A stretch of DNA of 64,000 nt from Streptomyces sp. MUM 203J (GTDB lineage: Bacteria > Actinomycetota > Actinomycetes > Streptomycetales > Streptomycetaceae): positions 1-64,000 of the forward strand of contig NZ_JADWYO010000017.1 of the NCBI RefSeq assembly GCF_022414595.1, in the 5' to 3' direction. The notes beneath the pieces were generated by a model, which saw nothing but the letters and a program-made list of their open reading frames with translations, did no database searches and was not told the DNA's origin. Both the position numbers and the translations under genes were made by a program. How positions within the stretch are numbered: the stretch's first letter is position 1; each line of letters begins with the position of its first letter. Below, piece by piece: positions 1 to 64,000 of this stretch.

Positions 1-1
1 G

Positions 2-55
2 AGCCACGACTGGCAAGACCCCATCAGCCACATCCGGCCCTCCCGGGCCGCCTAA
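2..55 (+). CDS. 3' end of an upstream gene (partial)
   Basis: One frame is open from the window edge and ends at TAA 53-55, giving the C-terminal residues SHDWQDPISHIRPSRAA. The stop lies 18 nt before the next start, so the frame probably belongs to the gene before the lipoprotein in the same operon. Too little is present to name it. A chance open frame of 17 codons is also possible. Confidence 0.4.
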   Translation, partial: SHDWQDPISHIRPSRAA

Positions 56-73
56 CAACTTACGGAGAACCCC

Positions 74-634
74 ATGCGCCTGCCCAAGACTCTCGCCTCC
101 GGCGCGGCCGTCCTGGCCGCCCTCACGACCCTGACGGGCTGCGGCGGCAGCGACGGTGGCGGCGGTGACGACGGCCCGCTGGCCGGGCTGCCGGAAGGGA
201 AGGACATGGCGTCGGTCCAGGCGTTCCTCAACGAGCACGTAGGGTGCATCGACCTGAAGATGAAGGAGGCGTCGGACTCCGACCCGGAGTGGGCCGTCAA
301 GGAGCGTGCCATCTGTCGTGACAGCGGCGGCAGCCAGGTCACCGTTCAGGTCATCTCGGACATGAGGAAGTTCCAGGAAACGCACGCCAGGAAGTTGGCC
401 GAGGAGCGCACGAAGGACCTGCCGTCGTCCGCGCCGCGCACGAGCGCCGACATCATGATCGGCAACGGCTTCTCTGTCTCCCCCGTGAGCGATGCCTCCG
501 TTCAGGCACTGATCAACGCCGGCATACGCATGCAGGTCTGCGACCCGAAGGTCCGGGAGGAGATTCCCAGCGGGTTCAAGGTGGACGAGGGCCTCGTGGA
601 CGGGTGTTTCATGACGGATTACAACCTCAATTGA
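74..634 (+). CDS. Secreted lipoprotein, unknown function
   Basis: The 186-residue product begins with a basic n-region, a hydrophobic stretch and a lipobox LTGC near residues 20-23. A Gly/Ser/Asp-rich linker follows, so it should be diacylated and held on the outer face of the membrane. The mature part has four further cysteines (including GCIDLK, AICRD, QVCDP and GCFM), so disulfides are likely. A GGAG ribosome site sits 7 nt before the ATG. I do not recognise the family. It lies directly upstream of a large multi-pass protein, and lipoproteins are common partners of conjugation-type membrane complexes, but that role is inferred from position only. Confidence 0.75.
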   Translation: MRLPKTLASGAAVLAALTTLTGCGGSDGGGGDDGPLAGLPEGKDMASVQAFLNEHVGCIDLKMKEASDSDPEWAVKERAICRDSGGSQVTVQVISDMRKFQETHARKLAEERTKDLPSSAPRTSADIMIGNGFSVSPVSDASVQALINAGIRMQVCDPKVREEIPSGFKVDEGLVDGCFMTDYNLN

Positions 635-752
635 CGCCCTGAACGAAACTCACTGCCTCGTCGGCAGATGACATCGTCCCGACAGACCGCCCTCGGCTGA
701 TCTCTGCACATCTCTCTTCTTCGCCCCGTCACGGAACTCCGGAAGGAAACCG

Positions 753-3101
753 ATGCCCGTGCGCCGTAGCGCCGTCCCTCGCGGAAGCATCACCCATGCC
801 TCGTCGCCGGGCGGCCGGATCCGCGGCGTCGGGCGGGCCGCCAGGACCTGCCTGTTCCTGGTGTTCACCCTGCTGGCCCTGACCATGGCCGTACCGGGCA
901 AGGCCTATGCGTTGCCCGGTCTCGACGACCTGTCGTGCAAGATAACGGGTGACGACAACTATCAACTGGACCAGCCCGGCGTTCATGCCGAATCCATCTT
1001 CCCGGCTGTTTCCCAGTGGGAGGAGAACGAGGACAAGCGGGCCCAAAGCCTGAGCGATTCCAGGGGCATGGTGAGCGGCGCCGCCCCCATGGACGCGGAC
1101 CACCCCGAGAAGTACACGATGTACGAGCTCAACGCCCTGCGCGGGCTTGACTGGTCCATGACCTTCAAAGGCAAGGGGGATGCTTCTGAGGAGAATGGTG
1201 CCCGCGGCAGTGGCGCCGACAAGTGCTCGGTCATGGACTGGGTGAACAACAATGTCGCCGACATCATCTTCAACATCACGAAGATACTGACCCGGGTATC
1301 CATCTCCATCAAGGAGCAGGCTTCCAACCCGAGCCCTCTCAGCGGCTTGTATGAGGGGCGGAACAACGTCGTGGAAACGCTGAAGTCCCACGTCTTCATA
1401 CCAGCCGTCCCGATCATGATCCTCCTCACCGGTCTCTGGGTGTTCACCAAGTGGCGTGCTGGTCAGATGCGTGAGATCTGGGCGGGTGTCGGCTGGGCAG
1501 CCCTCTCGACCGTCGCAGTCGTGGCCCTGCTGACCGGCGGGAACTTCGGCAAGGTCATCAACGAGGCGGACAGCGGAATCGCCAAGTTCAACGCGGCCCT
1601 CTCGGAAGCCGCACTCAGCGGCGTGACCGGAGAGATGCAGCCACCCTGCGACCTGCCGAAGAAGGCTCCCAACCGGGGCCTTCGTAGCTCCAGTTGCGCG
1701 ATGTACGACACGCTGGCCTTCCGCCCCTGGGCCATGGGGCAGTTCGGCGACGTAGGCGCCAACTGCATCTTCAGGGAGGGTGGCGGCCGCGTCGAGAAGG
1801 GGGCCTGCATACCTGCCAGCGAGGGCACGGAGTGCCACTACGGCAAGGGCGCCCGCTGCGAGGACCTCCGCGCCCGGCAGGTCGCATCACAGTCGGTGAA
1901 CAATATCGAATTCTTCAACCCCGGAAAGTATGAAAAGGAGGATCCGGATTGGTTCAATAAGATTGACGAGGCGTGGGAGGACATTCGGCAGGACATCGCC
2001 GTCGGCGAGGACGAGCCCGACAAGACCAACTACCCCGTCGCCTTCAACGAGTGGGCCGGAAGGGGTGCCGGTACCCGTGTCGGCATCGCCTTCTACTCGC
2101 TGCTCGCGGCTCTCATCGTCGGCATCATGGTCATCGTGCTCAGCGCCCTGACACTACTGTGGCATGCCGTCACGCTCATTCTGATCATCCTGCTGCCCCT
2201 GGTCGCAGCCATCGGTATCCATCCGTCCCAGCAGAAGATCCTCAAGGGCTGGCTTGAGACGTTCATCCACAGCTTCGTGCTCCGAGCGGGTTTCGGCGTG
2301 ATCCTCACCGTCCTGCTCGTGCTATACCAGATGATCCTTCCCGCCGACATCGCCCTGGGCACACAACTGCTGATGCTCATCCTGGTCGCCGTCGCCGTCG
2401 TGATGATGCTCAAGAAGCTGATCGCCGGGAACTTCAGCCCGAAGATCGCGGGTGCCGAGGACGCGCTCGGCGTGGGCGACATGCCGGGTGTCGCCGGTGG
2501 GAAGGCCCTCGCCTACGCGCCCGGTGCGGTAGGCACCACTGCTCGTACAGCGGTCGGCACCACGAAATTCGGCGGACGGGTCGCTGGCAAAGCCGCCGCT
2601 GGGACCGGGGTCCGGATCGCCAGAGGCACGGACAGCTGGCTGAACAAGGGCCGCCTCCAGAAGGGCGGATGGCTGCCGACCAACAAGTCCTGGCGCCAGC
2701 GGAACAAGAGCGAATACCAGGCGAAGGCCGAGCAGCAGAGGATGTACAACGACGCGCAGCCACCCACTCCCGAGGAGGGGCAGCAGCAACCGCAGCCGCA
2801 CCGTGGCCGTCGGGTCAGCGCGCCGACGGGCGGCGCCACCGGGACCGGTTCGGGCGCGTCACAGCAGTCGGCCACGTCCTCGACACCGCAGCCCCAGACA
2901 CGGACGCCCGCACCGCAGCCCCTGCCACAGCAGCCCGCGAAGCCCCCACAGCAGCCTCCCTCACGGGCGCCCCGCCAGCCCGCACCGGGGTCGCAGTCGC
3001 CGCAGCCCGCGCAGCCGCCACGGCTGCCGCAGCAGCCCCAGGCACCCCAGCAGCCCCAGCAGCCACCCGCGCCACGTAACGACGGTCGCATCCAGCGGTA
3101 A
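753..3101 (+). CDS. Large multi-pass membrane protein, TrbL/VirB6-like topology, Pro/Gln-rich tail
   Basis: The product has 782 residues. A first hydrophobic segment (about 33-53, signal or anchor) is followed by an extracytoplasmic region to about 210 and then two membrane segments (about 210-262). A Cys-containing loop comes next, then a cluster of four to five membrane segments (about 440-560). The tail of about 220 residues begins basic and ends in low-complexity Pro/Gln repeats. This layout resembles TrbL/VirB6-type channel proteins of actinobacterial conjugation or type IV-like systems; the match is topological, not a proven homology. GGAAGGA precedes the ATG. A stretch around 1900-1960 is AT-richer than the surroundings. 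The next membrane gene starts 20 nt downstream. Confidence 0.7.
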   Translation: MPVRRSAVPRGSITHASSPGGRIRGVGRAARTCLFLVFTLLALTMAVPGKAYALPGLDDLSCKITGDDNYQLDQPGVHAESIFPAVSQWEENEDKRAQSLSDSRGMVSGAAPMDADHPEKYTMYELNALRGLDWSMTFKGKGDASEENGARGSGADKCSVMDWVNNNVADIIFNITKILTRVSISIKEQASNPSPLSGLYEGRNNVVETLKSHVFIPAVPIMILLTGLWVFTKWRAGQMREIWAGVGWAALSTVAVVALLTGGNFGKVINEADSGIAKFNAALSEAALSGVTGEMQPPCDLPKKAPNRGLRSSSCAMYDTLAFRPWAMGQFGDVGANCIFREGGGRVEKGACIPASEGTECHYGKGARCEDLRARQVASQSVNNIEFFNPGKYEKEDPDWFNKIDEAWEDIRQDIAVGEDEPDKTNYPVAFNEWAGRGAGTRVGIAFYSLLAALIVGIMVIVLSALTLLWHAVTLILIILLPLVAAIGIHPSQQKILKGWLETFIHSFVLRAGFGVILTVLLVLYQMILPADIALGTQLLMLILVAVAVVMMLKKLIAGNFSPKIAGAEDALGVGDMPGVAGGKALAYAPGAVGTTARTAVGTTKFGGRVAGKAAAGTGVRIARGTDSWLNKGRLQKGGWLPTNKSWRQRNKSEYQAKAEQQRMYNDAQPPTPEEGQQQPQPHRGRRVSAPTGGATGTGSGASQQSATSSTPQPQTRTPAPQPLPQQPAKPPQQPPSRAPRQPAPGSQSPQPAQPPRLPQQPQAPQQPQQPPAPRNDGRIQR

Positions 3102-3121
3102 GCAGGTAGGAAACGTTCCTG

Positions 3122-3727
3122 ATGACATCTCCCCGCAAGGCACCGCCGCCCGGGGCCGCCCTGCGGCGGCTCGTCCGGCAGGACAAGGGCGACACCTGGG
3201 CGGTCCGGCTGCTGCCCCGGATCGTCTTCGGGCTGGCAGGCGCGTACACGCTGTTCGTGCTCGCGTCCGCCAGCATGGCGTCGTTCATCACCGTCGGCGC
3301 CCTGGTGCTGCTGGGCCTGCTGGTGTTCCTGCTGCGACGGCGCGGCCAGTTGCTGCTGGCTCTGGCGTCGACGCTCGTGACCGCTGCCGTCGTCGGCTAC
3401 ATGGCCGCCGTCGCCGACATCGCCCGTGGCGTCCCGGCCGGGTGGCTGAGCGGGCAGGCCCTGTTCGGGTACTGGGCGCTCGCCGGGATGGCGCTGCTCG
3501 GCGCCTGGATGCCCAGGGAGCATCCGGGGCGGCGCGGGGTGACCGTGGTGCTCGCCGACGTCGTGCTGGTCGTGGCGTCCGGCGTCGGCACGGTCGTCCC
3601 CGCCGTCTCCGTCCCACTCGGCTTCGCAGGTGTGGTGGCTGTGCTGATGGCACGCGGCGGTGGGATCACGGCGGCGCGGCGCGTGGTCGGGCGCGTAGCG
3701 CGCCGTGTCCGGAAGCCGGTGAGTTGA
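3122..3727 (+). CDS. Small multi-pass membrane protein
   Basis: The product has 201 residues with five or six predicted membrane helices between about 28 and 180, a basic N-terminus and a basic tail ending RRVRKPVS. It contains no catalytic motif that I can see. It starts 20 nt after the large TrbL-like protein and is almost certainly co-transcribed with it, so it is best read as another part of the same envelope complex. The stop is followed by a promoter for the next gene, which closes this transcription unit. Confidence 0.7.
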   Translation: MTSPRKAPPPGAALRRLVRQDKGDTWAVRLLPRIVFGLAGAYTLFVLASASMASFITVGALVLLGLLVFLLRRRGQLLLALASTLVTAAVVGYMAAVADIARGVPAGWLSGQALFGYWALAGMALLGAWMPREHPGRRGVTVVLADVVLVVASGVGTVVPAVSVPLGFAGVVAVLMARGGGITAARRVVGRVARRVRKPVS

Positions 3728-3779
3728 TGGACACTCATGAAGGTTTCGGACAGCAGCGGCACAGGTTTGTGGAACGCCT

Positions 3780-3809
3780 TTGCGGTCGCCAATCGCCCTG
3801 CTCTAGAGT
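3780..3809 (+). promoter_or_regulatory. Candidate vegetative promoter for the WhiB-domain gene
   Basis: TTGCGG (3780-3785) and TAGAGT (3804-3809) are separated by 18 nt, which fits the HrdB-type consensus of streptomycetes. The start codon is 37 nt downstream of the -10 hexamer, leaving a short leader that ends in a G-rich ribosome site. Confidence 0.55.
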
Positions 3810-3845
3810 CCCCGCGAGTCAAAAGTTGCCACGGGGGGCACAGAC

Positions 3846-5189
3846 ATGGTCGCAACTGTCCGTAAGGCGCTACCCGCATCGCTGCCTTCAGCCAATCCGG
3901 GAGGCACGGTCGGCACGGCTGCCACACCACTGCCCTGCCGCCGCAGGCCTGATGTGTTCCGCCATCCGCTGCTGGAGAACCCGCCTGCCGGCACCACGGG
4001 TCTGCCCCTTCAGACCCGGCGCCACCAGGCTCTCGTGCTCGCCGCACGCCAGCTCTGCACATCCTGCCCGGTCCGCCAGGAGTGCCTGCGGGACTCGGTC
4101 CTCCACTCCGACCCCGGCGGTTTCGCCGCCGCGACCACCGAGCAGGAACGGCGCCTCATCCGCCAGCGGCTCGGGGTCGGCGACGAGCAGGGGTACCTCG
4201 TCGTCCCCGTGCACGCCCGGCACCAGACCGTCGGACTTCGTACCGTACTCGACGCGTACGCCTCTGTGCACGAGCGCGGACTCAGGCCCGGCCGACCCGG
4301 GACCGGCCTCCATCCCGTTCCACCCCACGAGACACACGAAGCATCAGAGGAATCAATGGCCGCCCCGGCAGGCGCAGACGACAAACGGATCAGTTTTCCC
4401 CTCGACGATCCCGCTCGTGCCATACAGAAGGCCGTTCTGACGCCGCTGGTGCGCGCCGTTCTCCCCCTTCTGGAAGCGACGGAGCAGCTCGCCGGGATGC
4501 TGGTGCACGCGCACGCCGCCGGTCTGACACCCGCGCTGATCGACGCATGCCGGGAGGCACGCAGGTGCATAGAGGCCTGGCGTACGGAGTCGGGGGACGA
4601 CGCCCCGTACCGGGCTGCGGACTCCGGGCTCACCGGCACGGTCAGCGTCGAGCTGGCTACCAGTGACCCACTGACGGCACTGCGCCAGGACATCCTGGAG
4701 CCGCTGCTGAGGCGCCTCGCGGAGTCGATCAGCCGTGTAGAGGCGATCACTTCGATGCTGCTCACCACCAAGGAACCGGCCGTTCCGCATCGTACTGAGC
4801 TGGCGGCCGTCCACACCGCCCTACGCGACCTCGCCGGGCACATCGAGGTGTACGGCTCCACAGCGGATTCGGCACGTCCGACCCGCGCGGTCCCCGGCCA
4901 CCGGCTCCCCGTGGCCGGCGGCTCCGCGAGCATGGTGGGCGCGCTCGGCACCCTGCCAGCGGCGACGAGCCTGCGGCGTGCCGTGGAGGGGGCCGTCGCC
5001 CGCTTCCCCGGCCCCTTCACCGCCCGGGACGTGCTGCTCGCGCTGCCGCCGGACATGTTCCGGGAGTCGGGGAAGTCGGTCAGCAACGTGCTCTCCGCCA
5101 TGGTCAAGTCGGGTCGACTGCAACGGGTTTCCCGTGGCACGTACACCGTGGTCACTCAGTCCACCAGTGCCTTGGCCACACACTCCTGA
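3846..5189 (+). CDS. Long WhiB-like (Wbl) protein with C-terminal winged-helix-like region
   Basis: The 447-residue product opens with a Wbl-type iron-sulfur region: Cys31, Cys71, Cys74 and Cys80 in the order C-x39-C-x2-C-x5-C, followed by a GGFAAATTEQER turn comparable to the G(V/I)WGG element of WhiB proteins. Normal Wbl proteins have about 80-130 residues; here about 340 more follow. They include a helical region (about 190-330) and a C-terminal segment (about 380-437) that reads like a winged helix ending in SGRLQRVSRGTYTVV. A [4Fe-4S] redox-sensitive DNA-binding or partner-binding role is inferred. Its own promoter lies upstream and a small gene follows after 13 nt. Confidence 0.7.
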   Translation: MVATVRKALPASLPSANPGGTVGTAATPLPCRRRPDVFRHPLLENPPAGTTGLPLQTRRHQALVLAARQLCTSCPVRQECLRDSVLHSDPGGFAAATTEQERRLIRQRLGVGDEQGYLVVPVHARHQTVGLRTVLDAYASVHERGLRPGRPGTGLHPVPPHETHEASEESMAAPAGADDKRISFPLDDPARAIQKAVLTPLVRAVLPLLEATEQLAGMLVHAHAAGLTPALIDACREARRCIEAWRTESGDDAPYRAADSGLTGTVSVELATSDPLTALRQDILEPLLRRLAESISRVEAITSMLLTTKEPAVPHRTELAAVHTALRDLAGHIEVYGSTADSARPTRAVPGHRLPVAGGSASMVGALGTLPAATSLRRAVEGAVARFPGPFTARDVLLALPPDMFRESGKSVSNVLSAMVKSGRLQRVSRGTYTVVTQSTSALATHS

Positions 5190-5202
5190 AGGGACCCAAG
5201 CC

Positions 5203-5445
5203 TTGCAGTCCACCGCACCCCCACCCGCCGAGGTCCGCGTCTTCTCGCCCAACGCCGGCCTGATCGACGGTGTACCCGTCACAGCACCGCCCTACGGCGA
5301 CATCCAGGACGTCGTCATCTCGATCCTCCAGCAGCGGGCCCAGCAGTTCGGCACCCCGGCCCCCGCGGTTGTCACGGACGACCGGTACGGCGGAACGATC
5401 CGCCTGCTCGTCCACCTCGACGGCACCGCAGAGGCCCTGGACTGA
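5203..5445 (+). CDS. Small conserved-looking protein, unknown
   Basis: This 80-residue frame starts at TTG with GAAGGGA 8-9 nt upstream, immediately after the stop of the WhiB-domain gene. Third positions are strongly G/C. The protein has no signal peptide or membrane helix. It contains a mixed alpha/beta stretch (VVISILQQRAQ, then IRLLVHLDGTAEAL). No family is recognised. Tight spacing indicates co-transcription with the WhiB-domain gene. Confidence 0.6.
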   Translation: MQSTAPPPAEVRVFSPNAGLIDGVPVTAPPYGDIQDVVISILQQRAQQFGTPAPAVVTDDRYGGTIRLLVHLDGTAEALD

Positions 5446-5527
5446 CCGTCCGGCCACAGGACGCGCGACCCGAAGGCCGCCCACCAGGCCCCTGACGGTT
5501 CGACACATCTGCTCGACCGTATCCCGA

Positions 5528-5689
5528 TCAGGTCAGGGTGATGCCGAGAAGCAGCAGCGCCACCACCACCGCGCCCATGATGAGCCGCGCCTTCGGGTCC
5601 TCGCGCACCCACAGGGAGTGGACGAGGGCCCAGCCGGTCCGGTGGGCGGCTCCCAGCGTCGGGACGGCGTACGCGACGCGCTGTCTGAC
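5528..5689 (-). pseudogene. Remnant of a small membrane protein gene in a gene-poor gap
   Basis: In the 443-nt gap after the previous gene, the minus strand is open for 53 codons. It ends in a clear transmembrane stretch, MGAVVVALLLLGITLT, preceded by VREDPKARLI. The frame is closed upstream by TAG (5690-5692) and has no convincing start or ribosome site, so it looks like the 3' end of a truncated gene. A short real gene starting at GTG near 5608 cannot be excluded. I see nothing else supportable between 5446 and 5888. Confidence 0.3.
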
Positions 5690-5888
5690 CTATGGCCCGA
5701 GGACCGCCGACGAGCAGCGCGACGAGCTGGCCCGGTCCGTCACGACCGGGGTGGACACGGACTGCGGCTGGAACGGCCTGGGCACACAGACCGTCTCGAG
5801 TGGATCGTCCGCTGCGGGAGTTCTCGTACGGCCGGATCCCCGCCCAGGCTGTCGGCTCGTTGACCAGCAGGACAGAGAAGGCAGTCCG

Positions 5889-6269
5889 TTGCCCCCCACG
5901 AAGCCCCCCGGCTCCCCCTTCATCCTCTACCTGGACGGCCCCGACTACGCCGAGGAGATACGCAACCTCGCCGTCTGGGTCTCCGACCTCCTGCTCCCCG
6001 TGTACGGCCGCGAGGTCTCGTCCTCCCACCCCTGGTGCCCCCGCTGGTGGGAACACCTGGAGGCGGTGGCCCGCCTGCACGCCCTCTGGCTGGCCTGGCA
6101 GGAGTACACCGACCCGTCGGCCGGCACCTCGGGCCCCGCCGTCTGGCACCGCGACCACCTAGGCCCCGTCCTCACCGAACTCCGCTCCCCCGCAGGCCCC
6201 TTCGCCGGCTGCAAACAAGGCGCCCCCCGCCCGAAGGCGGCGCCGGTGGTGGAGGCGTACGACAGCTGA
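5889..6269 (+). CDS. DUF4913 family protein
   Basis: The 126-residue product starts at TTG with an AGAAGG-type ribosome site about 7 nt upstream. The core matches my recollection of DUF4913: WCPRWWEHLEAVARLHALW, a WQEYTDPSAG turn, then AVWHRDHLGPVL and a final GPFAGC. The family is of unknown function and is common in streptomycete gene sets that also carry conjugation-like ATPases and membrane proteins. That fits the lipoprotein and TrbL-like genes upstream. Start choice is uncertain because the frame continues upstream without a good initiation site. Confidence 0.7.
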   Translation: MPPTKPPGSPFILYLDGPDYAEEIRNLAVWVSDLLLPVYGREVSSSHPWCPRWWEHLEAVARLHALWLAWQEYTDPSAGTSGPAVWHRDHLGPVLTELRSPAGPFAGCKQGAPRPKAAPVVEAYDS

Positions 6270-6327
6270 CCGCTCTCGCGTGGGACGCTGGCAGAAAAAT
6301 CAGAACACCGCACTAGGAGGAACCGCG

Positions 6328-6828
6328 ATGACCAAGCAGGGAAACGCGTACGAGTACTACACCGAGATGCACCACGGCTACAACCCGCCCCGCGTGGACG
6401 GGCTGTGGCGTCGCCGTGGCAGCGAAGCCTGGGAGTACCTCTCGCTGCTCGACTGGGGATGGCACCCCACAGGCGAGAACGAGAGGGTGAAGAGTCCTCC
6501 CATGGCGAGCAGCATGGAGCCTGTCTCGGCGGAACACGCGGCGCAGTTGGAGGCGGACCGGCAGGGCTGGGTCCAGTACTGGGCGCTGTACCTCGACGAG
6601 GCGGAGTACCGCGAAGGGGTCACGCCGGTGACAGTGGTGCGTCGCCGGAGCAGCCCTGAACGCGTGATGGACGAGGCGTTCGTCGTCGGGAACAAGTGGG
6701 CACCGGACCCGGTCGTCTACGAGTTCACCCACTCCCGTACCGACCGTCACCTGGAGGAGATCACCGTGGATGAGGCGGAACGTCTGCTCCGTGAACTGCG
6801 TGGGGTCACAGGGGCGACGGATCTGTGA
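6328..6828 (+). CDS. Unknown protein, possible immunity partner of the RelA-fold protein
   Basis: The 166-residue soluble product starts at an ATG preceded by AGGAGG. It is acidic, rich in Trp and Tyr, and has no signal peptide. No family is recognised. It sits immediately before the RelA/SpoT-fold gene, and its TGA overlaps a GTG of the next region. In toxin/antitoxin and effector/immunity pairs this order often places the protective protein first, so an immunity or antitoxin role is a reasonable but untested inference. Confidence 0.65.
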   Translation: MTKQGNAYEYYTEMHHGYNPPRVDGLWRRRGSEAWEYLSLLDWGWHPTGENERVKSPPMASSMEPVSAEHAAQLEADRQGWVQYWALYLDEAEYREGVTPVTVVRRRSSPERVMDEAFVVGNKWAPDPVVYEFTHSRTDRHLEEITVDEAERLLRELRGVTGATDL

Positions 6829-6844
6829 GCGACACGGAACGCGG

Positions 6845-7894
6845 GTGGAAAGGGCAGGGCCCGGAGGCTCATCTGTTCTGTCCCTCGCCCCCGAGCAGGA
6901 CCAGCGTGTACGGGACGTGTGGAACCGCGCCGCAGAGGCGCGCCCGGGTCTGGACGACACCATGCGCCGCTTGCGGGACCAGAGCGCGGAGCGCGGCAGC
7001 GGCCTCGTAGGCGACAACAAGACGCGTGGCATCGAGGAGGTCGACCACTCCCTCAAAGGGCTCGACTGGCTGCGCCGCAAGGTGGCCGTGGAGGTGGCTC
7101 ATGGGGCGGACGTCGACAGGGTCCTCGGCAGGATCAACGACCTCAACCGCTATACGCTCACCTTCGAGCCGGGAAACTACACACAGGCCACCCAGGAGAC
7201 CTACGCGCGTCTCAAGGACCTGGGATACGAGCCCATGCCGGGGACGGAGAAGAACACCTGGCAGGACCCGGTCTACCAAGGGATCAACACTACCTGGCAG
7301 CACCAGGAGAGCGGCCAGAAGTTCGAGCTCCAGTTCCACACACCGGACAGCTTCCAAGTCAAGACCGACAACCACGAGCTGTACGAACTCGCGCGCTCAG
7401 GTCACTTCGAGCAGATATCGGCCGGAGACCCGGATCGGGCCAAGCAGTACCACCAGGCCTCCGACCTGCTCCAGAACGAGCGCTATCAGAACGTCGTCGT
7501 CCCTCCGGGGAACGAGGTGGTCGGCGAACAGAAGATCCACGTCGTTCTGAACCCTAAGGTTGCCACCGAACGGGTCCAGGAAGTCCGCAAGATGGAGGCC
7601 GACCTCAAGGACCAGAACGCCAAGCAGGCCGCCGGGCCGACCGTGCCGCAACAGGGCACGACCACAGCCCAGATCCAGAACACCACACAAGCTCAACAAA
7701 AAACCCAGGCCACCGCCCAAAGCACCTCCCCCCCCCTCGCCAAGGCAGCCGCCCTGACCTCACGCGGCCGGGCCGGTACCGGAACCGCCAACCAGGGCAG
7801 CCAGACCACCGGGAACACGCAGCAAGGCCCTGCCGTCACCCCGGCGCGCCCGCAGATCCCCCAGCCGCCCAAGCTCCAGGGCCCGTCCCGCTGA
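6845..7894 (+). CDS. RelA/SpoT-fold nucleotide pyrophosphokinase-like effector with Q/T-rich tail
   Basis: Reading from GTG 6845 gives 349 residues. The central part carries the RSH-type synthetase features INDLNRYTLTF, a KNTW element, YQGINTTW, FELQFHT and a closing HELYELAR. These also resemble secreted ATP nucleotide 3'-pyrophosphokinases and toxin-type RelA domains. No hydrolase (HD), TGS or ACT regulatory domain is present. The last 110 residues are Gln/Thr/Pro-rich and poor in structure. The start is unclear: a GTG at 6825 overlaps the upstream stop but reads a different frame, so the N-terminus may have been altered by a frameshift. The likely product is (p)ppNpp-type alarmone or a growth-inhibiting activity. 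Confidence 0.65.
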   Translation: MERAGPGGSSVLSLAPEQDQRVRDVWNRAAEARPGLDDTMRRLRDQSAERGSGLVGDNKTRGIEEVDHSLKGLDWLRRKVAVEVAHGADVDRVLGRINDLNRYTLTFEPGNYTQATQETYARLKDLGYEPMPGTEKNTWQDPVYQGINTTWQHQESGQKFELQFHTPDSFQVKTDNHELYELARSGHFEQISAGDPDRAKQYHQASDLLQNERYQNVVVPPGNEVVGEQKIHVVLNPKVATERVQEVRKMEADLKDQNAKQAAGPTVPQQGTTTAQIQNTTQAQQKTQATAQSTSPPLAKAAALTSRGRAGTGTANQGSQTTGNTQQGPAVTPARPQIPQPPKLQGPSR

Positions 7895-7924
7895 GGGACT
7901 TCGCCCCGCCCTCGGACGGTGACG

Positions 7925-9031
7925 ATGCGGGCCGGTGAGATCGCCGCGGCCGTGCGGGCGCACGAGGTCACGGCCGTGGACGCGGTCGCCGGGGCGCTGG
8001 AGCGGATCGGGCGGATCGATCGGACGCTCTGCGCCTTCGCGGAGGTGTGGGAGGAGGACGCGCTGCGGCGGGCCGGCGAGGTGGACGCGCGGGTCGCGGG
8101 CGGGGAGGCGCTGCCGCTGGCCGGGGTGCCGATCGCGGTCAAGGGGCGGCACGGGATGCACGGGGCGCGGACGTTGGTGGCCGCCGGGGCTGTGCCCGTG
8201 GGGGCCACGGCCGTCCCCGGGGGTGGGACCGCCTGGCAGACCTGGGAGCTCGGGCGGTACGGGCGTACCGTCAACCCGTGGCGAGCCGACCGTACGCCAG
8301 GCGGGTCCTCGGCGGGCTCCGCGGCGGCGGTGGCGGCCGGACTGGTGCCGCTGGCGACCGGCAGTGACGGCGCCGGGTCGGTACGGATCCCGGCGGCCTG
8401 GTGCGGCGTGATCGGACTGAAGGTGACGAACGCCTCGCAGACCGGACTGGCGGCGCCCGGTGTGCTCGTCCGGTGCGCGGCGGACGCGGAGGCGTATTGG
8501 CGGGTGGTCTCCGGTGAAGGGGCTGCCGGTGCGCCCCGGGAAGGGCTCACCGCCGTGTGGTCGCCCGGCCTCGGCTTCGCCGACGTGGACCCCGGGCCCC
8601 TGGCCCTCGCGCACGCGGCCGCCCTGCGGCTCGTGGACGCCGACGTCGCGCGGCTGCTGCCGTCCTCCCTGCGGCTGGACGATCCCGCGCCCGCGTGGCT
8701 CGCGCTGCGGTCGCCGGGGGCCACGGCCGACGACCGGGCGGCCGCTCAGCGGCTTCGGCGCGCCCTCAGCCGACGGCTGGACGGGGTCTTCCGGCGCGCG
8801 GACCTGCTGCTGACGCCCGCCAGGCCCAACCCGCCACACGGTCACGACGGGCCGGGTGAACGGTACTCGACCGCGCTGACCTGGGCATTCAACCTGAGCG
8901 GCCATCCCGCACTCAGCCTTCCCGCCGGGTTCGGGCCCGACGGCTGTCCGGTGGGGCTCCAGGTCGTGGCGCGGCACGGCGAGGAGGCCCTGCTGCTCAC
9001 CGTCGCCCGCGCCTTCGAAGCCCTGGGCTGA
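7925..9031 (+). CDS. Amidase-signature family hydrolase
   Basis: The product (368 residues from ATG 7925; GTG 7919 is an alternative) contains the Ser-cisSer-Lys triad of the amidase-signature family. Lys73 is in AVKG, Ser128 in the GGSSAGS loop and Ser152 in GSDGAGSVRIPAA. It should hydrolyse an amide, releasing ammonia or an amine; the substrate cannot be told. At 368 residues it is shorter than the usual 450-500, mainly through a reduced region after the nucleophile loop. GC content rises compared with the preceding element and transcription appears independent. It probably marks the return to ordinary chromosome. Confidence 0.8.
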   Translation: MRAGEIAAAVRAHEVTAVDAVAGALERIGRIDRTLCAFAEVWEEDALRRAGEVDARVAGGEALPLAGVPIAVKGRHGMHGARTLVAAGAVPVGATAVPGGGTAWQTWELGRYGRTVNPWRADRTPGGSSAGSAAAVAAGLVPLATGSDGAGSVRIPAAWCGVIGLKVTNASQTGLAAPGVLVRCAADAEAYWRVVSGEGAAGAPREGLTAVWSPGLGFADVDPGPLALAHAAALRLVDADVARLLPSSLRLDDPAPAWLALRSPGATADDRAAAQRLRRALSRRLDGVFRRADLLLTPARPNPPHGHDGPGERYSTALTWAFNLSGHPALSLPAGFGPDGCPVGLQVVARHGEEALLLTVARAFEALG

Positions 9032-9078
9032 GTCGTGTCCGACAGGACAGCGGCCGGGGAGCGGCCGATACTGGCCGT

Positions 9079-9327
9079 ATGGCTCAGTCATCCGATCGGC
9101 GTCCGTCATCACTGCACGTCAAGGGCCGCGACATTCGCCTGCGGACGATCGGGATCGTGCTGCTCACGGCGCTGGCGGTCTGGTTCATCGCCGCGAACAC
9201 CGACTCGGTCGAACTCAAGCTGTGGGTCCCCACCGTGACCCTGCCCCTGTGGGCGGTGCTGACCGTCACACTGGCCGTGGGCCTGGGCATCGGCCTCCTC
9301 ATCGCCCACCGCCGCGGCCAGCGCTGA
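9079..9327 (+). CDS. LapA-domain small membrane protein
   Basis: The 82-residue product has two membrane helices (about 22-40 and 49-72) separated by a short loop, NTDSVELKLWVPTVTLPLWA. This is the typical layout of the LapA/DUF1049 family. In Gram-negatives the family assists envelope assembly; in actinomycetes its role is unknown. It follows the amidase by 47 nt and is closed by a strong terminator. Confidence 0.75.
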   Translation: MAQSSDRRPSSLHVKGRDIRLRTIGIVLLTALAVWFIAANTDSVELKLWVPTVTLPLWAVLTVTLAVGLGIGLLIAHRRGQR

Positions 9328-9345
9328 CGGGATCCGGACGGGAAA

Positions 9346-9373
9346 GGGGCCCGGCCTGAAGTGGCCGGGCCCC
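9346..9373 (+). terminator. Factor-independent terminator-like hairpin
   Basis: GGGGCCCGGCC and GGCCGGGCCCC form a perfect 11-bp stem around the loop TGAAGT, 18 nt after the LapA-domain gene. There is no U tract, as is usual in streptomycetes. It may also stop transcription arriving from the opposite gene set. Confidence 0.65.
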
Positions 9374-9520
9374 GTGCTCCCCTCCTTGGCGGAACCTCCC
9401 GGATCCCCCCCGGGTCCCCCACCGGAGGCTCCGCCGACCTATACGACACGTGTCACGCGCGAAGGGTTGCACGACTCCGGGGGGTAATTTTCCGCGGCTT
9501 TCCGGGGCACCGGCGACGAG

Positions 9521-10675
9521 CTACGGCTGTCGGCCCTCACGGCCCTCGCACAGGGCCGTGTCCAGGAGTGCGGCCAGTTGGGCCTGGGGCGGGTTGGTGG
9601 CCAGGTAGGCGTTGGTGGCGGCGGAGGCGTGGCGGCCGTCGGGGGTGACCAGGGTCTGGGAGTGGTAGCCGGGGACCGCGCCGTTGTGGCCCCAGGCCGT
9701 ACCTCCGCAGGACAGGTCGGCCTTGAAGATGCCCAGGCCGTAGCCGATGGCCGCACTGGGCGAGCCGGGCTGCCCGGTGTTCTGCATCTCGGCCAGGGAC
9801 GCGGGCGAGACGACCCTGCCAGCGAGGAGCGCCTGGTAGAAGGACGTGATGTCCTCCAGGGTGGAGATCACGGCGCCGGAGCTGCCGAAGAGGGACGGGT
9901 CGTACGAGATCACCGGGCTCCAGAAGAAGAACGGGCCGATGCGGGTTCCGTGGTAGCCGTTGACGGCGGGGGCGGGCAGGGCACGGTCGCCCGGGGCCGG
10001 GAACGTGGTCCGGGTGAGGTCCAGCGGCTCGATGATCCTGGTGGTGACCGCCTGGTGGACCGGCAGGCCCGTGATCTTCTCGATCAGCATGCCGAGGATC
10101 AGGTAGTTCGTGTTCGAGTACCTGAAGCCGCCGCCGGGCGCCGAGACCGGCGCGCGCTTCAGGCCCTCCCGTACCAGTGTGGCCGGGTGGTAGGTGCCGT
10201 CCGGCTCGGCCAGCGCGATGGAGGCCAGCGGGTCGTACGCGGCGATCCCGCTGGTGTGCTGGAGCAGGTGGCGCAGGGTGATGCGGGTGCCGTCGTAGCC
10301 GTTGCCCGTGACGACGCCGGGCAGGTAGGTGTCGATGGGTTCGTTCAGGGAGACCTTGCCCTCGTCGACCAGCTGGAGCACGGTCGCCGCCGTGAAGGTC
10401 TTGGTCTGGCTGCCGGCGCGGAAGTGCTCGTCGGACCGGATCGGCCTGTTCGTGTTGATGGTGCCCGTGCCGGCGGAGAGGGTCCAGGCTGCTGCGCCGT
10501 CACCGGCGTGGACGGCGGCCCCTGGGCCCGCGGCGGACTGGAAGGTCCTGAGGGCCGCCGACGTGGCGGGGTGGTCGGCCGTCGTCTGCGCGTGGGCCGT
10601 CGTCGTCACGGCGAGCAGGGCGCCGCACAGGGCGCCGATGGCGGCGGTACTTCTGCGGACACGGTTCCCGGGCAT
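9521..10675 (-). CDS. Secreted serine beta-lactamase/D-Ala-D-Ala carboxypeptidase-fold protein
   Basis: The 384-residue product has a signal peptide (basic start, hydrophobic core, cleavage near AHA-Q) and the class C penicillin-recognising motifs: SQTK with Ser89 and Lys92, YSN near residue 190, and HNG near 335. It belongs to the beta-lactamase/CubicO superfamily (PF00144) and more closely resembles extracellular D-Ala-D-Ala carboxypeptidases and esterases of streptomycetes than resistance enzymes. GAGGAG lies upstream of the ATG. It is the last gene of a three-gene minus-strand operon with a DUF4185 protein and an esterase, all exported. Confidence 0.85.
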   Translation of the reverse strand: MPGNRVRRSTAAIGALCGALLAVTTTAHAQTTADHPATSAALRTFQSAAGPGAAVHAGDGAAAWTLSAGTGTINTNRPIRSDEHFRAGSQTKTFTAATVLQLVDEGKVSLNEPIDTYLPGVVTGNGYDGTRITLRHLLQHTSGIAAYDPLASIALAEPDGTYHPATLVREGLKRAPVSAPGGGFRYSNTNYLILGMLIEKITGLPVHQAVTTRIIEPLDLTRTTFPAPGDRALPAPAVNGYHGTRIGPFFFWSPVISYDPSLFGSSGAVISTLEDITSFYQALLAGRVVSPASLAEMQNTGQPGSPSAAIGYGLGIFKADLSCGGTAWGHNGAVPGYHSQTLVTPDGRHASAATNAYLATNPPQAQLAALLDTALCEGREGRQP

Positions 10676-10710
10676 GGTCGGTGCTCCTCTGGTGGTGTCG
10701 TCTCGGCTCG

Positions 10711-11937
10711 TCACGGGTTGACGCCGTCGTACTGGAGGACCCGGTAGGGGGCCTGGTGCACCTGGCCGTTCCACTGGGACACGATCAGCGTCAGGGAGGT
10801 GGCGCTCGCGCTGCCGGGGTGGATGTATCCGCCGTAGAGCGTGGGGAGCTGGGGCTTTCCCCAGTGGTCCGGCGGCCAGGCGGCGTTTCCGACGATCTGG
10901 GTCCGCGGCCCGGTCCAGGTGGCGTCCGGGCGGGGCGCGGTCCGGGTGCGGATCGAGTAGTCGGTGGTGTCGAAGTAGCTCATGCAGTACGTGCCGCCGA
11001 TCCGCTTCACCGAGAACTCCCCGATGTGGTTGCCGGTGAGGACCGGGGACGGCGGGGCGGCCTGGGTCCACTGCCAGCGGTTGTCCAGGAAGGCCCAGTT
11101 CTGCTGGGCGCCGAAGTTCCCGGCGCGGAAGTCCTGCGGCCGGATGCGGAAGAGCTGGATGGCGCCGTGGTCGGCGGTGTTGCGGTGGGTGCCGTTCCAG
11201 CGCTTCGAGAAGATGTACAGCCAGCCGTCCGGGTCGATGCCCGCGAACGACCACATGCCGTACATGTTCTGGTTGGCGCCCTGGGTGTCCCCGGCCCAGT
11301 GGTAGGGGTAGTCCCGCCAGGTCACGCCGTAGTCGTCGGAGTAGGCGACACCGGACATCAGCGAACCGTCGTAGCCGGCGGGCGGGTCCCAGTCGGCCAC
11401 GGACGTGTACTGGATGTAGGTGCGTCCGCCGAACTCGATGCAGTCGTTGGGGATACGGCTCACCTCGGAGCCGTGTCCGTTGTCGTGGTCGTGCCGGTAG
11501 TCGAACAGCTGGCGGGCCGCGCCCCCGGTGGGCATCGCCCAGGTGAAGGAGATGGGCGTGGCGCCCGAGGCGTCGAAGCGGTCCTGGTTCAGCATGACCG
11601 GGGAGCCGAGGTAGGGGTCCTGCTGGGCGCGGCCGGCCCAGGCGTCGCCGAAGACGTAACCCCAGGTGTTGTCGTGCACCCGGTGGTACGGGATGGCGAG
11701 GTCCCCGGACCCGAGGCCCTGCGCGCTCGCGGAGTCGCCGGGCTGTTCGCACAGGGGGGTGCCGGTCTGGCCGAGGGCGCGAGCGGCGGCTGCGTGGGCG
11801 GGCGTGGCGGTGGCCAGGGCGCCGAGGGTGCCGGTGGCGAGCGTGAGTCCGGCGCCCGCGCGGAGCAGGGACCGGCGGGTGAGGGCCGGGCGGGGCCCGT
11901 GATCGTCGGAGTGGTCCGGACGTACGGGATCGGTCAT
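10711..11937 (-). CDS. Tat-exported DUF4185 domain protein
   Basis: The 408-residue product has a twin-arginine signal (LTRRSLLRAG, then a hydrophobic core ending AHA). The mature domain matches DUF4185, a five-bladed beta-propeller-like fold related to glycosidase scaffolds, with elements such as NTWGYVFGDAW, IQYTSVADWD, WRDYPYHW and GGYIHP. A carbohydrate-binding or glycoside-cleaving role is plausible for the fold but unproved. The gene lies 14 nt after the esterase gene and 35 nt before the beta-lactamase-fold gene in one operon. Confidence 0.8.
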   Translation of the reverse strand: MTDPVRPDHSDDHGPRPALTRRSLLRAGAGLTLATGTLGALATATPAHAAAARALGQTGTPLCEQPGDSASAQGLGSGDLAIPYHRVHDNTWGYVFGDAWAGRAQQDPYLGSPVMLNQDRFDASGATPISFTWAMPTGGAARQLFDYRHDHDNGHGSEVSRIPNDCIEFGGRTYIQYTSVADWDPPAGYDGSLMSGVAYSDDYGVTWRDYPYHWAGDTQGANQNMYGMWSFAGIDPDGWLYIFSKRWNGTHRNTADHGAIQLFRIRPQDFRAGNFGAQQNWAFLDNRWQWTQAAPPSPVLTGNHIGEFSVKRIGGTYCMSYFDTTDYSIRTRTAPRPDATWTGPRTQIVGNAAWPPDHWGKPQLPTLYGGYIHPGSASATSLTLIVSQWNGQVHQAPYRVLQYDGVNP

Positions 11938-11951
11938 GGCGGCAGATGTCC

Positions 11952-13091
11952 TCAGGGTCGGTGGGCGGCGGTGAAGGCGGTCTCCAGGCGCGGGACGTAG
12001 TCCGCCAGGGCGGGGGCCCAGCAGCCGTAGTTGTGGCCGCCGTTGCAACTCGGCGCGAGAGAGGCGCCGTTGCCGTAGTCGACGAGGCGGCTGGGGATGC
12101 CGAGTCCGTCCAGACGGGTCTTGACGGTCCTGGAGGCGACGGCGGTGTGCGCGTCGATGAGGTCGTTGTCGCCGGTGTAGAGGGTGATGGCGGTGCGGGA
12201 CAGCCTGGCGAGGTTGGCGGGGGCCGCCGGGTCCACCGCCCTCCAGACGCGGTCTGCGTCGAGCACCGGGTACGGGGAGCCGAAGACGGCGTCGCTGTCG
12301 ACGTACGGGCCGTAGTCGGGGCACCGTCCGGAGCCTGGACCGGAGCCGGACGAACCGGAGGAGCTGCTCGCCGCGCACCATGCGCCGGGCAGGTTCAGCT
12401 CCGTCGCGAGCACCGTCGCGCGGATCTGCCACATGCCGAAGTCGATGCCGCCGGACAGTGCGGCGGCGTGGCCGAACAGGTCGGGACGGGCCTCGGCGTA
12501 GTGGAGGGAGCCGAAACCGCCCATGGACAGGCCGACGACGGCCCGGTGGGCGCGGTCGGGGAGCGTGCGGAGGTTGGCGTCGATGAACGGGACCACCTGG
12601 GTGAGGTGGAAGGTCTCCCAGTTGGCGGCGCCCTCGGCGGTGTTCTGCAGGAGCCAGTCGGCGTACCAGCCCTTGAGGCCGCCGTCCGGGGCGACGGTGA
12701 TCATCGCGTCGGAGCGGAGGGCGGGGACCGCTGCCGCGTCGTCGGCGGTGCCGCCGCCTCCGTGCAGGAAGTACGTGACGGGCCAGCGGCGTCCGGGCTC
12801 GGCGGCGTAGCCGCGAGGGAGGAGGATCCGGATCTTGTGCGGGCCGGACAGCTGGGCGGTGGTGACGGTGAGTGTGAAGTCGGTGGGCGAGTGGACCTCG
12901 GTGGCGCCCGGGACCTGGGTCAGGCCGTGGCTGTCGGTGAACTCGGGGACGGAGGAGGAGGTGGAGGGGGTCGAGGGGGCGCTTTGGGCCGTGGCTGGGG
13001 CCGCCCCGGTCATGGCCACGGCGGCGGCCGTGGCCGCGAGGGCCGCGCGGAACCGGGCGCGGACGCCGGCGCCGAACCGGGATGTGGGCAT
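11952..13091 (-). CDS. Secreted esterase, antigen 85/esterase D family
   Basis: The product has 379 residues, with a signal peptide to about residue 36 and an alpha/beta hydrolase domain of the putative esterase family (PF00756). The nucleophile is Ser189 in GLSMGG, the oxyanion and strand elements appear as VTYFLHGGGG, an acid residue sits in LYTGDNDL, and the C-terminal histidine lies in GGHNYGCW. A Ser/Gly-rich insert (about 240-257, ending in a CPDYGPY turn) is a low-complexity loop. It is the first gene of the exported three-gene operon. The substrate is unknown; acylated sugars or cell-wall esters are typical for the family. Confidence 0.85.
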   Translation of the reverse strand: MPTSRFGAGVRARFRAALAATAAAVAMTGAAPATAQSAPSTPSTSSSVPEFTDSHGLTQVPGATEVHSPTDFTLTVTTAQLSGPHKIRILLPRGYAAEPGRRWPVTYFLHGGGGTADDAAAVPALRSDAMITVAPDGGLKGWYADWLLQNTAEGAANWETFHLTQVVPFIDANLRTLPDRAHRAVVGLSMGGFGSLHYAEARPDLFGHAAALSGGIDFGMWQIRATVLATELNLPGAWCAASSSSGSSGSGPGSGRCPDYGPYVDSDAVFGSPYPVLDADRVWRAVDPAAPANLARLSRTAITLYTGDNDLIDAHTAVASRTVKTRLDGLGIPSRLVDYGNGASLAPSCNGGHNYGCWAPALADYVPRLETAFTAAHRP

Positions 13092-13339
13092 GCGTGGGTG
13101 TCCCTTCGGCTGGACGGTCTGTGAAGTGCCGCACAGGGCAGGGGTGATGGGGCGGAATCGGGTGTCGCGGCTGGGGACGGCGGGTTGGATGAACCTACGG
13201 ATGGCGATGGCGGGACGCGCTCCGGCGGACGCCAGTCAAGCGGGTCCCGAGCCGGGTGTCGCGCCCCGCTGACCTGGATGGACAAAGCCCGGACAACGGC
13301 CGGACAAAGCCGTGGGGACCGACGAGGGAGGAGCCAGAG

Positions 13340-14383
13340 GTGGGACGCCAGGAACAGCCGCTCGACCCCGGGCAGGGGCCGCTGGCCGCGTTCGCGCACG
13401 GGCTGCGGGAGCTGCGGCGCGAGGCGGGCAGCCCGCCCTACCGCCGGCTCGCGGCGCACGCCCACTACTCGGCGTCGACGCTGGCCGCCGCCGCATCGGG
13501 GCAGCGGCTGCCGAGCGCGGCGGTGCTGGCCGCGTTCGTGACGGCCTGCGGGGGCGACCCGGAGGAGTGGGAGCGGCGACGGCTCGACACGCACCGGGCG
13601 CTGATGGCGGACGCGGTGGGTGACGGCGAACCTGAGGGGGACGGACCGGCCGCCTCGGGGGACGCTGCCGCACCCGCGCCCCCGCCCGCCCCGGAGGTCC
13701 CGGTCCGGGCGGCCCGGCGGGAGGCCGGGCAGCAGGCCGTGCGGCTCCTCGCGGTCGCCGCGGCCGTGGTGTCCCTCGCGGCGCTGGTGCCGGGAGATGT
13801 GGCCGCGCGGAAGGCCGGCCACGAGCGGCAGGAGTCACGGTCCCGGAACGACGCCCGGTGGTTACGCCCCGGCAGCGGCGTCCCCGACCGCTACCGCCCG
13901 CTCATCATCGAGGCGGGCACCCGGTGCGACGTCCCGGAGGTCACCCCCGCGCTCATCGCCGCGATCCTCGACGCGGAGAGCGGGTTCGACCCGGACCTGA
14001 GCGACCCGGCCGAGGACGAGTACGGCATCGCCCGCTGGACGCCCCGCGTGCTGCGCTACTACCTGCCGCCGGACCGTCAGGCGACCGTCCCGGTACCGCC
14101 GTTCAGCCCCGAGGACTCCATCCCGGCCGTCGGCCGCATGCTCTGCGCCATCGCGCCCCTGGTGGAAGGCGTCCCCGGCGACCCGTCGCTCAACCTGGCC
14201 GCGTCCTACCGCGCGTCGACCTGGGTCGTGCAGCGCCAGGACCCCGCCGAACTCCGGTCTCTCCAGCCGTACCTGGACCGGGTGCGGGCGGGGCTGGAGC
14301 GGTACGGGTGTGTCAGTTCCAGCGCACCAGGGACGCCTCGGGCCGGATCCACTCCGCGGGAGGCGGGGTGTCCAGGTCGGTGA
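13340..14383 (+). CDS. HTH-transmembrane-lytic transglycosylase fusion (TTA codon)
   Basis: The 347-residue product starts at GTG with GGGAGGAG upstream. An N-terminal helix-turn-helix-like region (about 14-85, of the kind found in streptomycete membrane regulators) is followed by an acidic Pro/Ala linker and one membrane helix (about 134-155). An extracytoplasmic SLT-like domain comes last, with Glu213 in DAESGFDP as the expected catalytic acid. It would cut peptidoglycan outside while an HTH domain faces inside. Codon 175 is TTA (13862-13864), so translation should depend on the bldA tRNA. Its last 71 nt overlap the 3' end of the convergent lipoprotein gene. Confidence 0.7.
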   Translation: MGRQEQPLDPGQGPLAAFAHGLRELRREAGSPPYRRLAAHAHYSASTLAAAASGQRLPSAAVLAAFVTACGGDPEEWERRRLDTHRALMADAVGDGEPEGDGPAASGDAAAPAPPPAPEVPVRAARREAGQQAVRLLAVAAAVVSLAALVPGDVAARKAGHERQESRSRNDARWLRPGSGVPDRYRPLIIEAGTRCDVPEVTPALIAAILDAESGFDPDLSDPAEDEYGIARWTPRVLRYYLPPDRQATVPVPPFSPEDSIPAVGRMLCAIAPLVEGVPGDPSLNLAASYRASTWVVQRQDPAELRSLQPYLDRVRAGLERYGCVSSSAPGTPRAGSTPREAGCPGR

Positions 14384-15503
14384 TCTTCACCGGCTGGGCG
14401 CCGGGCTCGGCCAGGTCGGTGCGGAACAGGGCCCACCCGCCGGACTCGCCCTTGGAGAGGAAGGCGAGGGCCTGCCCGTCGGGGGACGGAACCGGGGAGG
14501 CGTTCTCCCTGTTGCTGTCCGGGATGAGGTCCACGGTCTTCTCGGCCCTCTCGTAGTCGGCCGAGAAGGTGATCTGCTGGAAGTCGCAGACGAGGGTGGT
14601 GGCGTCGCGCCAGAGGATCGGATCGCATTCGGGGCGCTCCTCGTCCAGCATGACGTCCAGGTCGTCGCTGACGATCTCCTCCAGGAGGGACTGCGGACCG
14701 GATGTGCCGTCGCGCCGCAGCCGCTCAAGGGCGAGGGGCGAGGCGAAGCGTGAGGTCGCGAAGACACCGTCCGCGCCGGGCGCGGCCAACGCGTCGACCC
14801 TGTCCAGGGCGAGCACCGCGGCGGCTGTGTCTGCGTCCTCGCGGAGCAGGTCGGGGATCTCGGCGAAGTCGACCTTCTTCTCCGTCGCGGCGCCCTTCCC
14901 GGGGTCGCGCGAGTAGACGGGGTCTTCGGACCGGACGTGCTCGGTGGCGCGGTGGTCGTACCAGAGACGCCCGGTGACCGGATGGAAGACCGCCACGGAC
15001 GTGGACGGGGGCTTGCTGAAGGCGTCCGGGTCGGGCGGCGCGATCTCGTTTCCGGTGCCGAGGTCGGCGACCGCGGCCCGGCCGCTGGAGAGGCGTTTGT
15101 GGTCGGGGAAGGCGACGCCTGCGACCTGGGTGAGGTCCTTGTTGAAACCGAGCCGTACGGGGATGCCGCCGGTGCTGTTGCCGTCGCAGCCCGTCGTCAC
15201 CCTGAAGCCCTCCGCCAGGCGGGTGGCGCGCTCGGCGACCAGGGTGCCGTCCTTCACCGCGTACGAGCGCAGGATGAGCGTCTGGAAGCCGGGGGCGTCG
15301 TAGCAGTACATGACCGTGACGGTCCCGGGCTGGGCGAGGGGTGCGTGCTTCGGGTCCTTGTCGGCGCCCTTCGTCGCCGCGGGCGCCACGCTCTCGTCCG
15401 CCGCCCCGCCCCCGGCGCCACCGCCGCTGCACGCGGCGAGCATCAGCGCGGCCCCCGCCGCCACACCTGCCTTGACCAGTCGTCGCCCCACGGCATCCCC
15501 CAT
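14313..15503 (-). CDS. Lipoprotein with predicted beta-propeller (TolB/WD40-like) domain
   Basis: The 396-residue product starts at ATG 15503; an upstream TTG is less likely. It has a signal with lipobox LAAC, a Gly/Ala-rich linker, and a mature domain with repeated strand-turn blocks such as SPDGQALAFLSKGESGGWALF and TLVCDFQQ, as in TolB-like propellers. It should be anchored outside the membrane as a binding or scaffold protein. The 3' end overlaps the convergent HTH-transglycosylase gene by 71 nt, so the two transcripts are antisense to each other there. Confidence 0.75.
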   Translation of the reverse strand: MGDAVGRRLVKAGVAAGAALMLAACSGGGAGGGAADESVAPAATKGADKDPKHAPLAQPGTVTVMYCYDAPGFQTLILRSYAVKDGTLVAERATRLAEGFRVTTGCDGNSTGGIPVRLGFNKDLTQVAGVAFPDHKRLSSGRAAVADLGTGNEIAPPDPDAFSKPPSTSVAVFHPVTGRLWYDHRATEHVRSEDPVYSRDPGKGAATEKKVDFAEIPDLLREDADTAAAVLALDRVDALAAPGADGVFATSRFASPLALERLRRDGTSGPQSLLEEIVSDDLDVMLDEERPECDPILWRDATTLVCDFQQITFSADYERAEKTVDLIPDSNRENASPVPSPDGQALAFLSKGESGGWALFRTDLAEPGAQPVKITDLDTPPPAEWIRPEASLVRWN

Positions 15504-15522
15504 ACAGACGAGTTGACGAGAA

Positions 15523-15963
15523 TCATTCAAACAGACCGGGGGTGCCCCCCATCACGCGGTACATGCCGATCGAGTCGTGCGTGGCCGTGTCCGCGAACCC
15601 GAACTTCTCGTACAGGTGGCGCGCCGGACCGTCCGCGATCAGCGACACGTACGCGGTCGCGGGCGCACGGCGCTCCAGCTCCTCCGTGAGCGCCGCCATG
15701 ATCCGCTTCCCGAGGCCCTTCCCCTGGTGCGCGGGATGGACGCAGATGTCGACGATCTGGAACGCGGTGCCGCCGTCCCCGATGATCCGGCCCATGCCGA
15801 CCGGCTCACCCTCGTGGTGGAGCACGACCCCGTGCCAGGTGTTCGGCAGCGCCCGCGCCGCGGCTTCCGGGTCCTTGTCGGACAGCCCGGCGTCGGTGCG
15901 GAGCCGCCGGAACACGTCCACGGACGGCACACCGACACACAGTTCGTAAGGGTCGTTATCCAT
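15523..15963 (-). CDS. GNAT family N-acetyltransferase
   Basis: The 146-residue single-domain GCN5-related acetyltransferase has the acetyl-CoA pyrophosphate loop HPAHQGKGLGKRIM (motif A), a preceding beta strand FQIVDICV, and the C-terminal LYEKFGFADT element. The acceptor amine is unknown. It starts at ATG close to a divergent promoter region shared with the SH3 protein, and its stop lies 20 nt before the start of the lipoprotein gene on the same strand, so the two may be co-transcribed. Confidence 0.85.
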   Translation of the reverse strand: MDNDPYELCVGVPSVDVFRRLRTDAGLSDKDPEAAARALPNTWHGVVLHHEGEPVGMGRIIGDGGTAFQIVDICVHPAHQGKGLGKRIMAALTEELERRAPATAYVSLIADGPARHLYEKFGFADTATHDSIGMYRVMGGTPGLFE

Positions 15964-16147
15964 ATCCGCACCCTACTGCCTGCACGGCTGCACTGGAGCG
16001 TCCGGGTGGACCGGCTGCACCAGCCGGACGAACCGGCTCGCGCGGCGGCCCCCGGCCGGGCTCGCCATCGGCTCTTGTGGCCTGCGGGGGAGGACGCCGC
16101 GCCCCGCGCCCTCCCCCGCACCCCCCCCGTACGAGAAAGGGACCCCC

Positions 16148-16564
16148 ATGAGAAGGAACGCCAGGACCGTCCTCGGACTCACCACCAGCGCGGTCGCGCT
16201 CGGCCTGCTCGGCGCCGTTCAGGCTCCCGTCGCGCTGGCGACGCCCCCGGCGCCGGAGCCGGCCGTACAGCCGGCGGACGCCGCGGACGAGACCATGGCC
16301 GCGCGCCCCAAGCACCGGAAGCTCCACGGCAAGGTGATCGCCAGGACCCTGAACATCCGCAAGGAGGCCAACACCCACTCCAGGATCATCGGGCACTTCC
16401 ACAAGGGCGACATCGTCAAGATCAAGTGCAAGGTGCGGGGTGAGAGGGTGAAGGGCAACAAGATCTGGTACGTCGTCAAGAAGCAGCACCGCCACGGCCA
16501 CCACGGTCTCGTCTCGGCCCGCTGGGTCAAGAACTTCGACAAGATCCCGCACTGCATGGACTGA
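16148..16564 (+). CDS. Secreted bacterial SH3-domain protein
   Basis: The 138-residue product has a signal peptide (MRRNARTVLG, hydrophobic core, cleavage near ALA-T), a short Pro/Ala linker, and an SH3b-like domain beginning LNIRKEANTHSRIIGHFHKGD. His/Lys-rich stretches (KKQHRHGHHG) are unusual and could bind polyanions or metal. SH3b domains of this sort usually bind peptidoglycan. AGAAAGGGA precedes the ATG. The divergent upstream region contains the inverted repeat CCGGCTG-CAC-CAGCCGG (16011-16027), a possible regulatory hairpin. Confidence 0.8.
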   Translation: MRRNARTVLGLTTSAVALGLLGAVQAPVALATPPAPEPAVQPADAADETMAARPKHRKLHGKVIARTLNIRKEANTHSRIIGHFHKGDIVKIKCKVRGERVKGNKIWYVVKKQHRHGHHGLVSARWVKNFDKIPHCMD

Positions 16565-17003
16565 CGGGCGGCCGCTCCGGGGCCGGGCGGTGCGGGACAG
16601 TCGACCGTGACCCACACCGTCTCGCCCGGCCCCCGGCCCGCGGGGCCACGCCCCACCGGAACACCACGCCGTCCACGAGGACACGCTCCGCGTCCGGCGG
16701 CGCGTCGGGCCGTCCCGGGCGGCCCGGGAGCGCCCGACAACCCCGCCCCTGCGGTGACCGGCACCGGTCCGTACGAGCCCCGGCTCGGACTGCCCGCCGG
16801 GTACGCGGCCGTGCGTGGCGGCGTTCGCGGTCGGCTCGGCCGCGACGGGCAGCACGGCGTCGCCGTGCGGGTCTCCCGGCACGCCCGGACCTCCGTCTGC
16901 CGCACCAAGAGCGGCCGCGGCTCCGAGGGCACCCGCCTCACCGTTTCCCAGCCGCACGGGCGGTCTTCGCCGGGCATCCGGCCCGTGGCCGCCGCCCACG
17001 CCG
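16565..17003. other. Intergenic stretch with no supportable gene
   Basis: About 440 nt lie between the SH3 protein and the broken phosphotransferase gene. Several long frames cross it on both strands, but none combines a start, a ribosome site and a recognisable protein, and their residue make-up is the Arg/Pro/Ala mix expected of non-coding frames in this GC range. Confidence 0.5.
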
Positions 17004-17954
17004 TCACCTCCCGGGGCCCGGGGCCCGGTTCAGCTCCCGCCCCAGCAGCGCCCTCGCGACCGTCACCTGGACCGGGTCCAGAGCCTGCTCCCCGTCCTCG
17101 ACACCCACAGGGCGTCCTGGAGGACCCGGCCCGGTGTCCGGCCGGCAGCCCGGCACCGGTCCGGGGAGAGCGCCTCCGCCAGGAGGCCGAAGCGGTGGAG
17201 CACCGCCCGCTCCGCGTCACCCGTCGCCGCCGCGTCGCCCCAGAAGTCCCGCAGCGCGGGCAGCAGTTCGAAGCCCGGGTCACCGGACAGCGGCTCGGGG
17301 GCGATCGCCAGCCAGGGCTCGCGCTCCCCGGCGAGGACATTGTCGTGGTGCAGGTCCCAGTGGAGCAGCCGGTCTCCCGGCTCGTCCAGCAGCTCCGCCA
17401 CGGCGGACGCGCAGGCCCGCAGCAGCCGCCGTCCGGCGGGGTCGTGCAGGGCCCGCACGGCCCGGGGAGCCTCGTCCAGCATCGCCGCCGCCACCTCCGA
17501 CAGGGACCGCAGGCCCGGCGGCGCGGGCACGGCGGACAGCCGGGCCAGCAGTCCGGTGAGGACCCGCAGGGCCGCCCGCCGGTCCGGCAGCGACGACAAC
17601 GGACGTGCCGGGTCCCGGCGTTCGAGCAGGTGGGTGGCGGTCTCGTCGTCGTGGGCCAGCAGCCGGACCGCACCGTTTCCGTCCCAGGCGCACAGACTCG
17701 CCGCCGCGCTCGCCGTCTCCTCGCGCCGGCGCTGGAGTTTCAGGGCGGCGGGAGTGCCGTCGGCCCGGAGCACGGGCAGGACCAGGGGAGGCCGTGCCGT
17801 ACGCTGCGGGTCCGTCAGGGCGCAGGTCCCAGCGGTCCAGGAACCGGGCGCCCAGGCGGGGCAGTGCGGCGAGCCAGGCGCGTTCTTCGGGGCCGTGCGC
17901 GCCGTAGGAGGCGGCGAAGGCGGCGGGGACGTCGACAGCCGGTGTCGAGGGCAT
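17004..17954 (-). pseudogene. Aminoglycoside phosphotransferase-like gene with two frameshifts
   Basis: The N-terminus MPSTPAVDVPAAFAASYG follows a good AAGGAG site at 17954 and reads to AAYGTAS. Homology then continues in a different frame as LVLPVLRADGTPAALKLQ through the kinase loop LLHWDLHHDNVLAG to DALWV. After that the original frame resumes as EDGEQALDPVQVTVARALL and stops at 17004-17006. The breaks correspond to one extra base in the G4 run at 17785-17788 and two extra bases at the ACAC of 17101-17104. The family is APH(6)/hydroxyurea phosphotransferase-like, and the intact gene would encode about 315 residues. True inactivation and sequence error are both possible. Confidence 0.75.
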
Positions 17955-18190
17955 GCGGATGGGCTCCTTCATCCTGAAGTCGATCACGGTGAGGTGGGGG
18001 ACGAAGGAGGCACGGGAGGTGCGCGGGAGCGATCGGGCGGGCGTCACGGCATGTCCTCAGCATTGGACTCGGGCACCCCGCGCACTCCCGTTCTCCGCCC
18101 CCGGCGGCGCCCTCTCGCGCGACCTGTCATGATCCGACGGGAGTTCGACCCGGCATCAGTCATCCACCCGTCCAGCAGGAGGACTTCAGA

Positions 18191-19219
18191 GTGTCGTTCG
18201 GGGGACAGCAGCATCCCTACGGCGGGAATCCGTACGGGCAGGGGCCGTACGGTCAGCCGATACCACCGCCGCCACCGCCCCAGCCCCCGTACATCCCGGG
18301 TCCGCGGCCCCCGCAGCCGTACCCGTACGGCGCGTACGGGCCGTACCACGGCTATCCGTACGCGGGGCCGCCCACGCTCATGGACCGGTTCCGGAGCGAC
18401 GACTGGCCGACGCTCCGGGAGCTGCTGCGGCGCATGCACGGCTGTCTGTGGGTGCCGCTGCTGCTGTGCATGTGGCCCGCGGTGCTGCTGCTGGTCGGCT
18501 ACCCGCTGGCGCGGTCGGCGCGTACGCGGGCCCGCCGGGTGTTCCCGACCGACCAGCGCGCGGTCACCGACCCGGACGTGGCGCGGATGCAGAAGGCCAG
18601 GGCGTGGGCGGCGGCGGTGGCCTCCTCCGCGATCCTCGTCGTGTACGGGTCCGGGGAGGACTGGGACCAGGCCTGGCAGCAGTTCGTGATGCGGGTGGTG
18701 TTCGGCCCGTGGCTGCTGCTGCTCAGCGCGCCGGTCGTGGTGCTGGTGCTGTTCCGGCTGGCGCCGCCGCACGCGCGGCCGTGGATGCGGCGCGGAGTGC
18801 GGCCCGCGGTGCGGTCGGTGCTGTGGTACTTCGCGGCGTTCACCGCGACGCCGCTGCTGTTCTGGGGCTGCGCCCGGCTCCTCGACCGGCTCCCGCCCGG
18901 CTACGCGTGGCTGCCGGTGCGGGCCCTGGTGATGACGGTGCCGCTGTGGCCGCTGCTGTTCGTGCTGTTCGCGTCGGCGCGGGCGGTGCGGAGCGCGTTC
19001 AACACGACGCTGGTGCACCCGACGCTCCCGGCGCTGCTGACGGGCGTGCTGGTGTGGGAGTTCTCGGCGATCAACCTGGCCATCGGCGGGCTGCCGCCGG
19101 GCCCTCCGCCGGTGCAGATCGCCGCCCTGCTCGGCGGGCCGGCGTCGGTGACGGCCGTGGCCTGGTGGGAGATCGCCCGGCTGCGCTCCCGGTACGGCGT
19201 CCGGCTCAGGAACCAGTGA
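18191..19219 (+). CDS. Proline/glycine/tyrosine-rich multi-pass membrane protein
   Basis: The 342-residue product starts at GTG after AGGAGG. The first 60 residues are a Pro/Gly/Tyr-rich cytoplasmic leader (YGGNPYGQGPYGQ type), as in many streptomycete membrane proteins. A conserved-looking WPTLRELLRRMHGC segment and six or seven membrane helices between about 85 and 325 follow. No enzyme or transporter motif is visible. It stands alone between the broken phosphotransferase gene and the frameshifted small secreted gene. Confidence 0.75.
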   Translation: MSFGGQQHPYGGNPYGQGPYGQPIPPPPPPQPPYIPGPRPPQPYPYGAYGPYHGYPYAGPPTLMDRFRSDDWPTLRELLRRMHGCLWVPLLLCMWPAVLLLVGYPLARSARTRARRVFPTDQRAVTDPDVARMQKARAWAAAVASSAILVVYGSGEDWDQAWQQFVMRVVFGPWLLLLSAPVVVLVLFRLAPPHARPWMRRGVRPAVRSVLWYFAAFTATPLLFWGCARLLDRLPPGYAWLPVRALVMTVPLWPLLFVLFASARAVRSAFNTTLVHPTLPALLTGVLVWEFSAINLAIGGLPPGPPPVQIAALLGGPASVTAVAWWEIARLRSRYGVRLRNQ

Positions 19220-19326
19220 CCCGCCACGCCCCTCCGCCCCGCCCGTGAGTCACAGCGCGGCGCCGGGATGTGTCCCTCCGTGGACCGACGGGCAGGAACA
19301 CGCGAACCGTTCCCCGCGGAAGGCGG

Positions 19327-19697
19327 ATGAACGCGATATTCACGCGTCGCACCCTCGGAGCCAGGGCCGGGACTCCACTTCTTCTCGCCGGAGTTCTGCT
19401 GGTCGGCACCTCAAGTGCCCTGCCCGCCCCGGAGCCGCCGCCGCGAGGACGGCGGCGGACACGGCGGCGGCCGGACAGGGCGACCACGTCGTCTACCGGA
19501 ACAAGGTCCTGGTGGACGGATTCCAGTACCTCAAGGGCTCCCGTGCCCCGCCGGGCATGCCGGCACGTGCGGGCGCGATGACGAACGACGCCGTGAACGC
19601 GGTACAGCCCATGGGCGAGCCGTACCTGATCAGACCCGCGTCCGGCGGGTGCGGTTCGCTGGGCTCGGCCGTCGGCCACGCCGCGTACGGGTGCTGA
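19327..19697 (+). pseudogene. Frameshifted small secreted protein gene
   Basis: ATG 19327 opens a signal peptide (FTRRTLGARAG, LLLAGVLLVG, ending SSALPA). Beyond about 19430 this frame degenerates into Arg/Thr-rich sequence, while another frame gives a credible mature protein (DHVVYRNKVLVDGFQYLKG to GSAVGHAAYGC) ending at TGA 19697. Further coherent residues appear in a third frame near 19725-19790 (ELNTALAMSPSTTHEAFATG), so more than one break is likely. The family is not recognised. A complete short gene in a single frame is unlikely. Confidence 0.45.
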
Positions 19698-19848
19698 GCA
19701 GCACGCTGCCCGCCCCGGACCTCACGACGAGCTGAACACCGCCCTCGCGATGTCGCCGTCCACCACGCACGAGGCGTTCGCCACCGGCAGGGACATCAGG
19801 GCGGAACGTTCACTTCCGCTCCTGCGCCCCCGGTCTGTCACACCGCCC

Positions 19849-20232
19849 TCAGTCCAGGCAGAACTCGTTCCCCTCGGGGTCGGTCATCGTGATGATCCCC
19901 TCGTTCACGCCGTCGGAGTCGAGCCGGTACAGACGCTTCGCGCCCAGCCCCTCCAGCCTGGCGGCCTCCTCCTCCAGCACGGCCATCCGCGCGTCCCCGG
20001 TCAGGCCGGGCGCTGAGCGCACATCCAGGTGGAGGCGGTTCTTCACCGCCGTCTTTCCCTCCGGGACCCTCTGGAAGTACACCCGCGGCCCCTCGCCGTC
20101 CGGATCCGCGATGGCCGCCCAGCCGTCGCCCTCGGACGGCAACTGAACGCGATAGCCCAGCACTTGGGCCCAGAACGCCGCCTGTGCACCCGGATCGGCG
20201 CAGTCGTACGTCACCTGGATCTCCTTGGCCAC
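19849..20232 (-). CDS. VOC (glyoxalase/bleomycin-resistance fold) family protein
   Basis: The 127-residue product starts at GTG with GGGAGG 6 nt upstream. It has the two beta-alpha-beta-beta-beta halves of vicinal-oxygen-chelate proteins: a first strand IQVTYDCADPGAQAAFW, a middle KNRLHLDVR with the first metal-type His, and a final ITMTDPEGNEFCLD with the closing Glu. The function is unspecified; small streptomycete members are usually uncharacterised dioxygenase-like or binding proteins. Confidence 0.85.
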   Translation of the reverse strand: MAKEIQVTYDCADPGAQAAFWAQVLGYRVQLPSEGDGWAAIADPDGEGPRVYFQRVPEGKTAVKNRLHLDVRSAPGLTGDARMAVLEEEAARLEGLGAKRLYRLDSDGVNEGIITMTDPEGNEFCLD

Positions 20233-20373
20233 TGCCGCCTCCCACCACTCGGAACGTGCCTGTGTCCTCGCCCCGGTCGCCTCCCGGCCCGGGCCGCACG
20301 TCCATCCTCGCACCTGCATCCGACAACGGCTCACCACCCCTTCGCGCACCGGGGGTTGGCATCGAGACACTGC

Positions 20374-21159
20374 TCAGTGCACGGAGAACCCGCCGTCCAC
20401 GTGCAGCGCCTGCCCCGTGACGTACCCGGCCGCGCGGCTCGCCAGGAACACGGCCGCGCCCGCGAAGTCCCCGGCGAGCCCGTTGCGGCCGACCAGGGTG
20501 CGGGCGGCCAGGGCGGCGACGCGCTCGGGGTCGGCGGACAGCCGCGCGTTGAGCGGGGTCATCACGAAGCCCGGCACCAGGGTGTTGACGGTGACGCCGT
20601 ACGGGGACCACTCCTCGGCCTGGGAGCGGGCCAGCGACTCCAGGGCCCCCTTGGACACCCCGTAGGCCCCGCTCCGCACGAAAGCGCGGTGCGCCTGCTG
20701 GGAGCTGATGTGGATGATCCGCCCGAAGCCCCGCTCTGCCATGCCGGGCCCGAAGCGCTGCCCCAGCAGGAACGGCGCCTCCAGGTTCACCGACATGGTG
20801 GCGTCCCACACGTCCTCGCCCAGCTCGCCCATGGGCGGGCGCAGGTTGACGCCCGCGGAGTTGACGAGGATGTCGGGCTCACCGAAGACCGCGGCGGCCT
20901 CCTCCGCGGCGGCGCGGACCCCGTCCCGGGTGCCGAGGTCGCCCCGCACCCGGGCGGCCCTGCATCCGCGTGCCTGGAGGGCGTCGACGGTGGCGGCCAG
21001 TTCGGCCTCCCGCCGTGCGACCACCACGACCCGCGCGCCCGCCCGGGCCAGCGCCTCCGCGATCCCCCGGCCGATGCCGGAACTGCCGCCGGTCACCACC
21101 GCGGTCCTCGCTTCCAGCGAGAAGAGTTCGGCCAGATAGCTCTGCGATCCGCTGGTCAT
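20374..21159 (-). CDS. SDR family NAD(P)-dependent oxidoreductase
   Basis: The product is a 261-residue classical short-chain dehydrogenase/reductase. The cofactor motif TGGSSGIG is at residues 23-30, NSAG near 100, the catalytic Ser in HISSQQAH, YxxxK in AYGVSKGALE, and a C-terminal GQALHVDGG. The ARR after the second strand favours NADP(H). It is similar in build to gluconate/3-oxoacyl reductases, but the substrate is unassigned. It starts at ATG beside a long intergenic stretch. Confidence 0.9.
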   Translation of the reverse strand: MTSGSQSYLAELFSLEARTAVVTGGSSGIGRGIAEALARAGARVVVVARREAELAATVDALQARGCRAARVRGDLGTRDGVRAAAEEAAAVFGEPDILVNSAGVNLRPPMGELGEDVWDATMSVNLEAPFLLGQRFGPGMAERGFGRIIHISSQQAHRAFVRSGAYGVSKGALESLARSQAEEWSPYGVTVNTLVPGFVMTPLNARLSADPERVAALAARTLVGRNGLAGDFAGAAVFLASRAAGYVTGQALHVDGGFSVH

Positions 21160-21876
21160 GGCCGCAGCCTCTCACGCGCCCCGCGACCGCGGCTCGGCCG
21201 CCTCCGTCCGTCGTCGGCCCCGTTCCGGACGGCTCTCCCGGCAGGACCGGCAACTCCTGGACCGGGACGGCCCACCCTGGTTAGTGCCGACAGCCCGCCG
21301 AGGCTCGGCCACATCGCCCAGGAACGCGCACGACGCGGCCCTGGGGGCGCCGGGAGCCGTACCCCGTACGGTTCCCCGGTCCGGGTCCCGTCCAGCTCCC
21401 CGGGAACGGATTCGCCCGGGATCCCGCTGGTGAGGCCGAAGCTGCGGACGTGGTCGCGCCCCTGCAGCCTCTCGCAGTCCGGCACGGCGTCAGGCCGAGC
21501 GCCCGTACTCCATGATCCGCGCCTCCAGCGCGCCGCCGTGCGGCCGGCGCGAGCAGAACGGCGGACGGTAACGGCACGGTCCATCACCTCGCGGGTGCCG
21601 TCCGGGGGTGCACACCCGCGGCTCGACGGCCCGCCGGAACCCGGCCGGGACGGCGTGCGTCACAACCGTGTGCTGCCGACGGGTCACCGCGGCGCGGTGC
21701 CGGTGCCCGCTCCTCCCGCGGGCCGCCGAGGTCTCTCCCGCCGCCCGCGCGGCCGGCAGCGCCCCGCCGCCGGTGGACCCCTCCCACAGGCACCGGCGGC
21801 GGGCTGCGGGTGGGCGTGCGGGGCGTGCCGTGCGCGCTTCCTTGCACCGGGCGCGGCTTTGGCCTTCGCTGGGCCC
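21160..21876. other. Long intergenic stretch, probably decayed sequence
   Basis: About 717 nt separate the SDR and GH3 genes. No frame has a convincing start together with a recognisable domain. A minus-strand reading near 21330-21480 (HVRSFGLTSGIPGESVPGEL) looks slightly protein-like and may be a remnant of a gene once upstream of the SDR. The last 100 nt should hold the GH3 promoter, but I see no clear hexamers. Confidence 0.4.
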
Positions 21877-23730
21877 GTGGAGCACACTCGCGCCGTCCCC
21901 TCCCGCCGTACGGTCGTCGCCGGGGCCGCCGCCCTCGCCGCCGCGTCCCACGCCCCCGCCGCCGCCGCGTCCCGCGCCCGGCCCGCGGAGCTGGTCGCCG
22001 GGATGAGCCTGGAGGAGAAGGTCGGCCAGCTCTTCGTCACGCGTGTGTACGGGCACTCCGCCACCGCCCCCGACGAGGCCGACGCCGCCGCCAATCTGCG
22101 GGAGCTGGGGGTCCGTACCGCCGCCGAGGCGGTTGCGGCGTACCACGTCGGCGGTGTCGTCTACTTCCGCTGGGCACACAACACCCGTGACCCGCACCAG
22201 ATCGCGGACCTGTCCAACGGGCTCCAGCGCGCCGCCCTCACCCGGGGGGCGGGTGTGCCGCTGCTGATCGCCACCGACCAGGAGCACGGCATCGTCGCCC
22301 GGGTCGGCGCGCCCGCCACGCTGCTGCCCGGCGCCATGGCCCTGGGTGCCGCCGGGTCCCCCGCACTGGCCCGGCGGGCCGCGCGGCTCGCCGGGACCGA
22401 GCTGGCCGCGCTCGGCATCCGCCAGAACTACGCCCCCGTGGCGGACGTCAACGTCAACGCCGCCAACCCCGTCATCGGGGTCCGCTCCTTCGGCGCCGAT
22501 CCGGAGGCGGTGGCCCGCCTGGTCGCCGCTCAGGTACGCGGCTACCAGGACGCGGGTGTCGCGGCGACCGCCAAACACTTCCCCGGGCACGGCGACACCA
22601 CCGCCGACAGCCACACCCACCTGCCGTCCATCGCCCACTCCCCGGGCGAGTGGCGGACGCTGGACGAGCCGCCGTTCCGCGCCGCCGTCGCCGCCGGGAC
22701 CGACGCGGTCATGACGGCCCATGTCGTCGTCCCGTCCCTGGACCCGGCCGGGGATCCGGCGACCCTGTCCCGGCCCGTCCTGACGGGCGTCCTGCGGGAA
22801 CGGCTCGGCCATGACGGGGTCGTCGTGACGGACTCGCTCGGCATGAAGGGCGTACGGACCCGGTACGGCGACGCGCGGGTGCCGGTCCTCGCCCTGAAGG
22901 CGGGCTGCGACCAGCTCCTCAACCCGCCGGACCTGAGGCTCGCCCGGACGGCCGTGCTGGAGGCCGTACGAGACGGCGAGCTGAGCGAGGCGCGGCTTGA
23001 CGTGTCCGTGCTGCGGATCCTGCGGCTGAAGGAGCGGCTGGGGCTGCTGCGGCGGCCGTACGTCACGCGGGAGGGCGTGGACCGGGTCGTCGGGTGCCGG
23101 GCGCACCGGAACGCCGCCGACCGGATCGCGGACGCCACGACGACCCTGCTGCTGAACGACGGGGACCTGCTGCCGCTGAGCCGCCTCACCCACCGGGACG
23201 TGCTGGTGACCGGCGCCGATCCCGCGTCCCCCACCGGGACGACCGGCCCGCCGACGGCCGTGCTGGCGGAGGCGCTGCGGGAGCTGGGCTTCTCGGTGAC
23301 CGCCCTGCCGACGGGGCTCGCCCCGGACACGGCGCTGATCGGGGAGGCGGTGGCCGCGGCGGAGGGGCGGGACGCGGTGGTGGTCGGCACGTACAACGTG
23401 ACGGGCGCGGGGGCACCCGCCGATCCCACGGCCGGGTCCGGTCCGGGCACGTCGGCGCCCGGCGGCGAGGACCCTCAGCGGACGCTGGTGGCCCGGCTGG
23501 CCGCGACCGGGGTACCGGTGGTGGCGGTCGCGCTGCGCAACCCGTACGACATCGCCCACCTCGACGGCGTTCGGGCGGCGTTGGCGACGTACTCCTGGAC
23601 CGACGTCGAGCTGCGGGCCGCGGCGCGGGTGATCGCGGGGCGGGTGCCGCCGCGCGGGCGGCTTCCGGTGCCGGTGGAGGATGCCGGGGGCGGGACGCTC
23701 CATCCGGTCGGCCACGGGCTGTCGTACTGA
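21877..23730 (+). CDS. Exported glycoside hydrolase family 3 beta-N-acetylhexosaminidase
   Basis: The product has 617 residues from GTG 21877. A Tat-type signal (SRRTVVAGAAALAAAS) precedes a GH3 (beta/alpha)8 domain. KHFPGHGDT at residues 233-241 is the NagZ-type loop that supplies the His-Asp acid/base dyad, and VVVTDSLGMKG carries the nucleophile Asp319. A C-terminal domain of about 200 residues includes VVGTYNVT and ends HPVGHGLSY. It should release GlcNAc from chitin-derived or peptidoglycan-derived sugars outside the cell. The ribosome site is weak. A 30-bp palindromic terminator follows. Confidence 0.85.
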   Translation: MEHTRAVPSRRTVVAGAAALAAASHAPAAAASRARPAELVAGMSLEEKVGQLFVTRVYGHSATAPDEADAAANLRELGVRTAAEAVAAYHVGGVVYFRWAHNTRDPHQIADLSNGLQRAALTRGAGVPLLIATDQEHGIVARVGAPATLLPGAMALGAAGSPALARRAARLAGTELAALGIRQNYAPVADVNVNAANPVIGVRSFGADPEAVARLVAAQVRGYQDAGVAATAKHFPGHGDTTADSHTHLPSIAHSPGEWRTLDEPPFRAAVAAGTDAVMTAHVVVPSLDPAGDPATLSRPVLTGVLRERLGHDGVVVTDSLGMKGVRTRYGDARVPVLALKAGCDQLLNPPDLRLARTAVLEAVRDGELSEARLDVSVLRILRLKERLGLLRRPYVTREGVDRVVGCRAHRNAADRIADATTTLLLNDGDLLPLSRLTHRDVLVTGADPASPTGTTGPPTAVLAEALRELGFSVTALPTGLAPDTALIGEAVAAAEGRDAVVVGTYNVTGAGAPADPTAGSGPGTSAPGGEDPQRTLVARLAATGVPVVAVALRNPYDIAHLDGVRAALATYSWTDVELRAAARVIAGRVPPRGRLPVPVEDAGGGTLHPVGHGLSY

Positions 23731-23734
23731 GGGC

Positions 23735-23764
23735 GGCGCGCGGGGGGACGTCCCCCCGCGCGCC
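23735..23764. terminator. Bidirectional terminator, perfect 30-bp palindrome
   Basis: Two 15-nt arms meet without a spacer (left arm GGCGCGCGGGGGGAC). It sits 4 nt after the GH3 stop and 15 nt before the stop of the convergent peptidase, so one element can end both transcripts. Confidence 0.7.
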
Positions 23765-23779
23765 GGGTCCGCGTCGCCG

Positions 23780-25201
23780 TCACGGACGGAGCGTCAGCTC
23801 ACGTCGCACGTCCTGCTTGTCGAGGCGCGCGTCGAAGCGCGCCAGCGGCCGGGCCCGGTCCGGGTCGGCCTGGACGGCGGCCGGGGCGACACCGGCCCAT
23901 TCCAGGACCTTGGCGGTGGCCAGGGCCCGGTCGTCGTCGCTCAGACGGGCGATGGCGGCGCCGTGGTTGGCGCGGGGCGCGGTGAGGACGTAGCTGTCCC
24001 GGGCACCGCGGTCGACGCGGAACGGCTCGGCGCTCCACGGGTCGTACTCGCCGTTGACGAACAGCATGCGCTGCGCGTGGCTGCGCACCCAGTGGTCGAC
24101 GTCCCGCATCACCCACGGTTTGAACCGGATGGCGATGCCGTCCGGGACGTATGCCCGCGCGGGCTGGTAGCCGTACCGGCTCAGGCCCTTGAGGTGGGCG
24201 GGGGTGCGGAGGGCGGGCGAGCCGAGTTCGGTGGCCGCCTGGTAGTAGTACGGCGTGTACGGCTCCAGGCCCTGGTCGGTGTAGAAGGAGAAGCCGGAGA
24301 CCGTGTCGACGACCTCGTACACCCGGTCGTCGGTGGCGGTGGCGGGGTCCTGGAAGCGGGTGCACAGCTCCTCGTCCCCGTACTGCCAGAAGGCCCAGGC
24401 GAAGTCGAGGACGACGGCTTCGAAGGCGCGGTCGGCGCTGCCGACGGTGGTGAAGGTGGCGCCCTCGGTCTTCGCCCACTCCTCGTACTTCTTCAGCAGC
24501 GGTTCGCGGCGGACGAGGGCCTCGCGCTGGTAGGAGGCCAGCTTCTCACGGCACTCGGCGGTGCCGACCGTCTCGAAGAACCGGTCGTACGCGGAGTCCT
24601 CGCGCTCCACGACGTCGTTGGGCGCGACGTACGCGACGACGCCGTCCATGTCCCGCGGGTAGAACCGCTCGTAGTAGGTGGCGGTCATGCCGCCCTTGGA
24701 GCCGCCGGTGGCGATCCACTTGCGGTCGTAGATCTTCTTCAGAGCTGTGAAGAGGCGGTGCTGGTCGGCGGCGGCCTGCCGGATGTCCAGCTTGGACCAG
24801 TCGGCGGGCTGGGGGCGGGAGGGGGTGAAGTAGCGGTATTCGAGGGAGACCTGGTTGCCGTCGATGATCCGGGTCGGTTCGGCGCGGCGGGGGCTGGTGC
24901 TGACGTGGTAGCCGCTGGTGAAGAAGACGGTGGGGCGTGTGGTGTCCTTGTGCAGCAGGGTGAGGCGTTGCTGGAACGTCCCGCGACGGGGGCGGCGGTG
25001 GTCGACGGGCTGGGTGTAGCTCAGGACGAGGAAGCGGTAGCCGTCGTAGGGCTTCTCCTCGATGAAGCTCATGCCGGGGATGGCGAGGACGCGGTCCTTG
25101 ATGTCCACGTCGGCGGGGGCGTCGGCGGTGGCCGTGCCGGCCGCGCTCACGGTGCCTATGAGCACCACGAGAGACAGCAGCCATCTGAGCGTTGTGCGCA
25201 T
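23780..25201 (-). CDS. Secreted S37 family tripeptidyl aminopeptidase (PS-10 type)
   Basis: The 473-residue product has a signal peptide (MRTTLRWLLSLVVL, cleavage near ATA-D). An alpha/beta hydrolase peptidase domain follows with the nucleophile Ser168 in TGGSKGGM, FVNGEYDPWSAEPF with the expected acid residue, and APRANHGAA with the His. The order and length match family S37 PS-10 peptidases, which remove tri- or dipeptides from protein N-termini during extracellular protein use. The promoter region contains a long dyad just upstream of the start. Confidence 0.85.
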   Translation of the reverse strand: MRTTLRWLLSLVVLIGTVSAAGTATADAPADVDIKDRVLAIPGMSFIEEKPYDGYRFLVLSYTQPVDHRRPRRGTFQQRLTLLHKDTTRPTVFFTSGYHVSTSPRRAEPTRIIDGNQVSLEYRYFTPSRPQPADWSKLDIRQAAADQHRLFTALKKIYDRKWIATGGSKGGMTATYYERFYPRDMDGVVAYVAPNDVVEREDSAYDRFFETVGTAECREKLASYQREALVRREPLLKKYEEWAKTEGATFTTVGSADRAFEAVVLDFAWAFWQYGDEELCTRFQDPATATDDRVYEVVDTVSGFSFYTDQGLEPYTPYYYQAATELGSPALRTPAHLKGLSRYGYQPARAYVPDGIAIRFKPWVMRDVDHWVRSHAQRMLFVNGEYDPWSAEPFRVDRGARDSYVLTAPRANHGAAIARLSDDDRALATAKVLEWAGVAPAAVQADPDRARPLARFDARLDKQDVRRELTLRP

Positions 25202-25212
25202 GCGTGCCCTCT

Positions 25213-25246
25213 CACTGGGTTCACTGCGGTCGGGGTGAACCTAGTG
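25213..25246 (-). promoter_or_regulatory. 34-bp dyad upstream of the peptidase gene
   Basis: CACTgGGTTCAC and GTGAACCtAGTG are separated by 10 nt; the arms mismatch at one position only. The dyad lies 12 nt from the peptidase start, so it is either an operator over the promoter or start region or a hairpin in the leader RNA. Confidence 0.5.
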
Positions 25247-25298
25247 GGGCGAACAGGAGTGCCGCCAGGGGCAGTTGCTCGTTCGGCGGCAGGCCGGG

Positions 25299-25718
25299 TC
25301 AGCACAGGATCCAGCCCGTGCGCGCACTCCTGCCCGCGATGGAACCGGTCGCGCGGACGCAGCGGTTCAGGGCGTGGACGGTCACCGGCCCGGCCTGGAT
25401 CGTGAACCGTCCCTTGTCGGTGACGGCCCGGCCGCCCCGCGGCTGGAGGGTCACCGCCATGGCGCGGCGGGCGCCGGGCCTGGCGGCGACGGTGACGGCG
25501 CAGGCGTACCGGCGGCTCTTGTAGACGCGCAGCTCGCCGCCGCCGAACGTGACGGTCTTGGCGAGCCGGCCGCCGCAGCCCGCGAGCGCGGCGGCGTCGG
25601 CGGACGGTACGGCGGGGGCGGCGAGGCTCATGGCCACCGCGGCGGCCAGCACCGCGAGGACCCGTGCGGCCCGCCGCCGCGCCCGCGCTCTGACGCCGTA
25701 TGCCGTCTCGGTGACCAC
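25299..25718 (-). CDS. Secreted SapA-like (spore-associated) protein
   Basis: The 139-residue product starts at GTG with AGGGGGAG 5 nt upstream; ATG 25739 in the same frame is an alternative. A signal peptide (LAVLAAAVAMSLAAP, cleavage near ADA) precedes a mature domain with three cysteines, CGG, YACAVTV and NRCVRA, plus a terminal ILC. The pattern VTVAARPGARRAMAVTLQ followed by RFTIQAGPVTVHA recalls the streptomycete spore-associated protein A family from memory. An extracellular structural role is inferred. Confidence 0.65.
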   Translation of the reverse strand: MVTETAYGVRARARRRAARVLAVLAAAVAMSLAAPAVPSADAAALAGCGGRLAKTVTFGGGELRVYKSRRYACAVTVAARPGARRAMAVTLQPRGGRAVTDKGRFTIQAGPVTVHALNRCVRATGSIAGRSARTGWILC

Positions 25719-25735
25719 CGGATCTCCCCCTCGCC

Positions 25736-26086
25736 TCATGCCCGTACGTGCGTACGACGCGGGGAACTGCTGGAGGGTTGCGCTCCGGATCGGCACCGGA
25801 TCAGTGCCGACGGCCCGGGGGTCGCCACGGCCGCCGTGACCAGACTGGTGATCACCCACCAGTCGGGCCAGCCCGCGCAGTAGTCCCCGCCGCGCGAGAC
25901 GCACCGGCTGTCGACCTCGGCGGAGAGCCGCACCGCCCAGGCGAGAGTCCGCGCGGGCAGCGGCGCGAGCGCGGCGCGCGGCGACCGGAGGCGTGCGGTC
26001 CGCGCCGGAACGCTCCGGAACGGGGACACGGGCACGGGCCGCAGCCGGGGCGCGGTCCGGGGCGCGGACGGGGATGTCGTGGTCAT
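25736..26086 (-). CDS. Small protein with one hydrophobic segment, unknown
   Basis: The 116-residue frame starts at ATG after GGATGGGGGC. The N-terminal half is Arg/Pro-rich; the middle reads VDSRCVSRGGDYCAGWPDW and is followed by a hydrophobic WWVITSLVTAAVA stretch. Its TGA overlaps an in-frame ATG of the SapA-like gene (ATGA), which is typical of coupled genes and supports it being real. No family is recognised, and a non-coding frame remains possible. Confidence 0.4.
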   Translation of the reverse strand: MTTTSPSAPRTAPRLRPVPVSPFRSVPARTARLRSPRAALAPLPARTLAWAVRLSAEVDSRCVSRGGDYCAGWPDWWVITSLVTAAVATPGPSALIRCRSGAQPSSSSPRRTHVRA

Positions 26087-26195
26087 GCCCCCATCCCATC
26101 CGGCGGCGGCGCCCGGGGCATCGGTGCGGCTACTCAGATCCCGCGTCCCCGCCCGGCCGCCCCGTACTCAGCCCCCGTACTCATCGGCCCCGCAC

Positions 26196-29100
26196 TCAGG
26201 CGACCCGCTCCGGCTCGCCCTCGCCGATGAACGTGCGCCACAGCTCGGCGTACCGCCCGCCCAGCGCCAGCAGCTCGTCGTGGGTGCCGTCCTCCGCCAC
26301 GCGCCCGTGGTCCATGACGACCACCCGGTCCGCGCGGGCGGCGGTGGAGAGGCGGTGCGCGACGACCAGGGTCGTACGCCGCCCGGCCAGCCGGTCGGTC
26401 GCCTGGTTGACCTGCGCTTCGGTCGCCAGGTCCAGCGCGGCCGTGGCCTCGTCGAGCAGCAGCACGTCCGGGTCCACCAGCTCGGCCCGCGCCAGGGCGA
26501 TCAGCTGCCGCTGGCCCGCCGACAGGTTGCGTCCCCGTTCGGCCACCTCGTGCAGGTAGCCGCCCTCCAGGGTCGCGATCATGTCGTGCGCCCCGACGGC
26601 CCGCGCCGCCGCCTCCACCTCGGCGTCCGTCGCGCCGGGCCGCCCGTAGGCGATGGCGTCCCGGACCGTGCCGGGGAAGAGGTACGCCTCCTGGGGGACG
26701 ACGCCGAGCCGGTGCCGGTAGGCGGTGAGGTCCAGGTCCCGCAGGTCGCTGCCGTCGACGGTGACCCGCCCGGCCGTCGGGTCGTAGAACCGCGCGACCA
26801 GCTTGACCAGCGTCGACTTCCCGGCGCCGGTCTCCCCGACGAACGCGACGGTCTGCCCGGCCGGGATCCGCAGGTCGACGCCGCTGAGCGCCTCCTCGTC
26901 GTCCCCGTACGCGAACGAGACACCGTCGAAGGCGATCGCGCCCTTCAGCGCGTTCACCGGCTCCGGCTCGGCCGCCGGGGCCGTCGAGGTCGGCTCCCGC
27001 AGCAGTTCCTGCATCCGCCGCAGCGAGACGGACGCCTGCTGGTAGCCGTCGAAGACCTGCGAGAGCTGCTGCACGGGCGCGAAGAACAGGTCGATGTAGA
27101 GGAGGTACGCGACGAGCGCGCCCGCTGTCAGCGTCCCGGCCTCGATCCGGCCCGCGCCCACCACCAGCACCGCCGCCGCCGCGAGCGAGGACAGGAGCTG
27201 GACGAACGGGAAGTACACCGAGATCAGCCACTGGCCTCGCACCCGCGCCGCCCGGTAGGAGAGGCTGCGCTCCACGAACCGGGCGCCGCCCGACCGCTCG
27301 CCGCGGAACGCCTGCACGATCCGCAGCCCGGCGACGGACTCCTGGAGGTCGGCGTTGACGACGCTGATGCGCTCACGCGCCAGCTCGTACGCCTTGACGC
27401 TCGCGCGCCGGAAGAAGAACGTGCCGATGATCAGCACCGGCAGCGTCGCGAACACGACGAGCGCGAGCTGCACGTCGATGACGACGAGCGCGACCATGAT
27501 CCCGAAGAAGGTGACGACCGCCACGAAGGCCGTGACCAGCCCGGTCTGGAGGAAGGTCGACAGCGCGTCGACGTCCGTCGTCATCCGGGTCATGATCCGT
27601 CCGGTCAGCTCCCGCTCGTAGTAGTCGAGCCCGAGGCGCTGGAGCTGGGCGAAGATCTTGAGGCGCAGGGAGTACAGCACGCGCTCGCCGGTCCGCCCGG
27701 TCATCCGGATCTCGCCGGTCTGGGCCGCCCACTGGACGACGACGCTCAGCAGGGCCAGCGCGGACGCGGCCCACACGGCGCCGAGGGCGAGACGGGTGAC
27801 GCCCTCGTCGATGCCGTGCCGGATCAGTACGGGCAGCAGCAGGCCCATGCCCGCGTCGACGGCGACCAGCAGCAGGCTGGCGAGCAGTGGCAGCCCGAAT
27901 CCGCGCAGCAGCCGCCGCAGCCCGTACGACTCCTCCGGCCGGGTCGCCCGCGCCTCGTCCACGTCCGGGGTGTCGGTGGCCGGGGGCAGGGCGGCCACCT
28001 GGGCCAGCAGTTCGGGCGTGGCGCCCGGGGTGGTGTCCTCGCCGGCCTCGGCGGCCTCGCGCTCCCAGAGGGCGGGGGTGATGCCGCGCTCGACGTCGAA
28101 CGCGGCGTCGAGTTCGGCCCGTACGGCCCGGTCGTCCTCGTCCTCGTCCCCGTCCTCGCGGGGCGCGGCCTGGGGCAGGTGGCCGGGGGAGACGCCGCCC
28201 AGTTCGTCGGGGTCGGTGAGGAGGCGCCGGTAGAGGGCGGACCGCGCCTGGAGTTCCTCGTGCGTACCGATGTCGGCCAGCCGCCCGCCGTCGAGCACGG
28301 CGATCCGGTCGGCCAGGCCCAGGGTGGACCGGCGATGGGCGATGAGCAGGGTGGTGCGCCCGGCCATCACGGACCGCAGTGCCTCGTGGATCTCGTGCTC
28401 CACGCGCGCGTCGACGGCCGAGGTGGCGTCGTCGAGGAGGAGCAGCCGGGGGTCCGCGAGGATGGCGCGGGCGAGCGCGATGCGCTGCCGCTGACCGCCG
28501 GAGAGGGTGAGTCCGTGCTCCCCGACGGTGGTGTCGTACCCGTCGGGGAGCTCGTCGATGAACCGGTCGGCCTGCGCGGCCCGGGCGGCGGCCTCGATCT
28601 CCTCCCGGGCGGCCCCGGGGCGTCCGTACGCGATGTTGGCGCGGACGGTGTCGGAGAACAGGAAGCTGTCCTCCGGTACCAGCCCGATGGCACCGCGCAG
28701 CGAGGCGAGGGTCAGGTCCCGCACGTCGTGCCCGCCGACCCGGACGGCACCGCCGGTCACGTCGTAGAAGCGCGGCAGCAGCAGCGAGACGGTGGACTTG
28801 CCGCTGCCGGAGGACCCGACGACGGCCACGGTCTCTCCTGGCTCGATGACCAGCGAGAACCCGTCGAGGACGGCCCGGGACCCGCCTTCGTAGGAGAAGG
28901 AGACGTCGTCGAACTCGACTCGCGCGGGAGCATCGCCGGGAAGCTCCTTCCGGCCGTCCTCGATGAAGGGCTCGGTGTCGATCAGATCCAGCACGCGCTC
29001 GACGCCGGCCCGGGCCTGCTGGCCGACCGTGAGGACCATCGCGAGCATCCGCACGGGCCCGACGAGCTGCGCGAGGTAGGCGGAGAAGGCCACGAACGTA

Positions 29101-29951
29101 CCGAGGGTGATCTGCCCCCGGGTGGCGAGCCAGCCGCCGAGCGCGAGCATGGCGACCTGCCCGAGCGCGGGCACGGCCTGGAGAGCGGGGGTGTAGCGGG
29201 AGTTGAGCCGGATGGTCCGCAGCCGCCCGGCGAACAGGGTCCGGCTCGCGTCGCGCAGTTTGCCGGTCTCCTGGTCCTCCTGCCCGAACCCCTTGACGAC
29301 CCGCACGCCGGTGACGGCCCCGTCGACGACTCCGGCGACCTGCCCGGCCTGGGCCTGGGCGTACCAGGTGGCCGGGTGGAGCCGGGTACGGCTCCGCCTG
29401 GCGATGAACCAGAGGGCGGGGGCCACGGCGAGGACGACGAGGGTCAGCGGCAGGGAGAGCCAGGCCATCACACCCAGCGAGATGAAGAACAGCAGGAAGT
29501 TCCCGATGGTCATCGGGAGCATGAAGAGCAGACCCTGGATGAGCTGGAGGTCGCTGGTGGCCCGCCCGACGACCTGCCCGGTGGACAGCTCGTCCTGCCG
29601 CCGCCCGTCGAGCCGCGACACGGACGCGTACATCTCGGCCCGCAGGTCGTGCTGCACGTCGAGCGCGAGGCGCCCTCCGTAGTACCGGCGGACGAAGGTC
29701 AGCACGTACACGGCCACCGCTGCGGCGACGAGCAGCGATATCCACAGGCCGAGGGACTGCTCGCCCGCCCCGATCACATCGTCGATGACGATCTTGGTGA
29801 TGAGCGGCACGAGCGCCATGAGCGCCATACCGCCGAGTGAGGACCCGAGCGCGAGCCACACGTCGACGGGATGTCTCCGGCAGTACCCCCACAGCCGCCG
29901 CGCCCACCCTTCACCGGGTTCCTGTTGCCGTTCCCCCACCGCCGACGCCAC
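26196..29951 (-). CDS. Fused double ABC exporter (TMD-NBD-TMD-NBD)
   Basis: The 1251-residue product starts at GTG 29951 with GGGAGG 8 nt upstream. Two complete half-exporters are joined in one chain by an acidic linker (about 600-680, GDEDEDD). NBD1 has GSSGSGKS, LSGGQRQ, LLLDDATSAVD and an AHR H-loop; NBD2 has GETGAGKS, LSAGQRQ, LLLDEATAALD and AHR. NBD1 carries Asp where the catalytic Glu follows Walker B, so only NBD2 has the canonical residue, as in asymmetric exporters. Each TMD has about six helices. It should be a multidrug or lipid-type exporter; the substrate is unknown. It lies downstream of map on the same strand, behind a terminator. Confidence 0.9.
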   Translation of the reverse strand: MASAVGERQQEPGEGWARRLWGYCRRHPVDVWLALGSSLGGMALMALVPLITKIVIDDVIGAGEQSLGLWISLLVAAAVAVYVLTFVRRYYGGRLALDVQHDLRAEMYASVSRLDGRRQDELSTGQVVGRATSDLQLIQGLLFMLPMTIGNFLLFFISLGVMAWLSLPLTLVVLAVAPALWFIARRSRTRLHPATWYAQAQAGQVAGVVDGAVTGVRVVKGFGQEDQETGKLRDASRTLFAGRLRTIRLNSRYTPALQAVPALGQVAMLALGGWLATRGQITLGTFVAFSAYLAQLVGPVRMLAMVLTVGQQARAGVERVLDLIDTEPFIEDGRKELPGDAPARVEFDDVSFSYEGGSRAVLDGFSLVIEPGETVAVVGSSGSGKSTVSLLLPRFYDVTGGAVRVGGHDVRDLTLASLRGAIGLVPEDSFLFSDTVRANIAYGRPGAAREEIEAAARAAQADRFIDELPDGYDTTVGEHGLTLSGGQRQRIALARAILADPRLLLLDDATSAVDARVEHEIHEALRSVMAGRTTLLIAHRRSTLGLADRIAVLDGGRLADIGTHEELQARSALYRRLLTDPDELGGVSPGHLPQAAPREDGDEDEDDRAVRAELDAAFDVERGITPALWEREAAEAGEDTTPGATPELLAQVAALPPATDTPDVDEARATRPEESYGLRRLLRGFGLPLLASLLLVAVDAGMGLLLPVLIRHGIDEGVTRLALGAVWAASALALLSVVVQWAAQTGEIRMTGRTGERVLYSLRLKIFAQLQRLGLDYYERELTGRIMTRMTTDVDALSTFLQTGLVTAFVAVVTFFGIMVALVVIDVQLALVVFATLPVLIIGTFFFRRASVKAYELARERISVVNADLQESVAGLRIVQAFRGERSGGARFVERSLSYRAARVRGQWLISVYFPFVQLLSSLAAAAVLVVGAGRIEAGTLTAGALVAYLLYIDLFFAPVQQLSQVFDGYQQASVSLRRMQELLREPTSTAPAAEPEPVNALKGAIAFDGVSFAYGDDEEALSGVDLRIPAGQTVAFVGETGAGKSTLVKLVARFYDPTAGRVTVDGSDLRDLDLTAYRHRLGVVPQEAYLFPGTVRDAIAYGRPGATDAEVEAAARAVGAHDMIATLEGGYLHEVAERGRNLSAGQRQLIALARAELVDPDVLLLDEATAALDLATEAQVNQATDRLAGRRTTLVVAHRLSTAARADRVVVMDHGRVAEDGTHDELLALGGRYAELWRTFIGEGEPERVA

Positions 29952-30003
29952 GTCTGCGACCTCCCGTTTCTCCGCTTCCCTACCGCAAGGCTGCAACAGG
30001 GAC

Positions 30004-30026
30004 GGGGCGGGTTTTCATCCCGCCCC
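30004..30026 (-). terminator. Hairpin between map and the ABC exporter gene
   Basis: GGGGCGGG and CCCGCCCC form an 8-bp stem around TTTTCAT. It lies after map in the direction of transcription and about 50 nt before the exporter start, so it can insulate the two genes. Confidence 0.4.
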
Positions 30027-30210
30027 GCCCCTGCCCGGCCGAGGTCCCGACTTTCGTCCTAGGCCCACGGCCGACGGCTCCGCTCATCCGCCGCGGGCCG
30101 TGCGTCCTCCACCGTGCCGGCCGGGCCGCGGCGGCCCGCGCCACGAGGCGGAGGGGGTGACCACGGCCGGATCCCCCGGACCGACCGGTCCGTGCGGGAC
30201 CGTGAGGAGG

Positions 30211-30978
30211 CTAGAGCGCCGTCAGGACACGGGGGCCGGCGTCCGTCACGGCGACCGTGTGTTCGGCGTGGGCCGCACGGCTGCCGTCGTCGGTGCGCAG
30301 CGTCCAGCCGTCGCGGTCCACGTGGAAGCCGTCCGAGCCGCCGCCTATGAGCATCGGCTCGATCGCCAGCACCATGCCGTGCCGGAGCCGCATGCCACGG
30401 CCGGGCCGGCCCTCGTTCGGCACCTCCGGGTCCTCGTGCATCCGGCGGCCCACACCGTGCCCGCCGAAGCCCTCCGGGATGCCGTAGCCGGCGGCGCGGC
30501 ACACGGTGCCGATGGCGTGCGCGATGTCACCGACGCGGTTGCCGACGACGGCCGCGGCGATGCCCGCGTCCAGTGCCTCACCGGCGGTCTCGGCCAGCCG
30601 TACGTCCTCGGGGCGCGGCCTGCCGACGGTGAAGCTGATCGCGCTGTCGCCGACCCAGCCGTCCAGGCGGGCCCCGAAGTCGAGGGAGACGAGGTCGCCG
30701 TCGCGCAGCCGGTAGCGGGTGGGGATGCCGTGCACGATCGCGTCGTTCACGGAGGCGCACAGCACCCCGGGAAACGGGACGGGGGCGAACTCGGGCCGGT
30801 AGCCGAGGAACGGCGACCCCGCGCCCGCCTCCCGCAGCACCTCGCGGGCCACCCGGTCCAGCTCCAGCAGGGACACGCCGACACGGGCCGCCTCCCGTGC
30901 CGCCGTCAGGGCGCGGGCCACGACGCGGCCCGCCTCTCGCATCGCATCCAGGGACGCGTCGGTCTTCAGTTCCACCAT
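30211..30978 (-). CDS. map: Type I methionine aminopeptidase
   Basis: The 255-residue product starts at ATG 30978. It has the full set of metal ligands of the family: Asp in SLDFGAR, Asp in GDSAISF, His in GHGVGRRMHEDP, Glu in AIEPML and Glu in AEHTVAV. It removes initiator Met from nascent proteins in the cytosol. It is divergent from a small HTH regulator, and a TATAGT -10 hexamer on this strand lies only about 10 nt before the ATG, so the leader would be very short. Streptomycetes usually have more than one map; this copy looks specially regulated. Confidence 0.9.
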   Translation of the reverse strand: MVELKTDASLDAMREAGRVVARALTAAREAARVGVSLLELDRVAREVLREAGAGSPFLGYRPEFAPVPFPGVLCASVNDAIVHGIPTRYRLRDGDLVSLDFGARLDGWVGDSAISFTVGRPRPEDVRLAETAGEALDAGIAAAVVGNRVGDIAHAIGTVCRAAGYGIPEGFGGHGVGRRMHEDPEVPNEGRPGRGMRLRHGMVLAIEPMLIGGGSDGFHVDRDGWTLRTDDGSRAAHAEHTVAVTDAGPRVLTAL

Positions 30979-30980
30979 GA

Positions 30981-31008
30981 CCAATTACTATACCGGTATA
31001 AAAATTGG
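30981..31008. promoter_or_regulatory. 28-bp dyad operator between map and the HTH gene
   Basis: A perfect inner palindrome TATACCGGTATA (30989-31000) is flanked by CCAATT and AATTGG at symmetric positions; only two base pairs break the 28-bp symmetry. It overlaps the -10 region expected for both divergent genes, and it is AT-rich in GC-rich surroundings. The adjacent HTH protein is the obvious candidate binder. Confidence 0.65.
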
Positions 31009-31030
31009 GCACCGCGGTAGACTGCCCGCC

Positions 31031-31315
31031 ATGGTCCGCACCCCCCTCACCCCCGAAGAGCGCGAACGCGGCGAGCGGCTGGGCCGGCTGCTCCGCCAGG
31101 CCCGGGGCAGCCGCAGCATGGCCGAGGTCGCCGCCGGCGCGGGACTGTCCACGGAGACGCTGCGCAAGATCGAGACCGGCCGGGCACCCACCCCCGCCTT
31201 CTTCACGGTGGCGGCGCTGGCCACGGAGCTGGACCTGTCCCTGGACGCACTCCTCACCCGGTGCGCGGCGGCGGGGGAGCCCGCCGGGGACACGGCGGGC
31301 CCGGCAGCGGCCTAG
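31031..31315 (+). CDS. Small XRE-type HTH regulator
   Basis: The 94-residue product from ATG 31031 contains an XRE/Cro helix-turn-helix (about 12-67) with RLGRLLRQARGSRSMAEVAAGAGLSTETLRKIETGR and then LATELDLSLDALL. There is no additional sensor domain. It faces map across the 28-bp dyad and probably represses itself and map. The C-terminal tail is Gly/Ala/Pro-rich. Confidence 0.85.
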   Translation: MVRTPLTPEERERGERLGRLLRQARGSRSMAEVAAGAGLSTETLRKIETGRAPTPAFFTVAALATELDLSLDALLTRCAAAGEPAGDTAGPAAA

Positions 31316-31506
31316 CTACCGCGGAAGCGGCACCGCACGGCCCACGGCGGACAGCTTGGGCACGCGCATGACAACGACACCGAATTGACGCGTACCGTTC
31401 ACACTCCGGTGACCGGTCCCGTGCGACTCTCCCCTTGCCGCAACCGTCAACTCGCGTAGACGACCCCACCGTTCGCGCGAGAATCACCCCCGGAAGGGGC
31501 TCCCCC

Positions 31507-32319
31507 ATGCCCTCTGCGCCGACCACCTCCCTACGGGCCGGACGCCGCTGGAAGCTGCCGCTGCTGGCCGCCGCGGTGCTCGTCGGGTGCACCGTGCCCG
31601 GCACCGCCGGCGCCAGCGCCGCGACCGCCTCGTACGACGAGACGTACTACGCCTACGCGTCCGGCAAGTCCGGTGCCGCGCTCAAGGACGCGCTGCACAC
31701 GATCATCAGCGACCAGCGCAGGATCTCGTACTCCGCCGTCTGGAACGCCCTCAAGGAGACGGACGAGGACCCGGCCGACCCCGCCAAGGTCGTCCTGCTC
31801 TACAGCGGCACCTCCCGCAGCAAGAACCTCAACGGCGGCGGTGTCGGGGACTGGAACCGGGAGCACGTCTGGGCCAAGTCCCACGGCGGCTTCGGGACCA
31901 GCACCGGACCCGGCACCGACCTGCACCACCTGCGGCCCACCGACGTGCAGGTCAACAGCATCCGCGGCAACAAGGACTTCGACCGGGGCGGCAGCCCGGT
32001 GAACGGCGCCCCCGGCAACTACACGGACGCTGACTCGTTCGAGCCGCGGGACGCCGTGAAGGGCGATGTCGCCCGCATGATCCTGTACATGGCCGTGCGC
32101 TACGAGGGTGACGACTACTGGCCCGACCTGGAGCCGAACAACTCGGTCGACAACGGCAGCGCGCCGTACCACGGGCGGCTCTCCGTGCTGAAGCAGTGGC
32201 ACCAGGAGGACCCGCCGGACGCGTTCGAGAAGCGCCGCAACGACGTGATCCACCAGCAGTACCAGTACAACCGGAACCCGTTCATCGACCACCCGGAGTG
32301 GGTGGAGGCGATCTGGTAG
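31507..32319 (+). CDS. Secreted endonuclease I family nuclease
   Basis: The 270-residue product has a signal peptide (cleavage near GASA-A). The mature domain matches endonuclease I / extracellular ribonuclease Bsn: YYAYASGKSG, then WNREHVWAKSHGGFG with the catalytic His of the beta-beta-alpha metal motif, TDLHHLRPTD, and the C-terminal LKQWHQEDPPDAFEKRRND. It should degrade extracellular DNA or RNA for phosphate and nucleoside scavenging. A strong terminator follows. Confidence 0.88.
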   Translation: MPSAPTTSLRAGRRWKLPLLAAAVLVGCTVPGTAGASAATASYDETYYAYASGKSGAALKDALHTIISDQRRISYSAVWNALKETDEDPADPAKVVLLYSGTSRSKNLNGGGVGDWNREHVWAKSHGGFGTSTGPGTDLHHLRPTDVQVNSIRGNKDFDRGGSPVNGAPGNYTDADSFEPRDAVKGDVARMILYMAVRYEGDDYWPDLEPNNSVDNGSAPYHGRLSVLKQWHQEDPPDAFEKRRNDVIHQQYQYNRNPFIDHPEWVEAIW

Positions 32320-32333
32320 GCACCCGCCCCTCC

Positions 32334-32365
32334 CCCTCCCGCCGCATCGGTGTGCGGCGGGAGGG
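32334..32365. terminator. Bidirectional terminator hairpin
   Basis: CCCTCCCGCCGCA and TGCGGCGGGAGGG form a perfect 13-bp stem with a 6-nt loop, located between the convergent nuclease and ThDP-enzyme genes. Confidence 0.7.
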
Positions 32366-32395
32366 CCAGGGCGCAGGCGCGCCCGCCGGGTGCGC

Positions 32396-34111
32396 CTAGA
32401 CGTGCGTCGCCGCGAACATGCGCGGGTTCGCCTTCAGCACCACCACCGACGGGACCCCCGACGACAGGGCCTGCCCCAGGTCCCGCTCCAGCCCCTCCGG
32501 GGTCGTCCGCGTCGCGCGCACACCGAACGACTCCGCCAGCGCCACGAAGTCCGGGCCCGCCAGGTCCGTGCCCGTCGGGCGGCCGTACGCCTCCGTCATG
32601 TACTCGCGCAGGATGCCGTAACCGCCGTCGTCGACGATCAGCCAGGTCACCGGCAGGGCGTGCTGCTTCGCGGTCGCGAGTTCCGCGATCGAGTACAGGG
32701 CGCCGCCGTCGCCCGACACGGCCAGGACCGGGCGGGTGCGGTCCGCCACCGCCGCGCCCAGCGCCGCCGGGTACGCGTAGCCGAGGCCGCCCGCGCCCTG
32801 CGCCGAGTGCATGGTGCCGGGGCGGCGGGGGTCGAAGGCCGACCAGGCCCAGTACGACAGGATCGTCATGTCCCAGAAACCGGGGGAGTCCGCGGGAAGC
32901 GCCCGGCGGATGGACCGCAGCAGGTCCTGTTCCGTCGTCAGGTCCTGTGCCTCGATCCGGGACCGGATCCTGGCCAGGACCTCCCGTACGCGGTCCGCCG
33001 CATCCGGGTCCGTGCGCTCCCCCACCCTCTCCAGCAGCGCCTGCAGTGCCGGGCGCGCGTCCGCGTGGATGCCCAGCGCCGGGTGGTTCGACTCCAGTTT
33101 CCCGAGGTCCGCCTCGATCTGGATCACCCGGCCGCGCGGCGCGAACGTGTGGTAGTTCGAGGACAGTTCGCCCAGACCCGAGCCCACCACCAGCAGGATG
33201 TCCGCGTCCTCCAGGAAGTCCGTCATGTGCCGGTCCTCCAGCCACGACTGGAGCGACAGCGGATGCTCCCACGGGAACGCACCCTTGCCTCCGAAGGTCG
33301 TGACGACCGGGGCCGAGAGGCGCTCGGCCAGGGCCCGGAGCTTGCCGGAGGCGTCCGCGCGGACCACTCCGCCCCCCGCGACGACCGCGGGGCGCTCCGC
33401 CTGCGTCAGCAGGTGCGCCGCCAGCGCCGTCAGCTCCGGGCGGGGCGGGAGCGGGTCCGGGGTGGCGTCGGGGGCCGTGACGGGCGGCAGCGTCGTCGGG
33501 GCCGTCAGGACGTCCTGCGGGATCTCCACCCACACGGGGCCGTGCGGGGGCGTCAGCGCCGACCGCCAGGCCGCGGCGATCGCGGACGGGATCTGGGAAG
33601 CACTCCTGACCGGGTGCACGGACTTCACGATGTCGCGGAACGACGCCTGCTGGTCCCGCAGTTCGTGCAGGTAGCCGCGACGGCCCCCGCCGAGCCCGGC
33701 CACCGGGACCTGCGCGCTGATCGCGACGACCGGGGCACTGGCGGCGGCGGCCTCCTGGAGGGCGGGCAGGGAGGTCAGCGCGCCCGGGCCGGTGGAGAGG
33801 AGGAGCGGGGCCGCCTCACCCGTGACCCGGCCGTAGGCGTCGGCGGCGAAGCCCGCGTTGTTCTCGACACGCAGCCCTATGTACGTGAGGTCGGAGCGGC
33901 GCAGGGCGTCGAACATGCCGAGCGCGTGCTGGCCCGGCAGGCCGAAGACGGTGGTCGCGCCGAGCCCGCGGAGCGTCTCCACGACGAGGTCGCCGCCGAG
34001 CCTCCCGGCCGTCAAGCGGCGGGAGGCGCCGCCCTGGGGGGTGGCGGGCGGATGCGGTGCGGCGGCCGCCGCACCGGTGGAGCGCGGCGGCAGGTCGTGT
34101 GCGTGGGTCAT
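32396..34111 (-). CDS. Thiamine diphosphate-dependent enzyme, acetolactate synthase-like
   Basis: The 571-residue product starts at ATG 34111. It has the three domains of the ThDP decarboxylase/synthase family: the N-terminal PYR domain with the activating Glu in RVENNAGFAADAYGR, a central DHS-like domain, and the C-terminal PP domain with the metal motif SGDGGALYSIAEL ending in VDDGGYG (Asp-Asp where Asn is usual). A QQASFRDIVK element is also present. The reaction cannot be fixed; catabolic acetolactate synthase or a 2-oxo-acid decarboxylase is possible. It lies beside agmatinase on the same strand, 141 nt downstream. Confidence 0.8.
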   Translation of the reverse strand: MTHAHDLPPRSTGAAAAAPHPPATPQGGASRRLTAGRLGGDLVVETLRGLGATTVFGLPGQHALGMFDALRRSDLTYIGLRVENNAGFAADAYGRVTGEAAPLLLSTGPGALTSLPALQEAAAASAPVVAISAQVPVAGLGGGRRGYLHELRDQQASFRDIVKSVHPVRSASQIPSAIAAAWRSALTPPHGPVWVEIPQDVLTAPTTLPPVTAPDATPDPLPPRPELTALAAHLLTQAERPAVVAGGGVVRADASGKLRALAERLSAPVVTTFGGKGAFPWEHPLSLQSWLEDRHMTDFLEDADILLVVGSGLGELSSNYHTFAPRGRVIQIEADLGKLESNHPALGIHADARPALQALLERVGERTDPDAADRVREVLARIRSRIEAQDLTTEQDLLRSIRRALPADSPGFWDMTILSYWAWSAFDPRRPGTMHSAQGAGGLGYAYPAALGAAVADRTRPVLAVSGDGGALYSIAELATAKQHALPVTWLIVDDGGYGILREYMTEAYGRPTGTDLAGPDFVALAESFGVRATRTTPEGLERDLGQALSSGVPSVVVLKANPRMFAATHV

Positions 34112-34252
34112 GGGCGTCCGTCTCGGCAGGGTTGCGGATGCGGTCCCGGGGCCGGGTCCGCCTGCGCCCGTCCTCCCCCGGCTCTCGGCTCCGCCCACCG
34201 GGGGCCTCCGTCCGGCGGAACGACGGCCCTCAGGCGGTCCCGGCGGCGTCGG

Positions 34253-35215
34253 CTACGCGCGGGCCGCCGCGATCTGGCGGCTCATGATCGTCGTCAGCTC
34301 GTACGCCGTGTGGGACGCGGCGACCGACGTGATCTCGGCGTGGTCGTACGCGGGGGCGACCTCCACCACGTCCGCCGAGACCAGGTTGCAGGAGGCCAGC
34401 CCCCGCAGGATCTCCAGCAGCTCGCGGGAGGTCATGCCGCCGGCCTCGGGCGTGCCGGTGCCGGGGGCGTGGGCCGGGTCGAGGCAGTCGATGTCGATGG
34501 AGATGTACAGCGGACGGTCACCGATCCGCTGGCGGAGCTGGTCGGCCACCTCGTCGGCGCCGCGCCGGTACACGTCCGCCGAGGTGACGATGCCGAAGCC
34601 CATCTTCTCGTCGTCCGTCAGGTCCTGCTTGCCGTACAGCGGGCCGCGGGTGCCGACGTGCGAGAGCGCGGACGTGTCGAGGATGCCCTCCTCGACGGCC
34701 CGGCGGAACGGCGTGCCGTGCGTGTACTCGGCACCGAAGTAGGTGTCCCAGGTGTCCAGGTGGGCGTCGAAGTGCAGCAGGGCGACGGGGCCGTGCTTCT
34801 TCGAGACGGAGCGCAGCAGCGGGAGGGCGATGGTGTGGTCGCCGCCCAGGGTCATGAGCCGGGCGCCGGTGCCGAGCAGGTCGTCCGCGGCGGCCTCGAC
34901 CGTCTCGACGGCCTCGTTGATGTTGAACGGGTTCACGGCGATGTCGCCGCCGTCCGCGACCTGGGCCAGCGCGAAGGGCGAGGCGTCCTGCGCGGGGTTG
35001 TAGGGGCGCAGCAGGCGGGAGGCCTCACGGATGGCGTTGCCGCCGAAGCGGGCACCGGGACGGTACGAGACACCGGAGTCGAACGGCACTCCGATCACGG
35101 CGACGTCCGCGGTACCGACCTCGTCCAGGCGCGGCAGCCGGGCGAAGGTCGCGGGACCGGCGTAGCGCGGGACGCGGGAGGAGTCGATGGGGCCGCGGGG
35201 GGTGTCGGTGCTCAT
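34253..35215 (-). CDS. speB: Agmatinase (ureohydrolase family)
   Basis: The 320-residue product has all the manganese-binding motifs of the arginase/agmatinase fold: [22 protein letters not shown] and [22 protein letters not shown]. It hydrolyses agmatine, or a related guanidino compound, to putrescine and urea; guanidinobutyrase activity is an alternative within the family. It is divergent from a PucR regulator with an 81-nt gap, which suggests control by that regulator. Confidence 0.88.
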
Positions 35216-35296
35216 GGGACGAAGGTACGCGAGCGCAAGGGCGGACAGAAGTGTACGTTTCTTCCATCTGTACGGCTCCGAGTAGAGGAAACGTCC

Positions 35297-36748
35297 ATGC
35301 CAGGCCCCGCGTCACCCACCGCCCCTTTCGCGCCGCCCGTGCGGCTGGGCGCGCTGCTGGCGCGGGAGGAACTGGGTCTGCGGCTGGTCGCGGGTGATCC
35401 GGAGACCGAGCTGCACTGGGTGCACACGTCCGAGATGGCCGACCCGTTCCCGTACCTGCTGGGCGGGGAGCTGCTGTTGACGGCGGGCGTGCAGCTGGCG
35501 CGGACCGACCCGGGGCGGTTCGCGGCGCGGGTCGCGGAGGCGGGGGCGGCGGCGCTCGGGTTCGGGGTGACCCCGGTGTACGACACGGTGCCGGAGCCGC
35601 TGGCCGAGGCCTGCGTCCGGCACGGGCTGCCGCTGCTGGAGGTGCCGCCGCGGACGCCGTTCTCGGCGGTGGCCCGCGCGGTGTGGGCCCTGATGTCCGA
35701 GGCCCGGCACCAAGGACTGCGCCGGGCGACGGACGCCCAGCGCGCCCTGGCCACGGCCGCGGCCCGCCCCGACCCCGTACCGGCGGTGCTGCACGCCCTG
35801 GCCGGGCACCTGAGCGGCCGGGCCGCGCTGTACGCGCCGGACGGCACCGAGTACGCGGCGGACGGCCGGGGCCTCACCCCCGAGGAGGGCGCCGCCCTGG
35901 AGCGCCTGGTCCGGCTGGTGGCCGGCACCGGCCGGCGTCCGTCGTCCGCGGCCGACACGGGCCCGGGCGGAGTGCGGCTGGCCGCGTACAGCCTGGGGAC
36001 GGGCGCGCCGGGGCTGACGCTGGGCCTGGCGATGGCCCGCAGGGAGGAGTCGGACCAGCGGATCGCGGAGACCGCGATGGTGCTGCTGTCCCTCCTGACC
36101 GCCCCCCACCAGGCCGCCGACGAGGCGACCCGCTCGGCCGCACTCGTACGGCTCCTGCTGGGCGCCGGCCCGTCGGACGTGGCTCCGCTCCTGGGCGAGG
36201 CGCCCTGGACCGTGGTGCACGCCCGGGGCCCCGGCGCCGCCCCGGGCACCGCCTCCCAGGCCCCGCCCCCGGCCCTGGGCAGTCCGCTGGTGGACGTCCG
36301 CGAGGACGGCACCGTCCGGGTGCTGCTCCCCGCCGCCCGCGAGGTGGGCCCGCATCCCGGCTGGACCCTCGGAGTGAGCGCCCCGGCCGCCCCCGGAGAC
36401 CTCCGCGCGGCGGACGCCCAGGCCGCCCGCGCCCTCCGCCGCGCCGAGGCGGCCCGCGCCCCCCTGTCCCGCCACCACCCGAGCGGGTTCGCCGCCCTGG
36501 TGGACGAGGGCGAGGCCGCCGCGCACGCCGGCGCCCTGCTGGCACCGCTGTCCGGCGCGCCCGCCCTGGCGGAGACCCTGCACGCCTGGCTGTCCCTGCA
36601 CGGCAGCTGGGACCGCACCGCCGCCGCCCTGGGCGTCCACCGCAACACGGTGCGCCAGCGGATCGCGCGGTGCGCGGCGCTGCTGGACGCGGACCTGGAC
36701 GACGTGGAGGTCCGGATGGAGCTGTGGTTCGCGTTGCGGTGGCGGTGA
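35297..36748 (+). CDS. PucR family transcriptional regulator
   Basis: The 483-residue product starts at ATG 35297 after GAGGAAACG. The N-terminal PucR domain (about 12-130, with [25 protein letters not shown]) and the C-terminal HTH_30 ([28 protein letters not shown] near 435-465) define the family, which senses purine, amino-acid or polyamine metabolites. It is divergent from agmatinase, so agmatine or putrescine catabolism is the likely regulon. Confidence 0.87.
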
Positions 36749-36780
36749 ACGTCCGGTCACGCTGACGGTTGTGATCTGAA

Positions 36781-36836
36781 CGACTCTGGACAGAGTCGAT
36801 GACCCGCGAGTAACTTCGTTATGAGCAAGCGCTTAG
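36781..36836 (+). promoter_or_regulatory. Promoter region of the acyl-CoA dehydrogenase gene with two dyads
   Basis: CGACTCTG-GA-CAGAGTCG (36781-36798) is a perfect dyad overlapping a possible -35 TGGACA (36787-36792). TAACTT (36811-36816) is a -10 candidate at 18-nt spacing. A second dyad with core AAGCGCTT (36827-36834) lies at the expected start of transcription. The first dyad could also serve as the terminator of the PucR gene, which ends 32 nt upstream. Confidence 0.45.
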
Positions 36837-36866
36837 TCGCATCATCGTCGAGTGGAGGGCCGCACC

Positions 36867-38024
36867 GTGCGCCGTACCGTATTCAACGAGGACCACGAGG
36901 CCTTCCGGGAGACCCTGCGGGCCTTCGTCGAGACCGAGGTCGTGCCCGTATACGACGAGTGGTTCGCCGCGGGTCAGGCGCCCCGCGACTTCTACTACAA
37001 GCTCGGCGAGCTGGGCATCTTCGGCATCAACGTCCCCGAGGAGTTCGGCGGCGCGGGCCTGGACACGCACAAGTTCGAGGCCGTCCTGTACGAGGAGACC
37101 TCCCGCGCGGGCGTCCAGTTCGGCGGCTCCGGCGTGCATGTGCTGCTGGCCCTCCCGTACATCAAGATGCTCGCCACCGACGAGCAGAAGAAGCGGTACC
37201 TGCCCAAGTTCGTCTCCGGCGAGGAGATGTGGGCGCTGGCGATGACCGAGCCGGGCACCGGCTCCGACGTCGCGGGCATGAAGACCACCGCCAAGCTGAG
37301 CGAGGACGGCACGCACTACGTCCTCAACGGCGCCAAGACCTTCATCACCGGCGGCGTCCACGCCGACCGCGTGATCGTGTGCGCCCGGACCTCCGCCCCG
37401 TCCGCCGAGGACCGCCGCTTCGGCATCTCCCTGTTCGCGGTGGACACCAAGTCCGAGGGCTACTCGATCGGCCGCAAGCTGGACAAGCTGGGCCTGCGCA
37501 CCTCCGACACCGCCGAGCTGGCGTTCGTCGACGTGAAGGTCCCGGTCGAGGACCTGCTGGGCGAGGAGGGCAAGGGCTTCTCCTACCTCGGTCACAACCT
37601 GGCCTCCGAGCGCTGGGGCATCGCCTTCGGCGCGTACGCTCAGGCCAAGGCGGCGGTCCGGTTCGCCCAGCAGTACGTGCAGGAGCGCACGGTCTTCGGC
37701 AAGCCGGTCGCGCACTTCCAGAACACCAAGTTCGAGCTGGCCGCCTGCCAGGCCGAGGTCGACGCCGCCGAGGCCGTCGCGGACCGCGCGCTGGAGGCGC
37801 TGGACGCGGGCGAGCTGACCCCGGCCGAGGCCGCCTCCGCCAAGCTGTTCTGCACCGAGGTCGCCCACCGCGTGATCGACCGCTGCCTCCAGCTGCACGG
37901 CGGCTACGGCTACATGAACGAGTACCCGATCGCCCGCCTGTACGCGGACAACCGCGTGAACCGCATCTACGGCGGCACCAGCGAGATCATGAAGTCGATC
38001 ATCGCCAAGTCGATGGGCCTGTAA
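36867..38024 (+). CDS. Acyl-CoA dehydrogenase
   Basis: The 385-residue product starts at GTG 36867 with GGAGGG 7 nt upstream; GTG 36852 in frame is less likely. It contains the FAD/acyl-CoA domains of the family: AMTEPGTGSDVAGMKTTA, the NGAKTFITGG strand, and RCLQLHGGYGYMNEYP. The C-terminal loop reads YGGTSEIMK, lacking the Glu used by short- and medium-chain enzymes at that site. The catalytic base is therefore probably on the preceding helix, as in long-chain and isovaleryl-CoA dehydrogenases. It is co-transcribed with a thioesterase 6 nt downstream. Confidence 0.88.
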   Translation: MRRTVFNEDHEAFRETLRAFVETEVVPVYDEWFAAGQAPRDFYYKLGELGIFGINVPEEFGGAGLDTHKFEAVLYEETSRAGVQFGGSGVHVLLALPYIKMLATDEQKKRYLPKFVSGEEMWALAMTEPGTGSDVAGMKTTAKLSEDGTHYVLNGAKTFITGGVHADRVIVCARTSAPSAEDRRFGISLFAVDTKSEGYSIGRKLDKLGLRTSDTAELAFVDVKVPVEDLLGEEGKGFSYLGHNLASERWGIAFGAYAQAKAAVRFAQQYVQERTVFGKPVAHFQNTKFELAACQAEVDAAEAVADRALEALDAGELTPAEAASAKLFCTEVAHRVIDRCLQLHGGYGYMNEYPIARLYADNRVNRIYGGTSEIMKSIIAKSMGL

Positions 38025-38030
38025 GTCCCC

Positions 38031-38909
38031 GTGACCCAGGCGCTCGACGACCTCCTCGACCTGCTCGACCTGGAGCGGGTCGAGGAGAACATCTTCCGCG
38101 GCCGGTCCCGGTCGGCCATCGTGCCCCGGGTCTTCGGCGGCCAGGTCGCGGCCCAGGCGCTGGTCGCGGCCGGCCGCACGGTCCCCGCCGACCGCACCGC
38201 GCACTCGCTCCACTCGTACTTCCTGCGCATGGGCGACCCCGGCGCACCGATCGTCTACACCGTGGACCGCATCCGCGACGGCCGGTCGTTCACGACCCGC
38301 CGGGTGGTGGCGGTCCAGCACGGCCAGCCGATCTTCCACCTGTCGGCGTCCTTCCAGACGTACGAGGAGGGCCTGGAGCACCAGGCGGAGATGCCGCCCG
38401 CCCCCGACCCGGAGACCCTGCCGACCGCGGAGGAGGCCCTCCCCCGCTACGCCCACCGCCTGGCGCACCCGAGCATCGCGGAGCGCCTGCTGAAGGCACG
38501 GGAGGCGGTGGACCTGCGGTACGTGGCGCAGCCGCCGTACGCGACGGCCGGCGAGCCGCGGGAGCCGCGCTCGCAGGTGTGGTTCCGCGCGAACGGCAAG
38601 CTGGCGAGCGACGACCCCCTCCTGCACATCTGCCTCGCGACGTACGTCTCCGACATGACCCTGCTCGACTCGGTGCTGCTCGCGCACGGCCGGGGCGGCT
38701 GGGCGGTCGGTGACGTGGTGGGCGCGTCCCTGGACCACGCGATGTGGTTCCACCGCCCGTTCCGGGCCGACGAGTGGCTGCTGTACGACCAGGAGTCCCC
38801 GTCCTCCTCGGGTGGCCGCGGCCTGGGCCAGGCCCGCATCTACACCCGGGACGGCCGCCTGGCGATCTCGGTCATCCAGGAGGGCGTGGTGCGGGTCCCG
38901 CGCGCCTAG
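38031..38909 (+). CDS. Acyl-CoA thioesterase II (TesB family)
   Basis: The 292-residue double-hotdog thioesterase starts at GTG 38031. It shows GRSRSAIVPRVFGGQVAAQAL at the N-terminus, HSLHSYFLRMGD, and in the second half the LLDSVLLAHG and SLDHAMWFHRPFRADEWLLYD elements with the active-site Asp/Thr/Gln neighbourhood of TesB. It hydrolyses acyl-CoA to free acid and CoA. Tight linkage to the acyl-CoA dehydrogenase suggests relief of CoA sequestration during fatty- or branched-acid breakdown. Confidence 0.88.
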   Translation: MTQALDDLLDLLDLERVEENIFRGRSRSAIVPRVFGGQVAAQALVAAGRTVPADRTAHSLHSYFLRMGDPGAPIVYTVDRIRDGRSFTTRRVVAVQHGQPIFHLSASFQTYEEGLEHQAEMPPAPDPETLPTAEEALPRYAHRLAHPSIAERLLKAREAVDLRYVAQPPYATAGEPREPRSQVWFRANGKLASDDPLLHICLATYVSDMTLLDSVLLAHGRGGWAVGDVVGASLDHAMWFHRPFRADEWLLYDQESPSSSGGRGLGQARIYTRDGRLAISVIQEGVVRVPRA

Positions 38910-39351
38910 CCGGCGCGCTGCGCCTGAAGGCCCCCGGACGGTTCCGGCCGGGCGCCGAGAGGCCGGGACGCCCGGTCTGCGTGAGGGAACCCAGGCTGCC
39001 GGGCGGACCGGTCCACCGGCGTATCACCGGCGCCGGACACACCGGGCGGTGTCCGGCGGACCGCACCCGGACCGCCGGGCCCGGCAAGCCGCTCCCACGC
39101 TCCCGGCCGGGCCGGGGCACAGCCGCCCCGCCGGTTCCTCGGCACCCGCCGATGCCGCGCACCGGCGCCCGCCCCGGTGCCGCATCCGCGCGCGCCGGGT
39201 ACGGCACCGGGGCGGGCACGACCGGCCCGGCCGTCGGCATCACCCGCCCGGCGCCTCCTCCGGGCCGTTCGGTGCCGGAGAGCGGGAGCCGGGAGCCCGG
39301 GAACGGCGACGGGGCGGGGCCCCGGGCCCGGGAAGGGGCGGGGTGAGCCCC
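38910..39351. other. Intergenic stretch with a terminator hairpin
   Basis: About 440 nt of very GC-rich sequence between convergent genes. CGCCGGACAC (39031-39040) and GTGTCCGGCG (39049-39058) form a perfect 10-bp stem with an 8-nt loop that probably ends the dehydrogenase-thioesterase transcript. No gene is supported. Confidence 0.5.
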
Positions 39352-40134
39352 CTACGCCGTCAGCCCCGCCGCGTCCAGCAGATACGCCGTCATCGGCTCA
39401 TAGAACCGCGGGTCCAGGACATGGTCGTCCAGTGGCACCGCGACCTGGAGCGTCCCCTCCGCCTCCGCGAGGAACAGCGCGGGGTCGTTGCAGTCCGCGT
39501 ACCCCACCGCGTCGATCCCCCGCTGGGCCGCCCGCCCCGCCCAGCCGTGATCGGCCACCACGAGGTCGGGCAGCGCCTGGTCCAGCGCCCGCAGCCCGTC
39601 CAGCACGGCGTTCATCGGCTGGGGCGAGTGCGTGTGCCACAGGCTCGCGCCCCGCTCGAAGACCGCGACGTCCGCGAACTGGACGACATACCCCTCGTCG
39701 GCGGTGAGCCCGCCGGGGATCCGCACGATGTCGCACCCGACGGCACGCAGCGCGGCGGCCGTCCGGCTGTGGACGTCCAGCAGGGCGCCCGGGTGCCCGG
39801 TGGCGAACAGCACCCGTTCCCGCCCGGCCGCGGCCTTCCGCAGGCGTGCCGCCATCCGGTCGAGCCCGTCGACGGTCAGTTCGGGGTCGATGGTGTCCTG
39901 GCCGGCCCGGTGCTCGGGGTCGTCGTTGACCCCGCACCGCTCGGCCATGACCGCGAGCACGTCCTGCTCGTCGGACCACCGATCCCCCAGTTCCAGGCCC
40001 AGCCAGTAGTGCCGTTCACCGTTGGCGAGGCTCCGGTAGTGGGCCAGGTTGTTGTCGCGCGGTGTGGCGACGTCCCCGGCGATACGCGTACGGACAAGGT
40101 GCTCGACGAGGGCGGGGCGGCTGGGTATCGGCAT
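39352..40134 (-). CDS. Conserved hypothetical protein (annotated as phosphatase in relatives)
   Basis: The 260-residue soluble product starts at ATG preceded by GGGGGGA. Visible elements are HYWLGLELGDRWSDEQD, LFATGHPGALLDVHSRTAAAL, ADEGYVVQFADVAVFE, HTHSPQPMNAVLDGL and VVADHGWAGRAAQ, with several His/Asp residues that could bind metal. I recall relatives labelled as phosphatases but cannot verify the activity. It follows the TetR gene on the same strand after 37 nt. Confidence 0.7.
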   Translation of the reverse strand: MPIPSRPALVEHLVRTRIAGDVATPRDNNLAHYRSLANGERHYWLGLELGDRWSDEQDVLAVMAERCGVNDDPEHRAGQDTIDPELTVDGLDRMAARLRKAAAGRERVLFATGHPGALLDVHSRTAAALRAVGCDIVRIPGGLTADEGYVVQFADVAVFERGASLWHTHSPQPMNAVLDGLRALDQALPDLVVADHGWAGRAAQRGIDAVGYADCNDPALFLAEAEGTLQVAVPLDDHVLDPRFYEPMTAYLLDAAGLTA

Positions 40135-40171
40135 TCCCCCATTGTGCCGCCCGGCACTCGCCGCGTCCGCG

Positions 40172-40792
40172 TCATTCCACGGCGTGGACCGGCGCGCCGG
40201 TCAGCGAACCGAAGGCGCCGTGCGCCAGACGGCGCAGGAGGGCCTCGGTGGTGTGGCGGGCCGACGGGTCGCCTGCCGTGGAGGCGGAGCCCAGGTGCGG
40301 GGTCGAGTTGAGCAGCCCGAACACCGCGTGGACGGCCGCCCTGGCCTGCTGTTCCGTCTGCTCCGGGTAGAGCGCGCGGACCACCTCGACCCACACCTCC
40401 ACATACTGCCGCTGGAGCTGTCGGACCCGCTTGCGGTCGGCGTCCCGGAGGCGGTCCAGCTCCCGGTCGTGCAGGGTGATCAGGGAGCGGTCGTTGAGGG
40501 CGAAGTCGATGTGTCCGTCGATCAGGGCGGCCAGCAGGGCGTCCGGGTCGCCGTCGGCCTCCGCGACCCGCTGCCGCCCGCCCTCCAGCAGCCGTTCGCT
40601 GATACCGACCAGCAGCTCCGCGAGCATCGCGTCCTTGCCCGCGAAGTGACGGTAGAGCCCGGGGCCGCTGATGCCGACGGCCGCCCCTATCTCGTCGACG
40701 CCCACTCCGTGGAAACCGCGCTCGGCGAAGAGGCGGGCGGCCTCCCTGAGGATCTGCTCCCGGCGGGTCGGGGCGTCGGTCCTGGTGCTCAT
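40172..40792 (-). CDS. TetR family repressor of the carboxylase operon
   Basis: The 206-residue product starts at ATG 40792. The N-terminal HTH (EQILREAARLFAERGFHGVGVDEIGAAVGISGPGLYRHFAGKDA, about 12-55) is classic TetR, and the C-terminal domain is all-helical. It faces the methylcrotonyl-type carboxylase operon across two copies of a GTTA..TAAC dyad and probably represses both directions until an acyl-CoA intermediate binds. No good ribosome site is seen, so the message may be nearly leaderless. Confidence 0.87.
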   Translation of the reverse strand: MSTRTDAPTRREQILREAARLFAERGFHGVGVDEIGAAVGISGPGLYRHFAGKDAMLAELLVGISERLLEGGRQRVAEADGDPDALLAALIDGHIDFALNDRSLITLHDRELDRLRDADRKRVRQLQRQYVEVWVEVVRALYPEQTEQQARAAVHAVFGLLNSTPHLGSASTAGDPSARHTTEALLRRLAHGAFGSLTGAPVHAVE

Positions 40793-40814
40793 GGGACTGA
40801 TTCTAGACAAGGGG

Positions 40815-40858
40815 GTTAGCGGTCGTTAACCTGAAGGCACACGTTAACGCTCATTAAC
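40815..40858. promoter_or_regulatory. Twin operators between tetR and the carboxylase operon
   Basis: GTTAGCGGTCGTTAAC (40815-40830) and GTTAACGCTCATTAAC (40843-40858) are two imperfect palindromes of the form GTTAnyGnnCrnTAAC with centres 28 bp apart. The spacing and position fit binding of two TetR dimers over the divergent promoters. Confidence 0.7.
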
Positions 40859-40897
40859 CGAGTTGTAGCAGTGGTACGGGCAAGGGGGCTCGACACG

Positions 40898-42514
40898 ATG
40901 CAGCAGGCACCTGTGCTGACGAGCGCGGCTGATCCCGCGTCGCCGGCCTGGCAGGCCAACGAGGCGGCCCACCGGGAGCTGGCCGACGACCTGCGGGCCC
41001 GGCTGGCCGCCGCCCGGCTGGGCGGCGGGGAGCGCGCCCGCGCCCGGCACACCGCGCGCGGCAAGCTGTTGCCGCGCGACCGCGTGGACGGCCTTCTGGA
41101 CCCGGGCTCGCCGTTCCTGGAGCTGGCCCCGCTCGCCGCGAACGGGCTGTACGGCGACCAGGCACCCGCCGCCGGCGTCATCGCGGGCATCGGCAGGGTC
41201 AGCGGCCGCGAGGTCGTGGTGGTCGCCAACGACGCGACCGTCAAGGGCGGCACCTACTACCCGATGACGGTCAAGAAGCACCTGCGCGCGCAGGAGGTGG
41301 CCCTGGAGAACCGGCTGCCCTGCGTGTACCTGGTGGACTCGGGCGGCGCCTTCCTGCCGATGCAGGACGAGGTCTTCCCCGACCGTGAGCACTTCGGGCG
41401 GATCTTCTACAACCAGGCCCGCATGTCGGGCGCCGGGATCCCGCAGATCGCCGCAGTGCTCGGGTCCTGCACCGCCGGTGGCGCCTATGTGCCCGCCATG
41501 AGCGACGAGGCCGTGATCGTACGGAACCAGGGCACGATCTTCCTGGGGGGCCCGCCCCTGGTGAAGGCCGCGACCGGCGAGGTCGTCACCGCGGAGGAGC
41601 TGGGCGGCGGCGAGGTCCACTCCCGCACGTCGGGCGTCACCGACCACCTCGCGGAGGACGACGCCCACGCGCTGCGGATCGTCCGGAACATCGTCGCCAC
41701 CCTCCCCGGGCGGCAGCCCCTCCCCTGGTCCGTCGAGCCCGTCGAGGAGCCGAAGGCCGACCCCGCCGGGCTGTACGGGGCCGTGCCGGTGGACTCGCGC
41801 ACCCCGTACGACGTGCGCGAGGTCATCGCCCGGATCGTCGACGGCTCGCGCTTCTCCGAGTTCAAGTCCGAGTACGGGCAGACCCTCGTCACCGGTTTCG
41901 CCCGGATCCACGGCCACCCGGTGGGAGTCGTCGCCAACAACGGCATCCTGTTCTCCGAGTCCGCCCAGAAGGGCGCCCACTTCATCGAGCTGTGCGACCA
42001 GCGCGGCATCCCGCTGCTGTTCCTCCAGAACATCTCCGGGTTCATGGTGGGCCGCGACTACGAGGCGGGCGGCATCGCCAAACACGGGGCCAAGATGGTC
42101 ACCGCCGTCGCCTGCACACGCGTGCCGAAGCTGACGGTCGTCGTCGGCGGCTCGTACGGCGCCGGCAACTACTCCATGTGCGGCCGGGCCTACAGCCCCC
42201 GCTTCCTGTGGATGTGGCCCAACGCCAAGATCTCCGTCATGGGCGGCGAGCAGGCCGCCTCCGTCCTCGCCACCGTCAAGCGCGACCAGCTCGAAGCGCG
42301 CGGCGAGGAGTGGCCGACGGACGAGGAAGAGACCTTCAAGGCACCGATCCGTCAGCAGTACGAAACCCAGGGCAGCGCCTACTTCGCCACCGCCCGCCTC
42401 TGGGACGACGGGGTGATCGACCCGATGGAGACCCGGCAGGTGCTGGGCCTGGCCCTGACCGCCTGCGCCAACGCGCCCCTGGGTGACCCCCAGTTCGGCG
42501 TCTTCCGGATGTGA
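40898..42514 (+). CDS. accD1: Acyl-CoA carboxylase beta subunit, methylcrotonyl-type carboxyltransferase
   Basis: The 538-residue product starts at ATG 40898 after AAGGGGG; an upstream GTG is less likely. It has both crotonase-fold carboxyltransferase halves with MCC-beta features: [61 protein letters not shown] and [12 protein letters not shown]. It transfers CO2 from carboxybiotin to 3-methylcrotonyl-CoA, although acetyl/propionyl activity is possible. It is first in the operon and overlaps the alpha-subunit region (GTGA). Confidence 0.9.
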
Positions 42515-42528
42515 GGGACCTGACGACC

Positions 42529-44523
42529 ATGCCGACCATGTTCGACACCGTTCTGGTGGCCAACCGGGGCGAGATCGCCGTCCGGGTCATCCGCACCCTG
42601 CGCGCCCTGGGGATCCGGTCGGTCGCCGTGTTCAGCGACGCGGACGCCGGCGCCCGGCACGTCCGGGAGGCCGACACCGCCGTACGGATCGGCCCGCCCC
42701 CCGCCGCCGAGAGCTACCTGCGCACCGACCTCCTCCTGGACGCGGCCGCCAGGACCGGCGCCCAGGCCGTCCACCCCGGGTACGGGTTCCTCGCGGAGAA
42801 CGCCGCGTTCGCGCGGGCCTGCGCCGACGCGGGGCTGGTCTTCATCGGGCCCCCGGCGGAGGCCATCGCCCTGATGGGCGACAAGATCCGCGCCAAGGAG
42901 ACGGTACGGGCGGCCGGCGTGCCCGTCGTGCCCGGCTCGTCCGGCAGCGGGCTGAGCGACGCCGAACTGGCCGCCGCCGCACGCGAGATCGGCATGCCCG
43001 TGCTCCTGAAGCCCTCGGCGGGCGGCGGCGGCAAGGGCATGCGGCTCACCCGCGTGGAGTCGGCGCTGCCGGACGAGATCGCCGCCGCCCGGCGTGAGGC
43101 CCGGGCCTCCTTCGGTGACGACACACTGCTGGTGGAGCGGTGGATCGACCGGCCCCGGCACATCGAGATCCAGGTCCTGGCCGACGGCCACGGCAACGTG
43201 ATCCACCTCGGTGAGCGCGAGTGCTCGCTCCAGCGGCGCCACCAGAAGATCATCGAGGAGGCCCCGAGCGTCCTCCTGGACGAGGAGACCCGCGCCGCCA
43301 TGGGCGAGGCGGCCGTCCAGGCGGCCCGCTCCTGCGGCTACCGGGGCGCGGGCACGGTCGAGTTCATCGTCCCGGGCGGGGACCCCTCCTCGTACTACTT
43401 CATGGAGATGAACACCCGGCTCCAGGTCGAGCACCCGGTGACCGAGCTGATCACCGGCCTGGACCTGGTGGAGTGGCAGGTGCGGGTCGCGGCGGGCGAG
43501 GAACTGCCGTACGCACAGCAGGACATCACCCTCACCGGGCACGCCGTCGAGGCCCGCATCTGCGCCGAGGACCCGGCGCGCGGCTTCCTGCCCTCCGGCG
43601 GCACGGTCCTGTCGCTGCGGGAGCCGCAGGGCGCCGGTGTGCGGACGGACTCGGGGCTGAGCGAGGGCACCGAGGTGTCCAGCCTGTACGACCCCATGCT
43701 GTCGAAGGTCATCGTGCACGGCCCCGACCGCCCCACCGCCCTGCGCCGGCTGCGGGCCGCGCTCGCGGACACGGTCACCCTGGGCGTACCGACCAACGCC
43801 GGCTTCCTGCGGCGGCTGCTCGCGCACCCGTCGGTGGTGTCCGGGGACCTGGACACCGGTCTGGTGGAGCGAGAGGCCGACGGGCTGGTCGGCGGAGACG
43901 TGCCGCCCGAGGTGTACGAGGCGGCGGCAGCGGTACGGGAGGAGAGGCTGCGGCCCCGGCCGGACGCGGCAACAGGCTGGACGGACCCGTTCGCGGTGCC
44001 GAGCGGCTGGCGGATGGGCGGGGAGCCGCACCCGGTCGCCCACCACCTGCGGGTCGCGGGGCTCGAGGCCGTCGCCCACCGGCTCCGGGGCACGGCCCAC
44101 CACGTCAGCTCCGACACGGTCACCGTCACGCTCGACGGCGTGACCCACACCTTCCACCGCGCAGGGAGCTGGCTGGGCCGGGACGGCGACAGCTGGAACG
44201 TCCAGGACCACGACCCGGTCGAGGCGTCCCTCACCCGTTCGGCGTACGCGGGTGCCGACTCGCTCACGGCGCCGATGCCCGGAACGGTCACGGTGGTGAA
44301 GGTGGCGGTCGGGGACGAGGTCACGGCCGGGCAGGGGCTGGTCGTGGTCGAGGCGATGAAGATGGAGCACGTCATCTCCGCGCCGCACGACGGCACGGTC
44401 GTCGGGCTGGACGTCACACCGGGGACGACGGTGGCCATGGACCAGGTGCTGGCGGTCGTGGAACCGCACGCGCCGCAGGACGCTCCGGAGGACACCGGGG
44501 CGAACGAGGAGGGCCGGGAATGA
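42529..44523 (+). CDS. Acyl-CoA carboxylase alpha subunit (biotin carboxylase + BCCP)
   Basis: The product has 664 residues from ATG 42529; GTG 42511 overlapping the upstream stop and ATG 42538 are alternatives. A biotin-carboxylase/ATP-grasp part ([58 protein letters not shown]) is followed by a linker and a biotinyl domain. The biotin lysine is Lys611 in EAMKMEHV. It carboxylates its own biotin with ATP and bicarbonate and pairs with the beta subunit just upstream. HMG-CoA lyase follows with a 4-nt ATGA overlap. Confidence 0.92.
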
Positions 44524-45458
44524 CCGCGTCCGGACTGCCCATGACCGTGCCCTCCCCCGGCCTTCCCGCCCGGGTGCGGATCCACGAGGTGGGCCCGCGC
44601 GACGGGCTCCAGAACGAGCAGGGCACCGTCCCCACCGAGGTGAAGGCGGAGTTCATCCGCCGCCTGGCGGATGCGGGCCTGGACACGGTGGAGGCGACGA
44701 GCTTCGTGCACCCCAAGTGGGTGCCCCAACTGGCTGACGCGGAGGCCCTGTTCCCGCAGGTGCGCGAGCTGGGCGTGCGGCTGCCGGTCCTCGTCCCCAA
44801 CGAGCGCGGTCTGGACCGGGCGCTGGCGCTGGGGGCCCGGGAGGTGGCGGTGTTCGCCAGCGCGACGGAGTCCTTCGCCAAGGCCAACCTGAACCGCACG
44901 GTGGACGAGTCCCTGGCGATGTTCGAGCCGGTGGTGACACGGGCGAAGGCGGAGGGCGTCAGCGTCCGCGGTTACCTGTCGATGTGCTTCGGGGACCCGT
45001 GGCAGGGCCCGGTCCCGGTGGAGCAGGTCGTCGGGGTCTGCCGCCGGCTGGCGGACATGGGCTGCGACGAACTCAGCCTGGGCGACACGATCGGCGTGGC
45101 GACACCGGGCCATGTGAAGGCCCTGCTGGCCGCGCTCGGCGCCGCGGGCATTCCCGCCTCGTCCCTGGCCGTCCACTTCCATGACACCTACGGCCAGGCA
45201 CTGGCCAACACGTACGCGGCGCTGGAACACGGCGTGACCACGGTCGACGCGTCGGCCGGCGGGCTCGGCGGCTGCCCGTACGCGAGGTCCGCCACCGGCA
45301 ACCTCGCCACCGAAGACCTCGTGTGGATGCTCCACGGCCTCGGCATCCAGACCGGGGTCGACCTCGGCCGGCTCACCGCCACGAGCGTGTGGCTGGCCGA
45401 ACGGCTGGGCCGCCCCAGCCCCTCCCGTACCGTCCGTGCCCTCTCCCACAAGGAGTGA
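44520..45458 (+). CDS. Hydroxymethylglutaryl-CoA lyase
   Basis: The 312-residue TIM-barrel enzyme of the HMGL family starts with [12 protein letters not shown] (catalytic Arg-Asp). It carries [15 protein letters not shown], the metal histidines in [11 protein letters not shown], and the flexible loop [14 protein letters not shown] with the active-site Cys. It cleaves HMG-CoA to acetyl-CoA and acetoacetate, the last step of leucine breakdown. Overlap with the carboxylase alpha gene (ATGA) implies translational coupling. Confidence 0.93.
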
Positions 45459-45463
45459 CTCCC

Positions 45464-46624
45464 ATGTCCCTGGACCACCGGCTCTCCGCCGAGCACGAGG
45501 AACTTCGCCGTACCGTCGAGGAGTTCGCGCACGACGTGGTGGCGCCGAAGATCGGCGACTTCTACGAGCGCCACGAGTTCCCGTACGAGATCGTGCGGGA
45601 CATGGGGCGGATGGGCCTGTTCGGCCTGCCCTTCCCCGAGGAGTACGGCGGCATGGGCGGCGACTATCTGGCGCTCGGCATCGCACTGGAGGAGCTGGCG
45701 AGGGTCGACTCGTCGGTGGCGATCACCCTCGAAGCGGCGGTCTCGCTGGGAGCGATGCCGGTCTACCGCTTCGGCACGGAGGAACAGAAGCGGGAGTGGC
45801 TGCCGAGGCTCTGCTCCGGCGAGCTGCTCGGCGCCTTCGGCCTCACCGAACCGGACTGCGGCTCGGACGCGGGCGGGACGCGCACGACGGCGGTGCGGGA
45901 CGGCGACGAGTGGGTGATCAACGGCACGAAGTGCTTCATCACCAACTCGGGCACGGACATCACCGGTCTGGTGACGGTCACGGCGGTGACGGGCCGCAAG
46001 GAGGACGGCCGCCCACTGATCTCCTCGATCATCGTCCCGTCGGGCACCCCGGGCTTCACGGTGGCGGAGCCGTACTCGAAGGTCGGCTGGAACGCCTCGG
46101 ACACGCGTGAGCTGTCCTTCCAGGACGTGCGGGTCCCGGCCGCCAACCTCCTGGGCGAGGAGGGCCGGGGCTACGCCCAGTTCCTCCGCATCCTGGACGA
46201 GGGCCGGATCGCGATCGCGGCGCTCGCGACGGGCCTGGCCCAGGGCTGCGTCGACGAGTCGCTCACCTATGCGAAGGAACGTCACGCCTTCGGGAAGGCC
46301 ATCGGGGAGTTCCAGGCCATCCAGTTCAAGCTGGCCGACATGGAGATGCGCGCCCACATGGCCCGCATCGGCTGGCGCGACGCGGCGTCCCGCCTGGTGA
46401 GCGGCGAACCGTTCAAGAAGGAGGCGGCGGTGGCCAAGCTGTACTCCTCCACGGTGGCCGTCGACAACGCCCGCGAGGCCACCCAGATCCACGGCGGCTA
46501 CGGCTTCATGAACGAGTACCCGGTGGCCCGCATGTGGCGCGACTCCAAGATCCTGGAGATCGGAGAGGGCACCAGCGAGGTCCAGCGCATGCTCATCGCC
46601 CGCGAACTCGGCCTCCCGGCCTGA
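45464..46624 (+). CDS. acdH: Acyl-CoA dehydrogenase of the branched-chain operon
   Basis: The 386-residue product starts at ATG after AAGGAG. The order of motifs is FGLPFPEEYGGMGGD, GLTEPDCGSDAGGTRTTA, NGTKCFITNSGTD, ATQIHGGYGFMNEYP and GEGTSEVQRM. Glu368 in that last loop is the SCAD-type catalytic base, unlike isovaleryl-CoA dehydrogenases, which have a small residue there. It likely acts on isobutyryl-, 2-methylbutyryl- or short-chain CoA esters. It is last in the carboxylase/lyase operon and resembles the acdH described in S. coelicolor, by recollection of gene order. Confidence 0.88.
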   Translation: MSLDHRLSAEHEELRRTVEEFAHDVVAPKIGDFYERHEFPYEIVRDMGRMGLFGLPFPEEYGGMGGDYLALGIALEELARVDSSVAITLEAAVSLGAMPVYRFGTEEQKREWLPRLCSGELLGAFGLTEPDCGSDAGGTRTTAVRDGDEWVINGTKCFITNSGTDITGLVTVTAVTGRKEDGRPLISSIIVPSGTPGFTVAEPYSKVGWNASDTRELSFQDVRVPAANLLGEEGRGYAQFLRILDEGRIAIAALATGLAQGCVDESLTYAKERHAFGKAIGEFQAIQFKLADMEMRAHMARIGWRDAASRLVSGEPFKKEAAVAKLYSSTVAVDNAREATQIHGGYGFMNEYPVARMWRDSKILEIGEGTSEVQRMLIARELGLPA

Positions 46625-46640
46625 CGCGGACGGCCGCCGT

Positions 46641-46687
46641 CGCACCAACCCCTGTGCTCCCGGGCCGGGAGCACAGGGGTTGGTGCG
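46641..46687 (+). terminator. Very strong terminator hairpin of the branched-chain operon
   Basis: A perfect 23-bp stem with a single central G starts with CGCACCAACCCCTGTGCTCC, 16 nt after the dehydrogenase stop. No U tract follows. Stability this high also isolates the iron-regulated genes downstream. Confidence 0.75.
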
Positions 46688-46830
46688 CCGCTGCGGCAGC
46701 GGTGCCGGCGCCACCCGAACGGCGGCGCGGCCCGCGTCTTCCCGGCCGCTCCCGGGGCACGGGACCGGCGGCGCGGCCGGCACGCGGACCGGCTTCCGGG
46801 CCACACGTCCGCTCTCCGGAACTCCGCGGT

Positions 46831-47295
46831 TCAGTGCGCCCCGGCGACAGGGGCCGCCGGCTCCGGCCGGCGCGTGCCTCTGCGTGCGCGCGGCCCGGTG
46901 TACAGCGCCGCGATCAGACAGCCCGAGGCGAGGGCCGCCGGACAGACGACGGTCGGGTTCACCCACGACGGGACGAGGCCGTACCCGGCGTTGCATCTGC
47001 TGTGCAGCGGGAACAGCCTTCGCGACTCCTCCAGGTGCGCCGACCAGAAGTCGTCGTCGAATTCCACGCCGTGCCAGTACTCACACGTCTCCTGCACGTC
47101 GAGCATGGGGGCGAGTGCGCCGTACGCCCAGACGACGGCCCCGGCGGCGGAGGTGGCCGCCATCCCGGTGAGACCCATGGGCCGGGCGAACATCAGACCA
47201 TTGTGCAGCTTCGCGGAGACCACGAGCAGCACGGGGCCGGTCACCCCTATGCCGGTGAACAGGAGGAAGGCGGCCAAGAGGAGGGTGACTTCCAT
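46831..47295 (-). CDS. Small integral membrane protein, unknown
   Basis: The 154-residue product starts at ATG 47295; an upstream TTG is less likely. It has three predicted membrane helices (about 3-24, 38-60 and 115-135), with an extracytoplasmic loop between the second and third that contains acidic and cysteine residues (ETCEYWHGVEFDDDFW, HSRCNAGYG). Two cysteines there may pair. No family is recognised. It is divergent from desE, but the iron box lies closer to desE. Confidence 0.65.
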   Translation of the reverse strand: MEVTLLLAAFLLFTGIGVTGPVLLVVSAKLHNGLMFARPMGLTGMAATSAAGAVVWAYGALAPMLDVQETCEYWHGVEFDDDFWSAHLEESRRLFPLHSRCNAGYGLVPSWVNPTVVCPAALASGCLIAALYTGPRARRGTRRPEPAAPVAGAH

Positions 47296-47357
47296 GCCCC
47301 GGGACCCCAGCGTGATCAACGCCCCTCACCGGTGACCACCGCCCCCCGAACAAGATC

Positions 47358-47376
47358 TGAGGTTAGGCTAACCTAT
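47358..47376 (+). promoter_or_regulatory. Iron box (DmdR1/IdeR operator) of the desE operon
   Basis: AGGTTAG-G-CTAACCT (47360-47374) is a perfect 7-bp inverted repeat within a 19-nt site that matches the IdeR/DmdR1 consensus TTAGGTTAGGCTCACCTAA closely. It lies about 52 nt before the desE start. Fe2+-loaded repressor binding here would switch off desE, the reductase and desB when iron is plentiful. Confidence 0.9.
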
Positions 47377-47427
47377 CTTCAACCTTGCCCAAGGGCCGAA
47401 ATCCGGCCGTACGAAAGCGATCCAGCC

Positions 47428-48477
47428 ATGCCCCGCAGCGCCCGAGACAGCCACCACCTCACCCGTCGCGGTCTTCTCGCCGCCGGCGGCGCCCTCGGTC
47501 TGGGAGCCGCGCTCGCCGCCTGCGGGGGCGGGAGCAGCGGCAAGGACGGCAAGGACGGGGCGGACAAGGGCAACGGCAAGGCCTGGGCGTTCAAGGACGA
47601 CCGCGGGATCACCGTCGAGGCCGGTGCCACGCCCAGGAACATCGTCGCGTTCACCGGCATGGCCGCCGCCCTGCACGACTTCGGCGTGGAGGTGAAGGGC
47701 GTGTTCGGCCCCACCAGGACCGCCGACGGCAAGCCCGACGTCCAGGCCGGCGACCTCGACGTGAACAAGGTCAAGATCCTCGGCAACATCCACGACGAGT
47801 TCAACGTCGAGGAGTACCTGAAGCTGGAGCCCGACGTCCTCATCACCGACATGTGGGAGAAGGACCAGCTCTGGTACGTCCCGGAGAAGTCCAAGGACAA
47901 GATCCTCAAGATCGCGGACACCGTCGCCCTGTGGGCCGCCGACCGCTCCATGCCCCGGGTGATCCAGCGCCATGCCGAGCTGGCCGAGAGCCTCGGTGCC
48001 GACGTCAAGGACAAGAAGGTCACCGACAGCAAGGAGCGGTTCGAGAAGGCCGCGGCCCGGCTGCGCGCCGCCGCCAAGGCCAAGCCCGGGATCCGGGTCC
48101 TCGTCGGCTCCGCCTACCAGGGCGCCGACGTCTTCTACGTCTCCGCCCCGGGCCGCCCCGCCGACACGCTCTACTTCAAGGAGCTGGGCGTCAACCTGGT
48201 CGAGCCCGACAAGGTGGACGCCTCCGGCTGGTACGAGCTGCTGAGCTGGGAGAACGTCGACAAGTACAAGGCCGACATCATCATGATGGACAACCGCACC
48301 TCGGCCGTCCCGCCCAAGGAACTGCTGGACACCAAGCCCACCTGGGGCCGCCTGCCCGCCGTCAGGGCCGGCCAGGTCATCCCGCGCGTCACCGAGCCCA
48401 TCTACTCGTACGACAAGTGCGCCCCGATCCTGGAGTCCCTGGCGGAGGCGCTGGAGAAGGCCGAGAAGGTGGCCTGA
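47428..48477 (+). CDS. desE: Ferrioxamine-binding lipoprotein (ABC siderophore receptor)
   Basis: The 349-residue product has a Tat-type lipoprotein signal: twin Arg in HLTRRGLLAAGG and lipobox LAAC. A class III periplasmic-binding fold follows with KVKILGNIHDEFNVEEYLKLEPDVLI, the helical backbone, and TWGRLPAVRAGQV near the C-terminus. It should bind ferrioxamine-type chelates outside the membrane and hand them to an ABC permease not encoded in this window. It follows an iron box and begins a three-gene operon. Identification as DesE rests on family features and gene order. Confidence 0.85.
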   Translation: MPRSARDSHHLTRRGLLAAGGALGLGAALAACGGGSSGKDGKDGADKGNGKAWAFKDDRGITVEAGATPRNIVAFTGMAAALHDFGVEVKGVFGPTRTADGKPDVQAGDLDVNKVKILGNIHDEFNVEEYLKLEPDVLITDMWEKDQLWYVPEKSKDKILKIADTVALWAADRSMPRVIQRHAELAESLGADVKDKKVTDSKERFEKAAARLRAAAKAKPGIRVLVGSAYQGADVFYVSAPGRPADTLYFKELGVNLVEPDKVDASGWYELLSWENVDKYKADIIMMDNRTSAVPPKELLDTKPTWGRLPAVRAGQVIPRVTEPIYSYDKCAPILESLAEALEKAEKVA

Positions 48478-48482
48478 CCTCC

Positions 48483-49334
48483 ATGGCCTCCCTCCCGTTC
48501 CGCTTCTTCCCCCTCCGGGTCGTGCGGACCCGGAGGCTCGGCCCCTCGCTGGTCCGGGTCACTCTCGGCGGCACCGGCGACGAGGACCTGAGCGGCTTCG
48601 TGTCCGGCGGCTACGACCAGAGCCTGTCGCTGTTCCTGCCGCACCCCGGGCAGCCGGAGCCCGTGCTGCCGCCCCTCGACGGCGACGACCTGCACGGGGT
48701 GCTGGGCGCCTGGCGGGCCATGCCGGACGGCGTCCGGGCGGTGATGCGCTCGTACACCGTGCGGGAGCAGCGCCGCGACCCGGCCGAGCTGGACGTCGAC
48801 TTCGCCGTCCACGAGGACGGCGGGCCCGCCTGCCGCTGGGCGCTGCGGGCTGCGGAGGGCGACCGGATCACGGTGCTCGGCCCGGCCGTGGCCGACAACA
48901 CGGGCGTGCGCTTCCGGCTCCCGGACGACGCCGACGAGCTGCTGCTCTGGGCCGACGAGACGGCGCTGCCCGCCGCCTCGGCCATCCTGGAGCGGCTGCC
49001 CGCCGGGCTGCGTGCCCAGGTCTGGCTGGAGGTCCCGCAGGCGGGCGACCGGCTGGAGGCACACACCGCCGCCGACGCGTCGATCACCTGGCTCGTACGG
49101 GACGGGCACACCCCGCCCGCCGTGGACGCCGTCCGCGCGGCGGAGGTCACCGGCTCGGCGCCCTATGTGTGGATCGCCGGCGAGTCGGGCACGGTCAAGA
49201 CGCTGCGGCGGCACTTCGTGAACGAACGCGGGCTGGACCGCCGCCGGGTGACGTTCACCGGGTACTGGCGCAGGGGCCTGAGCGAGGACGCCCTGCGCGA
49301 GGCCCCGGCGAGCGGGAACGAGAACGGGACCTAG
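48483..49334 (+). CDS. desF: Siderophore-interacting protein (ferric-siderophore reductase)
   Basis: The 283-residue FAD-binding SIP-family protein has RSYTVREQRRDP (the flavin loop), WALRAAEGDRITVLGPA, the NAD(P)H-side LLLWADETALPAASAILE and the C-terminal YVWIAGESGTVKTLRRHF and TGYWRRG. It reduces Fe(III)-siderophore after uptake to release Fe(II). It starts 5 nt after desE, and desB follows after 24 nt. In S. coelicolor the corresponding gene (SCO2781, from memory) is followed by desA, which is missing here. Confidence 0.85.
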   Translation: MASLPFRFFPLRVVRTRRLGPSLVRVTLGGTGDEDLSGFVSGGYDQSLSLFLPHPGQPEPVLPPLDGDDLHGVLGAWRAMPDGVRAVMRSYTVREQRRDPAELDVDFAVHEDGGPACRWALRAAEGDRITVLGPAVADNTGVRFRLPDDADELLLWADETALPAASAILERLPAGLRAQVWLEVPQAGDRLEAHTAADASITWLVRDGHTPPAVDAVRAAEVTGSAPYVWIAGESGTVKTLRRHFVNERGLDRRRVTFTGYWRRGLSEDALREAPASGNENGT

Positions 49335-49358
49335 GACGGCCGTCACCGGGAGGGCACG

Positions 49359-50639
49359 TTGTCCACGCCTCAAGACCTCGACCTGATCGGTATCGGGCTG
49401 GGCCCCTTCAACCTGGGCCTGGCCTGCCTCGTCGAGCCGGTCGGGGAACTCGACGCGCTCTTCCTGGACGCCAAGCCGGACTTCGAGTGGCACTCCGGCA
49501 TGTTCCTGGAGGGCGCGCACCTCCAGACGCCGTTCATGTCGGACCTGGTGACCCTGGCCGACCCGACCTCCCCGTACTCCTTCCTGAACTACCTGAAGCA
49601 GAAGGGGCGGCTGTACTCCTTCTACATCCGCGAGAACTTCTATCCGCTGCGCGCCGAGTACGAGGACTACTGCCGGTGGGCGGCGGCGCAGCTCGGCAGC
49701 GTCCGCTTCGGCACGACGGTGACCCGGGTCGGGTACGACTCCGCGGCCGAGGTGTACGAGGTCGGCACGGCCTGCGGCGAGACCTTGCGGGCACGGCACC
49801 TCGTCCTGGGCACCGGCACCCCGCCGTACGTCCCGGAGCCCTGCCGGGGGCTGGGCGGCGACCTCGTCCACACGTCCGGCTACCTGCCGAACCGGGACGC
49901 CCTGAAGGCGAAGGGCTCCGTCACGATCGTCGGCAGCGGGCAGAGCGCCGCCGAGATCTACCACGACCTGCTGTCCGCGATCGACGTCCACGGCTACCGG
50001 CTGAACTGGGTCACCCGCTCCCCGCGCTTCTTCCCGCTGGAGTACACCAAGCTCACCCTGGAGATGACCTCCCCGGAGTACGTCGACTACTTCCACGCCC
50101 TGCCCGAGGAAACCCGCTACCGGCTGGAGGCCGGACAGAAGGGCCTGTTCAAGGGCATCAACGGGGATCTGATCGACGCGATCTTCGACCTGCTCTACCA
50201 GAAGAGCGTCGAGACCGGCGGGCCGGTGCCGACCCGCCTGCTCACCAACTCGACGCTTGACTCCGCCTCCTACGACTCCGTGAGCGGTACCTACACGCTG
50301 GGGCTGCGCCAGGACGAACAGGGCAAGGACTTCGAGCTGCGCACCGAGGGCCTGGTCCTGGCCACCGGCTACCGGTACCGGGTGCCGGACTTCCTGGAGC
50401 CGGTGCGCGACCGCATCCGGTGGGACGGGCACGGGCGCTTCGACGTCGCCCGGAACTACTCGATCGACACGACGGGCCGGGGGATCTTCCTGCAGAACGC
50501 CGGGACGCACACCCACTCGATCACCTCGCCCGACCTGGGCATGGGGGCGTACCGCAACGCCTGCATCATCCGGGAGCTGCTGGGGACCGCGTACTACCCG
50601 GTGGAGAAGTCGATCGCCTTCCAGGACTTCTCGGTGTGA
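49359..50639 (+). CDS. desB: DesB-type amine N-hydroxylase (cadaverine/lysine N-monooxygenase family)
   Basis: The 426-residue product starts at TTG with GGGAGGG about 5 nt upstream. It shows the FAD motif [40 protein letters not shown], the NADPH motif VGSGQSAAE and the closing [11 protein letters not shown]. The sequence is complete and no key residue is missing. DesB oxidises cadaverine to N-hydroxycadaverine for desferrioxamine. The decarboxylase desA and the acyltransferase and synthetase genes desC and desD, which normally flank it, are absent. Confidence 0.88.
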
Positions 50640-50664
50640 CCTCAGCCCGTGATCTTGTGGGTCC

Positions 50665-50717
50665 CTGCCCGCAATCGGGCAGATTTCTTGCGCGGAGCGC
50701 CGCTCACCCCTCAATAT
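50665..50717 (+). promoter_or_regulatory. Stem-loop and leaderless promoter before the small glmS-proximal gene
   Basis: CTGCCCG-CAAT-CGGGCAG (50665-50682) is a perfect 7-bp stem that may end the desB transcript or act as an operator. It is followed by TTGCGC (50688-50693) and CAATAT (50712-50717) with an 18-nt spacer. Transcription would start at or next to GTG 50724, so the message would be leaderless. Confidence 0.5.
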
Positions 50718-50723
50718 CTACAG

Positions 50724-50999
50724 GTGCTCGAACGCCGCCCGTCGCATGACGACCTCATCGACCACCTGGTGCGCAGCACCGCGCTCCGGCGCGGTGAGGC
50801 CGCCCGGGTGGTGCTCGACGTGCTGGCGTACTTCGACGAGACGACCGAGGAGTTCGTCCGCCGCCGCCACCGCGAGCTGAAGGCGGCGGGGGCCGTGAAC
50901 GCCGAGATCTTCGAGCGGATCGCGGCCGAGCTGCCGCACCGCGCCGTCGCGGCGCCGGAGCTCTCGCTCCGCCAGCTGCGACGGATGGTCTACGGCTGA
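50724..50999 (+). CDS. Small helical protein upstream of glmS
   Basis: The product has 91 residues from GTG 50724. An earlier in-frame GTG at 50649 would place the promoter inside the gene and has no ribosome site. The sequence is helical and charged (SHDDLIDHLVRSTALRRGEAARVVLDVLAYFDETTEEFVRRRH), ending LSLRQLRRMVYG. No known domain. It lies 55 nt before glmS and is probably co-transcribed with it, as a possible regulator or partner. Confidence 0.65.
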   Translation: MLERRPSHDDLIDHLVRSTALRRGEAARVVLDVLAYFDETTEEFVRRRHRELKAAGAVNAEIFERIAAELPHRAVAAPELSLRQLRRMVYG

Positions 51000-51054
51000 C
51001 AGCGTCGGGAACCACACGGGCACACTCGGCAAACCAGGAGGGGTTCACAACTCT

Positions 51055-52872
51055 ATGTGCGGAATCGTCGGTTATATCGGTAAGCGTGATGTCGCGCCGC
51101 TGCTGCTGGAGGGCCTCCAGCGGCTGGAGTACCGCGGATACGACTCCGCGGGTGTCGTGATCACCAGCCCGAAGTCCGCCGGGCTGAAGATGGTCAAGGC
51201 CAAGGGCCGGGTCCGGGACCTGGAGGCCCGGATCCCCAAGCGCTTCACCGGCACCACCGGCATCGCCCACACCCGCTGGGCCACGCACGGCGCCCCCAGC
51301 GACGAGAACGCGCACCCCCACCTGTCGGAGGACGGCAGGGTCGCCGTCGTCCACAACGGCATCATCGACAACGCCACCGAGCTGCGCGCCAAGCTGGAGG
51401 CCGACGGGGTCGCCTTCGCCTCCGAGACCGACACCGAGGTCCTCACCCACCTGATCGCCCGCTCCCAGGCGGACACCCTGGAGGAGAAGGTCCGCCAGGC
51501 GGTGAAGCTGGTCGAGGGCACCTACGGCATCGCCGTCATGCACGCCGACTTCACCGACCGGATCGTGGTCGCCCGCAACGGCTCGCCGGTCGTGCTCGGC
51601 ATCGGCGAGAAGGAGATGTTCGTCGCCTCCGACGTCGCCGCGCTGGTCGCCCACACCCGGCAGGTCGTCACGCTCGACGACGGCGAGATGGCCACCCTCA
51701 AGGCCGACGACTTCCGCACGTACACCACCGAGGGCTCGACCACGACCGCGACGCCGACCACCGTGGAGTGGGAGGCCGAGTCGTACGACATGGGCGGCCA
51801 CGACACGTACATGCACAAGGAGATCACCGAGCAGGTCGACGCCGTGGACCGCGTGCTGCGCGGCCGGATCGACGACCGGTTCTCCACCGTGCACCTGGGC
51901 GGGCTGAACCTGGACGCCCGCGAGGCGCGCGGCATCCGCCGGGTGAAGATCCTCGGCTGCGGCACCTCGTACCACGCGGGTCTGATCGGCGCCGGGCTGA
52001 TCGAGTCGCTGGCCCGGATCCCCGCCGACTCCGAGCCGGCCTCCGAGTTCCGCTACCGCAACCCGGTCGTGGACCCCGACACCCTGTACATCGCCGTCTC
52101 GCAGTCCGGTGAGACGTACGACGTGCTCGCCGCCGTGCAGGAGCTGAAGCGCAAGGGCGCGCGGGTGCTGGGCGTGGTGAACGTGGTCGGCTCGGCCATC
52201 GCCCGGGAGACCGACGGCGGTGTGTACGTGCACGCCGGGCCCGAGGTGTGCGTGGTGTCCACCAAGTGCTTCACCAACACGGTCGTGGCCTTCGCGCTGC
52301 TGGCGCTGCACCTGGGCCGGATCCGGGACCTGTCGGTGGCCGAGGGCCGGCGGATCATCGAGGGCCTGCGCAGGCTGCCGGAGCAGATCGCGGAGATCCT
52401 GCGGTCCGAGGCCGAGATCGAGAAGCTGGCGCACGAGTACGCCGAGGCCAGGTCGATGATGTTCATCGGCCGGGTGCGCGGCTACCCGGTGGCGCTGGAG
52501 GCCTCCCTGAAGCTCAAGGAGATCTCGTACATCCACGCCGAGGCGTACCCGGCGTCCGAGCTGAAGCACGGCCCGCTGGCACTGATCGAGCCGGCCATGC
52601 CGACCGTCGCGATCGTGCCGGACGACGAACTGCTGGAGAAGAACCGGGCCGCACTGGAGGAGATCAAGGCCCGCAGCGGCCGGATCCTGGCGGTCGCCCA
52701 CCAGGAGCAGGAGAAGGCCGACCACACGATCGTCGTGCCGAAGAACGAGGACGAGCTCGACCCGATCCTCATGGGCATCCCGCTCCAGCTGTTCGCGTAC
52801 CACACCGCCCTGGCGCTGGGCCGGGACATCGACAAGCCGCGGAACCTGGCGAAGTCCGTGACGGTGGAGTAG
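51055..52872 (+). CDS. glmS: Glutamine-fructose-6-phosphate aminotransferase
   Basis: The 605-residue product has the nucleophile Cys2 in MCGIVGYIGKRDVAPLLLEG and glutamine-binding HTRWATHGAPSDENAHP and HNGIIDN elements. Two SIS isomerase domains follow (ILGCGTSYHAGL, SQSGETYDVLAA, SLKLKEISYIHAEAYPASELKHGP). It makes glucosamine-6-P for cell wall and exopolymer synthesis. AGGAGGGG precedes the ATG. A terminator shared with the convergent gene follows. Streptomycetes often have two glmS copies; this looks like the one next to the des locus. Confidence 0.95.
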   Translation: MCGIVGYIGKRDVAPLLLEGLQRLEYRGYDSAGVVITSPKSAGLKMVKAKGRVRDLEARIPKRFTGTTGIAHTRWATHGAPSDENAHPHLSEDGRVAVVHNGIIDNATELRAKLEADGVAFASETDTEVLTHLIARSQADTLEEKVRQAVKLVEGTYGIAVMHADFTDRIVVARNGSPVVLGIGEKEMFVASDVAALVAHTRQVVTLDDGEMATLKADDFRTYTTEGSTTTATPTTVEWEAESYDMGGHDTYMHKEITEQVDAVDRVLRGRIDDRFSTVHLGGLNLDAREARGIRRVKILGCGTSYHAGLIGAGLIESLARIPADSEPASEFRYRNPVVDPDTLYIAVSQSGETYDVLAAVQELKRKGARVLGVVNVVGSAIARETDGGVYVHAGPEVCVVSTKCFTNTVVAFALLALHLGRIRDLSVAEGRRIIEGLRRLPEQIAEILRSEAEIEKLAHEYAEARSMMFIGRVRGYPVALEASLKLKEISYIHAEAYPASELKHGPLALIEPAMPTVAIVPDDELLEKNRAALEEIKARSGRILAVAHQEQEKADHTIVVPKNEDELDPILMGIPLQLFAYHTALALGRDIDKPRNLAKSVTVE

Positions 52873-52883
52873 GCACCTGTGAG

Positions 52884-52915
52884 GCGGGGGCCCGGCCGGA
52901 AGGCCGGGCCCCCGC
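52884..52915. terminator. Bidirectional terminator hairpin
   Basis: GCGGGGGCCCGGCC and GGCCGGGCCCCCGC form a perfect 14-bp stem with GGAA loop, 11 nt after the glmS stop and 5 nt before the stop of the convergent repeat-protein gene. Confidence 0.75.
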
Positions 52916-52920
52916 CCTTC

Positions 52921-53517
52921 TCAGTACTGGCGCAGCCGGTACTGGGTGCTGGTGCCCGAGGTGGAGCAGCCCAGGGTGCTCCGCGTGCCGGTGTAGGTGA
53001 ATCCGGTCGGGACGGTGCAGGCCCACAGGCCGGTCTTCGGGGTGGCCAGCTTGTACTGGACGGCGGTACCGCTCGTGGAGCAGCCCAGGGTGCGCCGCAC
53101 AGCGGTGTGGGTGAAGCCCTCCTTCGGCGCCGGACGGCACGCCCAGAGGCCGTCGGCAGGCCGGCGCAGCTGGTACTGGGCGGCGGTGCCGCTCCTGGAG
53201 CAGCCGAGGGTGGAGCGGACGGCGGTGTGCGTGAAACCGGGTGCCGTTCTGCACGCCCACAGCCCGTCGGCGGGCGGCTGGACGTAGTACTGGGAGCTGA
53301 TGCCGCTCGTGGAGCAGCCGAGAGTGGAGCGGACCGAGGTGAAGACGTAGCCGGGCGGGACGGTGCAGGACCAGAAACCGGCGGAGGCGGACGTCGTGCC
53401 GGTTCCGGCCGTGGGTGCGCTCTCCGCGGCGGTGGCGGTCGGGGCGAGGGCGGTGGCCGTCGTCAGAACGGCGGCACCGGCGCCGAGCAGCAGGGCGCGC
53501 AGCTTCGATCGCAGCAT
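52921..53517 (-). CDS. Secreted protein built of four ~37-residue Cys repeats
   Basis: The 198-residue product has a signal peptide (LLLGAGAAVLTTATAL, cleavage near ATAA). The mature part contains four tandem copies of a unit of the form (F/L)W(S/A)C-x2(P/A)-x(0-3)-GF-xx-T-xxR-(S/R)TLGCS-xSG-xxxQY. Each has two cysteines that probably pair within the repeat. No standard domain name fits. The regular aromatic/glycine spacing suggests a small beta-rich module for binding a surface polymer or carbohydrate. A terminator follows. Confidence 0.8.
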   Translation of the reverse strand: MLRSKLRALLLGAGAAVLTTATALAPTATAAESAPTAGTGTTSASAGFWSCTVPPGYVFTSVRSTLGCSTSGISSQYYVQPPADGLWACRTAPGFTHTAVRSTLGCSRSGTAAQYQLRRPADGLWACRPAPKEGFTHTAVRRTLGCSTSGTAVQYKLATPKTGLWACTVPTGFTYTGTRSTLGCSTSGTSTQYRLRQY

Positions 53518-53780
53518 GGGTGGGGCACTCCTCTGGTTGGTCGTCCTTCAGGCGTCGGGCAGAACCAACGGGTGGGGGGCCGGCCGGAGGTCTGACCCGT
53601 GCCCCGGCCGCCGCAGAGCGCGTGCCGCATGCTCGCAGCGGCCGGGGACACCGGCAAGTGCCCCGGACCACCCGGGCGCCTGATCCGGCCAACCGCCGCC
53701 GGGGCCGGTCCCGCGGATCATGTGCGCGGAACCGACCCGTACGGCCACGACGGTGACCGCGACGTGGAGGACATGCCTCG

Positions 53781-54296
53781 TCAGACGCCGGTCCGCCCGT
53801 CGACGAGCTCACGCACGATGTCGAGGTGACCGTTGTGGCGGGACGTCTCCTCGATGAGGTGGAGGATCACCCAGCGGAGGTCGACATGGCGGCCGTCGCT
53901 GATGGGACGCCTGGCCGTCGAGTCCAGCTCGTGGTCGGACACCAGACGGCGGTAGCGGGCGCTCTGTTCCTCGTACTCGGCGAGAAGCCGGGGCAACGGG
54001 ATGTCGACGGCCGTCCGCATCTCCGGGTCGGGGTCGTCGTCGGTCGCCTCGGTGAGCGGTCCCTCGGGCTCCTCGCCCAGGAACACCACTTGGAACCAGT
54101 AGTGCTCGACCCACCGCAGGTGGCTGATCAGCCCGCACAGAGTCATCAGCGGTGAACTCGCGAGGGGGGCCTTGCGGGCGTCTTCGTCGGTCACGCCCTC
54201 ACACTTGGCTCGGGCGGTGTCGCGCGCGTAGTCGAGGAAGGTGGCCAGCTGCGTACGCTCGTCCCATGCGGAAGGAGTGTCGGTTCGTTGAGTCAT
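53781..54296 (-). CDS. DinB superfamily protein (DUF664)
   Basis: The 171-residue four-helix protein starts TPSAWDERTQLATFLDYARDT. The metal-type histidines fall in LISHLRWVEHYWF and ETSRHNGHLDIVREL, the expected three-His pattern of DUF664/DinB proteins, which in actinomycetes are often mycothiol-dependent transferases or related. The substrate is unknown. It stands alone on the minus strand. Confidence 0.85.
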   Translation of the reverse strand: MTQRTDTPSAWDERTQLATFLDYARDTARAKCEGVTDEDARKAPLASSPLMTLCGLISHLRWVEHYWFQVVFLGEEPEGPLTEATDDDPDPEMRTAVDIPLPRLLAEYEEQSARYRRLVSDHELDSTARRPISDGRHVDLRWVILHLIEETSRHNGHLDIVRELVDGRTGV

Positions 54297-54429
54297 CGCG
54301 GGGAGTTTCCCGCAGCTCGGAACGGGTGTCGACTCAATTGACCGGAAGCCCCGTCACTTTCCGCGGCGGCGGCTGTGCTCGGGCAGGGCCCGGCCGGAAC
54401 CGCCGGACGTCTCGGCAGCGTCCGGCGGA

Positions 54430-55755
54430 TCATGCTCGGGGTCGAGCGGCCCGAGGCCGTGGCGGCAGGAGCGGCCGTTCTCGAAGCCGCACATGGCGGT
54501 CCGGCGATCCGGCTCTCACCTGATCCGCCGGGCGGGCCTGCTGCACGCCCGGCTCGTTGAAGTGCACCTCCGGGTACTCCGCCGTGGGCCCGTCCAGCAG
54601 CGGCTGGGGGCGGTGCCGGAGGTGGAGGCCGAAGAACGCGGCGGTGTAGGTGCGGGTGAGCTCCACGGAGCGGGCCGCGGCCGGCTCGGACGGCCCCCTG
54701 GACGGGATGCCGAGCTGCTCGTACAGCAGGGGCGCGTCGGAGAACGTGCTGTGGCTCGCTCCGGCCACGGTCAGCCAGCGCTTCCAGCCGTCCAGGTTCG
54801 ACCAGGCCGCGCCCCAGGTCGCGTCCCAGCCGCCGGGCAGGTGGGCGCCGCCGTTGCCCTCGTGGGTGCCGAGCATCAGGAACGGCCGCCCGCCGAGGCC
54901 GCCTTCGGGCACCGGGTCGCCGAAGGCGCCGTCCATGTTGATACCCGCCTCGACCCGGTCGTCGTGGCGCATGACGGAGGCCGCGGCGGCCCCGCCGATG
55001 GAGTGCCCGGCCGCGCCGATCCGCTTGCGGTCGATGAGGGAGGGGCCGTGCCGCCAGGCGGGGCGGGGCCCGGTCAGCCGGTCGAGGACGAAGGACAGGT
55101 CGTGCGCCCGGTTGACGGTGGCCCTCCGCAAGTCCTCCTCCGTCTTCGCCAGGCCGCAGGCCACGCAGGTGAGGGTGCGGCCGCCGGGGAAGGCCACACC
55201 GGCGCCCTCGTAGGCGTGGTCGACCGCGGCGACGACATGGCCGCGGCTCGCGAGGTCCTCCGCGAGGGTGGTGAGCGTGTAGCGGGGCATGCCGAAGCCG
55301 GGCGACAGGACGACCAGCGGATACCGTCCGCGCCGGGGCCCGGCCCCGGGCACGCTGTGGGTCCGGGTGGCGGCCAGCCGCGCGGTCCTCTCGGGGTCGT
55401 GCACCCCGACGGCCGCCAGCAGTTCCCGTGCCTCCTCCGCGTCCATGTACGAGGCGGGGTCGCGCGAGGATTGACGGGCCGGGTAGGAGAGGTCGACCAT
55501 CAGTTCGCGGGGCTGATCCGGCACCCAGGGATCCTGCCGTGTGCGGTCGACGAGGTGGAGCCGGTCCCGCCCGACGGCGAACGCCCCGGTGGGCCCGGGC
55601 AGGTCCAGGCCGGTGACGGCCATGTGGGCCGAGGTCCCGGCGGGGTCCTGTGCCGCGTGCGCGGCGGCCGGGACGGCGGCGGTGACGGCCAGGGAGAGCG
55701 CGAGGGCCGCAGTGACGGCGCGGCGGCGGACGCGGGGTCTGCGTGACGTCTTCAT
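54430..55755 (-). CDS. Secreted PAF-acetylhydrolase-like lipase
   Basis: The 441-residue product has a signal peptide (ALALSLAVTAAVPAAAHA) and an alpha/beta hydrolase of the platelet-activating factor acetylhydrolase type. It has YPLVVLSPGFGMPRYT with the oxyanion loop, Ser252 in GHSIGGA, INMDGAF with the acid Asp, and a C-terminal His in GASHSTFSD. The last 35 residues (after NEPGVQQ) are Arg/Pro-rich and unlike the rest, so the frame may have drifted into non-coding sequence through a small indel near 54535. Confidence 0.8.
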   Translation of the reverse strand: MKTSRRPRVRRRAVTAALALSLAVTAAVPAAAHAAQDPAGTSAHMAVTGLDLPGPTGAFAVGRDRLHLVDRTRQDPWVPDQPRELMVDLSYPARQSSRDPASYMDAEEARELLAAVGVHDPERTARLAATRTHSVPGAGPRRGRYPLVVLSPGFGMPRYTLTTLAEDLASRGHVVAAVDHAYEGAGVAFPGGRTLTCVACGLAKTEEDLRRATVNRAHDLSFVLDRLTGPRPAWRHGPSLIDRKRIGAAGHSIGGAAAASVMRHDDRVEAGINMDGAFGDPVPEGGLGGRPFLMLGTHEGNGGAHLPGGWDATWGAAWSNLDGWKRWLTVAGASHSTFSDAPLLYEQLGIPSRGPSEPAAARSVELTRTYTAAFFGLHLRHRPQPLLDGPTAEYPEVHFNEPGVQQARPADQVRAGSPDRHVRLRERPLLPPRPRAARPRA

Positions 55756-55882
55756 GTCCCCAACGCTAGAAGCGAGTTGTGCCTGAAGGCATCAGACCGT
55801 GGTCGCGACCACAGGGCGACCACGGTCTGACGCCCTCATCCCCCAGGGGCTTGACGGGGTCCGGGAGCGGAGTCCCCGGGGC

Positions 55883-56452
55883 TCAGCCCGCCGCGGGCGC
55901 CGCGTCGGCCCTCGCGCCGCGTCCCGCGAGGGTCGGCCAGCCGGCCAGCTCCGCCGTCGCGCCGTACCAGGCCGCGAGGCCCGCCACGGCCGCGACCCAG
56001 CCGCCGGCCTTGCCGAGCGCGGAGACGTCCGCGAACGACGCGACGGCCAGCAGCAGGAGTGCCAGGAACAGCAGCCCGTACACGCCCTGCCCGAGCAGCC
56101 CGCCGCCGCTCGCCGCGGCGGTCAGGGTGAGCGCCAGCAGCGCCCACAGCAGCAGGAACAGGCCCATGGCCTCGGCCGAGACCTGGGCGCCCGCGCCACT
56201 GCCCCAGGTGAACCAGAAGGCGCCGAGACCGGCGTAGGCGGTGCCGGTGCGGGTGTCGCCGCCGCGCAGGGCGAGAACGCCGCAGACGAAGAGGGCGACC
56301 CCGCCGACCCAGGTGGCGAGGGAGGAGGCGTCGGTGGCCCCGACGTTGGCGATGACCCCGGTGCTGCCGAGGCCGAAGGCGAGCAGGGTCAGTCCGAGCG
56401 CGAGCTGACCGAGCGTGGAGGTGCTGCTTCCCGCAGAGACGTCCTTGTCCAC
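55883..56452 (-). CDS. GPR1/FUN34/YaaH family (acetate/succinate transporter-like) protein
   Basis: The 189-residue product has six membrane helices: STSTLGQLALGLTLLAFGLG, then LATWVGGVALFVCGV, TAYAGLGAFWFTWG, EAMGLFLLLWALLALTL, LLFLALLLLAVASFA and VAAVAGLAAWYGA. The size and helix order fit the YaaH/SatP family of acetate channels or carriers. The actual substrate is unproved; weak acids such as acetate are usual. Confidence 0.8.
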   Translation of the reverse strand: MDKDVSAGSSTSTLGQLALGLTLLAFGLGSTGVIANVGATDASSLATWVGGVALFVCGVLALRGGDTRTGTAYAGLGAFWFTWGSGAGAQVSAEAMGLFLLLWALLALTLTAAASGGGLLGQGVYGLLFLALLLLAVASFADVSALGKAGGWVAAVAGLAAWYGATAELAGWPTLAGRGARADAAPAAG

Positions 56453-56597
56453 GGCGGGCTCCCTTCCTGTGCGGTTGTGCGCTGATTCCCAGCCAGGGAG
56501 ATATACCCTTCACAAGCGCACAAACCACCTCGGGAAGGGCCCCGACCGTAAAATGAGGAAGGCGAGTTGACGGGGTCTCACCAGGGACAACGGGCGG

Positions 56598-57122
56598 TTA
56601 CGGAATGACAACGACCGGGCGTTGCGCCCGCCGTGCGAGGCGCCCTGCGACGGATCCGAAAATGCGCCCCACGATGCCGTGGGTGGAGCCGACCACGATC
56701 GCGTCGGCAGAGTACTCGCGGCCGACCTCCTCCAGCTCGTGGCAGATGTCGCCACCGCGCTCGACGAGGATCCAGGGGACCTCGGAGAGGTGGTCCGCGC
56801 AGGCCAGCTCCAGACCGAGCACCTCGGTGCGGTGATCCGGCACGTCGACGAAGACGGGCGGTTCGCAGCCGGCCCACACGGTGGTGGGGAGCCGGTTCGC
56901 CACATGCACGATGATCAGGCCGGAGCCGGAGCGGCGCGCCATGCCGATCGCGTACGCGAGCGCGCGCTCGCTGGAGGTCGAGCCGTCGAAGCCGACGACG
57001 ACGCCGTGCTGGAAAGCGGGGTCACAGGGATGGTGGCGCGTCTCGTCCGCCGCCACGGGGTCCACCGCCGAATCGGCGCCCCTCGCGCGGTCCGCGGGTT
57101 CAGGGAGTTCGTGACCGGCCAT
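56598..57122 (-). CDS. Universal stress protein, single UspA domain
   Basis: The product has 174 residues from ATG 57122; a TTG at 57164 would add 14. An N-terminal extension (about 35 residues) precedes a UspA domain that starts HGVVVGFDGSTSSERALAYA and ends with the ATP-loop VVGSTHGIVGRIFGSVAGRL and RPVVVIP. The glycine-rich loop is present, so ATP binding is likely. It probably functions in stress or dormancy survival, as for other actinomycete Usp proteins. Confidence 0.85.
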   Translation of the reverse strand: MAGHELPEPADRARGADSAVDPVAADETRHHPCDPAFQHGVVVGFDGSTSSERALAYAIGMARRSGSGLIIVHVANRLPTTVWAGCEPPVFVDVPDHRTEVLGLELACADHLSEVPWILVERGGDICHELEEVGREYSADAIVVGSTHGIVGRIFGSVAGRLARRAQRPVVVIP

Positions 57123-57514
57123 CGGTATCTCGGCGGGTAAGTCCTTGTGGGGAGGTACGGGCAACTTCGGGCGGCACGGAGCCGTGTCCGGGAATCATCT
57201 TCCCAACCCCATACCCCCAAGGGTACGGGGCCACTCCTCTCGTGCCCAGAGTCGCCCGGAGTACGCCACTGAGCACACGGCGTTCCGGAGCGGCGTTCCA
57301 GGGAGCATGCCCGAGCCCGCCGCGGATGGCAACGCCGGTTGCCCCTTACAGCCGCCCTCACGGCGTCCGCACGGCCGCCCCCGGCGGCGCACCGGACGCA
57401 CACCCGGCGCCACGCAGGGTCACCCGCCCGGGCGGCCCGGGCAGTGACCGTGACGCGTGGGCGTCGTTGGCAGCGCGGTCCCCCGACCACCGCGCCAGCC
57501 CCAGGGAGCCGCCC

Positions 57515-57928
57515 GTGTCCGCCAGCCAGGCCACCGCCCCGAGCCCCACCGCGCCCACGGTCACGGCCACCGTGCCGAACCAGCACCCGCATCCGTACGC
57601 ACGCGCCGCGGCAACTCCGGCCGCGCCGGGCCCCGCGCACGACACGGTGGGCGAGGTGGTCCGCTGGGCCGCCTTCAGCTGCGCCCTGGTCCCGGCCGTG
57701 CTGCTCGTGTACGGCACGTCGGCCGGCGCCGCGGCCACGACCGCGCTGGGGCTCGCCGCGGTGACGGCCGCCTGCCGGACGCTGCTGCGCCGTGCCGAGC
57801 GGACACCCGTACCGCTGACGCCCCCGCCCCCGGCGCCCTCCGCGGGCCCGGCGCGCGGGGCGGTGCCCGTTCCGCACCGCGGCCGGCACTCCCGCACCGG
57901 ATCGGGAGCACACCGGGGCGGGCACTGA
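57515..57928 (+). CDS. Small membrane protein upstream of adpA, unknown
   Basis: The product has 137 residues from GTG 57515 after AGGGAG. A low-complexity N-terminal part (Ala/Thr/Pro) precedes two hydrophobic segments (VRWAAFSCALVPAVLLVYG and AAATTALGLAAVTAA) that could form a hairpin, then a basic Pro-rich tail ending SRTGSGAHRGGH. Small genes of this kind are found upstream of adpA in several streptomycetes. No function is known. Confidence 0.55.
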   Translation: MSASQATAPSPTAPTVTATVPNQHPHPYARAAATPAAPGPAHDTVGEVVRWAAFSCALVPAVLLVYGTSAGAAATTALGLAAVTAACRTLLRRAERTPVPLTPPPPAPSAGPARGAVPVPHRGRHSRTGSGAHRGGH

Positions 57929-58421
57929 GGCATCGCGAAGGCGGACCCACCGCCGCGGCCGGCGAATCGCGGGTATGACACATCCGTGGGGCCGACACGT
58001 CGGCAGACCCCGGCACTTCGCGGGCACTGACGCGGACGGCTGACGGGTTCGCACACTCGCACCCATACATTTTCAGCCAACTTCGGTAACCCTTCCCCTT
58101 CATGCGGGAACGGCCTGCGAACCCCCTTGCCACCAGGAAGGAAAGGGCCGAAGAGGGCTCGCGCACCCTACGTGGTTGGGCCATGAGCGCCAGACGCACT
58201 TCCCTGCGGGGGGCCTCGGGTGAAACGCTTCGTGATCGAATGCTTCGCGCCAAGTTGCCTTGTCGACATAGTCCCGGATGCGGAACTTGTCACGCCGGCA
58301 CCCCGGGACACAGTAGATTCGATCATGACTATCGGAGAACGGGGTCTCGTGCAAAACCGAGGGGAAACGTGCAGGAGCGACAGGACCTAGGAGACGCGAA
58401 CACCGAGGGGGGCTTAGCGTC
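57929..58421. promoter_or_regulatory. Long leader/promoter region of adpA
   Basis: About 490 nt without a supportable gene. The AT-richer part near 58215-58330 contains TTGTCA (58287-58292) and TAGATT (58314-58319), but their 21-nt spacing is too wide for a confident promoter. In other streptomycetes adpA has a long upstream region bound by AdpA itself and by gamma-butyrolactone receptors, so regulatory sites are expected here. Confidence 0.4.
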
Positions 58422-59636
58422 ATGAGCCAGGACTCCGCCGCACCGGAGACCGGACGGAAACTGTCCGGACGCCGCCGTCGCGAGGTCGTCGCCGTCATGC
58501 TGTTCAGCGGCGGCCCCATCTTCGAGAGTTCCATCCCACTCTCGGTGTTCGGGATCGACCGCCAGGACGCCGGGGTGCCGCGCTATCGGCTGCTGGTCTG
58601 CGCGGGCGAGGACGGCCCGCTGCGCACGACCGGGGGAATGGAACTCTCCGCGCCGTACGGCCTGGAGGCAATCAGCAGAGCGGGCACCGTCGTCGTGCCG
58701 GCCTGGCGGTCGATCACCTCGCCACCACCGGCCGAGGCGCTCGACGCGCTGCGCCGCGCCCACGAGGAAGGCGCCCGTATCGTCGGCCTGTGCACCGGCG
58801 CCTTCGTGCTCGCCGCCGCCGGCTTACTGGACGGACGGCCCGCGACCACGCACTGGATGTACGCGCCGACGCTGGCGAAGCGCTATCCGTCGGTCCATGT
58901 GGACCCGCGGGAGCTGTTCGTCGACGACGGGGACGTGCTGACGTCAGCGGGCACGGCGGCCGGAATCGATCTCTGTCTGCACATCGTGCGGACCGACCAC
59001 GGCGCGGAGGCGGCCGGGGCGCTGGCCCGCAGGCTCGTCGTCCCGCCACGCCGCACCGGAGGCCAGGAGCGTTACCTCGACCGGTCGTTGCCGGAGGAGA
59101 TCGGCGCCGACCCGCTGGCCGAGGTCGTCGCGTGGGCGCTGGAGCACCTCCACGAACAGTTCGACGTGGAGACGCTGGCGGCGCGTGCCTACATGTCGCG
59201 GCGGACGTTCGACCGCCGCTTCCGCTCGCTGACCGGCAGCGCGCCGCTCCAGTGGCTGATCACCCAGCGGGTGCTCCAGGCGCAGCGGCTGCTGGAGACG
59301 TCCGACTACTCGGTGGACGAGGTCGCGGGGCGCTGCGGCTTCCGCTCGCCGGTTGCGCTGCGCGGGCACTTCCGGCGTCAGCTCGGCTCGTCGCCCGCGG
59401 CGTACCGGGCGGCCTACCGGGCACGACGGCCCCAGACCGACAGCGCGCCGCCGGTGTCCGACCCGGTGGTGCCGGCACAGGGCCAGGGCCCGGGCTCCGG
59501 TCTGCGGCGCCCCCCGGCGGGCGCGGGTGCCGCGTCCGCGCTGGGCGGCGGCGAGCCGGGCAAGCCGCACGGCGACGCGTTCCCGCCCGGCCGGGCGGCG
59601 GCGACCACGCTGCCGGGCCAGCGGAGCGCGCCGTAG
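58422..59636 (+). CDS. adpA: AdpA (BldH) master regulator of differentiation, with TTA codon
   Basis: The 404-residue product has an N-terminal DJ-1/PfpI-like dimerisation domain (about 22-200, including LCTGAFVLAAAGLLDG and TSAGTAAGIDLCLHI). The C-terminal AraC/XylS DNA-binding domain has two HTH units (about 235-330, with DVETLAARAYMSRRTFDRRFR and YSVDEVAGRCGFRSPVALRGHFRRQ). Codon 135 (58824-58826) is TTA, so translation needs the bldA tRNA-Leu, the hallmark of adpA. The C-terminal 60 residues are a low-complexity tail. It controls aerial growth, secreted enzymes and antibiotics. orn follows after a terminator. Confidence 0.95.
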   Translation: MSQDSAAPETGRKLSGRRRREVVAVMLFSGGPIFESSIPLSVFGIDRQDAGVPRYRLLVCAGEDGPLRTTGGMELSAPYGLEAISRAGTVVVPAWRSITSPPPAEALDALRRAHEEGARIVGLCTGAFVLAAAGLLDGRPATTHWMYAPTLAKRYPSVHVDPRELFVDDGDVLTSAGTAAGIDLCLHIVRTDHGAEAAGALARRLVVPPRRTGGQERYLDRSLPEEIGADPLAEVVAWALEHLHEQFDVETLAARAYMSRRTFDRRFRSLTGSAPLQWLITQRVLQAQRLLETSDYSVDEVAGRCGFRSPVALRGHFRRQLGSSPAAYRAAYRARRPQTDSAPPVSDPVVPAQGQGPGSGLRRPPAGAGAASALGGGEPGKPHGDAFPPGRAAATTLPGQRSAP

Positions 59637-59659
59637 GGCAGCACAGCCGATGACCGGCG

Positions 59660-59705
59660 GGACCGCCGGGAAGGGGAGCACGACCACGCCCCTTCCCGGC
59701 GGTCC
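59660..59705 (+). terminator. adpA terminator hairpin
   Basis: A perfect 17-bp stem (left arm GGACCGCCGGGAAGGGG) with a 12-nt loop follows adpA by 23 nt and is followed by TGTTTCGT. It separates adpA from orn. Confidence 0.8.
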
Positions 59706-59735
59706 TGTTTCGTACGGGCCCCTTAAGGTGGACGC

Positions 59736-60338
59736 ATGAACGATCGCATGGTGTGGATCGACTGCGAGATGACCGGGCTCTCGCTGGAGGACGACGCACT
59801 TATCGAGGTGGCCGCACTGGTCACCGACTCGGAACTGAACGTGCTCGGCGAAGGTGTGGACATCGTGATCCGCCCGCCGGACCAGGCCCTGGAGACGATG
59901 CCGGACGTGGTGCGCGCCATGCACACCGCTTCCGGGCTCCTCGACGAGCTCGCGGGCGGCACCACCCTGGCCGACGCGGAGGCGCAGGTCATGGCGTATG
60001 TGCGCGAGCACGTCAAGGAGCCCGGCAAGGCCCCGCTGTGCGGGAACTCGGTGGGCACGGACCGCGGCTTTCTCTCGCGTGACATGCCCACGCTGGAGAA
60101 GTACCTGCACTACCGGATCGTGGACGTGTCGTCGGTGAAGGAGCTGGCGCGCCGCTGGTACCCGAGGGCGTACTTCAACAGCCCTGAGAAGAACGGCAAC
60201 CACCGGGCGCTCTCCGACATCCGCGAGTCCATCGCGGAACTCCGCTACTACCGCGAGGCGGTCTTCGTCCCGCAGCCCGGCCCGGACTCCGACACGGCGA
60301 AGACCATCGCCGCGCGGCACGTCCTGCCCCCGCAGTAG
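59736..60338 (+). CDS. orn: Oligoribonuclease
   Basis: The 200-residue DEDDh 3'-5' exonuclease has [20 protein letters not shown] (ExoI with Asp9 and Glu11), [17 protein letters not shown] (ExoII), and [18 protein letters not shown] (ExoIII with His and Asp). It degrades nano-RNAs and pGpG at the end of RNA and c-di-GMP turnover; in S. coelicolor it is needed for normal development. The ATG follows AAGGTGG. tRNA-His lies about 107 nt downstream. Confidence 0.95.
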
Positions 60339-60404
60339 AACCCCTCGGACCTGCCTCTCCCCCACCCCCGGGAAACGTGTGCGCGAGCACCCCCTCGGAC
60401 CCTG

Positions 60405-60410
60405 TACACT
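60405..60410 (+). promoter_or_regulatory. Candidate -10 of the tRNA-His promoter
   Basis: TACACT lies 35 nt upstream of the tRNA. A -35 partner is unclear (TGCGCG at 60380-60385 is 19 nt away). The leader in between can form a small hairpin (CCGGTC with GACCGG). Confidence 0.35.
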
Positions 60411-60444
60411 TTTTCTCGGCCGGTCGGGAAAGAGACCGGTCGCG

Positions 60445-60517
60445 GTGGGTATAGCTCAGCTGGTAGAGCACCTGGTTGTGGTCCAGGATGTCGCGGGTTC
60501 GAGTCCCGTTACTCACC
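60445..60517 (+). tRNA. tRNA-His (anticodon GTG)
   Basis: The acceptor GTGGGTA pairs with TACTCAC, one pair being G-T. The D arm, the anticodon stem CCTGG/CCAGG with loop TTGTGGT (anticodon 60478-60480), the variable loop and the T arm with GGTTCGAGTCC are all standard. G at 60444 is the expected -1 base of tRNA-His and the discriminator is C. No CCA is encoded. Confidence 0.95.
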
Positions 60518-60526
60518 CTGATCGGG

Positions 60527-60558
60527 AAGGCCCGGTCCGTGAAAGCGGACCGGGCCTT
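60527..60558 (+). terminator. Terminator of tRNA-His
   Basis: AAGGCCCGGTCCG and CGGACCGGGCCTT form a perfect 13-bp stem with loop TGAAAG, 9 nt after the tRNA. Confidence 0.8.
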
Positions 60559-60720
60559 CGTCGTATGCGCAGCAGTGCGGTGAGCGCGGCCCCGGCCGAT
60601 CGGGGCCGGGGCCGACGCACGGCACGCCCTCTCGATACCGGCGCGAGGGCGTGGCCGCAGTGCTCGCTCGCGTCATCTCCCCTGCACGCAAGGGGAGTAC
60701 CGGCACTCTTACGGCAGGCG

Positions 60721-61044
60721 GTGAACCGCTGGCGCATCTTCCACGGCCGTGAGCTGCGTGAGGTCCCCGTGATGCCGCCGCCCGGCCCGGAGTCGTACCC
60801 GCACCGGCCGTGTCCCGGCCAGGAACGCATGTGTGTCCTGGGGGACATGTGGTCGGCGGAACGCTTCGGCGGCCAAGACGGCGGTGCCGCCCTGTTCGCC
60901 CGCGCAGGTGGTACCACGCGTGCGGCGCACGGATATTCGCCCGGGCCGGCGAGGGGCGGCCCCGGAACAGCGCGCGGGCGTCTGCTGCCGCCGTCGGCCC
61001 CGCGCCATGGCCCGGTGACTCCCCCGGGCGGAACGGCACGATGA
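60721..61044 (+). CDS. Possible small protein in the gap after tRNA-His
   Basis: The 740-nt gap between tRNA-His and the phosphatase gene has no clear gene. The best candidate is this 107-residue frame from GTG (NRWRIFHGRELREVPVMP and later MCVLGDMWSAERFGGQDGG), whose first 65 codons have good third-position GC. No ribosome site or known family is seen, and the second half looks non-coding, so it may be a remnant of an element that inserted near the tRNA. Confidence 0.25.
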   Translation: MNRWRIFHGRELREVPVMPPPGPESYPHRPCPGQERMCVLGDMWSAERFGGQDGGAALFARAGGTTRAAHGYSPGPARGGPGTARGRLLPPSAPRHGPVTPPGGTAR

Positions 61045-61299
61045 CGGTCCGCAAACCGGTGGGCGCCGCCTTGTGCGAGGTGGCCGTGGCCTGCGGTGCG
61101 GGCGGCGGGTCCGCTGGGGACCGTCCGCGGAGGGTCCTCGCGCGGGCCGGGCACCTCCACCGCCGGCATGCGGCACACACCGGGCCTCCTCGACGCCCCT
61201 CACTCCTTGCCTGACGGGCCTCGCCGCCGACCGATCGCTCCCGCCGCGCCACACGACACCTCGGGCGTATCGTCCATGTATAAGCCGTAAGGAGGTGCG

Positions 61300-63462
61300 A
61301 TGTCCGGATCTGGCGACCGCACCGACGACACCGCGCCGCTGGACGAGGCGCTGGTCGACACCGTGAGGCGCACCGGGGCCTCCGCCGGGGGCGTGTACGT
61401 GCTGGACGAGGCCGCGCCCGTGCTGGGTCTGGCGGTGATGTGCGGGGTTCCGGAGGAGGTGGCGTGGCCGTGGCGGCGGCTCGCGTTGAGCGACCCGGTC
61501 CCCGTGAGCGACGCGGTGCGCGAGGACCGGCTGGTGTGGGTGGGGTCCCAGGGCGACCTGGCACGCTCCTATCCGCGTGCGGCGGCGAGTCTGCCGTACC
61601 GGTTCTCGCTCGCCGCCGCCCCGCTGCCGGGTGCTGGCGGGTGCCGAGGGGCGCTGCTCCTGCTGTGGCCCGCCAGCCACCCCTCCCACGCCACCCCTCG
61701 CGAACGCGACCACATCACCTCCGCCGCGCGGCGTATCGCCCGGGTCCTGGACGACACCGCCGCTCCGGCCGTCGCACCCGACCGGCCCCGCCTCGTCCCG
61801 GCCGACGCGGCGGCCCGCCCGCACGCCGGGCAGTCGCCGCAGGCCGCCGTGGACTACGCCGAGCGCCTGCCCGAGGGAGCCGTCAGCCTGGACCTGGAGG
61901 GGCGGATCACCTTCCTGAACACGACCGCGGCGTCGCTGCTCGGCCTCGACGCCGGCCGGCTCCTGGGCACCCGGCCCTGGCAGTCCCTGCCCTGGCTGGA
62001 CGACACGATCGCCGAGGACTACTACCGCACCGCCGTCATCAGCCGTGACCCGGTCGCCTTCTCCGCTCTGCGTCCGCCCGGCACCTGGCTGCGGTTCCAC
62101 CTGTACCCGGACTCCGGCGGCATCAGCGTCCGCATCACCCGCACCACGGCCGCCGAGCGCAGCCGGACCGCCGCACCCGCCCGGGCGGCGCCGCTCACCG
62201 GTACCGTCTCCGCGGGCACCGCGCAGGCCGGGCGGCTGTACCAGCTGGTGCACCTGGCCGCCGCCCTGACCGAGGCGGTGGACGTCCACGATGTGGTCGA
62301 GCTCATCGCCCACCAGGTCCTGCCCGCCTTCGGCGCGGACGGCCTGGTGCTGTCCGCCGCCGACGCCGGCCGCCTGAGGATCACCGGGCACCACGGCTAC
62401 GACCAGCAGACCATCGAACGCCTCGACGGCCTGCCCCTGGACACCGACGTCACGCCCGCCGGGCAGGTCCTCGCCGACGGCACACCGTCCTTCTTCGCCA
62501 GCCCCGACGAGATGGCCCGCCACTATCCGACCGCTCCGAAGATCAGCGCCAAGAAGGCCTGGGCGTTCCTCCCCCTCATCGTCTCCGGCCGACCCGTCGG
62601 CTGCTGCGTCCTCTCCTACAACCGGCCGCGTGTCTTCAGCGCCGACGAGCGCGCCGTCCTGACCTCCCTCGCCGGGCTGATCGCCCAGGCCCTGGACCGC
62701 GCCCGCCTGTACGACGCCACCCGCGATCTCGCGCGCGGCCTCCAGCAGGCCCTGCTGCCCCGCAGCCTGCCGGACCTGCCGGGCCTGGAGACCGCCGCCC
62801 GCTACCTGCCCGCCAGCCACGGGATGGAGATCGGCGGAGACTTCTACGACATCATCCGCGTGGACGCCGGCACCGCCGCGGCCGTCATCGGCGACGTCCA
62901 GGGCCACAACGTCGCAGCCGCCGCGCTCATGGGGCAGGTACGCACCGCCATCCACACCGCCGCGGGCGGCCCGCCGGACCAGGTCCTGGCCCGCACCAAC
63001 CGCGTGCTGGCCGACCTGGAGACCGACCTGCTCGTCTCCTGCCTGTACGCACACATCGATCTCTCCCGGCAGGAGGCCGTCCTGGCCAGCGCGGGCCACC
63101 CGGCGCCCCTTCTTCACCGCCCCCCGCTGCCGCCTCACCTCATGGAGATCGACCCGGGCCCCCTGCTCGGCATCCCCGCCGACGTCCCCTATCCCGCCGC
63201 CGTCCTGCCTCTCACCCCTGGAACGACGCTCGCCCTCTACACCGACGGACTGGTGGAACGTCCCGGAACCGACATCGACCAGACCGCCCGCGAACTCGCC
63301 CGCCATCTCGCCGCGCCCGACGGGCAGAGCCTCGACCTCCTCATCGACAGCCTGCTGCACCACGCCCGGCCCACCGCCCACTACACGGACGACATCGCCT
63401 TGCTGCTGCTGCGCTGTGCCGACGGTCCGTGGTTCTCCGAGGACGTTGACGCGCGGCCCTGA
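61300..63462 (+). CDS. GAF-PAS-GAF-PP2C (RsbU/SpoIIE-type) protein phosphatase
   Basis: The 720-residue cytoplasmic product starts at ATG after AAGGAGG. An N-terminal GAF-like domain (about 10-150), a PAS domain (about 185-280, ERLPEGAVSLDLEGRITFLN), and a second GAF (about 310-475, HGYDQQTIERLDGL to YNRPRVFSADERAVL) precede a PP2C/SpoIIE domain. Its metal residues lie in EIGGDFYDI, IGDVQGHN, LYTDGLVERPG and YTDDIALLLL. It should dephosphorylate an anti-sigma-factor antagonist in a partner-switch stress pathway, but no such partner lies in the window. Confidence 0.9.
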   Translation: MSGSGDRTDDTAPLDEALVDTVRRTGASAGGVYVLDEAAPVLGLAVMCGVPEEVAWPWRRLALSDPVPVSDAVREDRLVWVGSQGDLARSYPRAAASLPYRFSLAAAPLPGAGGCRGALLLLWPASHPSHATPRERDHITSAARRIARVLDDTAAPAVAPDRPRLVPADAAARPHAGQSPQAAVDYAERLPEGAVSLDLEGRITFLNTTAASLLGLDAGRLLGTRPWQSLPWLDDTIAEDYYRTAVISRDPVAFSALRPPGTWLRFHLYPDSGGISVRITRTTAAERSRTAAPARAAPLTGTVSAGTAQAGRLYQLVHLAAALTEAVDVHDVVELIAHQVLPAFGADGLVLSAADAGRLRITGHHGYDQQTIERLDGLPLDTDVTPAGQVLADGTPSFFASPDEMARHYPTAPKISAKKAWAFLPLIVSGRPVGCCVLSYNRPRVFSADERAVLTSLAGLIAQALDRARLYDATRDLARGLQQALLPRSLPDLPGLETAARYLPASHGMEIGGDFYDIIRVDAGTAAAVIGDVQGHNVAAAALMGQVRTAIHTAAGGPPDQVLARTNRVLADLETDLLVSCLYAHIDLSRQEAVLASAGHPAPLLHRPPLPPHLMEIDPGPLLGIPADVPYPAAVLPLTPGTTLALYTDGLVERPGTDIDQTARELARHLAAPDGQSLDLLIDSLLHHARPTAHYTDDIALLLLRCADGPWFSEDVDARP

Positions 63463-63679
63463 ACCGGCCGGAGCGGCCCCTTCCGGCCGACACGCCCCGG
63501 GTCCGGTGGGCACCCGGACGGGACGGGCGCGGGCGGCGGGGAGGCCTTCGTGATCCGCGCGGGCCGCCCGGCGGGCGGAGGGACCCGGGTGGTCTCTTCG
63601 CCCCTGCTCACCACGGGAACGTCCTTCGCCCGACCGTGACGACGGGCCCGCGAGAGAAGCACGCCCGCCCGCTGCCGAA

Positions 63680-63703
63680 GCCTCCCGCGTCGACGCGGGA
63701 GGC
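63680..63703. terminator. Terminator hairpin between convergent genes
   Basis: GCCTCCCGCG and CGCGGGAGGC form a perfect 10-bp stem with loop TCGA, between the phosphatase gene and the acetyltransferase on the other strand. Nothing else is seen between 63463 and 63743. Confidence 0.65.
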
Positions 63704-63743
63704 GTGGGGAGGAATGCGGGACCGTGGGCCCGCCGCGCGGCGC

Positions 63744-64000
63744 CTACGCCGACGGCGGCAGGTCCCGCTCCCCCACCACGTCGGGGCCGCTCGTCTCGCC
63801 CGTCAACGCGAAGCCGAGCTTCCGGTAGAACTCCTCGGGCCCGTTCTCGCCCTGCCTCCAGGTGACCGTGACCCGGGTGCCGCCCCGGCGCCGAAGCTCC
63901 TCCATGACGGCCTCCACCGCGAACCGCCCGTACCCGCGGCCCTGTTTCCCGGCCGCGATGTTGAGCCGCCACAGCCCACTGCGGGGACGGTCGTGGATGC
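63744..64000 (-). CDS. GNAT family acetyltransferase (3' part, runs off the window)
   Basis: On the minus strand a frame without a start inside the window ends at TAG 63744-63746. Its 85 codons read like the second half of a GNAT domain: LNIAAGKQGRGYGRFAVEAV with the acetyl-CoA loop, then EELRRRGGTRVTVTW and EEFYRKLGFALTGE. The tail is SGPDVVGERDLPPSA. The 5' part lies beyond position 64000. The acceptor is unknown. Confidence 0.8.
   Translation of the reverse strand, partial: IHDRPRSGLWRLNIAAGKQGRGYGRFAVEAVMEELRRRGGTRVTVTWRQGENGPEEFYRKLGFALTGETSGPDVVGERDLPPSA

Follow-up and report, generated by a model that had tools for sequence, protein, structure and literature searches.

The gene at 13340..14383 (+ strand) in the 64,000-nucleotide stretch of Streptomyces sp. 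MUM 203J DNA analysed here (the window) encodes a single chain of 347 aa, in which a helix-turn-helix (HTH) domain, one predicted membrane helix (TM) and a lysozyme-like domain of the SLT fold follow each other. This architecture is conserved in 18 orthologs, phased direct repeats lie upstream of most of them, and genes for probably secreted enzymes are transcribed divergently. Based on these observations, we propose that the protein may act as a one-component regulator that is anchored in the membrane as a single chain. Through an outer domain that binds the wall, it would control its own gene and the secreted enzymes encoded divergently. We give this proposal slightly less than an even chance. 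The outer SLT-fold domain would bind, and perhaps slowly cut, wall glycan, and the ligand state would be relayed through the membrane helix to the inner domain. The HTH would then bind 11-bp repeats at its own promoter, possibly also a dyad, and this binding would set the expression of its own gene and of the divergent enzymes. DNA binding, the signal and the direction of control are what we infer from the sequences; the proposal draws on the repeats in 15 of 19 upstream regions and their empty controls, on the DUF4185 neighbourhood and co-occurrence, on the outer domain being fused to kinases elsewhere, and on the dyad in 14 of 19 upstream regions.

The GTG start codon is supported by the orthologs, since all 18 full-length proteins have an xGR(Q/R)E motif in common as their start. 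The initial annotation had described a single chain with an HTH, a membrane helix and a transglycosylase domain, and Pfam, hydropathy and structure models agree with one HTH, one predicted membrane helix and one SLT-fold domain, an architecture that recurs in 18 distinct full-length orthologs. The membrane helix is predicted at residues 133-151 (13736..13792, +), the top 19-residue hydropathy window with a mean of 2.21. Best windows between 1.54 and 2.28 were obtained for the 8 orthologs tested. A Pro/Ala-rich linker is also part of the chain. An AlphaFold2 model of the full protein, built on an 18-row alignment, had a mean pLDDT of 77.9. The helices from 14 to 93 were well modelled (mean pLDDT 88-97 for the blocks covering residues 11 to 90), and a second folded domain extended from about 180 to 322, with weaker values (pLDDT 69-80) around 221-260. 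The predicted topology places the HTH inside the cell and the SLT domain outside. Cys70, Cys196 and Cys269 were invariant among the first eight orthologs aligned. A Foldseek search with the full model gave nothing below E 0.001, the best entries being ClgR and MltF. The whole protein had no match among PDB sequences, and NCBIfam returned nothing above cut-off for the window protein and no match for two orthologs.

A scan of named genomes yielded seven full-length orthologs (by label, five from Streptomyces and two from Kitasatospora), together with a copy cut by a contig end (L039, Streptomyces bambusae) that was used for upstream counts only. With an eight-row profile, 2 of 150 genomes from the genus of the window were found to encode a full-length protein, and 30 more of these 150 genomes matched only beyond about position 92, within the C-terminal half. 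Among 200 genomes of the family, full-length proteins were present in 13 (3 of the own genus, 9 of another genus and 1 of a third). Repeated loci were counted once (L033/L034 recur as G285/G338, and L032 as G070), which left 18 distinct full-length orthologs including the window. Genes in all loci were called by a custom script and not by a published gene finder. Carriage on a plasmid or phage was considered and dismissed, as no near plasmid match was found. At the protein level 119 plasmid records matched, none of them over 80% of the query, and the one phage match, to the outer domain, was weak.

The 248 nt between the HTH-TM-SLT gene and its divergent neighbour contain a dyad, a TTGGATG block and three direct repeats. 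The repeats GGACAAAGCCC, GGACAACGGCC and GGACAAAGCCG are arranged with an exact pitch of 11 bp (13280..13312, +) and form a candidate operator of the HTH-TM-SLT gene. The TTGGATG block (13185..13191) is conserved in the comparison of ortholog upstream regions. The dyad CTGTGAAGTGCCGCACAG (13119..13136) is Crp/GlxR-like and may be a site from which the divergent enzyme genes are controlled. For the counts, 170 nt ahead of each of 19 orthologs were used (18 full-length genes and L039). In 15 of the 19 regions, GGACA occurred two or more times with an exact spacing of 11 bp, and the spacing between close GGACA words was 11 in 28 of 35 cases. As a control, the regions were shuffled with preserved dinucleotides. 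Over 1000 rounds, a mean of 0.014 loci carried an 11-bp GGACA pair, with a maximum of 1. The pair was found in 0 of 12 kinase-SLT genes whose start lay inside the fetched loci. Neither the pair nor the dyad was found in any of 4 loci that have DUF4185 without the HTH-SLT gene (4 of 15 such genomes).

Two loci, L125 and L128, have no DUF4185 gene and no dyad and keep the array. Thus the array follows the HTH-SLT gene. Close to the start codon, both loci have two further GGACA words, again with a spacing of 11 bp. Several results count against a regulatory role. The arrays of L035 and L126 are degenerate, as judged by eye, and L036 and L129 have no GGACA array upstream. L129 keeps the dyad and DUF4185, perhaps a case of natural promoter replacement. 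In the own genome, the three-copy repeat pattern with up to 1 mismatch gave one match, at this locus. In five other genomes, 4 of the 16 matches listed were at the ortholog and 12 outside the locus, and for the genome of L037 none of the matches listed was at the ortholog locus. The three-copy pattern is therefore not unique everywhere, which was again counted against a regulator. Moreover, a pitch of 11 bp is usual for sites of SARP- or OmpR-type regulators, and the repeats also fit such proteins, a further point on the same side. The dyad was present in 14 of 19 upstream regions. When the own genome was searched with up to 2 mismatches, 13 sites were found (control, 7), and this site was the one exact match. 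GTG-N8-CAC is the form quoted for Crp/GlxR sites in a passage of PMC10033298. The dyad has this form and could thus reasonably be taken for a Crp site instead, which was likewise counted against a regulator.

Three enzyme genes are encoded divergently in the window. These are an esterase (PF00756, probably secreted; 11952..13091, -), a DUF4185/GH183-family protein with a twin-arginine-like signal seen by eye (PF13810, E 1e-62; 10711..11937, -) and a serine hydrolase of the beta-lactamase family (PF00144; 9521..10675, -). The best PDB match of the esterase was protein PS1 with E 1.5e-14; a generic esterase followed closely (1.9e-13), and Ag85C was weaker (2.6e-7). Therefore, the mycolate link of the esterase is only a lead. 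Of 17 full-length orthologs that could be assessed, 12 have DUF4185 among their first three divergent genes (window, L031-L034, L122-L124, L126 and L129-L131). L127 lies at a contig edge and was left out of the neighbour counts; its genome has DUF4185 at the end of another contig. With the window DUF4185 as query, tblastn recovered the gene in the other 11 loci. It was absent from L035, L036, L037, L125 and L128 within the fetched 8-11 kb, which counts against a regulatory role. The first recognised divergent gene was NlpC/P60 in L035, xylose-isomerase-like with ThuA in L036, a beta-lactamase in L037 and a ricin-type lectin in L128; no divergent gene was recognised in L125. LGFP-repeat proteins were found in the L032, L129, L130 and L131 loci. 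A 287-aa protein with a signal-like start is encoded ahead of the esterase and DUF4185 genes at L126:3956-4819 and L132:6443-7306. The two genomes are related, and only that of L126 has the HTH-SLT gene; the L126 protein had no Pfam match. The window also encodes an APH(6)/hydroxyurea-type kinase family protein at 17063-17773 (-; PF04655, E 3.9e-33).

Nine aligned DUF4185 proteins were 75-89% identical to that of the window, and the profile of ortholog DUF4185 proteins matched the solved endo-alpha-D-arabinanases 8ic1 and 8hhv. D79 and D98 were invariant in 9 of 9 aligned proteins, as sequence positions only, with a spacing of 19 compared to 18 between D170 and D188 that a passage of PMC10115798 gives for DgGH4185b. 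In the sections consulted of PMC10115798 and PMC10509167, DUF4185 is equated with GH183, an endo-D-arabinofuranase that acts on mycobacterial arabinogalactan and lipoarabinomannan. By its DUF4185 domain, the protein of 10711-11937 would be a member of the GH183 family with a predicted endo-D-arabinanase activity. D-arabinan is a polymer of mycolic-acid bacteria, and its synthesis is not known from streptomycetes. The DUF4185 clade (E up to 1e-100) was present in 26 of 200 family genomes. It occurred in 11 of 13 genomes with the HTH-SLT gene versus 15 of 187 without it (Fisher P 1.3e-9, ignoring kinship). Of the 13, 9 belong to one genus, and this, like the disregard of kinship, was counted against a regulator. 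Both counts refer to the same 200 genomes, as judged from shared identifiers.

The SLT (lysozyme-like) domain is predicted outside the cell and covers residues 180-322 (13877..14305, +), as delimited by models and by homology to the C-termini of kinase-SLT proteins. The Pfam SLT match (PF01464) was sub-threshold, with 12 bits versus a cut-off of 21.3 and E 0.16. Residues 177-325 of the model aligned with MltC 4cfo at Z 15.2 (rmsd 2.9, 144 residues, VIA-align), and MltE and Slt ranked below. Glu213 (13976..13978, +; ES motif) had been singled out before as the residue to change in a muralytic assay. It lies at the catalytic Glu position of the SLT fold and is kept in 18 of 18 orthologs. Arg232 (14033..14035, +) belongs to a GIAR motif, part of the GIARWTP of the orthologs, and is likewise found in 18 of 18. 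The Asn of AYN is replaced by Arg in 16 of 18 orthologs, by Glu in L130 and by Gln in L131. The canonical SLT-NlpC/P60 paralog of the same genome has both GIAQ and AYN. The fold and the catalytic Glu are common to the window domain and the lytic transglycosylases Slt, MltC and MltE, whereas these enzymes have GIAQ/GLMQ and AYN and the window orthologs have GIAR and mostly AYR. Because the canonical glutamine and asparagine are absent, the domain is filed as an SLT lytic transglycosylase (GH23-type) by fold only, and with these changes its enzymatic activity is uncertain.

The conserved Glu213 and the Z score of 15.2 would also suit a protein that is only a membrane-tethered wall hydrolase. In that case the transglycosylase would be active, the HTH would be a relic or tether from an nSTAND1-type pool, and the control region would be served by Crp and a SARP/OmpR-type factor. 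The GTG-N8-CAC form of the dyad (as quoted in part of PMC10033298) fits such an arrangement. The usual 11-bp pitch of SARP/OmpR sites fits it as well. We regard this explanation as unlikely, as the HTH positions are constrained in the orthologs, the exchanges of GIAQ to GIAR in 18 of 18 and of AYN to AYR in 16 of 18 alter canonical motifs, and the repeat array of the own genome is the only copy of its pattern there.

The same outer domain is found elsewhere fused to Ser/Thr kinases; in L084, for instance, Pkinase matched with E 2.9e-34. Such Streptomyces kinase-SLT proteins, for example L084:2983-4548, L085:4491-6014 and L038:2915-4480, share ESxFD and GIARWTP with the window protein and have the kinase in place of the HTH. 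A hydrophobic stretch precedes their SLT-like domain, as seen by eye. The kinase-SLT genes of L084 and L085 are flanked by genes that we take, from their N-terminal sequence, to be folD-like and purH-like. A kinase motif was present in 20 of the 21 distinct partial-match loci examined. In a tree of SLT domains with 30 rows, 8 HTH fusions were separated from 20 kinase fusions by a single branch (support 90/79). The kinase-SLT rows were picked by motif, so that their common GIARWTP is partly a product of selection, and L009, an SLT row in which no kinase was detected, was assigned to neither group. The occurrence of one outer domain with either an HTH or a Ser/Thr kinase suits a receptor domain with exchangeable outputs.

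The XRE/HTH_31 domain is a five-helix domain of residues 14-93 (13379..13618, +), as supported by Pfam, models and VIA. HTH_31 (PF13560) matched residues 18-78 with E 1.8e-8 and 35 bits, above the cut-off of 27. Structure prediction, which the initial annotation had proposed for the HTH, yielded a five-helix XRE fold in the full model and in a model of the domain alone (mean pLDDT 81.0, blocks 82-91). An absence of the HTH from homologues had been named as an argument against that annotation; its sequence is kept in 18 full-length homologues, and HTH positions are under constraint across the orthologs. The top fold match of the HTH alone was RodZ 2wus (Z 9.8, rmsd 1.9, 79 residues, VIA), and with the full model Z was 10.1. 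The XRE regulator 5woq (Z 9.1) ties RodZ within 1 Z, and HigA 7csy reached Z 8.8. By fold, the HTH is thus as near to RodZ as to DNA-binding XRE proteins, which counts against a regulator. The same applies to the putative recognition helix (45-53), which is small and Ala-rich, and to the near-neutral charge of the HTH (11 K/R and 10 D/E in residues 1-93). As to sequence-specific DNA binding by the HTH, the upstream DNA provides candidate sites only.

RodZ works by protein contact and, as in the window protein, has an inner XRE-fold HTH, one membrane helix and an outer domain. The outer domain of the window protein differs in being SLT-like. The near-neutral HTH, the Ala-rich recognition helix and the RodZ-like fold keep alive a role as RodZ-like scaffold, which we judge to be rather unlikely. 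Here, the HTH would contact a cytoplasmic protein of the cytoskeleton or polar machinery, and the outer domain, with its catalytic Glu kept in 18 of 18, would trim or grip peptidoglycan. Transcription would not be involved, and the upstream repeats and the dyad would belong to other regulators. Against this stand the tie between RodZ and an XRE regulator, the repeats that track the HTH-SLT gene and the co-occurrence of an arabinanase-family gene. In addition, Pfam up to E 1 reported HTH_31, HTH_3 and SLT only for the window protein and no RodZ family match.

For a regulatory function, the closest layout is offered by one-component regulators of the CadC/ToxR type, in which an inner domain of DNA-binding type, one membrane helix and an outer sensor-like domain are joined in one chain. 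The window protein has the same order, in that its HTH is followed by one membrane helix and then by another domain, the sidedness being predicted. In contrast to the winged helix (OmpR-type) of CadC/ToxR, it has an XRE-type HTH and an SLT-fold outer domain. By analogy, it may work like a regulator of this type, and it is no member of that class. Apart from the HTH-TM-SLT proteins, the HTH half was found mostly on nSTAND1-WD40 proteins (among those scanned; L044 is nSTAND1 only and L064 is HTH only). These proteins with N-terminal HTH_31 belong to the same HTH subfamily, with 44-59% identity to the window N-terminus (21 aligned), and those scanned have an NTPase and a propeller where the window protein has its membrane helix and wall domain. 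An 11-bp GGACA pair was found in 0 of 28 upstream regions of these HTH paralogs. That similar HTHs occur without such repeats was counted against a regulatory role.

A different explanation had been offered initially, namely that wall remodelling could be timed by bldA and that the 3' end of the gene could be subject to antisense interference. The underlying features were both recovered. A TTA is present at codon 175 (13862..13864, +; sequence and ortholog alignment), and a convergent lipoprotein-like ORF (14313-15530, PD40 match) ends inside the gene, which results in a 71-nt antisense overlap at 14313..14383. One TTA each was found in 6 of 18 orthologs, at codons 175 (window), 161, 172, 31, 25 and 22. 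These are five different places, as only the window (175) and L032 (172) share an aligned Leu. A lack of TTA conservation had been named as an argument against the idea, and 12 of 18 orthologs have no TTA. Among the first eight orthologs, 4 had a TTA, and the chance of three or more was 0.0008 to 0.046 with five background rates. This impression was weakened when 28 other genes with this HTH (L040-L067) served as control, of which 14 contain TTA, four of them at codon 21. Per Leu codon, the orthologs have 6 of 599 TTA versus 23 of 3101 in the 28 HTH paralogs (Fisher P 0.45). The ortholog rate was above a window background of 1 of 1525 (P 0.003). A background of 30 of 188 genes was set aside in favour of a filtered one, as it contained the paralogs and low-GC3 calls. 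TTA is frequent in genes of this HTH class, so that its presence is hardly informative for the HTH-TM-SLT gene. Of 54 called genes in the window, 2 contain TTA, the other being 58422-59636 (+) at codon 135.

TTA codons in the divergent neighbours of L032, L034, L037 and L128 can be added in favour of bldA control. The mostly differing positions and a rate no higher than that of HTH paralogs speak against a developmental link, and on the 18 orthologs and the paralog control TTA was rejected as a conserved developmental mark. The last 24 residues of the protein, where the overlap lies, are not conserved, and the convergent neighbour varies between loci. L034 and L123 have short convergent overlaps of 19 and 15 nt, respectively, with other neighbours. 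The mutual interference suggested from the overlap was therefore rejected, and bldA-timed remodelling as a whole appears very improbable.

Membrane one-component regulators are known as a kind; for the pairing of HTH with SLT and its link to a GH183 cluster, the literature searched gave no precedent. Among the matches listed, no paper on an HTH-membrane-SLT protein was found by titles and abstract openings, which is absence there and not proof, and none of the papers on DUF4185 and Streptomyces concerned an HTH-SLT link, as judged by title. A bolder interpretation follows from the enzyme families beside the gene and from the question of what streptomycetes recognise in co-cultures with mycolic-acid bacteria, which is treated as open in section 5 of the review PMC12187902 and in parts of PMC9068768. 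The protein could be a wall-contact receptor of some Streptomycetaceae for the envelope of mycolic-acid bacteria, a speculation that we hold to be quite unlikely. The SLT-like domain would grip wall fragments of the neighbour and the HTH would fire. GH183 arabinanase would then be released with a PS1/Ag85-like esterase, LGFP-repeat proteins or a serine hydrolase, and together they would open the arabinogalactan-mycolate layer. If true, one form of contact sensing between streptomycetes and mycolic-acid bacteria would gain a named candidate. The contact response in general could not be explained in this way, as only 2 of the 150 genomes from the genus of the window were found to have the gene.

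In summary, one outer wall domain is combined with two exchangeable partners, an HTH or a Ser/Thr kinase, and the HTH form is linked to a cluster of secreted enzymes, the key one of which comes from a D-arabinan-cutting family. If the protein is indeed a regulator, it would represent a compact route from a wall signal to a promoter without a kinase or an anti-sigma factor, and it would be a candidate sensor of neighbouring bacteria.
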